In this document: piece by piece, positions 1-41,091 of the stretch
Layout of the letters: every line of letters starts with the position of its first letter
Numbering within the stretch: position 1 is the stretch's first letter
DNA from: Lysobacteraceae bacterium
GTDB lineage: Bacteria > Pseudomonadota > Gammaproteobacteria > Xanthomonadales > Xanthomonadaceae
Length of the DNA stretch: 41,091 bases
NCBI GenBank assembly: GCA_027483045.1
Contig: JAIXVL010000257.1
Location: 1-41,091, forward strand
Direction: 5' to 3'
The notes under the pieces: model-generated
Told to the model about the DNA's origin: nothing
The model's database searches: none
Seen by the model: the letters and a program-made list of their open reading frames with translations, nothing else
Program-made: the position numbers and the translations under genes

Positions 1-920
1 ACTCGTCCGATACGGCGCTGAAGCTCTCGAAGGTCGCTTCGGAACTCGGCTATCCGCTGACCTGCATCGGCGTGCCCAAGACGGTCGACAACGACCTCGT
101 GGTGACCGACTGCTGCCCGGGCTTCGGCTCGGCGGCGAAGTACACGGCCGTCTCGGTGGCCGAAGCCGCGCTCGATGTGGCCGCCATGGCCGACACCTCG
201 ACCAAGGTGTTCGTCTACGAAGTGATGGGCCGCCACGCCGGCTGGCTAGCCGCGGCCGCGGGCCTCGCCGGCCGGGGCGAGGACCAGGCCCCGCACGTGA
301 TCCTGTTCCCCGAGAACGCCTTCGACGAAGCCGCTTTCCTGGCCAAGGTGCAGGCCATCGTGAAGAAGGTCGGCTACTGCGTGGTTGTGGTTTCGGAGGG
401 CATCCGGCATGCCGATGGCCGCTTTGTGGCTGAAGCGGGCGGCAAGGACGCCTTCGGGCATTCGCAGCTCGGCGGCGTCGGCCCGATGCTGGCCGCGCTG
501 TGCAAGGACAAGCTGGGTGTGAAGGTGCACTGGACCGTGCCCGACTACCTGCAGCGCTCGGCCCGCCACATCGCCAGCAAGACCGACTTGCAGCAAGCGA
601 TGGCAGTCGGCAAGGCAGCCGTGGAGTTGGCCCTGGCAGGGAAAAATGGCGTGATGCCGACCATCCAGCGCACCAGCGACAAGCCCTACCGCTGGAAGAT
701 CGTGCCGCACCCGCTCTCGGAGATCGCGAACCACGAGAAGACCATGCCGAAGGCCTTCATCCGCAAGGATGGCTTTGGCATCACCGAGGCCTGCCGCACC
801 TACCTGGAGCCGCTGATTCGCGGCGAAGCACCGCCGCCGTACGGCAAGGACGGCCTGCCCGCTTTCGTGCGCCCCACCCTGCCGCTGCTGCCGAAAACCC
901 TGCCGGCTTGGTCAAAGTGA
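1..920 (+). CDS. pfp: Pyrophosphate-dependent 6-phosphofructokinase, 3' part (5' end outside window)
   Basis: The reading frame is open from base 3 and gives about 305 C-terminal residues; roughly the first quarter of a ~420-residue enzyme lies upstream of the window. It phosphorylates fructose 6-phosphate reversibly, using PPi instead of ATP, in cytoplasmic glycolysis/gluconeogenesis. The motif PKTVDNDL (from about base 75) has the Lys that marks PPi-dependent enzymes where ATP-PFKs have Gly (PGTIDND). GRHAGWLAA (base ~229) and DYLQRSARH (base ~541) fit the sugar-phosphate-binding region of the family. The GTG at base 72 is an internal Val codon, not a start. Two further PPi enzymes follow in the window (hppA, ppa), which supports a PPi-based energy economy. 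The ATP/PPi distinction rests on one visible residue because the second diagnostic motif is off the window. Confidence 0.92.
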   Translation, partial: SSDTALKLSKVASELGYPLTCIGVPKTVDNDLVVTDCCPGFGSAAKYTAVSVAEAALDVAAMADTSTKVFVYEVMGRHAGWLAAAAGLAGRGEDQAPHVILFPENAFDEAAFLAKVQAIVKKVGYCVVVVSEGIRHADGRFVAEAGGKDAFGHSQLGGVGPMLAALCKDKLGVKVHWTVPDYLQRSARHIASKTDLQQAMAVGKAAVELALAGKNGVMPTIQRTSDKPYRWKIVPHPLSEIANHEKTMPKAFIRKDGFGITEACRTYLEPLIRGEAPPPYGKDGLPAFVRPTLPLLPKTLPAWSK

Positions 921-1003
921 GTCCACGGCCTGCTCGTGGCGGGTGATCCCCGCCGCTTGCCGGTCTATGCTTCGAATAACCGCAGGGGGAGTGACCGGCA
1001 GGA

Positions 1004-3130
1004 ATGAGCGCGCACGAAACGCCGAAGCACAGCATGGCGCAACGCGTGCGGACATTTGCCAATGGCATCGGCGCACGCCTACTGGCTTCTGTACTTGCAG
1101 CAAGCGCCGTCATCACCTTCGGCGTCGCCGGCATTGAGGTTTGGAGTAACTACCGCGCCGACCTTGCTGAACTTCAAGCCGACATTGATCGCATCGGTCG
1201 GGGCAGCCTCGACCCCATCGCGCTCAGTCTTTGGAATTACGACGACGCCCAGCTGCGCCTGCAGTTGGACGGCATTCGTCAACGCCCTTACGTGGCCGCC
1301 GTCGAAGTCCGCGAACGTGCCGCCGACGGAAGCGATGGTGCACTGCGCGCTCGTGTGGGCAGCGATGGCGTGGAAGGGCGGCGCATTGAGCGCCTGCCCC
1401 TGACCTACCGGCGCGACGGCGAGAACGCCGATTTGGGCACCCTTCTCATCGAAGTGGACGCCGCGGCGTTGCGCAAACGATCAGTGGAGCGCGCGTCCAG
1501 CATCTTGCTCACTCAGGGCGGCATCGTTCTTCTCATCATTCTGGTGCTGATGTTGATGGCGCGGCAGATCGTGACGCGTCACTTGTCTGCTTTAGCAACC
1601 GCCGCCGAGCGCTTCGACGTGCGCGACGAACTCGGCAGCTTTCGAATCCGACCACGCAGCAAGGGGCCCGGCGACGAAATCGACCGCGTGATCGACGCGC
1701 TGGAGAAGATGCGCTCCAGCTTGCAGACGGCCTACCGCGACTTGGCCGACGCCAACACCGAGCTGCAAGCCGACATTGCTGCGCGCCTACGTGCAGAAGC
1801 GGCAGCCGATCATCTGGCCAATCACGATGCGCTGACCAACCTGCCCAATCGCCGCTTGCTGTTTCAGCGTTTGGCCCATGAGCTGGCAGTGGCCGATCGC
1901 AGCGGCACGCAGGGCGCGATGATGTTTATCGACCTGGATCACTTCAAGACGCTCAATGATGCGCGCGGACACAGCATCGGAGATGCGGTGTTGATGGAAG
2001 TGGCTCGCCGCCTCCGCCAATGTCTCCGCGAAATTGATTTGGTGGCTCGCTTGGGCGGCGATGAATTCGTTGCTGTGCTTCCGATGCTTGGTGAATTGCG
2101 CGAACGCGCAACGTCGAATGCACTGGTTGCTGCAGAGAAGCTTCGCGCGGCAGTGGCCGAGCCAATTGTTGTACGCGGCGAAGTTTTCCGACTGAGCGCC
2201 AGCATTGGCGTGGCTTTGTTCCCCGACGATGCCACCAGCCCGGAGAATCTGATCAAGCACGCCGATACAGCGATGTATCAGGCAAAAACTGAGGGCCGCA
2301 ATTGCATCAGCTTCTTCCAACGTGATTTGTTGGAGGCCACTGAACAGCGCCATGCACTCGAGACTGATCTTCGCCAAGCCTTGGTCGAGAACACGCTCGA
2401 CGTGGCCTACCAGCCCTTGATTGACGGATTGGGAACGCTGCGCGGTGCCGAAGCCTTGGTGCGCTGGAACCACCCCACACGCGGCCCGGTCTCACCCGTG
2501 CAGTTCATTCCGCTGTGTGAAGAATCCGGGCTCATCATTCCGCTTGGTGACTGGGTGATGCGCCATGTGCTGCGCCAAGTACGCGACTGGCGGCGTGAGG
2601 GCGCCCTGCATCCGCAGCAGTACATCAGCGTGAACATCAGCCCACGACAATTCCGGCAGCAGGGCTTTGAAGACTGGTTGATTGGGCTGCTGCACGAGTT
2701 CGAAGTGCCGCCCTCGCAACTGGTTTTGGAAATCACCGAAGGCGTGGTGCTGGGCGATATCGATTCAGCCATTCTGCGCATGCAGTCGCTGCGTGCTCGC
2801 GGGGTGCGCTTCTACATCGACGACTTCGGCACCGGCTACTCGTCGATGGCCTATTTGAAGCGGCTGCCCGCTGACGGGCTGAAGATCGACAAGGGCTTCG
2901 TGCGCGATCTGGGCACCGACGCCAATGACGCAGCGATTGTCGATGCCATCCTGGCCATGGGCCGCCACTTCGGCCTGACGGTGGTCGCCGAGGGCGTGGA
3001 AACCGAAGATCAAGCGCGCTACCTGCTCGAGCGCAGCTGCGATCTGTTGCAGGGCTACCACTTGGGCCGTCCGGTGGAGGCCAAGCGCTTCGCCTCGGAT
3101 TTCCTGTCGCGCTCCATCAGGGCGGTGTAA
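1004..3130 (+). CDS. Membrane-anchored GGDEF-EAL protein (c-di-GMP turnover)
   Basis: 708 residues. A membrane segment at about 24-46 and another at about 165-188 enclose a periplasmic sensor of about 115 residues. That sensor contains SLWNYDDAQLR and a PYVAAVEV strand, a pattern common in periplasmic sensor domains of kinases and cyclases. A linker/coiled coil leads to a GGDEF domain (GGDEF at 351-355) with an intact inhibitory I-site RxxD five residues upstream (REID). The EAL domain (EAL at ~483) keeps the catalytic signatures: NISP, LEITEG, DDFGTG, LKIDKGF, AEGVE and LQGY. Both domains therefore look catalytically competent, and the net activity cannot be predicted. The stop codon lies inside the -35 element of the next gene's promoter. 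The start is uncertain: ATG 1004 has only a distant GGGGGAG, and ATG 1037 is an alternative. Confidence 0.93.
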   Translation: MSAHETPKHSMAQRVRTFANGIGARLLASVLAASAVITFGVAGIEVWSNYRADLAELQADIDRIGRGSLDPIALSLWNYDDAQLRLQLDGIRQRPYVAAVEVRERAADGSDGALRARVGSDGVEGRRIERLPLTYRRDGENADLGTLLIEVDAAALRKRSVERASSILLTQGGIVLLIILVLMLMARQIVTRHLSALATAAERFDVRDELGSFRIRPRSKGPGDEIDRVIDALEKMRSSLQTAYRDLADANTELQADIAARLRAEAAADHLANHDALTNLPNRRLLFQRLAHELAVADRSGTQGAMMFIDLDHFKTLNDARGHSIGDAVLMEVARRLRQCLREIDLVARLGGDEFVAVLPMLGELRERATSNALVAAEKLRAAVAEPIVVRGEVFRLSASIGVALFPDDATSPENLIKHADTAMYQAKTEGRNCISFFQRDLLEATEQRHALETDLRQALVENTLDVAYQPLIDGLGTLRGAEALVRWNHPTRGPVSPVQFIPLCEESGLIIPLGDWVMRHVLRQVRDWRREGALHPQQYISVNISPRQFRQQGFEDWLIGLLHEFEVPPSQLVLEITEGVVLGDIDSAILRMQSLRARGVRFYIDDFGTGYSSMAYLKRLPADGLKIDKGFVRDLGTDANDAAIVDAILAMGRHFGLTVVAEGVETEDQARYLLERSCDLLQGYHLGRPVEAKRFASDFLSRSIRAV

Positions 3131-3152
3131 CCGAAACGGGCCCGGCAACGAA
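3126..3152 (+). promoter_or_regulatory. ECF-type promoter of the sigma gene (TGTAACC-N16-CGAA)
   Basis: The -35-like TGTAACC is at 3126-3132, the spacer at 3133-3148 (16 bp) and the -10-like CGAA at 3149-3152. The same elements with the same spacing precede bufA2, bufA1 and the diguanylate cyclase gene. The form resembles the SigF-type promoters of Caulobacter (GTAACC/CGAA-like). The -35 element contains the stop codon of the preceding gene. Position ahead of the sigma gene implies autoregulation. A transcript would start near 3158-3160. Confidence 0.75.
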
Positions 3153-3272
3153 TAGGGGGTGTCCCCAACCGAGCCATGGCCCATGACTGCACTGCCGCTA
3201 GCGACGACTTGGCTGTCTGCCGAGGTTTTCGGCGACACTGCGGCACCTGTCCGAAGGATTGCATCAACCACC

Positions 3273-3857
3273 ATGCAAAGCGCTGCCGCCAAAGCGACGG
3301 AACCTTCGCTTGGACCGGATTTTCTGGCGGGTTTGGCCGGTGATAGCAAGCGCTACGAAATCGCATTGAAAGGCTGTGCCGTATTGATGCGGCGTTTCTT
3401 GGCAACGCGGCTGCAGCGCATGGCGCCGGCCATGGTGGCGGATGCGGAAGACCTGGTGCAGGAGTGTCTTTTGGCCCTGCATCTCAAGGCTCACACCTAC
3501 GATGCCGACCAACTGTTTGAGCCATGGATGTACGCCGTGGCGCGCTACAAGCTGATCGACTTGCTGCGCCGGCGCCAACCGGGGCGCGAACTGAGCTTGG
3601 ACCTGTTGTCCGAGACGCACGAATTTCCTGACGAAGAGGAACGCAGCGAGGCCACCTCTGCAGCTGACCTTGATGTCTTGCTGGCGCGCCTTCCCGAAAA
3701 GCAGCGCCGCCCGATTGAACTGGTGAAGCTCGAGGGGCGCTCGGTGATTGAGGCCGCAGCAACCACGGGCCTTTCCGTTTCTGCCGTGAAAATCGGCATC
3801 CACCGCGGGCTCAAGTCCCTCGCTAAACATCTTGCTGCGGAGGGAACCACCTCATGA
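3273..3857 (+). CDS. ECF-family RNA polymerase sigma factor (SigF-like, NrsF-paired)
   Basis: 194 residues from ATG 3273. Region 2 is recognisable from DAEDLVQECLLALHLK and PWMYAVARYKLIDLLRRR, and region 4 from LARLPEKQRRPIELVKLEG followed by a helix-turn-helix (IEAAATTGLSVSAVKIGIHR). Pairing with a DUF1109/NrsF-type membrane protein, overlapping by ATGA, identifies it as a SigF-like (ECF16-type) sigma released from a membrane anti-sigma factor. Starts upstream in frame are GTG 3159, which coincides with the predicted transcript start, and ATG 3183, which has no clear ribosome site; ATG 3273 has AAGGA about 14 bases upstream. The true N-terminus is therefore unresolved. Candidate targets, judged from the shared promoter motif, are its own gene, both bufferin operons and the cyclase at 15983-17284. 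Confidence 0.9.
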   Translation: MQSAAAKATEPSLGPDFLAGLAGDSKRYEIALKGCAVLMRRFLATRLQRMAPAMVADAEDLVQECLLALHLKAHTYDADQLFEPWMYAVARYKLIDLLRRRQPGRELSLDLLSETHEFPDEEERSEATSAADLDVLLARLPEKQRRPIELVKLEGRSVIEAAATTGLSVSAVKIGIHRGLKSLAKHLAAEGTTS

Positions 3858-4495
3858 AGACTGAAGAACTCATTGCCCTGCTTGCTCGACACCCGGAAGC
3901 CATGGCGCGACCGCGACCGCTTTTGGAATGGACCTTAGCCCTGTCCGTGGCCGTAGCCAGTGCATTCGCATTGATGCTTTTGCTGCTTGGTCCGCGTGCG
4001 GATTTGCAGTCGGTGATGGCACAGCCCATGTTCTGGCAGAAGCTCGGCATTCTTGGCTTGTTCGCCGCCAGCGGCTTGCTGTGGGCGCACCGCGCGGGCA
4101 TTCCTGGTCGCGAGGGCGGCTGGCAGGCCGGACTTCGTTGGGCAGGCCCGCTCTGGGCCGTGGCTGCCACTCTGGTAACCGTGTTGAGCGCGCCCGCCGG
4201 AGCGCGCGCCGAGCTGTTTTGGTCGCCGAGCGTGTTCTGGTGCTTGGGCATGATCCCTGTGCTGTCGGTGGTGCCCGCCATCGCGCTGATCGTTTTGCTG
4301 CAACGCGCGGCCCCAGCCGAGCCGGCTCGTGCCGCGCGAGCCGCGGGCATGGCCGCTGCTGGCGTGGGCGCCGTGGCCTATGCCTTCCATTGCCCCACCG
4401 ATCAGCCGGGCTATCTGCTGCTGGTATACGGCGCAGCCATTGCGTCCACCACGCTGATCACTCAATTCGTGGGCCAGCGTTTGCTGCGCTGGTAA
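3854..4495 (+). CDS. NrsF-like (DUF1109) membrane anti-sigma factor
   Basis: 213 residues, with an N-terminal cytoplasmic segment (MKTEELIALLARHPEAM) followed by about six hydrophobic helices. This is the usual size and layout of DUF1109 proteins, whose characterised member NrsF holds SigF inactive at the membrane in Caulobacter. Two cysteines sit in the conserved settings FWC-LGMIP (Cys130) and FHC-PTDQPGY (Cys180). A Cys pair of this kind is needed for metal/redox sensing in the Caulobacter protein. The start ATG overlaps the sigma stop codon (ATGA), so translation is probably coupled. Inference: metal stress inactivates this protein and frees the sigma factor. The alternative, an unrelated six-helix protein, is unlikely given the context. 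Confidence 0.88.
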   Translation: MKTEELIALLARHPEAMARPRPLLEWTLALSVAVASAFALMLLLLGPRADLQSVMAQPMFWQKLGILGLFAASGLLWAHRAGIPGREGGWQAGLRWAGPLWAVAATLVTVLSAPAGARAELFWSPSVFWCLGMIPVLSVVPAIALIVLLQRAAPAEPARAARAAGMAAAGVGAVAYAFHCPTDQPGYLLLVYGAAIASTTLITQFVGQRLLRW

Positions 4496-4583
4496 CGCTG
4501 CGCACAAAACCCCTGCTGCACTGCGGCATCGCTTTCCGCGGACGTGATGGCGTCCGGACTCCCCTTCGGCAATACTCGGGTTG

Positions 4584-4605
4584 AGGCGGCCCTCTGGCCG
4601 CCTTT
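4584..4605 (+). terminator. Candidate terminator after the sigma/anti-sigma operon
   Basis: The arms AGGCGGCC (4584-4591) and GGCCGCCT (4596-4603) flank a CTCT loop and are followed by only three T residues. The stem is strong and the T-tract weak. It lies between the anti-sigma gene and hppA, so it could end the sigma operon transcript. Confidence 0.55.
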
Positions 4606-4647
4606 GCATATCTGCAGTTCAAATCCGAAGTCTTGGGGGAGGTAAGG

Positions 4648-6681
4648 ATGTTGGAGCAATACGGAATTCAGATCGCCATCGCCTGCGCGGCGCTCGCGGT
4701 GCTTTACGGTGTTTTGGCATCGCGCTGGATCATGGCGCAGCCAGCCGGCAACGAACGCATGCAGCAGATTGCTGCGGCCATCCAAGAAGGTGCGGGAGCG
4801 TATCTGCGGCGGCAGTACATGAGTATTGCTGTCGTGGGCGTGGTGCTTTTTCTGGTGATCGGTTTTGTGCCCGCACTGGGCTGGCAAACGGCCATCGGCT
4901 TTGCGATCGGCGCGATTCTTTCAGGTCTGGCCGGCTTTATTGGCATGTTCGTGTCGGTGCGCGCCAATGTGCGCACAACGCAGGCAGCCACCAAGAGCTT
5001 GAATGCGGCACTCGATGTGAGCTTCCGCGGCGGCGCCATCACCGGCATGTTGGTGGTGGGCTTGGGCCTCTTGGGCGTGGCCGGCTATTTCTGGTTCGTG
5101 GGCGGCGCGGTGAATGACGAAGCCGCGATCAAGGCCGCGCTGCAGCCGATGATTGGCTTGGCGTTCGGTAGCTCGCTGATCTCGATCTTCGCGCGATTGG
5201 GCGGCGGCATCTTCACCAAGGGCGCTGATGTGGGCGCCGATTTGGTGGGCAAGGTGGAAGCCGGCATCCCCGAGGATGACCCGCGCAACCCAGCGGTGAT
5301 CGCCGATAACGTGGGCGACAACGTGGACGACTGCGCGGGCATGGCGGCTGACCTGTTCGAAACCTATGCGGTCACCATCATCGCGGCCATGCTGATTGCC
5401 GGAATCATGTTCAGCACCTATGGCTTTGGCGGCGTCATGTACCCGCTGATTCTGGGCGCGGTGTCGATCGTGGCCTCCATCGTCGGCACCTTCTTCGTGA
5501 AGGTGGGCAGCGACGGCAAGATCATGAAGGCGCGGTACAAGGGACTGATCGTCGCAGGCCTGTTGTCGGCGGTGGGCTTCTGGTTCGTCACCGACGCGAT
5601 GATCGCGGTGAACACCGTGCAGATCTTCCTGTGTGCGATGGTGGGCTTGGTGCTGACGGCTGCTTTGGTCGTAATCACCGAGTACTACACCGCCACCGAA
5701 TACGGCCCCGTGCAGCAGATTGCTAAGGCTTCGGAAACTGGCCACGGCACCAACGTGATTGCAGGCTTGGCGGTGTCGATGAAGTCGACCGCAGCGCCGG
5801 TGCTTGTCGTCGCCTTGGCCATCTACACCTGCTACGCGCTCGCCGGATTGATGGGCATTGCGGTGGCGGCAACGGCCATGCTCTCGATGGCCGGCGTGAT
5901 CGTGGCACTCGACGCCTACGGCCCCATCACCGACAACGCGGGCGGCATCGCCGAGATGTCGGGGCTGGACAAGGAAATCCGCAAGACCACCGATGCACTC
6001 GACGCCGTGGGCAACACCACCAAGGCCGTCACCAAGGGCTATGCGATTGGTTCGGCAGGCCTTGCCGCGCTCGTGCTGTTTGCCGATTACGCACACAAGC
6101 TGGATGAGAAGTTTGGTCAGGACGTCATCGACTTCTCCATCGACAAGCCGGAAGTGCTGATCGGCCTGCTGATCGGCGGCTTGATTCCCTACTTGTTCGG
6201 CGCGTACGCCATGCAGGCCGTGGGTCGCGCAGCCGGTGCGGTGGTGGAAGAAGTGCGCCGTCAGTTCCGCGAGATCCCCGGCATCATGGAAGGCACCGGC
6301 AAGCCTCAGTACGACAAGGCGGTGGACCTGCTGACCAAGTCGGCGATCCGCGAAATGATCGTGCCGTCGATGCTGCCGCTGTTCATCCCGATCATCGTCG
6401 GCCTCGTGCTCGGCCCGGCGGCACTCGGCGGCTTGCTGATGGGCACCATCGTGACCGGCCTGTTCGTGGCGATCTCGATGTGCACCGGCGGCGGCGCGTG
6501 GGACAACGCCAAGAAGTACATCGAAGAAGGCCATCACGGCGGCAAGGGCTCTGAGGCCCACAAAGCCGCAGTAACCGGCGACACCGTGGGTGATCCCTAC
6601 AAGGACACCGCCGGCCCGGCCATCAACCCGCTGATCAAGATCATCAACATCGTGGCCTTGCTGCTGGTGCCGCTGCTCTGA
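4648..6681 (+). CDS. hppA: Membrane-bound H+-translocating inorganic pyrophosphatase, K+-independent type
   Basis: 677 residues with about 16 membrane segments. It couples PPi hydrolysis to proton export. The PPi/Mg site is seen in [19 protein letters not shown] and ADNVGDNV. The motif GNTTKAV has Lys at the position that separates K+-independent H+ pumps (Lys) from K+-dependent H+ or Na+ pumps (Ala), so a K+-independent H+ pump is predicted. ATG 4648 was chosen because GGGGGAGG lies 6-13 bases upstream; the in-frame GTG 4633 lacks this. Oddity: residue 227 is Asp (GAC, 5326-5328) in [10 protein letters not shown], where family members normally have Gly (GDNVGDCAGM). The gene stands alone between two terminators and is functionally linked to pfp upstream and ppa at 23.2 kb. 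Confidence 0.95.
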
Positions 6682-6713
6682 TCTGAGGACTCGGCGTCAT
6701 CTGCACAAAAAGG

Positions 6714-6744
6714 CGAAGCCCCGGGAGACCGGGGCTTCGTTTTT
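6714..6744 (+). terminator. Rho-independent terminator after hppA
   Basis: A perfect 11-bp stem CGAAGCCCCGG / CCGGGGCTTCG with a GAGA tetraloop is followed by TTTTT (6740-6744). It lies just downstream of the hppA stop and ahead of the convergent hydrolase gene. Confidence 0.92.
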
Positions 6745-6757
6745 CATGGAGCCAGCA

Positions 6758-8194
6758 TCAGCGCGGTCGGCGCGAGAAGTCGACGACACGATCCTGATCG
6801 TCGATGCGGAATCGGTACATGTATCGCTCAGTGCCCGTGTCGAGAAGTGCGTCAACGGCGCGCACGGAACGATCGTCGAGTAGATCCATCGCCGCATCGG
6901 ATAGCGCGTCGCCGCCGATGATCGTGACGGACTTCGCCGCGCTCAAGTGCCTGGCCACGCGCAGGCGGTCGCTGGCTTCGCGGACACTCCCCGACGCGAT
7001 GGCGGCCATCTCGGGCGCCATGTGCTCACTTGAGCCATAGCTTGCCCAGGCGGAGAGCACGTCGCGGAGCGAGTCGGCGAGGCCTGCATCCTCGCCGCTC
7101 GGTTGCACTGTGGCCTTCGGACGCTGCGCAAGCGAGGTGTCAACCAGCCCGGCAATCGCGTGCGAGAGCGCCTCGGGCTGCGCATGCGCCGCGTTGGCCA
7201 GCACGAACACCGCCAACTTCTGCGACGGGTAGCGTGTGACCGTGGCGCGGAAGCCCTGCCACGAGCCTCCGTGTTGGATCACCGGCTGTCCGCGCTGTTC
7301 GCCGAAACCCCAACCGAAGCCATAAGGGACGCTGGCGCCGCTGCTCAGGCGCACTGGAGTCCACCAATCCGTGTAGTGCGCGTCGCTCAGCAGAACGCGC
7401 TGATTTAGGGCGCGCTCCCACGCGCCGAGGTCGCGAAGCGAAAAGTAGAGCGCGCCGTCCGCAAGGCGGTTGAAGCTGGGCGCGATCCAATCCTGATTGA
7501 CGATGGCGCCGTCGTCGTCGAGCTGATACCCCGCGGCGCGATGCGCAACCAGATCCTTCTCGCTGATGACTTTCGTCGTCCGCATGCCCAAGGGCTTGAA
7601 GATCTTCTCGGCCTGGTAGTCGCTCCAGTGCATGCCGGAGAGCTTCGAGGTCAGCAGGCCAAGGACCAGATACCCGCTGTTCGAATAGCTCCACTGCGAG
7701 CCGGGCTCGAAGTCGAGCGGGAGCGTCTTCATCACCGCAAGGAGCTCGGCCTCCGTGTAGTCCTTGCGGTAGTCGAATTCGTCGCCGTAGTCGCGCAGGC
7801 CCGAGGTATGGGTAAGAAGGTGCCGGATGGTGATGCGGTGCCAGCTCGCCGGCCCATCGGGGAAGTGACGTGAGAGACGGTCGTCAAGGCTGAGCTTGCC
7901 CTCCTCCGCGAGGAGCAGGATGCCGGCGGCAGTGAACTGCTTGGCCGTCGACCCGGATTGGAAGATCGTCTCGGGCGTGACCGGCACCCGGTGCTCAAGG
8001 TTGGCGTACCCATAGCCCTGCTCCTTGAGCACCTTGCCGTCGCGCATCACCAGCACCGCAATGCCCGGTGTCTTGCTCGACGCCAGTTCCGCTTTGACGA
8101 GATCGTCGATCGCGTCTGCGCTCGCTGCGCTCGCCATGACAATCGCCAGCAACGCGACGATGGCGCGGAAAGATCGGGGCTTACTGCGACTCAT
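6758..8194 (-). CDS. Secreted serine hydrolase, beta-lactamase/penicillin-binding fold (class C-like)
   Basis: 478 residues from the ATG at 8194, which has GGGAG about six bases upstream; an in-frame ATG at 8233 is less likely. A signal peptide (MSRSKPRS then a hydrophobic core ending ASADA) directs export. The catalytic SxxK is SGSTAKQF, the YxN motif is YSNSGY, and HGGSW is the third (KTG-equivalent) motif. HLLTHTSGL is typical of the Beta-lactamase family PF00144. About 130 extra C-terminal residues (from ~350) do not match the core and may be a family-specific domain. The substrate cannot be named: esterase, D-amino-peptidase and beta-lactamase activities all occur in this fold. It converges on hppA and follows the FAD gene by 78 bp. 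Confidence 0.88.
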   Translation of the reverse strand: MSRSKPRSFRAIVALLAIVMASAASADAIDDLVKAELASSKTPGIAVLVMRDGKVLKEQGYGYANLEHRVPVTPETIFQSGSTAKQFTAAGILLLAEEGKLSLDDRLSRHFPDGPASWHRITIRHLLTHTSGLRDYGDEFDYRKDYTEAELLAVMKTLPLDFEPGSQWSYSNSGYLVLGLLTSKLSGMHWSDYQAEKIFKPLGMRTTKVISEKDLVAHRAAGYQLDDDGAIVNQDWIAPSFNRLADGALYFSLRDLGAWERALNQRVLLSDAHYTDWWTPVRLSSGASVPYGFGWGFGEQRGQPVIQHGGSWQGFRATVTRYPSQKLAVFVLANAAHAQPEALSHAIAGLVDTSLAQRPKATVQPSGEDAGLADSLRDVLSAWASYGSSEHMAPEMAAIASGSVREASDRLRVARHLSAAKSVTIIGGDALSDAAMDLLDDRSVRAVDALLDTGTERYMYRFRIDDQDRVVDFSRRPR

Positions 8195-8272
8195 GACGCT
8201 CTCCCAGGTGAAATTCTTGCTGAATCCCATCATGCCCGCGGCGCTTAGCGAAACAACGACACCGTCGATGTT

Positions 8273-9937
8273 TCAGGTCGGCAGTGCGGTGCCTGCTTCC
8301 ATCATCGCCTCGGCCACCCATTCCGCCGCGCGAATGCCATCCACACCCGCGGAAAGAATGCCACCGGCATAACCCGCACCTTCGCCCGCCGGGAACAGGC
8401 CGCGCGTGTTGAGGCTTTGGCCGTCGTCGCCGCGCGTGAGGCGCACGGGCGATGAAGTGCGGGTTTCGACACCGGTGAGCAGCGCATCGGACATATCGAA
8501 ACCCTTGATCTGCTTGCCGAAGGCCGGCAGCGCCTCACGAATGGCGTCGATGGCGTAACGCGGCAGGGCCGTGGAGAGATCGCCCAAGCGAACACCCGGT
8601 GTGTACGAATTCACCACCGCACCAAGCGCGTCCGATGGCGTGCCGGCGATAAAGTCGCCGACCTTCTGCGCCGGCGCTTCGTAGGTTTCACCGCCAAGCT
8701 TGAACGCGATTTCTTCCCAATGCCGCTGCAGCGCGATGCCCGCCAGCGGGCTGCCGCTCGAATCGTGCTCGACGAAATCCTCGGGAGTGATGCCCACCAC
8801 AATCGCGGCGTTGGCGTTGCGCTCGTTGCGCGAATACTGGCTCATGCCATTGGTGACCACGCGTCCGGGCTCGCTGGCAGCGGCCACAACGGTGCCGCCA
8901 GGGCACATGCAGAAGCTGTAGACCGAACGCCCGTTGCGGCAGTGATGCACCAACTTGTAATCGGCCGCGCCCAGCAGCGCGTGCCCGGCCTGCGGCCCGA
9001 AACGCGCCTGATCGATCACGGACTGCGGATGCTCGATGCGGAAGCCAATCGAAAAGGGCTTCGCCTCCATGTAGACGCCACGCGCATGCAGCATGGCGAA
9101 GCTGTCGCGCGCGCTGTGACCCAAGGCCATCACCACGTGATCGGCGCGCAGGGTTTCGCCGCTGGCCAACACCACGCCGCGTAGGTGGCGCACGTCATCG
9201 GCGTCCACGTCGATCAGCAGATCGTCCACACGCTGCGAGAAACGGATTTCGCCACCCAAGCTTTCGATGACGCCACGCATGTGCTCCACCATCGACACCA
9301 GGCGAAAGGTGCCGATATGCGGCTTGCTGACGTAGAGGATCTCGTCGGGCGCACCCGCTTTCACAAATTCGTCCAGCACCTTGCGGCCCAGGTGGCGCTT
9401 GTCGCTGATCTGGCTGTAGAGCTTGCCGTCGGAAAACGTGCCCGCACCGCCCTCGCCGTACTGCACGTTCGACTCAGGGTTCAGCACTTTCTTCCGCCAC
9501 AGTCCGAATGTGTCCACGGTACGTTCGCGCACCTTTTTGCCGCGCTCCAGAACGATCGGTCGCAGGCCCATTTGCGCCAACACCAAGGCCGCGAACAGGC
9601 CACAGGGGCCCATACCGACGACGATAGGACGCAGCGCTTGGTTCGGCGCAGGCTTGGCGATAAAGCGGTAAGTCGTATCGGGCGTCGGGGTCACCTTGAC
9701 GCGGTTCGGCGCTGTCTCCGCGGCCACGCGCTTCAGCACCGCAGCCTCATCGGCGATATCCACATCCACCGAATAGATCAAGACAATGTGGCCACGCTTG
9801 CGGGCGTCGTAGCTGCGCTTGGCCACGGTGAGCGACCGCACCGCCCCGGGCTGAAGCTTCAAGCGCGCACGCACGGCTTCATCAAGCGCGGTGTCGGCGT
9901 GGTCCAGCGGCAAAGTGATATCGGTCAGTCGAAGCAT
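8273..9937 (-). CDS. FAD-dependent NAD(P)-type oxidoreductase (COG2509-like)
   Basis: 554 residues starting MLRLTDITLPL. The N-terminal ~90 residues form the small domain typical of this family (KRSYDARKRGHIVLIYSVDV). They are followed by a Rossmann FAD site (VVGMGPCGLFAALVLAQMG, with ERGKKV as strand 2). Conserved family blocks include YGEGGAGTFSDGKLYSQI, FSIGFRIEHPQ, SFCMCPGGTVV and the C-terminal FPAGEGAGYAGGI FAD motif. The physiological substrate of the family is unknown. The frame stays open up to 10522, but that extension would cover the bufA2 promoter and gene on the other strand, so ATG 9937 (or 9973) is the sensible start. Its upstream region is shared with the divergent bufA2 promoter. 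Confidence 0.9.
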   Translation of the reverse strand: MLRLTDITLPLDHADTALDEAVRARLKLQPGAVRSLTVAKRSYDARKRGHIVLIYSVDVDIADEAAVLKRVAAETAPNRVKVTPTPDTTYRFIAKPAPNQALRPIVVGMGPCGLFAALVLAQMGLRPIVLERGKKVRERTVDTFGLWRKKVLNPESNVQYGEGGAGTFSDGKLYSQISDKRHLGRKVLDEFVKAGAPDEILYVSKPHIGTFRLVSMVEHMRGVIESLGGEIRFSQRVDDLLIDVDADDVRHLRGVVLASGETLRADHVVMALGHSARDSFAMLHARGVYMEAKPFSIGFRIEHPQSVIDQARFGPQAGHALLGAADYKLVHHCRNGRSVYSFCMCPGGTVVAAASEPGRVVTNGMSQYSRNERNANAAIVVGITPEDFVEHDSSGSPLAGIALQRHWEEIAFKLGGETYEAPAQKVGDFIAGTPSDALGAVVNSYTPGVRLGDLSTALPRYAIDAIREALPAFGKQIKGFDMSDALLTGVETRTSSPVRLTRGDDGQSLNTRGLFPAGEGAGYAGGILSAGVDGIRAAEWVAEAMMEAGTALPT

Positions 9938-10046
9938 GCGGCGCGTGTCGGTGGGGCCGTGGAAGGCCGACATGATCCCACGGCGGGCGGCGCACAAAGG
10001 ATCCTGCGTCAAGCCGTCGCCATTCGCAGGCATTTCGTCCAAACCC

Positions 10047-10073
10047 TGTAACCGCTGTGGTGCTGTGTACGTA
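10047..10073 (+). promoter_or_regulatory. ECF-type promoter of the bufA2 operon (TGTAACC-N16-CGTA)
   Basis: TGTAACC at 10047-10053, a 16-bp spacer and CGTA at 10070-10073. Elements and spacing match the promoter of the ECF sigma gene at 3126-3152. The predicted transcript starts near 10080, giving a leader of about 104 nt before bufA2. Confidence 0.75.
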
Positions 10074-10183
10074 AGGTGAGGGCAGCACGACGAAGGGCCC
10101 AACTCCTGCCCCCCGTGTGCGCCGAGGTTCGAGCCCGCCCGGGTCGCGCCGCCGCCCAATCCCAAGTCGAAAAGGAAACTGCC

Positions 10184-10465
10184 ATGAAGTCCATGCTCTC
10201 CGTCGCCACCTTCGCTGCTGCTTTCGCCACCTCGTTCGCTGCCGCCGCCGCAGAAGCACCGGCTGGCAGCAGCGGTGCTGCCATTGCCGCTGGCGATACC
10301 GTTCACTGTTACGGCATCACCGCTTGCAAAGGCCAGAACGATTGCAAGACCACTGAACACGCCTGCAAGGGCAATGCCGAGTGCAAGGGCCAGGGCTTCA
10401 AGGCCACGACCGCCAAAGCCTGCCTGGACCAGAGCGGCACCATCGGCGACCTCGCGGCGCGCTGA
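10184..10465 (+). CDS. bufA2: Bufferin-2-type RiPP metallophore precursor (BufA2)
   Basis: 93 residues. An N-terminal signal peptide (to about residue 23, ending AAAAA-E) is followed by a Cys-rich core with six Cys (42, 48, 54, 61, 67, 80) in the spaced pattern VHCYG..ACKG..DCK..ACKG..ECKGQGF. This is the signature of the BufA2 family of periplasmic copper-chelating peptides, whose cysteines are converted to thiooxazoles by an MNIO enzyme. Retention of the signal peptide means the modified peptide is exported to the periplasm. ATG 10184 has AAGGA seven bases upstream, and an open extension to 10076 starts within the predicted promoter region. bufB2 follows 55 bp downstream, after a strong hairpin. 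The number and positions of modified Cys cannot be read from sequence. Confidence 0.9.
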
Positions 10466-10480
10466 TTTCTGCTGGGCTCG

Positions 10481-10500
10481 GCCGACCCCTCGGGGTCGGC
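10481..10500 (+). promoter_or_regulatory. Intercistronic hairpin between bufA2 and bufB2
   Basis: A perfect 8-bp stem GCCGACCC / GGGTCGGC with a CTCG tetraloop lies 15 bases after the bufA2 stop and is not followed by a T-tract. It could be an attenuator or a 3' stabiliser that makes precursor mRNA more abundant than enzyme mRNA. That role is inferred from position and structure. Confidence 0.55.
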
Positions 10501-10520
10501 TGATGCCTGAGTAAAAGACC

Positions 10521-11387
10521 ATGCTGATCCACCCGCACTCGCCACTGCTTGCACCGTCACCCGGCTTCGGCCTTGGTCTGCGGCCGCAGCATTACGCTGA
10601 TTTCGCCGAGTCCAAGCGCGACGTCGATTGGCTGGAGATCATCTCCGAGAATTTCATGGTCGATGGCGGAAAGCCGCTGCAGTGGCTTGACCGTATTCGA
10701 GCCGATTACCCAATGGCGATGCATGGTGTGACGCTCTCGATTGGCGGCAGTGATCCGCTCGACCGCGATTACCTGCAACGTCTGAAGTCCCTCGCGCAGC
10801 GTGTCGATCCGCTCTGGGTCTCGGACCATGTGTGCTGGGGCGGCCACGCTGGCCTGCATGCCCATGACCTGCTGCCCCTGCCCTACACCGATGAAGCAGT
10901 AAAGCATGTCGCTGCGCGCGTTCGCGAAGTGCAGGACATTCTTGGACGCCGCCTCGTTCTGGAGAATGTTTCGAGCTACGTGGAGTTCCGCGAGTCCGAA
11001 ATGTCGGAGTGGGAGTTCTTGGACGCGCTGTGTCGCGAAGCCGATTGCCTTCTGCTGCTCGACATCAACAACATTCACGTCAGTGCAGTGAACCACGGCT
11101 TCGATCCCATCGCCTTCATCGAAGGCGTGCCGCTGGATCGCGTGCAGCAAGTGCACCTTGCGGGCCACACCGTTCGCGATGGCTACTTGATCGATACCCA
11201 TGATGCGCCGGTCGTTGATCCGGTCTGGGCCCTTTATCGCCGCTTTGTTGAGTGCGCGGGTGCTCGGGCCACGATGATTGAGCGCGACGACCATATTCCA
11301 CCGCTGGCGGAACTCATCGAAGAACTCTCGATTGCACGCGCCATCGCTGCCGAGGTGAGCACTGAACAGATGGAGGCTGCTGCGTGA
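10521..11387 (+). CDS. bufB2: MNIO (DUF692) bufferin maturase BufB2
   Basis: 288 residues, a TIM-barrel multinuclear non-haem iron oxidase that oxidises Cys of the precursor in the cytoplasm. Likely iron ligands are visible: Glu43 (ISENFM), His68 (MHGVTLS), Asp102/His103 (VSDHVCW), Glu148 (LENVSSY), Asp181, Asn184 and His186 (DINNIHVS), and His212/His216 (HLAGH). Length and motif order are typical of the family. The stop overlaps the bufC2 start (GTGA), indicating coupled translation of the enzyme and its partner. About 280 residues also describe the paralogue at 13836-14684, and the two share the same motifs with clear divergence between them. Substrate specificity for the adjacent BufA2 is inferred from synteny. 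Confidence 0.94.
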
Positions 11388-12166
11388 GCGCGCTGGCCGC
11401 CCTTCAAGCCACGTTCTTGAGAACGGTTATCCAAGGCAGTGAGCTTGCCGCGAGCGACATCCGCGAGACACCTCAATTCAACGCCAGCCAACGTCTTGCG
11501 GTTTACGCCAATGCCTATCGCCGCCGCTTGGTCGAAGCCCTCGCATCGGTGTACGAGCGCGCGCAGGCCGTGCTTGGCGAAGACGACTTTGACACGCTGG
11601 CCTTGGCCTATGTGGAGGCGCATGCGCCTACCGATCGTGCCTTGCGCTGGTATGGCACGGACTTTCCGCAGTGGCTGCGCTCACAACGGCAACACCTTGA
11701 GCACGCCGCTGACGTGGCAATGATCGATGGCGCGCTGCGTCGCGCCTTCGATGCTGCCGATGCCACACCCGTTGAACGAGAGGCGCTATTGGCTTTATCG
11801 CCGGAGCAGTGGGCGTCGCTGCGTTTCCATTGGGCGCCTGCGCTCTCCATCGACCAGGTGGATCCTGCCGCGATTGCGCTGTGGCGCGACCAAAGCACCC
11901 TAGGCTCCGATTTGAATTGCGCCACCACTGAGCCGGTTCCGGTGGCCTTTTGGCGGCGCGATGGACAAACGTTTTTTCGCAGCTTGGCGGCAGCAGAAGC
12001 GCTATTGATGACGCGCTTACGCGCAGGACAGTCGCTGGCCGAGGCCTGCCTCAGCGACGACAATGCGCTTCCGATGGAAGTCGCCGTCCCGGCACTGATT
12101 CAATGGGTCGATGACGCGTGGATCGCTGGCCTCGAATGCATGCCACCGATTGAGTCGGGCAGGTGA
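11384..12166 (+). CDS. bufC2: DUF2063 partner protein of the bufferin maturase (BufC2)
   Basis: 260 residues from GTG 11384, with GGAG about eight bases upstream. The N-terminal ~95 residues ([12 protein letters not shown]...[29 protein letters not shown]) fit DUF2063, once described as a putative DNA-binding domain. In MNIO systems it is now thought to bind the precursor leader and present it to the DUF692 enzyme. The C-terminal half ([20 protein letters not shown]...) is the usual second domain. It overlaps bufB2 by 4 bp and the next gene by 4 bp (GTGA at both junctions), so the three cistrons form a tight translational unit. Confidence 0.9.
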
Positions 12167-12591
12167 ATCGCTTCTTCGCCTCGGCCCTGCATCGTCTGGG
12201 CAATGCGCCTTTGCCCGTCGTCATTGCCTGTCTCGCGCTGTGCTTCAGCGTTTTCGGCATCGCGAGCATCAATCTTTTCCTCATGCTGCGCGCGAACCTT
12301 TTGTTCATCGGCGAGCATGGTTGGGATGCACTGAAGATTGGCGGCGCCGCCCAGTTGGGCATGCTCGCCTTAAGTGCCTATGTGGGCATGGCGTTCTACG
12401 CGCTGGCCAAGTGGTTTGAGCACCGCATTATTGATCGCATTGCGGCGGCGGGCCCAACGCACGTGAACGCGACTGCCGCACCGATCGAGCGAACGAGGAC
12501 GACGAGGCGTAACCGACTGCACGCGCCACGGCTTTCGCGGGCACGCCTTGATCGAGAAGTCGCGCCGCAAGATCGAAACGCACCGCACTGA
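12163..12591 (+). CDS. Small membrane protein ending the bufA2 operon
   Basis: 142 residues from GTG 12163, which overlaps the bufC2 stop. There are two clear membrane helices (VVIACLALCFSVFGIASINLF and MLALSAYVGMAFYALAKW) up to about residue 97. I do not recognise the family. Position in the operon suggests a membrane partner for periplasmic bufferin, comparable to DoxX in the second cluster. The last ~45 residues (from HVNATAAP) are Arg-rich and low in complexity, and they are encoded antisense to the end of the convergent AraC gene (overlap 12428-12591). That tail looks like a read-through extension: the ancestral stop may have been lost. Confidence 0.7.
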   Translation: MNRFFASALHRLGNAPLPVVIACLALCFSVFGIASINLFLMLRANLLFIGEHGWDALKIGGAAQLGMLALSAYVGMAFYALAKWFEHRIIDRIAAAGPTHVNATAAPIERTRTTRRNRLHAPRLSRARLDREVAPQDRNAPH

Positions 12592-13294
12592 GAAACTGCT
12601 GAGGCGTGGCTCCGGCAACGCGCGTAAACGTTGCCGCGAAAGCAGAGCGCGACATACCGGCAAGACGGGCCAGCGAAGCGATCGTCCACCGCGCACCCGG
12701 GCGCTCGAGGAAGCCCGTAATCGCCCGAGCCAAGCGTGCGTCGGTGAGCACAGGCAGCATGCTGGGCGCCAAGTGCCCCTCGCGCAAAGCAACACGGATC
12801 ACTGCCAAAATGACGGAACGCAAATGAAGCGCCATGGCCTCGTCTTGTCCAGGCAGGCCGCTCGCAGCCTCTGCAGCCAGTAAACCACTCAGTGTCGCGA
12901 GGCTTGGGTGCGGCTTCAGATCAAGATAGAGCGGATTGGGAAGGGCGCGCACGAGGGCGGCAGACACGGCATCCACCGGCATTACATAGCAACACAGGAG
13001 CCGGCACCCGCCAAAGCGGCTTGCCTCCAGCCGATGCGGATTGCTGCTCGGAAACGCAACCAATGCCGGAGCGCAAACCTCACGCGATATTCCTGTCTGC
13101 GCGTCACTGACCAGCAACTGACCTTCAAGAACGAAGTGGAACTGCGCCGGAACGTTGATCCGATCGTAGTCAGTGTCTCCGCAAAAGCGCCCGGAGAAGA
13201 ACACTCGGGTGCGGAAGTTCAACAGTTTGAGTAAACGAGATAGAGCGTCCGCCGGGTCAGCGGGAGGATTTCGAAGGGGGACAGGCGAAAGCAT
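12428..13294 (-). CDS. AraC-family transcriptional regulator with cupin sensor domain
   Basis: 288 residues. The N-terminal cupin-like sensor (residues ~30-170, with GRFCGDTDYDR and FHFVLEGQLLV...FPSSNPHRL) is of the AraC_binding/Cupin_6 type. The C-terminal double helix-turn-helix contains WTIASLARLAGMSRSAFAATFTRVAG and AVARAVGYASSSSFARSVRQ. It sits convergent to the bufA2 operon and divergent from bufA1, so it could act on either. The upstream region also carries the bufA1 promoter and an inverted repeat. Several Cys and His lie in the sensor (GGCRLLCCYVM), but metal sensing is only a guess. Its 3' end overlaps the preceding membrane-protein gene by 164 bp. Confidence 0.88.
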   Translation of the reverse strand: MLSPVPLRNPPADPADALSRLLKLLNFRTRVFFSGRFCGDTDYDRINVPAQFHFVLEGQLLVSDAQTGISREVCAPALVAFPSSNPHRLEASRFGGCRLLCCYVMPVDAVSAALVRALPNPLYLDLKPHPSLATLSGLLAAEAASGLPGQDEAMALHLRSVILAVIRVALREGHLAPSMLPVLTDARLARAITGFLERPGARWTIASLARLAGMSRSAFAATFTRVAGATPQQFLSAVRFDLAARLLDQGVPAKAVARAVGYASSSSFARSVRQSRSRALGPPPQCDQ

Positions 13295-13409
13295 CGTTTC
13301 CTTTGCGCTAGTTCACAGGTGTTTGGTTCATCGGTACTGGAGCTCGGCGGTTGCGAGCATGAGGTACTGCCGTGACCAGCATCGTCAGATTTGCCAATCC
13401 GAAACGCCC

Positions 13410-13433
13410 AAAAGTCGCCGAATGCAGACTTTT
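13410..13433. repeat. Inverted repeat AAAAGTC-N10-GACTTTT upstream of bufA1
   Basis: Perfect 7-bp arms (13410-13416 and 13427-13433) with a 10-bp spacer, ending 12 bp before the bufA1 -35 element. The arm centres are 17 bp apart, roughly one and a half helical turns. It could be an activator/repressor operator, possibly of the neighbouring AraC protein. No second copy was noticed in front of bufA2. Confidence 0.5.
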
Positions 13434-13445
13434 CGTCCAAGGAGC

Positions 13446-13471
13446 GTAACCGAGGCCTTTCGCCCTGCGTA
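13446..13471 (+). promoter_or_regulatory. ECF-type promoter of the bufA1 operon (GTAACC-N16-CGTA)
   Basis: GTAACC at 13446-13451, a 16-bp spacer and CGTA at 13468-13471, identical in elements and spacing to the bufA2 promoter. The preceding base is C where the other three copies have T. The leader to ATG 13510 is about 30 nt, much shorter than that of bufA2. Confidence 0.75.
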
Positions 13472-13509
13472 CGGTGAACGTTGTCCCACCCGCCCAAAAG
13501 GAAACCCTC

Positions 13510-13809
13510 ATGGATCGTCGTTCATTCAGCGCCACCTTTGCTCTCACGCTTGCCAGCGCGATCGCGCTTGGCAGCCTTGCCTCGCCTGCTTCGGCTGAAG
13601 ACGCGCCAGCCAAGCCCTCCAAAGAAAAGTGCTATGGCGTTTCCAAGGCGGGCGAAAACGACTGCGCTGCGGGCCCCGGCACCAGCTGTGCAGGCACGTC
13701 GAAAGTGGACTACCAGGGCAATGCCTGGAAGCTTGTTCCCGCGGGTACCTGCGTGGCCATCGAGACCCCCAAGGGCAAGGGCTCGCTAGCGCCGATTGCT
13801 GGGCGCTAA
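13510..13809 (+). CDS. bufA1: Bufferin-1-type (DUF2282) RiPP metallophore precursor (BufA1)
   Basis: 99 residues. A signal peptide ([18 protein letters not shown]...ASA, cleavage near residue 29) precedes the DUF2282 core [18 protein letters not shown], with Cys41, 52, 60 and 81 (DC-AA, SC-AGTS and AGTC-VA). DUF2282 proteins are the bufferin-1/Gig-type periplasmic peptides that are matured by MNIO enzymes to thiooxazole-containing copper chelators. ATG 13510 has AAGGA at 13498-13502, in nearly the same sequence context as bufA2 (AAAAGGAAA). An in-frame extension to 13474 begins at the expected transcript start and is unlikely. bufB1 follows 26 bp downstream. Confidence 0.92.
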
Positions 13810-13824
13810 TCGCAAACCTTGCGA
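13810..13824 (+). promoter_or_regulatory. Hairpin in the bufA1-bufB1 junction
   Basis: The arms TCGCAA (13810-13815) and TTGCGA (13819-13824) leave a 3-nt loop, and the 3' arm runs into the GAGG that serves as the bufB1 ribosome site. It could lower enzyme translation relative to precursor, in parallel with the stronger hairpin in the bufA2-bufB2 gap. The stem is short, so this is tentative. Confidence 0.35.
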
Positions 13825-13835
13825 GGTCGTCGCCC

Positions 13836-14684
13836 ATGCCCGCCCACGTGCTGCCCGAGCAAGCCGGCATCGGCTTCAAGCCCGCGCATCTGGCAGCCTT
13901 ATTGGACGAGGGCGGCGATCTCGGCTTCATCGAAGTCCATGCTGAAAACTACATGGGCGCAGGCGGGCCAGTGCATGCGCGGCTTGATGCTGCGCGTGCG
14001 CGCTTTCCGCTCTCGGTACACGGTGTTGGCCTGTCCATTGGTGGTGCAGAGCCGCTCGATTCGCGCCATCTACAGCGCTTGTGCGGCGTGGTCGAGCGCT
14101 TCGAGCCTGCCAGCGTGTCGGAGCATTTGGCATGGTCCAGCCATGGCGGCGTTTTCTTCAACGACTTGCTGCCCATCGCTTACGACGAGCCGACCCTGGC
14201 GCGTGTTGTTGACCACGTGCAACACGTTCAAGAACGGCTGCGCCGTCGCATCCTGATCGAGAACCCATCAACTTACTTCGCACTTGCAGGCTCCGTGCTG
14301 GAGGAAGTGGATTTCCTGAGCGAACTCGCTGCGCGCTGCGGCTGCGGCCTGTTGCTCGACTTAAACAATCTGGTGGTGAGCGCAGGCAATCGCGGCGAAT
14401 CGCCGTGGACGGCCTTAGATCGCTTTCCCCTTCATGCCGTTGGCGAAGTGCATCTCGCAGGCCATAGCGAACAAAGCCTCGGCGGAAAGACACTACGCAT
14501 CGACGACCACGGCTCTGCCGTAGGGCAAGACGTTTGGTCACTGTATGCCGCGCTTCTACAGCGCACCGGCGCCCTGCCCACCTTGGTGGAATGGGACACC
14601 GACGTGCCGGAGTTCAACACGCTCGCGACTGAAGCTCGGCGTGCACGCGACGTGCTGCAAAGCCTCTCGGCCAGGGCAGCCTGA
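13836..14684 (+). CDS. bufB1: MNIO (DUF692) bufferin maturase BufB1
   Basis: 282 residues from ATG 13836; an open extension upstream overlaps bufA1 in another frame and is not used. The iron-binding motifs of the MNIO fold are present in order: VHAENYM, SVHGVGLS, VSEHLAW, IENPSTY, DLNNLVVSAGNRG and VHLAGH. The His found after the DINN motif of BufB2 is Val here, and SDH is replaced by SEH, so the two maturases in the window belong to different subgroups. This matches their different precursors. It probably oxidises Cys of BufA1 in the cytoplasm. bufC1 starts 2 bp after its stop. Confidence 0.94.
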   Translation: MPAHVLPEQAGIGFKPAHLAALLDEGGDLGFIEVHAENYMGAGGPVHARLDAARARFPLSVHGVGLSIGGAEPLDSRHLQRLCGVVERFEPASVSEHLAWSSHGGVFFNDLLPIAYDEPTLARVVDHVQHVQERLRRRILIENPSTYFALAGSVLEEVDFLSELAARCGCGLLLDLNNLVVSAGNRGESPWTALDRFPLHAVGEVHLAGHSEQSLGGKTLRIDDHGSAVGQDVWSLYAALLQRTGALPTLVEWDTDVPEFNTLATEARRARDVLQSLSARAA

Positions 14685-14686
14685 GC

Positions 14687-15481
14687 ATGGATCACACGCA
14701 GCAATCCATGGCCGCAGCCCTGCTCTTGGATCCAGGTCAGCACCCCGGCGCTCTATTGCTGGCCACAACACCCACAGCTGAAGCCGAGCAGCGCTTCAAC
14801 GTTCACCGCAACACCGTGGTGCGCAGCCTGATCACCGCGCTTGCCGAGGGATTCCCATCGGTCCATCGCTTGGTAGGCCAAGATTTCTTCGAGGCCATGG
14901 CCATCGATGCGGTGCGCTCGTCACCGCCGAGGCATCCCGTTTTGCTGGCGTATGGCGCCGAGTTTCCTGCGTTCATCGAACGCTTCGAGCCCTGTGCGTC
15001 CTTGCCCTATCTCGCCGATGTGGCACGCCTCGATGGTTTGCGCCGGCGCGCGTATCACGCCGCTGATGTTCTGTCCTTGGAAGCAGCGCACTTCGCGGGC
15101 CTTGATGCGGAAACCGCTGCGCGATGCCGAATTGTTTGGCATCCCTCGGTCGCCATCTTCGCTTCTGCATTTCCCGCAAGAAGCATTTGGGCTGCACAGA
15201 ACGACCCAGCCGCCACCGCGCGCATCGATTGGCAGGCGGAGGCCAGCCTAGTGTTTCGCCAAGGCCAAGCGGTGGCTGTGATTCCACTGGATGCTGACTT
15301 GCAGGCCCTGCTGGTGGCTTGTCAAAGCGGCGCGCCTCTTGCCGAGGTACTCAGCGAGCCCGAACGCGCCGAACCCTTTTCACGAGCACTTGCCTTGGGC
15401 CTGTTGGTCGAGGACGTGCATAACTCACACGACGATCTGTTTGACGCGTTTCTTTCCCCGCTCCCCAACGCTAGGCAATAA
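14687..15481 (+). CDS. bufC1: DUF2063 partner protein of the bufferin maturase (BufC1)
   Basis: 264 residues. The N-terminal DUF2063 region (MAAALLLDPGQHP...RFNVHRNTVVRSLITALAEGFPSVHRLVG) is followed by the LPYLADVARLDGLRRRAYHAAD segment, equivalent to [20 protein letters not shown] in BufC2. It is expected to bind the precursor leader and assist BufB1. It lies 2 bp after bufB1 and 9 bp before doxX, in the same order as the gig/bufferin operons of other proteobacteria. Confidence 0.9.
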   Translation: MDHTQQSMAAALLLDPGQHPGALLLATTPTAEAEQRFNVHRNTVVRSLITALAEGFPSVHRLVGQDFFEAMAIDAVRSSPPRHPVLLAYGAEFPAFIERFEPCASLPYLADVARLDGLRRRAYHAADVLSLEAAHFAGLDAETAARCRIVWHPSVAIFASAFPARSIWAAQNDPAATARIDWQAEASLVFRQGQAVAVIPLDADLQALLVACQSGAPLAEVLSEPERAEPFSRALALGLLVEDVHNSHDDLFDAFLSPLPNARQ

Positions 15482-15490
15482 AGGATTTCT

Positions 15491-15952
15491 ATGTCAGACG
15501 CTTCGCTTTCCGTCCTTGGCCGCATGCTGGCACCGGTGTACCGCTTGCTTGGACGCCTGCCAGAGACTGCGCTTCTCTTCGCTGCTCGCGTGTTCCCCGC
15601 GGCGATCTTTTTTCAGTCCGGCCAAACCAAGGTCGATGGCTTCATGCTGAACGAGAACGCGCTCTTTCTGTTCCAAGAGGAATACAAGATTCCGCTGTTG
15701 TCTCCGGAATTCGCTGCCACGATGGCTGCGATCAGTGAGCATGTGTTTCCCGTGCTCTTGATGCTCGGCCTAGCAACGCGACTCTCGGCGCTGGCACTCA
15801 TCGGCATGACCGCGACCATCCAGATCTTCGTTTACCCGGACGCGTGGCCGACCCATGGCGTTTGGGCCGTGGCCTTGCTGCTTGTGGCGTCGCGCGGCCC
15901 TGGAGCTTGGTCGCTGGATCGTCTGTTCGGCATTGAAGCGAAAGGCCACTAA
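15491..15952 (+). CDS. DoxX-family membrane protein of the bufferin-1 operon
   Basis: 153 residues with four hydrophobic segments (ALLFAARVFPAAIFFQSGQTKV, ...MAAISEHVFPVLLMLGLATRLSALALI..., WAVALLLVASRGP). The early FQSGQTKVDGF motif and EHVFPVLLMLGL are typical of DoxX proteins. The ribosome site AAAGGA is 7-8 bases upstream of ATG 15491. DoxX is the usual last gene of DUF2282-DUF692-DUF2063 operons; its biochemical role there is not established, and redox supply to maturation or handling of peptide in the membrane are suggestions only. Confidence 0.9.
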   Translation: MSDASLSVLGRMLAPVYRLLGRLPETALLFAARVFPAAIFFQSGQTKVDGFMLNENALFLFQEEYKIPLLSPEFAATMAAISEHVFPVLLMLGLATRLSALALIGMTATIQIFVYPDAWPTHGVWAVALLLVASRGPGAWSLDRLFGIEAKGH

Positions 15953-15972
15953 GCCTTTTCAAGTGGATCGTG

Positions 15973-15997
15973 CAAAGAGCCCTTAGCGGGCTCTTTG
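15973..15997. terminator. Bidirectional hairpin terminator between doxX and the cyclase gene
   Basis: A perfect 10-bp stem CAAAGAGCCC / GGGCTCTTTG with a 5-nt loop, where the loop (15983-15987) contains the stop codon of the minus-strand cyclase. T-richness is modest on both sides. Placement at a convergent junction supports a shared terminator. Confidence 0.7.
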
Positions 15998-17284
15998 TGC
16001 GTTCTGCTTTTCGGCATACATGCGCGAGTCGGCGAGCGTGAGCCATTCCTTTGCATCGCCTGCGGATTCGGAAAGACGCGCAACGCCTGCGCTGATGCCG
16101 GCGCCGGGAAACTCCGCGGCCAAGGTTTTGTCCAGCCTCGACAGACGCGCACCCCAGCCTTCAAGAAAGCGCTTGGCGTCACTACTGACGAGCAAGGCAA
16201 ATTCATCGCCACCTAAGCGAAACAACAAGTCGTCGCTGCGGCTCATTTCGTTGAGAAGCGCCGCAGTGCGTGCGATCAGCTGATCGCCGCGCGCATGGCC
16301 TTCGGTGTCGTTGATCCGTTTCAGTCCATCGACATCAAAGATGACCAAAGTCGCGTCAGTCAGCGCGCCGCTTTGGTGTAGCCGCCCCACTCGCGCCATC
16401 GCCGCGTCAAAACCCCGTCGATTACCAAGCCCGGTGAGCGCATCGCGGTTTGCATCGTCTCGAGCCGCATCGAGATCCTTGTAAGCACGAAGCAATTCGA
16501 GGCGCGGCCCAATGAACGCAGAGAACACGCGAATCAGGGCCTCCGCCTCGCGGCGTTGCCGATCCGAGACGACCTCATCCGACATCAGAAACACATGACC
16601 CACAGCACGACCACGCACTCGGTAGACCATGCCCACATAGCTCTCAGCGCCCAACGAGGTCAACGCAGGCTCCTCGCAGAAACGCTCGCCCATGCGATCA
16701 AGAAACACGGCGTCCTCACTGCGAACCACGGAGTGGCAGGGCGTGCCGATGACGTCATAGCGCCAACCATCGAGCAAGGAGACCTCGCGATCCACGAAGG
16801 AAAGAACCTCGACTTCGTCTGCGGAGCCGAGGAACTCCGTAATGGCCGCCCAACGCCAGCCCGAGGTTTCCAAAGCGATTCGCAAGGCCGAATGCATGAT
16901 GTCTGCCGGTTCACCACTCCTCAGAGTGGCGCTGACCAAGCGGTGCATGGCCAACTCCGCCAATGAAGCAATCCCATGGTTCGCTTGCGCCACAACAATG
17001 CTCCCTACGGTAACCGGCAACACCGCCACATCGACCTCATCGTGCCGAATGTGTCCAAACACGGGGCCTTCAGAACCGCCGAGGGGAACCGGCCTGGCCA
17101 TTCTGGCGAGAGTATCCGCGGGCAAAGGCCGCAACTCCAAACTCTGCGGATTAGACCAAACCGTCGCCATGTCTCGGTCCAGAAGGGTCATTGAGCGAGG
17201 CAGCGCTTCGAGCATCAGTTCAAAAGAGTGGTTTGCAATGCGCGCATCCCACCGGGAGCAACTGGAGGCGAAGGACGTAGTCAT
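15983..17284 (-). CDS. Cytoplasmic PAS-like/GAF-GGDEF diguanylate cyclase
   Basis: 433 residues from the ATG at 17284, which has GGAG eight bases upstream; the ATG at 17290 is too close to it. There is no membrane segment. A PAS-like N-terminus (FELMLEALPRSMTLLDRDMATVWSNP) is followed by a GAF-like sensor (residues ~120-265, LRIALETSGWRWAAITEFLG...) and a GGDEF domain with FRLGGDEFALL (GGDEF at ~358). Its I-site RSDD lies five residues upstream, so it should make c-di-GMP with product inhibition. No EAL domain is present. The gene converges on the bufferin-1 operon and is preceded by the same ECF-type promoter motif (17321-17347), suggesting co-induction with both bufferin pathways. Confidence 0.93.
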   Translation of the reverse strand: MTTSFASSCSRWDARIANHSFELMLEALPRSMTLLDRDMATVWSNPQSLELRPLPADTLARMARPVPLGGSEGPVFGHIRHDEVDVAVLPVTVGSIVVAQANHGIASLAELAMHRLVSATLRSGEPADIMHSALRIALETSGWRWAAITEFLGSADEVEVLSFVDREVSLLDGWRYDVIGTPCHSVVRSEDAVFLDRMGERFCEEPALTSLGAESYVGMVYRVRGRAVGHVFLMSDEVVSDRQRREAEALIRVFSAFIGPRLELLRAYKDLDAARDDANRDALTGLGNRRGFDAAMARVGRLHQSGALTDATLVIFDVDGLKRINDTEGHARGDQLIARTAALLNEMSRSDDLLFRLGGDEFALLVSSDAKRFLEGWGARLSRLDKTLAAEFPGAGISAGVARLSESAGDAKEWLTLADSRMYAEKQNAQRAR

Positions 17285-17320
17285 GTGCATTACTCCGAAG
17301 TTGGGGGCGCGTGAGGGTCA

Positions 17321-17347
17321 TTCGCGGGCTGGAGTCAGGGGGTTACA
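17321..17347 (-). promoter_or_regulatory. ECF-type promoter of the diguanylate cyclase gene (TGTAACC-N16-CGAA, minus strand)
   Basis: On the minus strand TGTAACC is at 17347-17341, the 16-bp spacer at 17340-17325 and CGAA at 17324-17321. This equals the sigma-gene promoter in both elements and in spacing. The -35 element overlaps the last codons of the EamA gene. The predicted start near 17313 leaves a leader of about 30 nt before ATG 17284. Confidence 0.65.
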
Positions 17348-18318
17348 GATAGGGAAGAAGCCCGACGCTTCACCTCTCCCCAAACACGCTCAAAGTTGTT
17401 CCAGCGCAACAAACCCACTGCGACGAGAACTCCCGCGGTCACGAAGGTCAAACCAAGCATCTGCCAGGCGTTCGGCCATTCGCCGGCAATGGGAATGCCG
17501 ACCAGCACCGCCACCGCGGGCACCATGGCGGGAAAGATGGCCGCATGACCCGGGCCTAGTCGTTCGACAGCGCGCGTGAACAGGATCACGGCAAGCACGC
17601 CAGACAGCACGCCTTGCACCAACACTTGCAAAACGAGCACCTCAAGCGGCAGCGCAGCCAGCCGCGAAAGATCCTGCGTAGCGAAATAGATCGGCACGAT
17701 CACGATCATTGAAAGGACCGACACCGCCGCAGTCGCGGGCAGCGCTGGAATTGCCCAGTGCCGCGTCATCACGGTGAACGCCGCCCACAACAATCCTGCA
17801 AGCACGAAAAGCCCGTCTCCGAGCAGCACATGCGCGGAGCCCGACCACAGTGAGGGACCGGCAATGGTGACCAAGCCAGCCACGATCACCGCAATGCCGA
17901 TGACGCGAGCCCGATCAGGTCGGTCACGAAACACCCATGCCGCCAAGATCGAGGACGCAACGACGATGGTTGCTGGCTGGACCAATGCACCGTGTGCCAA
18001 GGGAGCGAAGGCGAAACCTGCCACTCCCGAAAGAATAAACAGCGGCCCAGCGAAGGCCGCAAGCACCACGCCGCGGCCCCAACCCACGCCAGCCAAATCA
18101 CCGATTCCGTGTTTCAGCAGCCACGGCAGCATCACCAAGCCCGCCGTGCCGAATCGCAAGAGAGCGAAGTCCATGCCCGTCAGCCCGCCGGAAACACCGC
18201 GCTTGGCGAGCGCCAAATAGCAGGCCCAAATGGCCACCGCACCTAGGCCGAGTGCATAACCCATGCGCCGGGAATCGCTTGCCTGACGCGGAGGTGAAAG
18301 GACTTCGGAAACGGCCAT
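17335..18318 (-). CDS. EamA/DMT-family transporter
   Basis: 327 residues with about ten hydrophobic helices, arranged as two EamA repeats (first from LGLGAVAIWACYLALAKRG, second from LLGDGLFVLAGLLWAAFTVM). This is the drug/metabolite transporter layout for export of small metabolites or amino acids. The substrate cannot be predicted. It starts 9 bp after the peroxiredoxin-like gene, so it is very likely the last gene of the LysR-linked operon. Its 3' end carries the -35 element of the cyclase promoter. Confidence 0.9.
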   Translation of the reverse strand: MAVSEVLSPPRQASDSRRMGYALGLGAVAIWACYLALAKRGVSGGLTGMDFALLRFGTAGLVMLPWLLKHGIGDLAGVGWGRGVVLAAFAGPLFILSGVAGFAFAPLAHGALVQPATIVVASSILAAWVFRDRPDRARVIGIAVIVAGLVTIAGPSLWSGSAHVLLGDGLFVLAGLLWAAFTVMTRHWAIPALPATAAVSVLSMIVIVPIYFATQDLSRLAALPLEVLVLQVLVQGVLSGVLAVILFTRAVERLGPGHAAIFPAMVPAVAVLVGIPIAGEWPNAWQMLGLTFVTAGVLVAVGLLRWNNFERVWGEVKRRASSLSVTP

Positions 18319-18327
18319 GATCGATTC

Positions 18328-19005
18328 CTAGGCGGCTTTCAATGAGACGAGCGAACGCAATGCGCGCAACGCCTCGATGGGCTCAAGGCGCTCTCGGTAG
18401 TCGGGCTCGATAAACGCAGCAGCGATGCGTCCGCCGCGCTCCACCACGAAGGTGGCTGGCATCGGCAGTGCCCATGAGCCATCACCGTTGCGTTCGGGCA
18501 ACGCGTGTCCGGCTTTCTCGTAGAAGGGAAGCACCGTGTCGGAAAGCGTGAAGCGAATCCCCAAGGCAGAGGCCAACGCACCGCCAACATCCGACAGGAC
18601 CGTAAATCTCAGGTCGTTTTTCTCAACGGTGTTGAGCGAGTGATCCGGTAACTCCGGCGAGATAGCGACGAGGTCGGCACCGGCGGCATGAATCTCCCCA
18701 AGAGCTGCTTGGTAGGCACGCAGCTCCAGGTTGCAGTAAGGGCACCAGCCGCCGCGATAGAACGTGACGATGACGGGCTTACGAGCCATCAACGCAGAGA
18801 GATCGAAAGCCCGACCGTGCGCATCCAAAAGAGCGCCTGCTTGCGGGAAGGCGTCATTCACTTTCGCCGCACGGTCGAGAATTCCGGTCGCGCGCAGGTC
18901 CTGAATATCGCCAGCGATCATGCGGGCGATGGTTTCGCCGACGCGGGACTCCCAGCTGGCTCGGAAGTCATTGAGTTGGGGTTCGAGAGATTTGGAAAGG
19001 CTCAT
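18328..19005 (-). CDS. Peroxiredoxin-like (AhpC/TSA) thiol protein
   Basis: 225 residues with a thioredoxin fold. The active-site region is VIVTFYRGGWCPYCNLELRAYQ, a CPYC motif of the peroxiredoxin-like AhpC/TSA branch, followed by LVAISPELPDHS and the LPMPATFVVERGGRI strand. The ~70-residue N-terminal extension (LNDFRASWESRVG...) is common in this subgroup. There is no signal peptide, so it is cytoplasmic. It is probably a thiol peroxidase or disulfide reductase for organic peroxides or electrophiles. Co-transcription with an AhpD-like protein (82 bp upstream) and an exporter suggests a peroxide/electrophile response under the adjacent LysR regulator. Confidence 0.88.
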   Translation of the reverse strand: MSLSKSLEPQLNDFRASWESRVGETIARMIAGDIQDLRATGILDRAAKVNDAFPQAGALLDAHGRAFDLSALMARKPVIVTFYRGGWCPYCNLELRAYQAALGEIHAAGADLVAISPELPDHSLNTVEKNDLRFTVLSDVGGALASALGIRFTLSDTVLPFYEKAGHALPERNGDGSWALPMPATFVVERGGRIAAAFIEPDYRERLEPIEALRALRSLVSLKAA

Positions 19006-19087
19006 GGACGCTGCTCGCAGGTAATGAATAGAAGGGAGTCAACGGCGGGGCCGCAGCACGTGCGGCCACCGCGGTTGGACACGAAGC

Positions 19088-19645
19088 TCAGGCCGCAACC
19101 GCTAGAGCGGCAGGCAGAGCAGGCGCTGCCGGGAAGTCCACGGGCACGCGGGTGGTCGAATGCAGGTAGTTGGTCACCGTCTTGTCGCCGACCACCACGA
19201 TGGCGTCGACCAAGTTCTCGCGAGTCCAACCAGCAGCGAAGAACGCCTCGACCAAGGCCTGATCGGCGCGACCGCGGTTCTGCGCAATGCTGCGCACCAG
19301 CTTGGCCAAGGCATCCAGCTTCACGTCGAATGCGGCACGACCCGAGCGAATTTCCAGAATCTGCTCTGCGCTGAAACCGACCATGCCGCCGATGGCGGTA
19401 TGTGCGGCGAGGCAGTACTCGCACTCATTGACTTGGCTTACGACCAGATTGACCACTTCGCGCGCCTTGCCGCTGATGCTGGACTTGGCGTTCTGGAAGG
19501 TGAGGTAGCTTCCCAGTGCGTTTTCCGAGTGGGCCAAGGTGGCATACAGATTCGGCACGAAACCCAGCTTCGACTTCAGCTGGTCAAAGATGGCCTGGTT
19601 GGTGGCCGAAACGTCTTCGCGGGCGGGGACTTGGATGGTGTTCAT
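19088..19645 (-). CDS. AhpD-like carboxymuconolactone decarboxylase-family protein
   Basis: 185 residues from the ATG at 19645 (CGGAG seven bases upstream); the longer frame to 19714 would cover the promoter region. The catalytic motif is NECEYCLAAHT (E, CxxC, H), the AhpD-type disulfide centre that reduces peroxiredoxins or peroxides. The segment AREVVNLVVSQVNECEYC is typical of CMD/AhpD proteins. It is first in the operon divergent from LysR, followed by the peroxiredoxin-like gene, which suggests an enzyme pair. A decarboxylase role is unlikely because the CxxC is intact. Confidence 0.9.
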   Translation of the reverse strand: MNTIQVPAREDVSATNQAIFDQLKSKLGFVPNLYATLAHSENALGSYLTFQNAKSSISGKAREVVNLVVSQVNECEYCLAAHTAIGGMVGFSAEQILEIRSGRAAFDVKLDALAKLVRSIAQNRGRADQALVEAFFAAGWTRENLVDAIVVVGDKTVTNYLHSTTRVPVDFPAAPALPAALAVAA

Positions 19646-19735
19646 GGTGTGGCTCCGTTTGGGTGGCGTCCGGCGCGACTGCGCCGTCCGTGGAGCGCAC
19701 ATTGATTGATTCATTGAGCGGCGATAAGTGGATTT

Positions 19736-19766
19736 GAATGGATAACATTCATGCGTATATTGAATG
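19736..19766. promoter_or_regulatory. Putative LysR operator: three TGAATG half-sites
   Basis: TGAATG (19736-19741), CATTCA (19746-19751) and TGAATG (19761-19766) form two overlapping inverted repeats with 4-bp and 9-bp spacers. They lie directly against the LysR start codon and between the divergent genes. A further ATTCATTGA lies near 19710. This layout suits an autoregulated LysR divergon with recognition and activation sites. Confidence 0.6.
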
Positions 19767-19767
19767 A

Positions 19768-20685
19768 ATGTCAGACACCCTCGCCCTCTTCGGCAGCTTT
19801 GTGCGGACGGTAGAAGCCGGATCGTTCACCGCCGTTGCGCGCGACTTGAACGTGTCGCAGCCGACCGTTTCGCGACAAATCGCCGCCCTGGAAGATCATC
19901 TCGGCTGCCTGCTGTTTCAGCGCACGACGCGCGCACTCACGCTTACTGACGACGGCCGCACGTTTTACGAACACGCGAAGCGCACGCTCGAGTCTGCTGG
20001 AGAGGCAGAAAGCGCCGTCGGACGGCGCAAGGGGAAGCCGACGGGCGTGCTGCGTCTTGCCTGTTCCGGTGTATTCGGTCGATTGCACATCATTCCGCGT
20101 CTGCCGCGCTTTCGAGCGCGATTTCCCGATATCAGCATCGCGTTGTCGATGGGCGATGCGTTTGTCGATCTCGTCGCCGAAGGCATCGACCTCGCCATAC
20201 GAATTGGCGAGACGAAAGACTCCACACTGGTGGCTCGTCGAATCGGCATCACGCGGCGCGCGGTTGTGGCGACGCCGGAGTACCTAAAGCAACACGGAAC
20301 ACCTGAACATCCGCGTGATCTGGCACAGCACGAATGCGTCGTTTACGACCGCCTATTGACTGGCGCGCACTGGTCTTTCGTTACGCCAGAAGGTCCGCTG
20401 AGTGTGCCGGTGAGCGGCCCCATCCACGTCAACAACACCGAGGCAGTGCGCGCTTCAGTGCTGGAAGGCTTGGGCATTGGCTACGTGCCGATTTGGCACT
20501 TCGTTGAGCAAGAGATTGAAAGCGGCAGGCTTGCAGTGGTGCTGAGGGATTTTGAGCCGCCCGCGCAACCGATTCTTGCGGTCTACCCTTCTCGGCGTCA
20601 CGTCGCACCGAAAGTGCGCGCCGCGATGGATTACTTCGCTGATGAGTTCTCACTCGACCCCTCACTTCGTGTTCCCACGATCTAG
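19768..20685 (+). CDS. LysR-family transcriptional regulator
   Basis: 305 residues. The N-terminal winged helix-turn-helix contains FVRTVEAGSFTAVARDLNVSQPTVSRQIAALEDHLG and ends LTDDGRTFYEHA. The substrate-binding domain runs from about residue 93 (GVLRLACSGVFGRLHIIPRL) and includes GIDLAIRIGETKDSTLVARRIG, the CrgA/DsdC-like subgroup signature. It is divergent from the AhpD/peroxiredoxin/EamA operon, which is its likely target. TGAATG repeats lie immediately upstream. The inducer is unknown. A strong terminator follows. Confidence 0.94.
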   Translation: MSDTLALFGSFVRTVEAGSFTAVARDLNVSQPTVSRQIAALEDHLGCLLFQRTTRALTLTDDGRTFYEHAKRTLESAGEAESAVGRRKGKPTGVLRLACSGVFGRLHIIPRLPRFRARFPDISIALSMGDAFVDLVAEGIDLAIRIGETKDSTLVARRIGITRRAVVATPEYLKQHGTPEHPRDLAQHECVVYDRLLTGAHWSFVTPEGPLSVPVSGPIHVNNTEAVRASVLEGLGIGYVPIWHFVEQEIESGRLAVVLRDFEPPAQPILAVYPSRRHVAPKVRAAMDYFADEFSLDPSLRVPTI

Positions 20686-20716
20686 CGAACTCACAATCTG
20701 ACTGCGGGTGAGAAGC

Positions 20717-20745
20717 AAAGAGCCCCGAAGAACCGGGGCTCTTTT
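20717..20745. terminator. Bidirectional terminator between lysR and the chemoreceptor gene
   Basis: A perfect 11-bp stem AAAGAGCCCCG / CGGGGCTCTTT with a 6-nt loop is flanked by A-rich and T-rich ends (CTTTT after the stem). It sits at a convergent junction and can serve both genes. Confidence 0.88.
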
Positions 20746-20773
20746 CCCATGTACTGCGCGCCAATCTCCCGCC

Positions 20774-23047
20774 CTAGCTCAGCCGAAAACTTGCTGCAGC
20801 CTCGGCCAATTGGTTCGATTGCTCTTCCAGTGAGCGCGCTGAGGCACTGGCCTCTTCCACCAATGCGGCGTTCTGCTGAGTCGCTGTGTCGAGCTGGATG
20901 ATGGTCTGGTTCACCGTACCGATGCCTTGCGCCTGCTCTTCACTCGCCGCGCTGATCTCTGCAACCAAGCCACCCATTTTGGCCACTTCACCGACCAGAA
21001 TTTGGATCGACTCGCCTGCCTGCGCGACCTTGCCCGAACCTGCAGCCACCGCCGCAACAGAGTGCGCGATGAGGTCCTTGATCTCCTTTGCCGAAGCAGC
21101 TGATCGTTGAGCAAGCGCGCGAACTTCCGAAGCCACGACAGCGAAGCCGCGGCCTTGTTCGCCCGCACGGGCCGCTTCGACGGCTGCATTCAGCGCAAGA
21201 ATATTGGTTTGAAACGCAATGCCATCGATGACCGTGATGATGTCTTCGATCTTCTTTGAGGCCTCCGCGACCTGCTGCATCGCTTGCACCGCTTCGTTGG
21301 CGACCACGCCACCCTCTCGTGCAATGCGCCCAACGCCGTCAGATAGCTTTCGTGCAGAGCGCGCGTTCTCAGCATTCTGTTGCACGGTCGCGGTGAGCTC
21401 CTCCATGGAGGAGGCCGTTTCTTCCAAGCTTGCTGCTTGCTGCTCTGTACGCTCCTGAAGATCAGCATTGCCCGCCGCAAGCTCGGACGACACGGTGCGG
21501 AACACGCCCACGGCCTCTTGGATGCGCCCGACAATATCGGCGAGTTCCTCCACCGTTGTGTTCGCATCAGCCGCCATTTGCCCAAAGGAGCCGGCATAAC
21601 GTTGCTCCATGCGCACGCGCAGGTCGCCGTGCGCCAACGCGGCCATGAATGCCTGCAGTTTTGCCGTCACATCCTCGAAGATTTCTAGCACCTGATTGAT
21701 GCCGTGACCCAGTTGCTTGATGTACCCGTCCTTCGACTCAAGATCGATGCGACGGCCTAGCTCGCCGCGCGTGGCCGCGTCGACAACGTCCTGCACTTCG
21801 CGCTCGATCTCGAGCTCATGCGTCCGATCCTTCCACTCCACCACGTACCCGATCAGCAAGCCCGCATGGCCGAATGCCGGGGTCACCGTTAGGTCGAAAA
21901 CGAGTCCGGCAATCACGACCCTGCCGCGATGCGGCGACTTCATTCCAGAGAGCATGCCGCGCTGATGCGAGGGGTCTTTGTGGAAGCGGTCAATGCTCGA
22001 GCCCACGATATCGTCGGCCTTAAACCCCGGCATAACCGTAGCGATTCGTGCCTCATGCTTGCGGAACGTGTCGAGCACCGCACGGTTGGCGAAGACCACG
22101 TTCAATCGCCGATCGGCGACCATGATGTTGGTGGCTGCCATATCGAGCGCTTGATTGATGCGCTGCGAATGCGCGGCCTCGCGGCGCAAACGCTGCGTGG
22201 TGAACTCCAAGCGCACCTGCAAAGATTTCAGCCCGAGAAGGACCGAGCCAACTTCGTCTGCGCGAGAAATGTCGACCGGACCATCGTGTTTTTCCACCGC
22301 GATTTCCCGGAAAAGCGATTTCGCTTGATCCAAGCGACCACCCACATCGCGCGCCAGCCACCACGCGGAGTACGCAGCGAACCCGGCTCCTGCAGCGAGA
22401 AGCGCAGCGACAACTTCCGTTGACGCACCCTGCGCCAACAGCATCCACATCAGTCCTGCTAGGCCAATACCGAAGAACGACAGCAGAAACAGGCGCACGC
22501 CCAATCCCAGACGCCACAGAGGATTCAAGGCTCGCGACAAGCTGGGCGCGTGGACGACACCATTTTCAATCTCGAATCGGGTCAAGCGCCCTTCGCGAAT
22601 GTCGCGATATACCCGTTCGGCTTCGTCCACGCGCGCCCGCGTGGGCTTTCGGCGCACCGAAACATAGCCTTCCAGCTCGCCTTTGCCATCGTAGATCGGC
22701 GAGACGCTGGCCTCGACCCAGTAGTGGTCGCCGTTCTTGTAGCGGTTTTGGACCAGTCCCACCCATGGTCGGCCTTGCTTGATCGTGGCCCACATGTCCG
22801 CGAAGGCCGCCGAAGGCATGTCGGGGTGCCGGATGAGCCGATGCGGTTGCCCAAGCAACTCCCGTTCGGCGTAGCCACTGATCTCGATGAAGTAACCGTT
22901 GACGTAGGTGATCCGCCCCTGAGGGTCGGTAGACGAGACGATGGTTTCGCCCTCGCGAAACTCCACCTCAACACCCGTCACCGCGCGTTGCAGAAGGTCT
23001 GCGCGACCCAATGTTTCCCGAGCTGAACCAACGGAATCTGACTTCAT
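20774..23047 (-). CDS. PAS-domain methyl-accepting chemotaxis protein (Aer-like)
   Basis: 757 residues. An N-terminal cytoplasmic PAS domain (~30-140; [28 protein letters not shown] and [13 protein letters not shown]) resembles the FAD-binding PAS of Aer redox receptors. Two hydrophobic helices (~185-235) follow with almost no periplasmic loop. Next come a linker, a second PAS (~305-410; [22 protein letters not shown]), HAMP-like segments and the signalling hairpin with tip sequence [19 protein letters not shown] near residue 612. The C-terminus ends AASFRLS, so no CheR-binding pentapeptide is seen. It probably senses redox or energy state from inside the cell. It is divergent from ppa. Confidence 0.93.
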
Positions 23048-23249
23048 GACGCCCCCGCTCGCCGTGTTGACCTCCAGCGTGTCCCCGAGGGCACCGGGCC
23101 CATGTGACTCAAATCAAATGGCCACTCACGGGTGGCTCGACCGGGGCCGCCCACCCCCGTTTCCAGCCCGGCGAACGCCCTTTCGAGTGAGGATTCAGCC
23201 CCCGGCGTGTATCCTCCGCGGCCTCTAGTACCCCCTGAAAGGAACCGCC

Positions 23250-23804
23250 ATGGGCTTGTCCCTCGTGCCAACCGGCCGCGATGTGCCGAACGAAATCAAC
23301 GTCATCATCGAGATCCCCAAAGATGCGGAGCCGGTGAAGTACGAAGTGGACAAAGAGACGGGCGCGATTTTCGTAGACCGCATCCTGTCCACGCCCATGC
23401 GCTACCCCTGCAACTACGGCTACGTGCCGCACACGCTGTGCGGCGACGGCGACCCGGTGGACGTGCTGGTGATCCTGCCGCTGGCCTTGGTGCCTGGTTC
23501 GGTCATCCGCTGCCGCCCCGTGGGCATGCTGAAAATGACCGATGAGGCCGGCGAAGACACCAAGCTCGTTGCCGTGCCGGTGCCGAAGGTGTTCAAGGGC
23601 TACGAGCACATCACCGACATCTCGCAGGTCTCTGGCCACTGGCTGGAGCGCATCGGCCACTTCTTCGAGCACTACAAGGACTTGGAGAAAGGCAAGTGGG
23701 TCAAGCTGGAAGGCTGGGAAGGTAAAGACGCCGCCATCAAGGAAATTCTGGATGGCATCGAGCGCTTCAATGCCGTGCCCGATGGCGAAAAGCCCGCGTT
23801 CTAA
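23250..23804 (+). CDS. ppa: Soluble inorganic pyrophosphatase (family I)
   Basis: 184 residues, the usual bacterial family I length. The active-site signature is [10 protein letters not shown], with [15 protein letters not shown] (substrate Lys/Glu) and [14 protein letters not shown] upstream. It hydrolyses cytoplasmic PPi. AAAGGAA is about 8 bases upstream of ATG 23250. Its presence next to genes for two enzymes that conserve PPi energy (PPi-PFK, H+-PPase) implies that PPi level is controlled rather than simply drained. A terminator follows at 23832. Confidence 0.97.
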
Positions 23805-23831
23805 AACCCGCGCTGCCGCCTACCAACAAAT

Positions 23832-23865
23832 CAAACCCCGGCCTCATGCCGGGGTTTGCATTTTG
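23832..23865 (+). terminator. Rho-independent terminator after ppa
   Basis: A perfect 11-bp stem CAAACCCCGGC / GCCGGGGTTTG with a 5-nt loop is followed by CATTTT. Confidence 0.85.
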
Positions 23866-23963
23866 TGGCGTAGGCATCTGACGTTGGCCTTTCGGGGGCG
23901 TATCCTGAGCGCCGATAGCCCGGCGGTTTTTGCCGAGGCCGAACAAACCACAAGGAGTTGCCC

Positions 23964-25034
23964 ATGTTTGTCCTGATCGCCGGTCGAGAGCTGCAGCAAA
24001 GCGCCGACATCAGCGCCACGCTGACCGAACTCGGCCTCGACTGGGAAGTGCAGTGGGTGGGTGAAAGCGTCGACGCACAGACCGTGCTCGAAAGCCGAAG
24101 CGTGGATGTGATTGCGGTGGATGGCAGCGACCAGCGCGGCATTGATGTGTTGCGCAAAGCCCGCGAGAAGAATCCGCAAGCCGTGCGCCTGCTCTTGCTG
24201 CCGCCAGGCTCGGAACCCAGTGCCGCCGCGCTCGACATCGCGCATCGTCATCTTGGCTTGCCCTTGCAGGCCAACGCGCTGGTGGAAGCGGTGGAAGGCA
24301 TTAGCGAGTTGCTCGATGTACTCGACAACCCCGAGCTGAAAACAAAAGTTGGCGCGATTGCGCAGTTGCCGCCCGCGCCCGACACCTATCTCGCCATTTC
24401 CAAAGCACTGTCCGATCCCAACGTGGGCGCGAATCAAGTGGGCCAGATGCTGGCCAAAGACCCTGCACTGGTCGTCAAGGTCTTGCGCGTCTGCAACTCC
24501 GCTTTCTTCTCCGGCGGTCGCCCCGTGGCAGATCTGAAGGGTGCCGTGGTGCGCTTGGGCCTCGACACACTGCGTCGCGTGGTGCTGGCCGCAGAAGCGC
24601 TGTCGGCCAACAACGGACCGGAAGCCGAAGCCATTCGCCGCCGCGCGTTTTTTGCTTCGCAGTTGGCCTCGCGTTTGTTGCCAGGCCCCAGTGCGGAAAT
24701 GGCCGCTACGGCGGCGTTGCTCGCCGAATTGGGCCGCCTACTGCCGGGCTTCAAGAATGCGGATGGCAAAGACGGCCAACCCAGCTACGCCGATGCCGGC
24801 GCATGGCTCTTAGGCCTTTGGGGCTTGCCCATGCCCATCGTGGAGGGCGTGGCCTTCCACCTTGAGCCCGCACGCAGCCGCCAACGTGGCTTTTGGATTC
24901 CCGGTGCCGTGCATGTGGCCCATGCGCTCGTCGACGGTATTCCGCTCGACGAAACGTGGATTGATGCCAGTGGCCTGCGCGAAAAACTGCCCGAGTGGCA
25001 GCGCATTGCTGCGAAGTTGGCCGAAAACGAATGA
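23964..25034 (+). CDS. HDOD-domain protein with degenerate receiver-like N-terminus (copy 1)
   Basis: 356 residues from ATG 23964 (AAGGAG six bases upstream); the TTG at 23958 touches that ribosome site. The N-terminal ~115 residues are shaped like a CheY receiver (FVLIAGREL, DVIAVDGSD, VRLLLLPPGSE) but lack the normal acidic pocket and conserved Lys. The remaining part is an HDOD domain (IAQLPPAPDTYLAISKAL, QMLAKDPALVVKVLRVCNSAFF, AVVRLGLDTLRRVVLAAE). HDOD proteins are non-catalytic signalling adaptors related to HD-GYP phosphodiesterases. It overlaps its downstream paralogue by ATGA, so the two are probably made together and may form a heterodimer. Confidence 0.88.
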   Translation: MFVLIAGRELQQSADISATLTELGLDWEVQWVGESVDAQTVLESRSVDVIAVDGSDQRGIDVLRKAREKNPQAVRLLLLPPGSEPSAAALDIAHRHLGLPLQANALVEAVEGISELLDVLDNPELKTKVGAIAQLPPAPDTYLAISKALSDPNVGANQVGQMLAKDPALVVKVLRVCNSAFFSGGRPVADLKGAVVRLGLDTLRRVVLAAEALSANNGPEAEAIRRRAFFASQLASRLLPGPSAEMAATAALLAELGRLLPGFKNADGKDGQPSYADAGAWLLGLWGLPMPIVEGVAFHLEPARSRQRGFWIPGAVHVAHALVDGIPLDETWIDASGLREKLPEWQRIAAKLAENE

Positions 25035-26149
25035 GCCTGCGGGTGGTGCTGGTCGACCACCCCGATCAACACGATCGACTCCAGGCGCTGGCGAAAGCCC
25101 TGCCCAGTGATTGGGTCGTCATGCCTTCCACACAGCCCGAGAACGTGGTCGAGGATGCCGCGATGGGCGGCATCGATGCGGTGATTACGGGCCCAGACCC
25201 CGGTCCGATGGATGGCGCCACCTTGCTGCAGCGTGTGCAAAAAGCGCATCCCGAAGCTTTGCGCGTGCTCGCCCTGCCTGCCGGTTTTGACGCGCGTCTC
25301 GGTGAGCGTTTGGCTGCCGATACCGCCGTTCAACAAGTGCTCGCTGCACCGTTTTCCGAGACCGATGTGCGGCGCGTGGTGCGGCGCGTGCTGACCGTGC
25401 GCAGCTTGTTGCGCGACCCAGCGTTGCGCGCCGAGTTGGGCCAAGTGGATCGACTTCCCGCGTCGCCGGCCACATACCTCAGCTTGCGCATGGTGATGGC
25501 CGATGACGGCGCTGATGCGGAGGAAGCGATTGCCGCACTGAAACGCGACCCCGCACTTGCTGCGCGCGTGCTGCGCACCGCCAACTCCGCACTGTATTCG
25601 CGTGGTCGCACGATCAACGATGTGGCCGGCGCCGTTCAACATCTCGGTCTACAAACCATCACGCAACTGGTGCTGGCAGGCGAGGTGTTCAGTCGACTCT
25701 CCAGCGGCCCGGAATCGGCGAAAACTGAGCAACGCAGTTTGCTGGCTTCGAGCTTGGCCATGCACATTGCCGCCACACCTCGCGAAGGTGCGCTGGCGGC
25801 TAGTGCTGCGCTTCTTTCTGATATCGGCGCGCTGCTACCGGGCTCGGTGCTCAACGCACCGCAGCATCCCGGCGAGTTGTGGTTGGCTGCACCACGCGTT
25901 GCCTTGCTTGGCGCAGGCCTGATCGCTCTGTGGGGTTTGCCGATGGAGATGGTGGAAGCGGTGGCGTTTCGTCACACGCCCTCACGTTTGCCGGGGCGTG
26001 GCTTGGATGTGGTGGGCATCACGCACATTGCCTGCGCATTGGCTGCAGAAATGCCCTTGGACGAGGACTACATTGCTTCTGCACACCTTGGCCCGCCGCT
26101 GGAAGGCTGGCGGGCCATGGCGGAAGCACTCCGCGAACGGAGCGCTTGA
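25031..26149 (+). CDS. HDOD-domain protein with degenerate receiver-like N-terminus (copy 2)
   Basis: 372 residues from ATG 25031, which overlaps the stop of copy 1. It has the same two-domain plan: a receiver-like region (LRVVLVDHPDQHDRL, VDAVITGPDPGPMDG, LRVLALPAG) and then an HDOD domain (VDRLPASPATYLSLRMVMADDG, KRDPALAARVLRTANSALY, AVQHLGLQTITQLVLAGEVF). The receiver keeps the PGPMDG turn, but the phospho-acceptor Asp position reads Gly, so phosphorylation is unlikely. The two proteins clearly arose by duplication, then diverged. Partners are unknown; c-di-GMP or twitching/chemotaxis circuits are typical for the family. Confidence 0.88.
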   Translation: MSLRVVLVDHPDQHDRLQALAKALPSDWVVMPSTQPENVVEDAAMGGIDAVITGPDPGPMDGATLLQRVQKAHPEALRVLALPAGFDARLGERLAADTAVQQVLAAPFSETDVRRVVRRVLTVRSLLRDPALRAELGQVDRLPASPATYLSLRMVMADDGADAEEAIAALKRDPALAARVLRTANSALYSRGRTINDVAGAVQHLGLQTITQLVLAGEVFSRLSSGPESAKTEQRSLLASSLAMHIAATPREGALAASAALLSDIGALLPGSVLNAPQHPGELWLAAPRVALLGAGLIALWGLPMEMVEAVAFRHTPSRLPGRGLDVVGITHIACALAAEMPLDEDYIASAHLGPPLEGWRAMAEALRERSA

Positions 26150-26155
26150 AGCAAC

Positions 26156-26659
26156 TTACGGCAGCATCACCGTATCGATCACGTGAATCACGCCATTGCT
26201 GGCTGCCACAGCGGTGGCAACAATCTTCGCGCCATCAATCGTGACCGTTCCGCCTTCCACATTGATGTCGGCATCAGCGCCGTTGACCGTGGTTGCTTTG
26301 TCCAACTTCACCGCATCAGCGGCCAACACCTTACCGGCCACCACGTGGTAGGTCAGGATCGCGGCCAACTTGGCCTTGTTCTCCGGCTTCAGCAGGTCTT
26401 CCAGCGTGCCCGGCGGCAATTTGGCGAAGGCTTCGTCGGTCGGCGCGAACACAGTGAACGGGCCTGCTCCATTCAAGGTATCGACCAAGCCAGCGGCCTT
26501 GACGGCAGCGACGAGGGTTTCGAAATCAGGATTTGCAGCAGCCACTTCCACGATGGTGCCGGGCGCTGCGGCCTTGTCGCCGTGATTGTGGGCGAGGACG
26601 GTCGTCGCGGAAGCAGCGATAGTCAGAGCAAGAAGCGAGCGGTGTGCGAACGAAAGCAT
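26156..26659 (-). CDS. Secreted fasciclin (FAS1) domain protein
   Basis: 167 residues from the ATG at 26659 (GGAG six bases upstream); the frame extends to 26746 without a better start. A signal peptide ([23 protein letters not shown]) precedes a single FAS1 domain: [37 protein letters not shown], then [14 protein letters not shown], and the closing [16 protein letters not shown]1 domains mediate adhesion or matrix binding; the bacterial role is generally unknown. It converges on the HDOD pair with a 6-bp gap and diverges from the DsbD-like gene. Confidence 0.93.
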
Positions 26660-26843
26660 GAATTTCTCCAATGAGGGGGACGTGCGTTGTGCACGGGGCG
26701 CACTGTGCGCCAGTGCATGTTTTCGTCGTGTGCGATTCGCGTGCACATGTTGTGGCGGTGGCGTATGCAGTGAGTGAGTTCGGCCTGCACACAGGATTCA
26801 CGCCAAGTCGCGATGCTTGCGTCTTCTCGCATTGACGCCACCC

Positions 26844-27722
26844 ATGCATCCTGCTCGAACACTCGCATCTGCCGCTGCAACCGCGCTCGCCGCCGCATTG
26901 GCCTTGCTGAGTTCAACCTCTTCTTCTGCAGCGCTGCAGCAACAACTGCATGCGCGTGTCACGCTGCAAGCCGACCACGCCGCGGTACAGCCTGGGCAAA
27001 CGCTGCACTTGGGTTTGCGCATTGTTCACGACGCCGGCTGGCACACGTACTGGATTAATCCCGGTGATTCCGGATTGGCCACGCGCTTTGATTGGCAGCT
27101 GCCGAATGGCACGTCTGTGTCCGGCATTCGTTGGCCCTACCCGGAGCGCTTGCCGTTTGGCCCGCTCACCAATTTCGGCTACAGCAATGATCTGTTGCTG
27201 CCGGTCACGCTGACCGTGCCGGCCTCAGCCAAAGTGGGCGAACGGCTTCCACTTCGCTTGCGCGCGCGTTGGCTGATTTGCGCCGACATTTGTATTCCCG
27301 ACGAAGCGCAGTTGGCGATCGACTTGCCGATTGAAGCGAAGCCGCGCGCCTCCGCACAGGCTGCGGATTTCGAGAAGGCACTGGCGCGCGTTCCCAGGCC
27401 GCTGAGCAACGTTCAAGGGCACGCATGGCGCGATGCCACGCACGTGGCCGCGCAGATTCAAAACGCCACATGGGCGAAAGACGTTGCGCGCATCGAGGTC
27501 TTTCCCCTCACGCCGCAGGTGGTCGCTTCCCAATCCATTGAAACGCGATTGAGCAGCGATGGCACGCTGCGTTTTCGCCATGTCGCCAGTGATGCCTTCG
27601 ACCGTATGCCCGAACGAGTGAGCTGGGTTATCGGTGTTTACGGTCGCGACGGCGCCATGCGCAGCGTCGAGTTCAGCGTGCCCGGTGATGACGCGCGCGC
27701 ACCTTCCCCTTCACGTCCTTGA
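26844..27722 (+). CDS. Stand-alone DsbD N-terminal-domain-like periplasmic protein
   Basis: 292 residues from ATG 26844 (a TTG at 26817 is possible). The signal sequence is at ~1-32. The body matches the N-terminal immunoglobulin-like domain of DsbD/ScsB reductases: HTYWINPGDSGLATRFDWQLP, FGYSNDLLLPV and the redox pair RWLICADICIPDEAQL (Cys-X3-Cys). The transmembrane electron-transfer module and C-terminal thioredoxin domain of DsbD are absent, since the frame ends after the periplasmic part. It must receive electrons from a partner encoded elsewhere or act as a thiol-binding protein. The redoxin 52 bp downstream is probably in the same operon. Confidence 0.87.
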   Translation: MHPARTLASAAATALAAALALLSSTSSSAALQQQLHARVTLQADHAAVQPGQTLHLGLRIVHDAGWHTYWINPGDSGLATRFDWQLPNGTSVSGIRWPYPERLPFGPLTNFGYSNDLLLPVTLTVPASAKVGERLPLRLRARWLICADICIPDEAQLAIDLPIEAKPRASAQAADFEKALARVPRPLSNVQGHAWRDATHVAAQIQNATWAKDVARIEVFPLTPQVVASQSIETRLSSDGTLRFRHVASDAFDRMPERVSWVIGVYGRDGAMRSVEFSVPGDDARAPSPSRP

Positions 27723-27774
27723 TCTTCCCGCCCCTGAGGCGCCGTTTGTGCTTTTCCAACCTGGAGTTCACACC

Positions 27775-28380
27775 ATGAAGTCTTTGCTTTCTCTTGCACT
27801 CGGCGTCGCGCTGAGCATTGCCGCACCGCTCGCCACTGCCGCCGCTACTGTGGGCCAAGCTGCGCCCGCATTCACGCTCACCGACAGCAACGGCACCGCG
27901 CATTCGCTTTCGGATTTCGCCGGCAAGACCGTGGTGCTCGAGTGGTTCAATCACGAGTGCCCGTTCGTGAAGAAGCACTACGGCGCAGGCAACATGCAAC
28001 GCCAGCAAGACGCCGCGGAAACCAAGGGTGTGGTGTGGTTGCTCGTGAATTCCTCGGCGCCCGGCAAGCAGGGTCATGTGGATGGTGCGAAGGGCAACGC
28101 CATTTTGGCCGAGTGGAAATCAACCCCGGCCGCGTTGCTGCTCGACCATGACGGCAAGGTGGGCAATGCGTATGGCGCGAAGACCACGCCGCATATGTTT
28201 GTCATCGATGGCGCGGGCATCGTGCGCTACAACGGCGCCATTGATTCCACGCCGAGTGCCGATGCCTCCGACATTCCTAGCTCAACGCAGTTCGTTGAAG
28301 CAGCGCTTGGCGATTTGGCCGCGAACCGTCCGGTAGCGCGCGGCACGACGCAGCCTTATGGCTGCTCAGTGAAGTACTGA
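27775..28380 (+). CDS. Exported thioredoxin-fold redoxin with single-Cys CPFV active site
   Basis: 201 residues with a signal peptide (MKSLLSLALGVALSIAAPLATAA). The AhpC/TSA-like core begins GQAAPAFTLTDSNG. The active-site region is LEWFNHECPFVKKHYGAGNMQ. The second Cys of a CxxC is replaced, as in a known branch of periplasmic redoxins with ECPFV-KHY. The only other Cys of the mature protein is in the C-terminal QPYGCSVKY, and the two may form the redox pair. It follows the DsbD-N-like gene, and a shared role in periplasmic thiol chemistry is inferred. Two hairpins follow (28389-28408 and 28425-28457). Confidence 0.88.
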   Translation: MKSLLSLALGVALSIAAPLATAAATVGQAAPAFTLTDSNGTAHSLSDFAGKTVVLEWFNHECPFVKKHYGAGNMQRQQDAAETKGVVWLLVNSSAPGKQGHVDGAKGNAILAEWKSTPAALLLDHDGKVGNAYGAKTTPHMFVIDGAGIVRYNGAIDSTPSADASDIPSSTQFVEAALGDLAANRPVARGTTQPYGCSVKY

Positions 28381-28388
28381 GTGCAGAA

Positions 28389-28408
28389 GGGCTGGCTTAG
28401 CCCAGCCC
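28389..28408. terminator. Hairpin at the convergent junction after the redoxin
   Basis: GGGCTGG (28389-28395) pairs with CCAGCCC (28402-28408) around a 6-nt loop that holds the stop codon of the minus-strand gene. There is no clear T-tract. A second, longer stem (AAGACCGCGCCC near 28425 with GGGCGCGGTCTT) lies within the end of that gene. Confidence 0.45.
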
Positions 28409-29728
28409 CAGCATTCGCGGCAAGAAGACCGCGCCCGCGCGATGGGGGCGCGGTCTTTCGCGTTCTGCGGCCAGCGCCGCACGACCCAAGGCGGCGAGAA
28501 ACGGCCGACTCACGGTGTCGTAGTCGTAGCGGTCGTCGTTCAACACACCATCGGCATTGGCGTAGATGTTGGCCGTAAGCAGCACTTCGCAGTCGCCGTC
28601 GGCATCGGTAAGCAAGGCGGTCTCACTTTGATGCCCGAAGGCTTCGCCGGTTTTGCCGAAACTGCGGAAGCCCTGCGGTGCGGCATCGCGGTCACCCACC
28701 ACAAGAAACTTGGCGTAGCCGTCGTTGAAGGCCAAGGGCGCATGCGTGCCGCTGGCCAGAATGGGCGACTCGCGCGGAAACAACCCGGTGATGCGCAGCA
28801 AGGACAGGCGCGTGGCCTCGCTGAAGTTCCAACGCAGTGAACGGCGCACGCGCTCGGGGAAAATCAGGCGGCGCACCATCGCGTGCGCGTCTTCGATCGG
28901 CAGAAAATTGGCGAAACTGAAATCACGGGCACCGGGAATTACGCGGCCCGTATCGTCCATCCACGCTTCGCCTTTGCGCGCTTCACCAAACGGGAAGCGC
29001 CGCTCGCTGGCACGCAGAGCGGGTTGCACGCGTCGATCCACCCACGCCAACTCCCCCGTCGCATCGGTCTCGGGTGCTTGAAGCCGGGAGGCCACGGTTT
29101 GCCGATTCAGTGCGGGATCGGGCGAACCCAAGCGCGCGATCAAACGAGTGTCGGCAAAACCCAGTGCCGCCAAGCGCTCATGCACGGCATCCGGGCCAAG
29201 CAAATCGAACAGGCGGTTGAAGGGCGGGTTTTCGCTGATGACCAACACGCGCCACAGGGTGTTCCACACCGGCTCGACCAGTGGGTCGTTCTCATCCCAG
29301 TTGCCGGAGCGTGGGGCCGAAGCCAAAACACTGCGTGCGTTGAATCCAAGGCCGGCGGCCTCAAGCACTTCGGCAAACATGAGGGCCATTGGCAGCTTGA
29401 CCACGCTGGCTGCAGGGAACCACCGCTGCCTTTGCACGCCCCATGTGGCCGTGCGCAAACGTGGGCTGCCGTCGGCGTCGCGGTCGATACGCGTGAGCGC
29501 CAATTGCACTTCACGGCGCGGGTCGTTCAACACCGCGCGTTGCGCGGCGGGCAAGTGCGCAAACACCGCATCGAAGAGGGCTTTCGCTTCAGCGCCCTGC
29601 ACCACGGTGTTGCGGCCGCTCGTGGGGCCTACGGCACTCTGCGTGGCTTGAGCGCGAAGCGGCGGCGTGGCCGCCCACACGCCGGCAGCGGCCAATCCCT
29701 GCAGTAGACGACGACGTGGGGTGTCCAT
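28397..29728 (-). CDS. Class A beta-lactamase-fold serine hydrolase with twin-arginine signal
   Basis: 443 residues, longer than classical class A beta-lactamases (~290). The N-terminus MDTPRRRLLQGLAAAGVWAA resembles a Tat signal. Three active-site elements are seen: SxxK in PAASVVKLP, an SEN motif in ISENPPFN (SDN-like), and KTG in FGKTGEAFG. The family (Beta-lactamase2-like, PF13354) includes enzymes with no known antibiotic activity, and the extended length points to that group rather than to resistance. The ATG is 50 bp downstream of the MFS gene on the same strand, so co-transcription is possible. Confidence 0.85.
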   Translation of the reverse strand: MDTPRRRLLQGLAAAGVWAATPPLRAQATQSAVGPTSGRNTVVQGAEAKALFDAVFAHLPAAQRAVLNDPRREVQLALTRIDRDADGSPRLRTATWGVQRQRWFPAASVVKLPMALMFAEVLEAAGLGFNARSVLASAPRSGNWDENDPLVEPVWNTLWRVLVISENPPFNRLFDLLGPDAVHERLAALGFADTRLIARLGSPDPALNRQTVASRLQAPETDATGELAWVDRRVQPALRASERRFPFGEARKGEAWMDDTGRVIPGARDFSFANFLPIEDAHAMVRRLIFPERVRRSLRWNFSEATRLSLLRITGLFPRESPILASGTHAPLAFNDGYAKFLVVGDRDAAPQGFRSFGKTGEAFGHQSETALLTDADGDCEVLLTANIYANADGVLNDDRYDYDTVSRPFLAALGRAALAAERERPRPHRAGAVFLPRMLGLG

Positions 29729-29778
29729 GCGCTAACCCTGCGGCAGGTTCACCGTGAGCGTCAATGCACTCGAGCGAC

Positions 29779-31191
29779 TCAAGGCGACGCCACTTCGGGG
29801 ATCGGCTCGAGGACAGGATGCTCCTTCACCCAGACCAAAAACACGGCCGCCAACAGGAGGCTCACACCGCTCAGCACCAGCGCATAGATCGCATGGTTAC
29901 CAAAGGCTTGCTTGACCACCGGCCCGAGCAACAAAGCGGCCGTGATTTGCGGCAAGACAATGAACATGTTGAAGAGGCCCATGAACAGGCCCATGCGCTT
30001 TTCTTCCAAACAGCCTGCAAGCAGCGCATAGGGCATCGACAAGATGCTCGCCCAAGCCACACCGACCAGAATGAAGCTGACCTTCAGCAACTCTGGCGCG
30101 GGCACCACGTACATGGACAGAAAGCCGATGCCTCCGAGGACCAGTGCGCCGGCATGCACCATGCGCCGATTCAACGGATGGCGAGCGGCATAGAACGCCA
30201 ACAGTAGCGCCACGAACATCGACGACAGGCCATACCAGCCCATGGCCACGCCCACTAAGTCAGCGGCGTCCTGAAAGCTCTTGTTGTCGACTGCGAAGGC
30301 AGCAGCTTGCGCGGGAATGCTCATGTCGTACGCACCCGCAACGGGCGCGGGCGCGGAGAACACATGCTCGGTCAAACCCGGTGTAGCCATGCTCCACATG
30401 GAGAAGAAGGCAAACCAGCTGAAGAACTGCACCAGACCGATCCGCCGCATTTGGCGCGGCATGTGGACAATGCCGTGCACGACGTCGCGAACAAAACGGC
30501 CTCGCTGTTTTTCTTCTTCGAAGGCGGCGAGATCCTCCGGTGGATACTCTTTCGTGGTGAGCACCGACACCAAGACCGAGGCCAAGAACACGAAGGCACC
30601 GATCGCGAACGCCACCTGCACCGAAGGCGGCACCACGCCGGGTGCGGCTTCATTACTGACGCCCATCTGCGTAACGAACCACGGCAAGTTGCTGGCCACC
30701 CACGTGCCGATGCCGATGATGAGCGTCTGAATCACAAAGCCGTAGCTGCGCTGTTGTTCCGGCAGCTTGTCGGCGACCAGTGCGCGGAACGGTTCCATGC
30801 TGATATTGATGGACGCATCCAACACCCAAAGCGTTCCGACCGCCATCCACAGCACAGGCGAGTGCGGCATGAATAGCAAAGCGATTGAACTGAGGATCGC
30901 GCCGATCACGAAGTACGGCCGGCGACGCCCAAGAATGGGGTGCCATGTTCGGTCGCTCAGGTAGCCCACGATGGGCTGCACCAGCAAGCCAGTCAGGGGT
31001 GCAGCAATCCAGAGCAAGGGCAAAGCATCTTTCTCTGCACCGAGCGTTTGGAAGATGCGAGAAACAAAGCCACCTTGCAGCGCAAAACCAAACTGGATGC
31101 CAAGAAAGCCGAAGCTCATGTTCCAGATTTGCCAGAACGTCAGCATCGGCTTCGTGCCGCCGCGACCCGCGACCGTGTTGCTTTGCGCCAT
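29779..31191 (-). CDS. MFS sugar transporter, SLC45/MalT-like
   Basis: 470 residues from the ATG at 31191 (GGGGGAG upstream); the frame extends to 31221 with a weaker start. There are twelve predicted membrane segments, and GYLSDRTWHPILGRRRPYF and DASINISMEPFRALVADKLP are typical of the GPH/SLC45-like maltose and sucrose permeases of Xanthomonas- and Caulobacter-type bacteria. It would carry di- or oligosaccharides across the inner membrane. It is divergent from a TonB receptor, with a LacI-type palindrome between them, and near an amylase. That context supports maltose/maltodextrin as the substrate (inference). Confidence 0.88.
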   Translation of the reverse strand: MAQSNTVAGRGGTKPMLTFWQIWNMSFGFLGIQFGFALQGGFVSRIFQTLGAEKDALPLLWIAAPLTGLLVQPIVGYLSDRTWHPILGRRRPYFVIGAILSSIALLFMPHSPVLWMAVGTLWVLDASINISMEPFRALVADKLPEQQRSYGFVIQTLIIGIGTWVASNLPWFVTQMGVSNEAAPGVVPPSVQVAFAIGAFVFLASVLVSVLTTKEYPPEDLAAFEEEKQRGRFVRDVVHGIVHMPRQMRRIGLVQFFSWFAFFSMWSMATPGLTEHVFSAPAPVAGAYDMSIPAQAAAFAVDNKSFQDAADLVGVAMGWYGLSSMFVALLLAFYAARHPLNRRMVHAGALVLGGIGFLSMYVVPAPELLKVSFILVGVAWASILSMPYALLAGCLEEKRMGLFMGLFNMFIVLPQITAALLLGPVVKQAFGNHAIYALVLSGVSLLLAAVFLVWVKEHPVLEPIPEVASP

Positions 31192-31267
31192 TTCATGCTC
31201 CCCCGAGTGATGGCGAACCATACACCGGCGCTTGGACTGGCTTCGGCCCCACGCAAAGCAGATGCGT

Positions 31268-31283
31268 TTGCAAACGATTGCAA
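31268..31283. promoter_or_regulatory. LacI-type operator candidate TTGCAAACGATTGCAA
   Basis: Self-complementary hexamers TTGCAA (31268-31273 and 31278-31283) flank ACGA with a central CG, the usual form of LacI-family operators for maltose-type regulons. An overlapping palindrome CGTTTGCAAACG starts at 31265. It lies 77 bp before the MFS start and 112 bp before the TonB receptor start, so it could control both. Confidence 0.6.
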
Positions 31284-31394
31284 GAACGTGAGGCTTACGT
31301 TAAGGATGTGTGACGCGTTTGGCCGAGCCTGCTCCGGGGGGAAGGGGCTGGCCGGCGCGGTGCACCTCCGCCATCCACTTTTGGGGACAACTCG

Positions 31395-33998
31395 ATGCGA
31401 AATGCAAGCACCCTACGCTTATCAAAAACGCCCGTGGCACTCGCCATTCAACGGGGCCTTCTCGGTCTCGGCATGCTCGCCATCGCCACTTCGGCCGCGG
31501 CTCAAGCACCTGCCGCTCAAAAGGCTGAGGATGACACCAAGACCCTCGATGCTGTGGTGGTCTCTTCGCTCGGTTCGCGCGGCGCGCCCCGCTCCGAGAA
31601 CCTCTCTGCCGCGCCCATCGACATCATTAGCGGCGACCAGTTCCACAATCAGGGCACGACCGATGTGCTCGACCAGTTGCGCGTCTTGGTGCCGTCCTTC
31701 CAGGTCAGCACGGTGCCGATCGACGACGCCGCCACCCTGGTACGCCCGGCCAATCTGCGTGGTCTGCCGCCGGACAGCACGCTCGTCCTGTTAAACGGCA
31801 AGCGCCGCCACCGCTCGGCGGTCATCACCTTCCTCGGTCATGGTCTTTCGGATGGCTCGCAGGGCCCGGATGTGTCGACCATTCCTTCGCTGGCCCTCGA
31901 CCAAGTCGAAGTGTTGCGCGACGGTGCTGCGGCGCAATACGGCTCGGACGCCATCGCAGGCGTGATCAACTTCAATTTGAAGCGTCTGACCGAAGGCGGC
32001 AGCGCTGAGACCTTCTACAGCCAAACCTACGAGGGCGACGGGCAGAACCGGCAAGTCGCTGCTCAGCTGGGCACTAAGCTCACCGAGAACGGCTTTGCGA
32101 CGTTCACCGCCGAATGGCGCGATGGCGAAGCGACCTCGCGCAGCGTGCAGCGTCCGGATGCTGCCGAAGCGGCGGCGGCCGGCTACCCGGGCGTTCCCAA
32201 TCCCGCACAGACCTGGGGCTCGCCGAACGTTAATCGTGACTTCAAGGCGGTGGCCAACCTCGGCCTGTCGGGCGAGAACGTTGACTACTACCTGTTCGGC
32301 AACGTGGCTTCGCGCGATGTGGACGGCGGCTTTTACTACCGCAACCCCACCTCGCGTTCGGGCGTCTACTCGCTGGACGGCGGCCAGACCCTGGCCATCG
32401 GCAACCTCGGCGGTGCGGCCTGCCCCACCATTGCGCTGCGCAATGCTCAGGGCAACTTGATTCCGTTCAGCACCATCAACGGCCAAGTCAACGCGCTGCC
32501 CAGCAACTGCTTCACCTTCCTGCGCAGCCTGCCCGGCGGTTTCACGCCGCGCTTTGGCGGCATTGTTCGCGACACTGCATTGGTGGGCGGCGCCAAGGGC
32601 GAGTGGCTGAATGGCATTCGCTACGACTTCTCGGCCTCGCGCGGCCAGAGCGAAGTGGAGTTCTACCTGCTCAACACCATCAACGCGTCGCTGGGTCCGC
32701 GCCAGCCTTCGGACCGCCGCTTTAAGCCCGGCTCGAACAAGCAGACCGAGACCAACTTCAACGCCGATTTCTCGAAGACGGTCGACACCTCGTTTACCGC
32801 GTATCCGATGAACTTGGCGGCCGGTTTGGAATGGCGCGAGGAAGAGTTCGAAGTGGTCAGCGGTGATCCCGCGTCTTACGAGGTGGGCCCGCTCACCGCG
32901 CAAGGCTTCCTGATCGGCTCGAACGGCTTCCCGGGCTTCAAGCCCTCGCAGGCGGGCACCTTCGCTCGCCAGAACTGGTCGGCCTACATCGACAGCGAAG
33001 CCAACTTCACTGAAAACTTCATGATGCAGGCGGCTGCGCGTTACGAAGACTTCGATGATTTCGGCTCCACGGCCAACTGGAAGCTCACCGGCCGCTGGCA
33101 GGCTACCGACAGCATCGCCTTCCGTGCCGCAGCCAGCACAGGCTTCCGCGCACCAACGCCGGGCCAATCGAACGTCACGCAGGTCTCGACCCAGTTCATC
33201 GGTGGCGAGTTGCGCGATACCGCCACGCTGTCGCCCACCAATCCGATTTCGCAGCGCTTCGGCGGCCGCCAACTGCAGCCGGAAGAGTCGGAAAACCTGT
33301 CGGCAGGTTTTGTCTTCAGCCAAGACACGTGGCTGGTGACCTTGGACCTCTACAGCATCAAGGTCACGGATCGCATTGCGCAGTCGGGCAACTTCACGCT
33401 GACTCCGGCCGATCGTGCAGCTCTGTTGGCTCAAGGCGTGACTGATGCGGCCTCGTACAGCACGGTGCGCTTCTTCACCAATGACTTCGACACCACGACG
33501 CGCGGTGTTGATTTGGTGGCCAGCCATGACGTGGACATGTGGGGCGGTACCACCAGCTTTGCTCTGGCCATGAACTGGAACGAGACCAAGGTGGATCGCT
33601 TCAATCCGGCGGTGACCTCGGATGCTCGCGTCTTCATTCTTGAGGAAGCGCTGCCGAAGACCAAGGGCAACTTCAACATCAACCACAAGAACGGCAACTG
33701 GCACACCAATTTGCGCCTGAGCTACTACGGCTCGTTCTTCGAAGATCACCTCGATACCGGCGCCATCACCGGCCCCGACGCTCTGCCGATCTACGGTGAC
33801 AGCGCTTGGATCGTGGATGCCGAAGTGGGCTACAAGTTCGACAGCGGCGTGTTCATCAACGTCGGCGCACAGAACCTGTTCGACCACTACCCGGATGAGA
33901 ACCCGTGGCAGGACGTGGTGGGCGCCAAGTACCCGGCGCACACGCCTTACGGCTTCAATGGCGGCGTGTACTACACGCGGATCGGCTACGAGTTCTAA
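31395..33998 (+). CDS. TonB-dependent outer-membrane receptor (1)
   Basis: 867 residues. The signal peptide ends near ATSAAAQA. A TonB-box-like start (TLDAVVVSSLG) is followed by the plug domain (AAPIDIISGDQF, LVLLNGKRRHRSA, VEVLRDGAAAQYGSDAIAGVINFNLK) and a beta-barrel ending in the C-terminal aromatic YYTRIGYEF. It imports a bulky ligand using TonB energy. The family also covers siderophore receptors, so the ligand is unproven; location beside the sugar permease and shared operator suggest oligosaccharide. The lack of an adjacent siderophore gene supports this weakly. A perfect terminator follows. Confidence 0.93.
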   Translation: MRNASTLRLSKTPVALAIQRGLLGLGMLAIATSAAAQAPAAQKAEDDTKTLDAVVVSSLGSRGAPRSENLSAAPIDIISGDQFHNQGTTDVLDQLRVLVPSFQVSTVPIDDAATLVRPANLRGLPPDSTLVLLNGKRRHRSAVITFLGHGLSDGSQGPDVSTIPSLALDQVEVLRDGAAAQYGSDAIAGVINFNLKRLTEGGSAETFYSQTYEGDGQNRQVAAQLGTKLTENGFATFTAEWRDGEATSRSVQRPDAAEAAAAGYPGVPNPAQTWGSPNVNRDFKAVANLGLSGENVDYYLFGNVASRDVDGGFYYRNPTSRSGVYSLDGGQTLAIGNLGGAACPTIALRNAQGNLIPFSTINGQVNALPSNCFTFLRSLPGGFTPRFGGIVRDTALVGGAKGEWLNGIRYDFSASRGQSEVEFYLLNTINASLGPRQPSDRRFKPGSNKQTETNFNADFSKTVDTSFTAYPMNLAAGLEWREEEFEVVSGDPASYEVGPLTAQGFLIGSNGFPGFKPSQAGTFARQNWSAYIDSEANFTENFMMQAAARYEDFDDFGSTANWKLTGRWQATDSIAFRAAASTGFRAPTPGQSNVTQVSTQFIGGELRDTATLSPTNPISQRFGGRQLQPEESENLSAGFVFSQDTWLVTLDLYSIKVTDRIAQSGNFTLTPADRAALLAQGVTDAASYSTVRFFTNDFDTTTRGVDLVASHDVDMWGGTTSFALAMNWNETKVDRFNPAVTSDARVFILEEALPKTKGNFNINHKNGNWHTNLRLSYYGSFFEDHLDTGAITGPDALPIYGDSAWIVDAEVGYKFDSGVFINVGAQNLFDHYPDENPWQDVVGAKYPAHTPYGFNGGVYYTRIGYEF

Positions 33999-34030
33999 GC
34001 CGCAACGCAACGCGACGTAACGCAGTAAAG

Positions 34031-34062
34031 AAAAACGGCAGGCCTAGGCCTGCCGTTTTTTT
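34031..34062 (+). terminator. Rho-independent terminator after TonB receptor 1
   Basis: AAAAACGGCAGGC, a CTAG centre and GCCTGCCGTTTTTTT form a near-perfect palindrome (22-bp core) with seven T residues at the 3' end. Confidence 0.93.
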
Positions 34063-34088
34063 GTGCGCCTTATGCCCGATGAGCAGGC

Positions 34089-34130
34089 AAAAAAAGAGCC
34101 CCTGGCGGCTTGAGGCCGACCAGGGGCTCT
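34089..34130 (-). terminator. Rho-independent terminator of TonB receptor 2
   Basis: On the minus strand, AGAGCCCCTGG pairs with CCAGGGGCTCT around a 14-nt loop that can form a small CGGC/GCCG stem, and seven T residues follow. It lies 12 bp after the receptor stop codon. Confidence 0.9.
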
Positions 34131-34142
34131 GGGGTCAAGCGA

Positions 34143-36809
34143 TTAGAACTTGTAGCTGATACCGAGGAGGGCGTTGTTGCCGTAGTCCTCGTACTGACCC
34201 GGACGCAGTGCACCGCCGAAGCTGGTGGTGAACGGCTCGTCGGTCAAGTTGGCGATCTGGAACAGGATGCCCAAGTCCTTGAGGGCGCCTTCCTGAACCG
34301 TGTAGCTGACCTGCAGGTCGACAATTTCCTCGCCACCAATCGTCGGGAACACCGGCTCCAAGAACACGTTGATGCCCTCGCCCACGTAGGAGGAACGAGT
34401 GCGACGTGATGCACGCACGCCCCAACCGAAACGCTCCCAGTAGACGGAGAGGTTCGAGGTGTAGCGCGACAGACCGGGGATCGACGACAGGCCCAGCAAG
34501 GAAGGATCGATGCTCGTGCGAGTGTCGGTGTAGCTGGCCTGTGCACCGAAGCCTTCAAGCGGCTCCCAGAGCATGCCAAACGGAACCGATGCCGCGAATT
34601 CCCAACCGGCCATCAAGCCGCCATTGGCGTTGACCGGACGGGTGTAGATACCGATCCGCGAAGCGGGCAACGTGGTGACATCGTTCGGAATCGGCAGGCC
34701 CGTGAAGTCATAGGGCACCGGCTGACGAGCGATGTAGTTCTTCAGGTCCTTGTAGAAGAACGCTGCAGAGACATAGCCCTTACCGCCGCCGAAGTACTTC
34801 TCGTACGACGCATCAAACGCATTGGCAATCCACGGGCGCAGAGTGGGGTTACCACCGCCGGCTTCCCAACGCGGGCCGCCACCGCCCGAAGGAGTGCGGT
34901 TGACGCCGTAGCCGAAGCCGGCCGAGAGATCATCCATACGCGGGCGAGCGGCCTGACGACCCAATGCCGTGCGGAAGATCTGCTCGTTCGGCAGTTCAAA
35001 GATCAAGTTCAAGCTGGGCAGCACTTCGGTGTAGGTGCTGTTGACGCTGAACGGCGTGCCGAGGTTGTTACCCGAGTAGGTCACGCGGCCGAAGCCGGTC
35101 TGGTCTGCACGCACCACTTGCACGCCCACGTTGCCGCGCACCGGGATGCTGCCCATGTCACCGGACAGATTGGCCTGGAAGTACAGCGTGGTCAGGTCTT
35201 CTTCAACGCCGAAGCTCTTGCGCGCGCCGCCGAAGTCAGCATCGCGGTTGAGGCGAGCGTAGTTGAAGCTGGCCGGATTGAAGGTCGGCAGGAACGGAAT
35301 GCCGAAGAAGCCGAAGCTCGAACCAGCACCCGGATAGGGAGCCGACTGGTTGCTGAGCGAGCAAGAGTTGATGCAGAGACGATCTTCCGTCGCAAAGCGC
35401 TCTTTCTCGCGTGTGGTGTAGTTCAGACCGCCTTCGATGCTGCTGATCCAACCGGAGTCGAAGCTACGCTCGAGCTCGATGCGGGCCTGGCTCAGCTTGT
35501 CGTCCGTGGTGTAGGGCTTGTCGAAGCCGTCGCCACCCCAGCCGCCGATATCGCGCAGGCGCAGGATCGAGGGGTTATTGAAGTCGATGCCGTACACCGT
35601 GTCGTACCAACCACCCGGATTGAGGGTCAGGTTGAGCGTGGTGCTGGTGCCCGGTGCGAAACCGGCATTGCTCTCAAAGTTGCGGCCATCGCGCGCCGCG
35701 GTGGAGCGGCTCAGGTCAGCGGTGAGCTTCCAGTTCTCGTCGATGGTCCACTCATGGTTCCAACCGTACGAGATCAACTCATCTTCGTTGGCGTAGATGT
35801 CGGTACGGAACACCGGGGTCGAGCCAGTCCAGCTGGAAGCGCCCGTCGTCGGGTTGAAGCTGACCAAGGTGCCGCCGAGGTAGCCGCCGCAGCAGCCCAA
35901 GCCGATTTCGATGCCGCGCTGATTCGTGGTGACATCGAAGGTGGAATAGAACACGTCGAACGAGCCGCGGTGGGCGTCATTCGGGCGGTACTCCAACGTG
36001 GCGTTTACGCCTTCGCGCACCGAATCAGTGATGCGGCTCTGGATGGTGGTACCGCTGATGAGCCCGTTGCCTTCATAGCCCCAAGCGCGCCAGCCGTTCG
36101 ATTGGCCCGGCGAGTTCTGATAGGCGTAGCCCAAGACCAAACCCAAGGTGCGGGCGTCGTTCTGGTCGATGTAGGTCAAGCTGCCGCGCTCGCCGTTGAG
36201 CTTGGAGTCCTCAAGGCGGTTCTGGTCGGCGCGGATGTTGAAAGCCACCACGCGCTCACTGAAATCGAGCGGGCGAATGGTCTGCAGGTCGATGGTGCCG
36301 GTGAGGCCCTGACCCACGAGGTTGGCGGTCGGCGTCTTCGACACCACCACCTGCTTCATCAACTCGGAAGCGTACTGGTCGAACTCGACGCCACGGTTGA
36401 CGCCCATGCTGACCTGCTCGCGGCCGTTCAGCGTGGTGGTGTGGAAGTCACCCGAGAGGCCGCGGATGTTGATGTCCGTGGCGCGACCACGAGTGCGCTG
36501 CGCAGTCACGCCGGGCAGGCGAGCCAGCGAGTCGGCAATCGACATGTCGGGCAGCTTGCCGATGTCTTCGGCAGAAATCGCTTCGATAATCGAAGACGCA
36601 TCACGCTTGGTGTCGATGGCGTTTTCGATACCGGCCACGATGCCGGATTTGACTTCGACGGCGTCGAGAGTCTTCGCCTCGGCCTTCTTGGCCGCTTCTT
36701 CTTCCGTTTCGTCCGCGTTGGCGGCGGCCTGGGCTTGCGCCTGGGCTGACATGGCCATGATGGCCGATGCGAGCGCCACGCTCAGCATGTCGCGCTTGAG
36801 ATTCAACAT
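34143..36809 (-). CDS. TonB-dependent outer-membrane receptor (2), Xanthomonas/Caulobacter carbohydrate type
   Basis: 888 residues from the ATG at 36809 (AGGAGACGGG upstream); the frame opens at 36842. Signal peptide, then TLDAVEVKSGIVAGIENAIDTKRDASSIIEAISAEDIGKLPDMSIADSLARLPGV, the very characteristic start of the TonB-Xanth-Caul subfamily (TIGR01782-like), which often serves carbohydrate uptake. The plug motif GRATDINIRGLSGDFHTTTLNGRE follows, and the barrel ends in LLGISYKF. It is divergent from the amylase gene with a shared 200-bp intergenic region carrying a LacI-like palindrome. It is therefore probably the receptor for maltodextrins released by that enzyme. Confidence 0.93.
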   Translation of the reverse strand: MLNLKRDMLSVALASAIMAMSAQAQAQAAANADETEEEAAKKAEAKTLDAVEVKSGIVAGIENAIDTKRDASSIIEAISAEDIGKLPDMSIADSLARLPGVTAQRTRGRATDINIRGLSGDFHTTTLNGREQVSMGVNRGVEFDQYASELMKQVVVSKTPTANLVGQGLTGTIDLQTIRPLDFSERVVAFNIRADQNRLEDSKLNGERGSLTYIDQNDARTLGLVLGYAYQNSPGQSNGWRAWGYEGNGLISGTTIQSRITDSVREGVNATLEYRPNDAHRGSFDVFYSTFDVTTNQRGIEIGLGCCGGYLGGTLVSFNPTTGASSWTGSTPVFRTDIYANEDELISYGWNHEWTIDENWKLTADLSRSTAARDGRNFESNAGFAPGTSTTLNLTLNPGGWYDTVYGIDFNNPSILRLRDIGGWGGDGFDKPYTTDDKLSQARIELERSFDSGWISSIEGGLNYTTREKERFATEDRLCINSCSLSNQSAPYPGAGSSFGFFGIPFLPTFNPASFNYARLNRDADFGGARKSFGVEEDLTTLYFQANLSGDMGSIPVRGNVGVQVVRADQTGFGRVTYSGNNLGTPFSVNSTYTEVLPSLNLIFELPNEQIFRTALGRQAARPRMDDLSAGFGYGVNRTPSGGGGPRWEAGGGNPTLRPWIANAFDASYEKYFGGGKGYVSAAFFYKDLKNYIARQPVPYDFTGLPIPNDVTTLPASRIGIYTRPVNANGGLMAGWEFAASVPFGMLWEPLEGFGAQASYTDTRTSIDPSLLGLSSIPGLSRYTSNLSVYWERFGWGVRASRRTRSSYVGEGINVFLEPVFPTIGGEEIVDLQVSYTVQEGALKDLGILFQIANLTDEPFTTSFGGALRPGQYEDYGNNALLGISYKF

Positions 36810-36934
36810 TCCCGTCTCCTGACACTGGCTGGAATAGAGCAACGCCTTTCGGCGCGGTCATTCGTGGCAGCCCGAATCAGGCTCGCGTCACGATTTATTC
36901 ATGTTAGTGCTGAGGCTCCAAACGCGCGCTTTGC

Positions 36935-36948
36935 TGCATACGTATTCA
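36935..36948. promoter_or_regulatory. LacI-type operator candidate TGCATACGTATTCA
   Basis: A near-perfect palindrome with central CG (ATACGTAT core, one mismatched pair) in the divergent region between TonB receptor 2 and the amylase. A second imperfect palindrome CAAACGCGCGCTTTG is at 36918-36932. The form fits LacI/MalR-like operators; no such regulator gene is in the window. Confidence 0.5.
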
Positions 36949-37009
36949 TGGACTTTTAACGTCTTTACTCGGTGCGACACTGGCTCAAACCCGCCGCAGG
37001 ACGCTCGCC

Positions 37010-39673
37010 ATGCCCTCCTTCACGCCCGATGTGAAGACTTTCGCCCGCCGCGTGGACTCCATCCCTGCCCCGCAGCAGCGCGCCCGCTTGGCTTGGGCGC
37101 TGGCGGGTTTGCTTTTGACCAACTCTGCCGCTGCCGAGGCCCCCAAGTCCCAATCGGTCGACTGGCGCGACCAGATCCTCTACTTCGCCATGATCGACCG
37201 CTTCGCCGACGGCGACCCGTCCAACAACGACCAAGGGGCCGGCGTTTACGACCCGGCGGACGGCAGCAAGTACAGCGGCGGCGACCTGCGCGGCCTCACC
37301 CAGCGGCTCGACTACATCGAAGGGCTGGGCGTCACGGGGCTGTGGATCACCCCCCCGGTGGCCAACCAGTGGTGGGACGAAGAAGCCCGCTTCTCGGGCT
37401 ACCACGGCTACTGGGCGAGCGATTTCTCGGCGGTGGACGCGCACTACGGCACGCTCGGTGACTACGTGGCGCTGGGGCAAGCCTTGGACGGGCGGCGCAT
37501 GACCCTGGTGCAGGACATCGTGGTCAACCACATGGGCAACTTCTTCGCCTACGACGATTGGCGCGACGGCGAGCCGGCGCATTCCTGGCGCCGGACGCGC
37601 GGTAGCCGGCCCATGGACCGGCCCACGCAATGGCCCTTCTCGCAGAACGACCCCAACGACCCGGCGCAGCGGGCGCTGTCGGCCTACCACTGGACCCCGC
37701 CGATCCGCGATTACACGAACAAGGTGCAGGAACTGACCTTCCAGATGGCCGGGCTGGACGACCTGGATACCGAGAGCCCGGCGGTGCGGCGCGCGCTGCG
37801 GAAGAGCTTCGGCGACTGGATCACCCAGGTCGGCGTGGACGGGTTCCGCGTGGATACCGCCTTCTACGTGCCCGCGGACTTTTTCCCCGATTTCCTGCAC
37901 GCCGAGGACCCGGAGGCCCCCGGCGTGATGCGCGTGGCCGCAGCGCAGGGCAACCCGCGTTTCCACCTGTTCGGCGAGGGCTTCGGCATCGACAAGCCTT
38001 TCGAAGACGTGCAGATGCGCAAGATCGACGCCTACCAGCGCCTCGAGGGCGGCATCCCGGCGATGATCCAGTTCCCGATGTACGGGACCTTCGGCGATGT
38101 GTTCGCCCGCGGCCATGCGCCGGCCGAGTTGGCCTGGCGCATCGAGCGCACGCTGGCCGTGCACGCCGACCCGTGGCGCATGCCCACCTTCATCGACAAC
38201 CACGATGTCGACCGCTTCCTCGCGGGCGCCGGCGAACCGGCCCTGAAGCAGGCCCTGCTGGCGATGCTGACGCTGCCGGGCATCCCGGTGCTCTGGCAGG
38301 GCACGGAGCAGGGTTTCCGCAACCAACGCGACGCGATGTTCGCCACGGGCTTCGGCAGCGGCGGACGCGACCACTTCGATACCGCGCACCCGCTGTACCG
38401 GCAGATCGCCGCGATGGTGCAGCTGCGCCGCGCGCATCCGGCGCTGTCGCGCGCACGGCCGAAGATCCTTGCCGCCGATGGCGCCGGCCCGGGCGTGGTG
38501 GCGTGGGCCATGCAGGGCGATGCGGAAGCCGGCAGCACCGACGGCGACCGGCTGGTGGTGATGCTCAACACCGCCGAGGACCGCCGCCTGCTCGACCTCG
38601 ACGGCCTGCCGCCCGGCGTGCGCCTCGTGCCCCTGCTCGCCCTCGAAGGCGACGGCCCGGTGCTGCAGGCCAATGCCGACGGCCGCGTGCTCGGCGAACT
38701 GCCGGCCCGCGCCGGCGGGGTGTGGCGCGTCGAGCCTGCACCGCGAACGGCGGCTGACGCACCGACGCCCGTGGACTCGGCCGCGGTGCCCACGCTCGAC
38801 GCGGTGCCCGAGGTCGTGCGCGACACGCTCGTGCTCACGGGCACGTTGCCCGCGGGCCGCGACGGCACGCTGGTCGTGGACGGCGACCTGCGGCGCGCGC
38901 AGCGCCTGGTCGCCGACGCTGCCGGGCGCTGGCGCGAGACGGTCCCGACCGATGACTTCATCGACCCGAAGGCGACCCACCGCGTCGTGGTGCTGGCCGG
39001 CGATGGACTCGCCTCACCGGGCCGCAGCTTCCGTGTCGAGCGCGACTGGAGCCTGCTCGCCGAAGGCGCCGACCCGGAAGGCGACGACGCCGGCCCCGAG
39101 GGCCGCTACCGCTACCCCACCGACCCCAGCTACGCCGGCCAGGCCAGCATGGACCTGCGCGGCATGCGGGTGTTCGGCTCCGGCGGCGCGCTGGCCATCG
39201 AATTCACGATGGGCCAAGTGCTGGACAGCTGGAACCCGGCGAACGGCTTCGACCACGTGGCCTTCTCGGTCTTCCTCTCGCTACCGGGCCGCACGGACGG
39301 CGCCACGGCCATGCCGGGCCAGAACGCCGCCCGGCCCGAGGGTCAGCGCTGGCAGGTCCGCCTGCGCACCCACGGCTGGAGCAATGCCGCGTTCACCGCC
39401 GAAGGCGCCAGCGCGAGCGCGGACGGCACGCCGCTGGTGCCGGGCGCGCGCATCGCCGTGAACAAGGCGCGGAAGATTGTTCGATTCGAGTTTCCAGCCG
39501 CGGCGCTCGGCCACCCGGCCGACCTCTCGGGCCTCGTGGTGCACGCCACCACCTGGGACTGGGACGGCGGCTGGCGCGCCATGACGCTCGAGGGAGGCGG
39601 GCACACGATGGGCGGCGGCGATGGCGCGCGCGACCCGCGGGTGATGGACGCGATGACGCTGCCGCTGCCCTGA
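37010..39673 (+). CDS. Modular GH13 alpha-amylase-family glycosidase with glucodextranase-type C-terminal domain
   Basis: 887 residues; signal-type hydrophobic stretch at ~27-42 (LAWALAGLLLTNSAAAEA). GH13 barrel (~50-500): DIVVNHMG (region I), the nucleophile Asp282 in GFRVDTA, acid/base Glu323 in FGEGF, and Asp399 in IDNHDVDRF. All three catalytic residues are intact. A linker domain (~595-690) precedes a C-terminal domain (RYRYPTDPSYAGQ, DHVAFSVFLSLPGR) like that of glucodextranase, a carbohydrate/surface-associated module. It should cleave alpha-glucans outside the cytoplasm. It is divergent from TonB receptor 2. Its DNA is clearly more GC-rich than that of the receptors, with near-uniform G/C third positions. 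Confidence 0.93.
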   Translation: MPSFTPDVKTFARRVDSIPAPQQRARLAWALAGLLLTNSAAAEAPKSQSVDWRDQILYFAMIDRFADGDPSNNDQGAGVYDPADGSKYSGGDLRGLTQRLDYIEGLGVTGLWITPPVANQWWDEEARFSGYHGYWASDFSAVDAHYGTLGDYVALGQALDGRRMTLVQDIVVNHMGNFFAYDDWRDGEPAHSWRRTRGSRPMDRPTQWPFSQNDPNDPAQRALSAYHWTPPIRDYTNKVQELTFQMAGLDDLDTESPAVRRALRKSFGDWITQVGVDGFRVDTAFYVPADFFPDFLHAEDPEAPGVMRVAAAQGNPRFHLFGEGFGIDKPFEDVQMRKIDAYQRLEGGIPAMIQFPMYGTFGDVFARGHAPAELAWRIERTLAVHADPWRMPTFIDNHDVDRFLAGAGEPALKQALLAMLTLPGIPVLWQGTEQGFRNQRDAMFATGFGSGGRDHFDTAHPLYRQIAAMVQLRRAHPALSRARPKILAADGAGPGVVAWAMQGDAEAGSTDGDRLVVMLNTAEDRRLLDLDGLPPGVRLVPLLALEGDGPVLQANADGRVLGELPARAGGVWRVEPAPRTAADAPTPVDSAAVPTLDAVPEVVRDTLVLTGTLPAGRDGTLVVDGDLRRAQRLVADAAGRWRETVPTDDFIDPKATHRVVVLAGDGLASPGRSFRVERDWSLLAEGADPEGDDAGPEGRYRYPTDPSYAGQASMDLRGMRVFGSGGALAIEFTMGQVLDSWNPANGFDHVAFSVFLSLPGRTDGATAMPGQNAARPEGQRWQVRLRTHGWSNAAFTAEGASASADGTPLVPGARIAVNKARKIVRFEFPAAALGHPADLSGLVVHATTWDWDGGWRAMTLEGGGHTMGGGDGARDPRVMDAMTLPLP

Positions 39674-39734
39674 CTTTTCGGCCTTCGGGGGCGCTGGCAT
39701 AGTCGGCTAAGCATCAGCCGGAGACCCCGCTCCA

Positions 39735-41091
39735 ATGACTGACCGAAACGACGTGACCACCCACTGGGGTCAGGTTCGAACTCTTTTCCATGCAGTTTGC
39801 GACCTGCCGCGAGAGGAACAGAGCCGCCGCCTCGCCGAGCTAACGCCAGACCCCGCCCTTCGCAACGAGGTGTTGGCACTGATCGGCACACAAACCGAAG
39901 CCTTCGAGACAGCCCTGTTGCCTTTGCGCGAGCTGGCCGCGCGGCAGGATGGCGAGGAGTTGAAGGCGGGCGACCGCGTGGGTCATTGGACGCTGACCAC
40001 ACTGGTCGGTCGCGGCGGAATGGGCAGCGTGTTCGTCGCCGAGCGCGACGACGGGCTGTTCCGGCAACGCGTGGCGCTGAAGATCCTGCGTCGCCCCGCC
40101 GACACCGAGGCAGCAGCACTGCTCGAAGCGGAACGCGGCGTGTTGGCCGGCCTTGTTCATCCCGGCATAGCGCGCCTCTATGACGGCGGCACGACGCCGG
40201 CAGGCCATCCTTTCCTCGTGATGGAGTTTGTCGACGGCGTCCCGCTCGACGTCTGGATGCGAGCGAATCGCCCGACCCTGGCGCAGCGCCTTGCGCTGTT
40301 CGACCGGCTCTGCGAAGCGGTGTCCTATGCCCATCGGCAGCTGGTGGTGCATTGCGACCTCAAGCCGGCGAACGTGCTGGTGCGCGCCGACGGCCAACCG
40401 ATGTTGTTGGACTTCGGCATCGCACGCTGGATCGGCAACGAGACGCCAGCGAGCGCCTCCGTCGGTGCTGTGACTGGCTACTGCACCCCGGCCTACGCCA
40501 GCCCGGAGCAGTTGGCGGGCAACAAGCCCAGCGTCGCCACCGACGTGTTCGCCCTCGGCGTGCTGCTGGGTGAACTGCTCGCTGATGCCCCGGCGGGCCG
40601 CTCTGCTGCCGATGTGGCGACCCCGGTGCGCCCGCCAAGCCAACTCGCTAGCGGGGATGCGAAGGCCTGGCGAACGGACCTAGAAGGCGACCTCGATGCC
40701 ATCGTCGCCAAGGCCACCGCGCTCGACCCGCGCCAACGCTACTTGGATGTGGCAGCAGTCGGCGAGGACCTCGCGCGGTATCGCGGGCACCTGCCGATCT
40801 CGGCCCGGCGCAACGGCTGGCCCCGACGCTCTGCACTGTTCCTGCGCCGCTACCGCAATGGCGCGGCGGCAGTGAGCCTCGGCCTGCTTATGGCCGCCGG
40901 ATTCACCGCGCAGTTGGTGCGCGAACGCGACCGCGCGCGCGAGGCGGCAGCGGCAGCCGAGCAGGTCAGCCAATTCATGGTGGGCGCCTTCGATGCGGCC
41001 AACCTGCGGCGCGACGGCGGTGAGCGCGACGTGCGCGCGAGCGACGTGCTGAAACGGGGCGCGGAACGCATCGAGCGCGATCTCGCTGACC
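39735..41091 (+). CDS. Serine/threonine protein kinase, N-terminal 452 residues (3' end outside window)
   Basis: The frame opens at ATG 39735 and runs off the window end without a stop. An N-terminal helical region (~1-78; WGQVRTLFHAVCDLPREEQ...) precedes a Hanks-type kinase: glycine loop VGRGGMGSVF (91-100), Lys116 in VALKIL, catalytic Asp208 in HCDLKPANVLV, DFG at 226-228 and the APE-like YASPEQL. A membrane helix (~375-395) follows and then the start of a probable TPR-type sensor region (REAAAAAEQVSQFMVGAFD). Oddity: the normally conserved Arg of HRD is Cys207 (TGC), making it a non-RD kinase. The kinase-TM-TPR class is usually located near an ECF sigma gene; none is visible upstream. DNA is GC-rich like the amylase gene. 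Confidence 0.92.
   Translation, partial: MTDRNDVTTHWGQVRTLFHAVCDLPREEQSRRLAELTPDPALRNEVLALIGTQTEAFETALLPLRELAARQDGEELKAGDRVGHWTLTTLVGRGGMGSVFVAERDDGLFRQRVALKILRRPADTEAAALLEAERGVLAGLVHPGIARLYDGGTTPAGHPFLVMEFVDGVPLDVWMRANRPTLAQRLALFDRLCEAVSYAHRQLVVHCDLKPANVLVRADGQPMLLDFGIARWIGNETPASASVGAVTGYCTPAYASPEQLAGNKPSVATDVFALGVLLGELLADAPAGRSAADVATPVRPPSQLASGDAKAWRTDLEGDLDAIVAKATALDPRQRYLDVAAVGEDLARYRGHLPISARRNGWPRRSALFLRRYRNGAAAVSLGLLMAAGFTAQLVRERDRAREAAAAAEQVSQFMVGAFDAANLRRDGGERDVRASDVLKRGAERIERDLAD

Follow-up and report, generated by a model that had tools for sequence, protein, structure and literature searches.

A compact SigF-NrsF locus predicted to drive both bufferin types in a Silanimonas-like bacterium

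We analysed a 41,091-nucleotide stretch of Lysobacteraceae DNA (the window) and found complete bufferin pathways of both known types side by side. Three SigF-type promoters and a sigF-nrsF pair lie in the same window; therefore, we read the locus as a compact regulon in which SigF-NrsF governs both bufferins. Such a regulon, serving copper buffering, is the best explanation of the locus as a whole, with a probability of about 0.85 in our estimate. Bufferins, which are made by an unusual family of iron enzymes, form a widespread copper defence that was recognised only recently. The window is a tidy version of this known system, not a new system, and its host is Silanimonas-like.

Gene content of the two operons

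Both operons are read from the plus strand. The Buf2 operon (10184-12591) begins with bufA2 (10184-10465), which codes for a six-Cys precursor (NCBIfam NF050166, BufA2, 91.2 bits; cut-off 60 bits). It is followed by bufB2 (10521-11387), coding for an MNIO (DUF692) maturase of the Buf2 clade (NCBIfam NF050167, MNIO_BufB, 384.9 bits; cut-off 310 bits), bufC2 (11384-12166), coding for a DUF2063 partner protein (Pfam PF09836, E 9.6e-21), and an orphan ORF with apparent membrane segments (12163-12591). The Buf1 operon (13510-15952) is complete by gene content: 3′ of bufA1 (13510-13809), the gene of a four-Cys DUF2282 precursor (Pfam PF10048, 88.9 bits), lie bufB1 (13836-14684), coding for a Buf1-clade MNIO (NF050167, 352.6 bits), the DUF2063 gene bufC1 (14687-15481; PF09836) and doxX (15491-15952; PF07681), coding for a DoxX membrane protein. 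The bufA2 product and both MNIOs thus match curated families above their cut-offs, and the DUF2282 precursor, both DUF2063 proteins and DoxX are Pfam matches. An earlier sequence-only reading of this DNA had described two such pathways, and every gene that it claimed is in place.

The same reading gave the Buf2 operon a membrane gene of its own. The ORF is present at 12163-12591, but its membership of the operon is doubtful. It matches no family and has no strong homologue; across 148 further family genomes its matches were all weak, with E values of 6e-4 or higher, and we rejected it as a bufferin gene. It overlaps the 3′ end of a gene on the minus strand (12428-13294), placed between the two operons, for an AraC-type regulator with Cupin_6 and HTH_18 domains. 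The sequence-only reading overlooked this araC gene, as well as the sigF-nrsF pair at 3159-4495.

The precursors carry Cys at positions 42, 48, 54, 61, 67 and 80 in BufA2, and 41, 52, 60 and 81 in BufA1. Judged by eye, each has an N-terminal segment resembling a signal peptide. They share 30% identity. BufA1 scores weakly (22 bits) on the BufA2 model and iterated profile searches merged both families; on these two results, the precursors are homologous. Because of the merging, we sorted precursor types by their Cys-spacing patterns.

The sigF-nrsF pair and its promoters

The adjoining plus-strand genes sigF (3159-3857; Pfam Sigma70_r2 and Sigma70_r4_2) and nrsF (3854-4495; Pfam NrsF, 138 bits) code for a SigF-like ECF sigma factor and an NrsF anti-sigma factor. 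The sigF product is 62-74% identical in syntenic Silanimonas loci, and its translation probably begins at a later ATG of the frame. Searching with Pfam, we found this NrsF to be the only one in the genome; its Cys130 and Cys180 align with Cys131 and Cys181 of the Caulobacter protein (PMC3511200).

An exact GTAACC-N16-CGTA stands before each bufferin operon (10048-10073 for Buf2 and 13446-13471 for Buf1, both plus strand), and GTAACC-N16-CGAA stands before sigF (3127-3152, plus strand). The -35 element of the sigF promoter shares bases with the stop codon of the EAL gene that lies upstream. Allowing at most one mismatch, four sites were observed against 0.52 expected, and none of 100 shuffles gave four. 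In Silanimonas sp. KatS3mg127, SigF-type sites precede all three of the same genes. The sigF and Buf2 sites are also kept in LE19-338.1E, and the Buf2 site in one more locus (L075). Twelve further loci combine sigF-nrsF, a Buf1 operon and a Buf2 operon with three such promoters. The genome-wide motif scan showed no enrichment (10 sites versus 25 for the reversed control); the case for SigF promoters thus rests on position and conservation, and we claim no wider regulon. Both precursor genes also carry AAAAGGAAAC four bases 5′ of the ATG; the shared promoter type and ribosome-site context noted earlier were borne out. The operons had been suggested to be induced together, and this is very probable, since the same SigF-type promoter precedes both and sigF-nrsF is part of the locus.

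In Caulobacter, SigF controls both bufferin operon types through GTAACC-N16-CGAA (PMC3511200), both operons are Cu-induced and mutating sigF makes the cells Cu-sensitive (PMC8224329); SigF dependence and Cu induction of the two types are thus already known there. By analogy with this circuit, excess copper or a related metal stress would act on the window's locus via the membrane anti-sigma factor NrsF with its two conserved Cys, and the NrsF response would free the ECF sigma factor. GTAACC-N16-CG[AT]A lies before sigF, bufA2-B2-C2 and bufA1-B1-C1-doxX, and a single switch should therefore turn on all three. As in characterised bufferins, each MNIO-DUF2063 pair would then turn the core Cys of its own precursor into thiooxazoles in the cytoplasm (about -4 Da each), and Sec would export the modified product, which would chelate periplasmic copper.

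Control could instead be divided, with Buf1 under the AraC-type regulator and Buf2 under SigF. The araC gene is divergent from bufA1 with a promoter region in between, and it could add to or replace control of Buf1 in this genome. However, bufA1 has a SigF-type site that is just as exact, 38 bp 5′ of the gene, and in Silanimonas sp. KatS3mg127 araC has decayed to a fragment, yet the Buf1 operon and its SigF-type site persist. We regard divided control as very improbable.

Related loci

One of the closest known counterparts is that of Caulobacter vibrioides/crescentus, whose SigF regulon holds sigF-nrsF with CC3254-3257 (Buf1) and CC2907-2905 (Buf2), and in which YedY is a SigF target. The likeness covers gene content, promoter class and the placing of both types under one ECF sigma factor with NrsF (PMC3511200, PMC8224329). 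The Caulobacter circuit is known to be Cu-induced (same sources), as is predicted for the window's locus. The two differ in layout, because gene numbers put the Caulobacter Buf2 operon a long way from its sigF-Buf1 cluster, and in the window the whole set lies within 13 kb. The -10 element of the bufferin promoters is CGTA in the window and CGAA in Caulobacter.

This genome is not alone in having both operons side by side: the pairing recurs in other Xanthomonadales-order genomes and in Asticcacaulis. Silanimonas sp. KatS3mg127 has the same order (EAL, sigF, nrsF, H+-pyrophosphatase, bufA2-B2-C2, bufA1-B1-C1-doxX), except that its membrane ORF, like araC, is a remnant. Tandem loci in reverse order occur in other Xanthomonadales-order genomes (L154-L165). 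Plasmid pASTEX01 of Asticcacaulis excentricus carries both complete operons adjacent to each other with sigF and nrsF, but there the operons are divergent and sigF-nrsF-nrsF lies at the end of the Buf2 operon. In the loci of Sphingomonas pR1a and Novosphingobium pABRDHK22, sigF and DUF1109/NrsF stand between precursor genes of the two types; unlike the window, these loci have only one MNIO and one DUF2063 gene, and nothing but doxX follows the DUF2282 gene. A published survey reports genes for a sigma factor and for NrsF in clusters of the Buf1 type but not of the Buf2 type (PMC12452194). Composite Buf1 and Buf2 clusters do exist, foremost in Asticcacaulis.

Maturase kinship and precursor specificity

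BufB1 and BufB2 share 37-38% identity, and BufC1 and BufC2 share 29%. In the maturase tree, Buf1- and Buf2-partnered enzymes form separate, well-supported clades matching precursor type, and all labelled enzymes fall in the clade of their own precursor (28/28 and 43/43) over large divergence. On this sequence evidence, BufB1 and BufB2 are old paralogues, and the separate clades anticipated for the two DUF692 proteins were recovered. A recent duplication of one bufferin operon could account for the same gene order and similar ribosome-site context; the low identities (30% for the precursors) and the nearer relatives of its own type that each MNIO has in other bacteria speak against it, and we consider it refuted by the tree and the MNIO identity.

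The sequence-only reading also held that the maturases differ at putative ligand positions (SDH versus SEH; DINNIH versus DLNNLV). The letters were read correctly, but the positions are not metal ligands: BufB1 and BufB2 agree at each of the nine iron ligands and at the catalytic Asp, and ligand differences are ruled out. The S[DE]H residue tracks class in part, being D in 107/108 Buf2 and E in 26/28 Buf1 enzymes of the first set. It fails as a universal type marker because D can also occur in Buf1 maturases of alphaproteobacteria. The DINNIH/DLNNLV ending bears no relation to enzyme class. At the selectivity site (FonB Phe250), we found Asp in 105/108 Buf2-type enzymes, Phe in 11/12 EGKCG-type enzymes and mostly G/T/Q/N/A in Buf1-type enzymes, in agreement with PMC12668002. 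BufB2 has Asp257 there, and BufB1 has Thr. The paralogues are probably adapted to different residues around the target Cys, with Asp257 of BufB2 facing Cys-Lys substrates and Thr in its place in BufB1.

Are the two pathways interchangeable? Strict separation, in which each maturase processes its own precursor only, draws on the distinct clades, the class-specific residues at the substrate site and the retention of both sets side by side in several lineages. As a general rule it is contradicted by relatives. Three complete, sphingomonad-like genomes (G641, G662, G763) hold both precursors, yet each codes for a single MNIO genome-wide, of the Buf2 lineage, and a fourth (G503) pairs a Buf2-lineage MNIO with two DUF2282 precursors and has no BufA2 gene, its precursors being Buf1 only. 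FonB variants at the selectivity site, moreover, still yield product (PMC12668002). We regard strict separation as unlikely. Only slightly less doubtful is redundancy, in which either enzyme pair processes either precursor and overlapping systems are kept mainly for dosage. The homology of the precursors and the genomes with a single maturase for both types fit it, but wherever both enzymes are retained each belongs to its own precursor's clade, and the partner proteins have diverged widely.

These relatives point to a looser separation of the two maturing enzymes than is apparent at first sight, and the match of enzyme and precursor is probably a preference, not an absolute barrier. We give even odds to a more specific version, in which maturases of the Buf2 lineage are able to process DUF2282 (Buf1) precursors. 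On that view, the window's locus, with its two enzymes, would be one form of a composite bufferin locus driven by SigF. BufB1-BufC1 would have been lost from the sphingomonad-like forms or never have been part of them, and one genome would use its Buf2-lineage enzyme for Buf1 precursors alone. Of the whole analysis, this comparative evidence on specificity is of most use. Dual-type loci under one switch, together with their single-enzyme relatives, offer ready sets for asking what determines the Cys that an MNIO modifies, and if a single enzyme can act on two families of substrate.

Two complete bufferin operons and the spread of their pairing

The window holds a composite SigF-NrsF bufferin locus, a known kind of system. 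Using curated profiles, we could name the parts of both operons where the sequence-only reading had placed them. The first operon carries a BufA2-family metallophore precursor with six Cys (10184-10465; NF050166, 91.2 bits, cut-off 60), an MNIO-family bufferin maturase (10521-11387; NF050167, 384.9 bits, cut-off 310), a DUF2063 partner protein (11384-12166) and a fourth ORF with apparent membrane segments (12163-12591). This ORF, with no family assigned, overlaps the end of an opposite-strand AraC-type gene, and a search of 148 further genomes from the family gave only weak matches. The second operon comprises a DUF2282 (Buf1) precursor with four Cys (13510-13809), its own MNIO-family maturase (13836-14684; NF050167, 352.6 bits, cut-off 310), a DUF2063 partner (14687-15481) and DoxX (15491-15952).

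The tandem pairing recurs elsewhere. Eleven genomes from a different family in the order carry the two operons in reverse order, as does one genome from the window's own family. There, nrsF-sigF is divergent from bufA1-B1-C1-doxX, which is followed by bufA2-B2-C2, with three SigF-type promoters at each locus. At three of these loci (L155, L156, L158), sigF is flanked on both sides by NrsF homologues, about 30% identical to the window NrsF. The Asticcacaulis excentricus plasmid pASTEX01 (locus L188) also has two complete bufferin operons back to back; its sigF and two nrsF genes (L188 5562-7421) immediately follow bufC2, closing the Buf2 operon, whereas a published survey reported sigma factor and NrsF genes in Buf1 clusters only (PMC12452194). 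Among 398 genomes spread evenly over the phylum, where score thresholds make all counts lower bounds, BufA2 occurred in at least 26 and DUF2282 in at least 102. Both precursors occurred in at least 14 (our own count among the matches listed), lying within 5 kb of each other in at least five, the window's genome included.

Maturase lineages and precursor specificity

The sequence-only reading had proposed two parallel, non-interchangeable pathways; its observation is confirmed and its interpretation partly supported. The expected separate DUF692 clades emerged in both our trees. The first tree covered 85 MNIOs, each labelled according to the precursor encoded next to it: the 28 enzymes with a Buf1 partner all grouped in a single clade (SH-aLRT 99), the 43 with a Buf2 partner all fell on the opposite side, and the EGKCG-type enzymes lay outside. 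Adding alphaproteobacterial MNIOs in a second tree repeated the split. The window's two enzymes, 37-38% identical to each other, fall one in each clade.

The supposed differences at ligand positions did not hold up. The nine TglH iron ligands are His71, His107, Glu151, Asp184, Asn187, His216, Asp229, His231 and Glu258 (PMC10880893); the two window MNIOs have the same residues at the equivalent positions, and the same catalytic Asp, as do 148 of 148 labelled enzymes compared. The residue preceding His107 (D or E) is mostly type-linked, but not in Alphaproteobacteria, and the DINNIH/DLNNLV ending does not correlate with bufferin type. The site that tracks type is the position following the catalytic Asp, equivalent to FonB Phe250. 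Of 108 Buf2-type enzymes, 105 have Asp here, and 11 of 12 EGKCG-type enzymes have Phe; the residue varies among Buf1-type enzymes, and the window has Asp in BufB2 and Thr in BufB1. The same residue pattern has been published, together with a role of the site in selectivity around the target Cys (PMC12668002).

As a strict rule, non-interchangeability appears contradicted by comparative evidence from single-MNIO genomes. Three complete genomes (G641, G662, G763; loci L170, L169, L172) encode both precursors and one MNIO per whole genome, within the Buf2 operon; divergent from it stands a Buf1 unit made up of bufA1-doxX, which lacks an MNIO of its own. Loci on Sphingomonas pR1a (L186) and Novosphingobium pABRDHK22 (L187) share this layout, with one MNIO in the locus; from the matching plasmid layouts, we would guess that the f55 genomes are sphingomonads. 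In G503 (loci L189, L190), the sole MNIO falls within the Buf2 clade. This genome has two DUF2282 precursors, but a search down to E 0.1 gave no BufA2 gene. Unless Buf2-lineage enzymes act on the Buf1 precursors in such genomes, these precursors must remain unmodified.

The probable SigF-NrsF switch

A SigF-type site, GTAACC-N16-CGAA (3127-3152), stands before a gene pair (3159-4495) that encodes an ECF sigma factor and then NrsF, and exact GTAACC-N16-CGTA sites lie 111 bp (BufA2) and 38 bp (BufA1) upstream of the precursor start codons. Since a genome-wide scan showed no enrichment of the SigF-type motif, the promoter argument is one of position and conservation. Another GTAACC-N16-CGAA (17321-17346, minus strand), 31 bp upstream of a GAF-GGDEF gene (15983-17290, minus), could be chance.

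The Silanimonas KatS3mg127 locus (L073) has the window's gene order and a SigF-type site upstream of all three units, and the LE19-338.1E locus has such sites upstream of sigF and the Buf2 operon. Only a fragment of the AraC gene is left in L073 (11764-11991; query residues 68-143), next to a preceding membrane ORF that is apparently truncated; of the two elements, it is therefore AraC that varies, while the SigF sites are conserved. The window NrsF, the only one in the whole genome, has Cys130 and Cys180 as counterparts of the two conserved Cys, 131 and 181, of Caulobacter NrsF (PMC3511200).

Caulobacter SigF drives both bufferin operons via GTAACC-N16-CGAA (PMC3511200); both are Cu-induced under every condition tested, and the sigF mutant is Cu-sensitive (PMC8224329). 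Because of the site positions, their conservation in relatives and these Caulobacter data, the window's two operons are very likely induced jointly, as the sequence-only reading had suggested. By analogy with Caulobacter and the characterised bufferins, a metal signal would lead to copper chelation.
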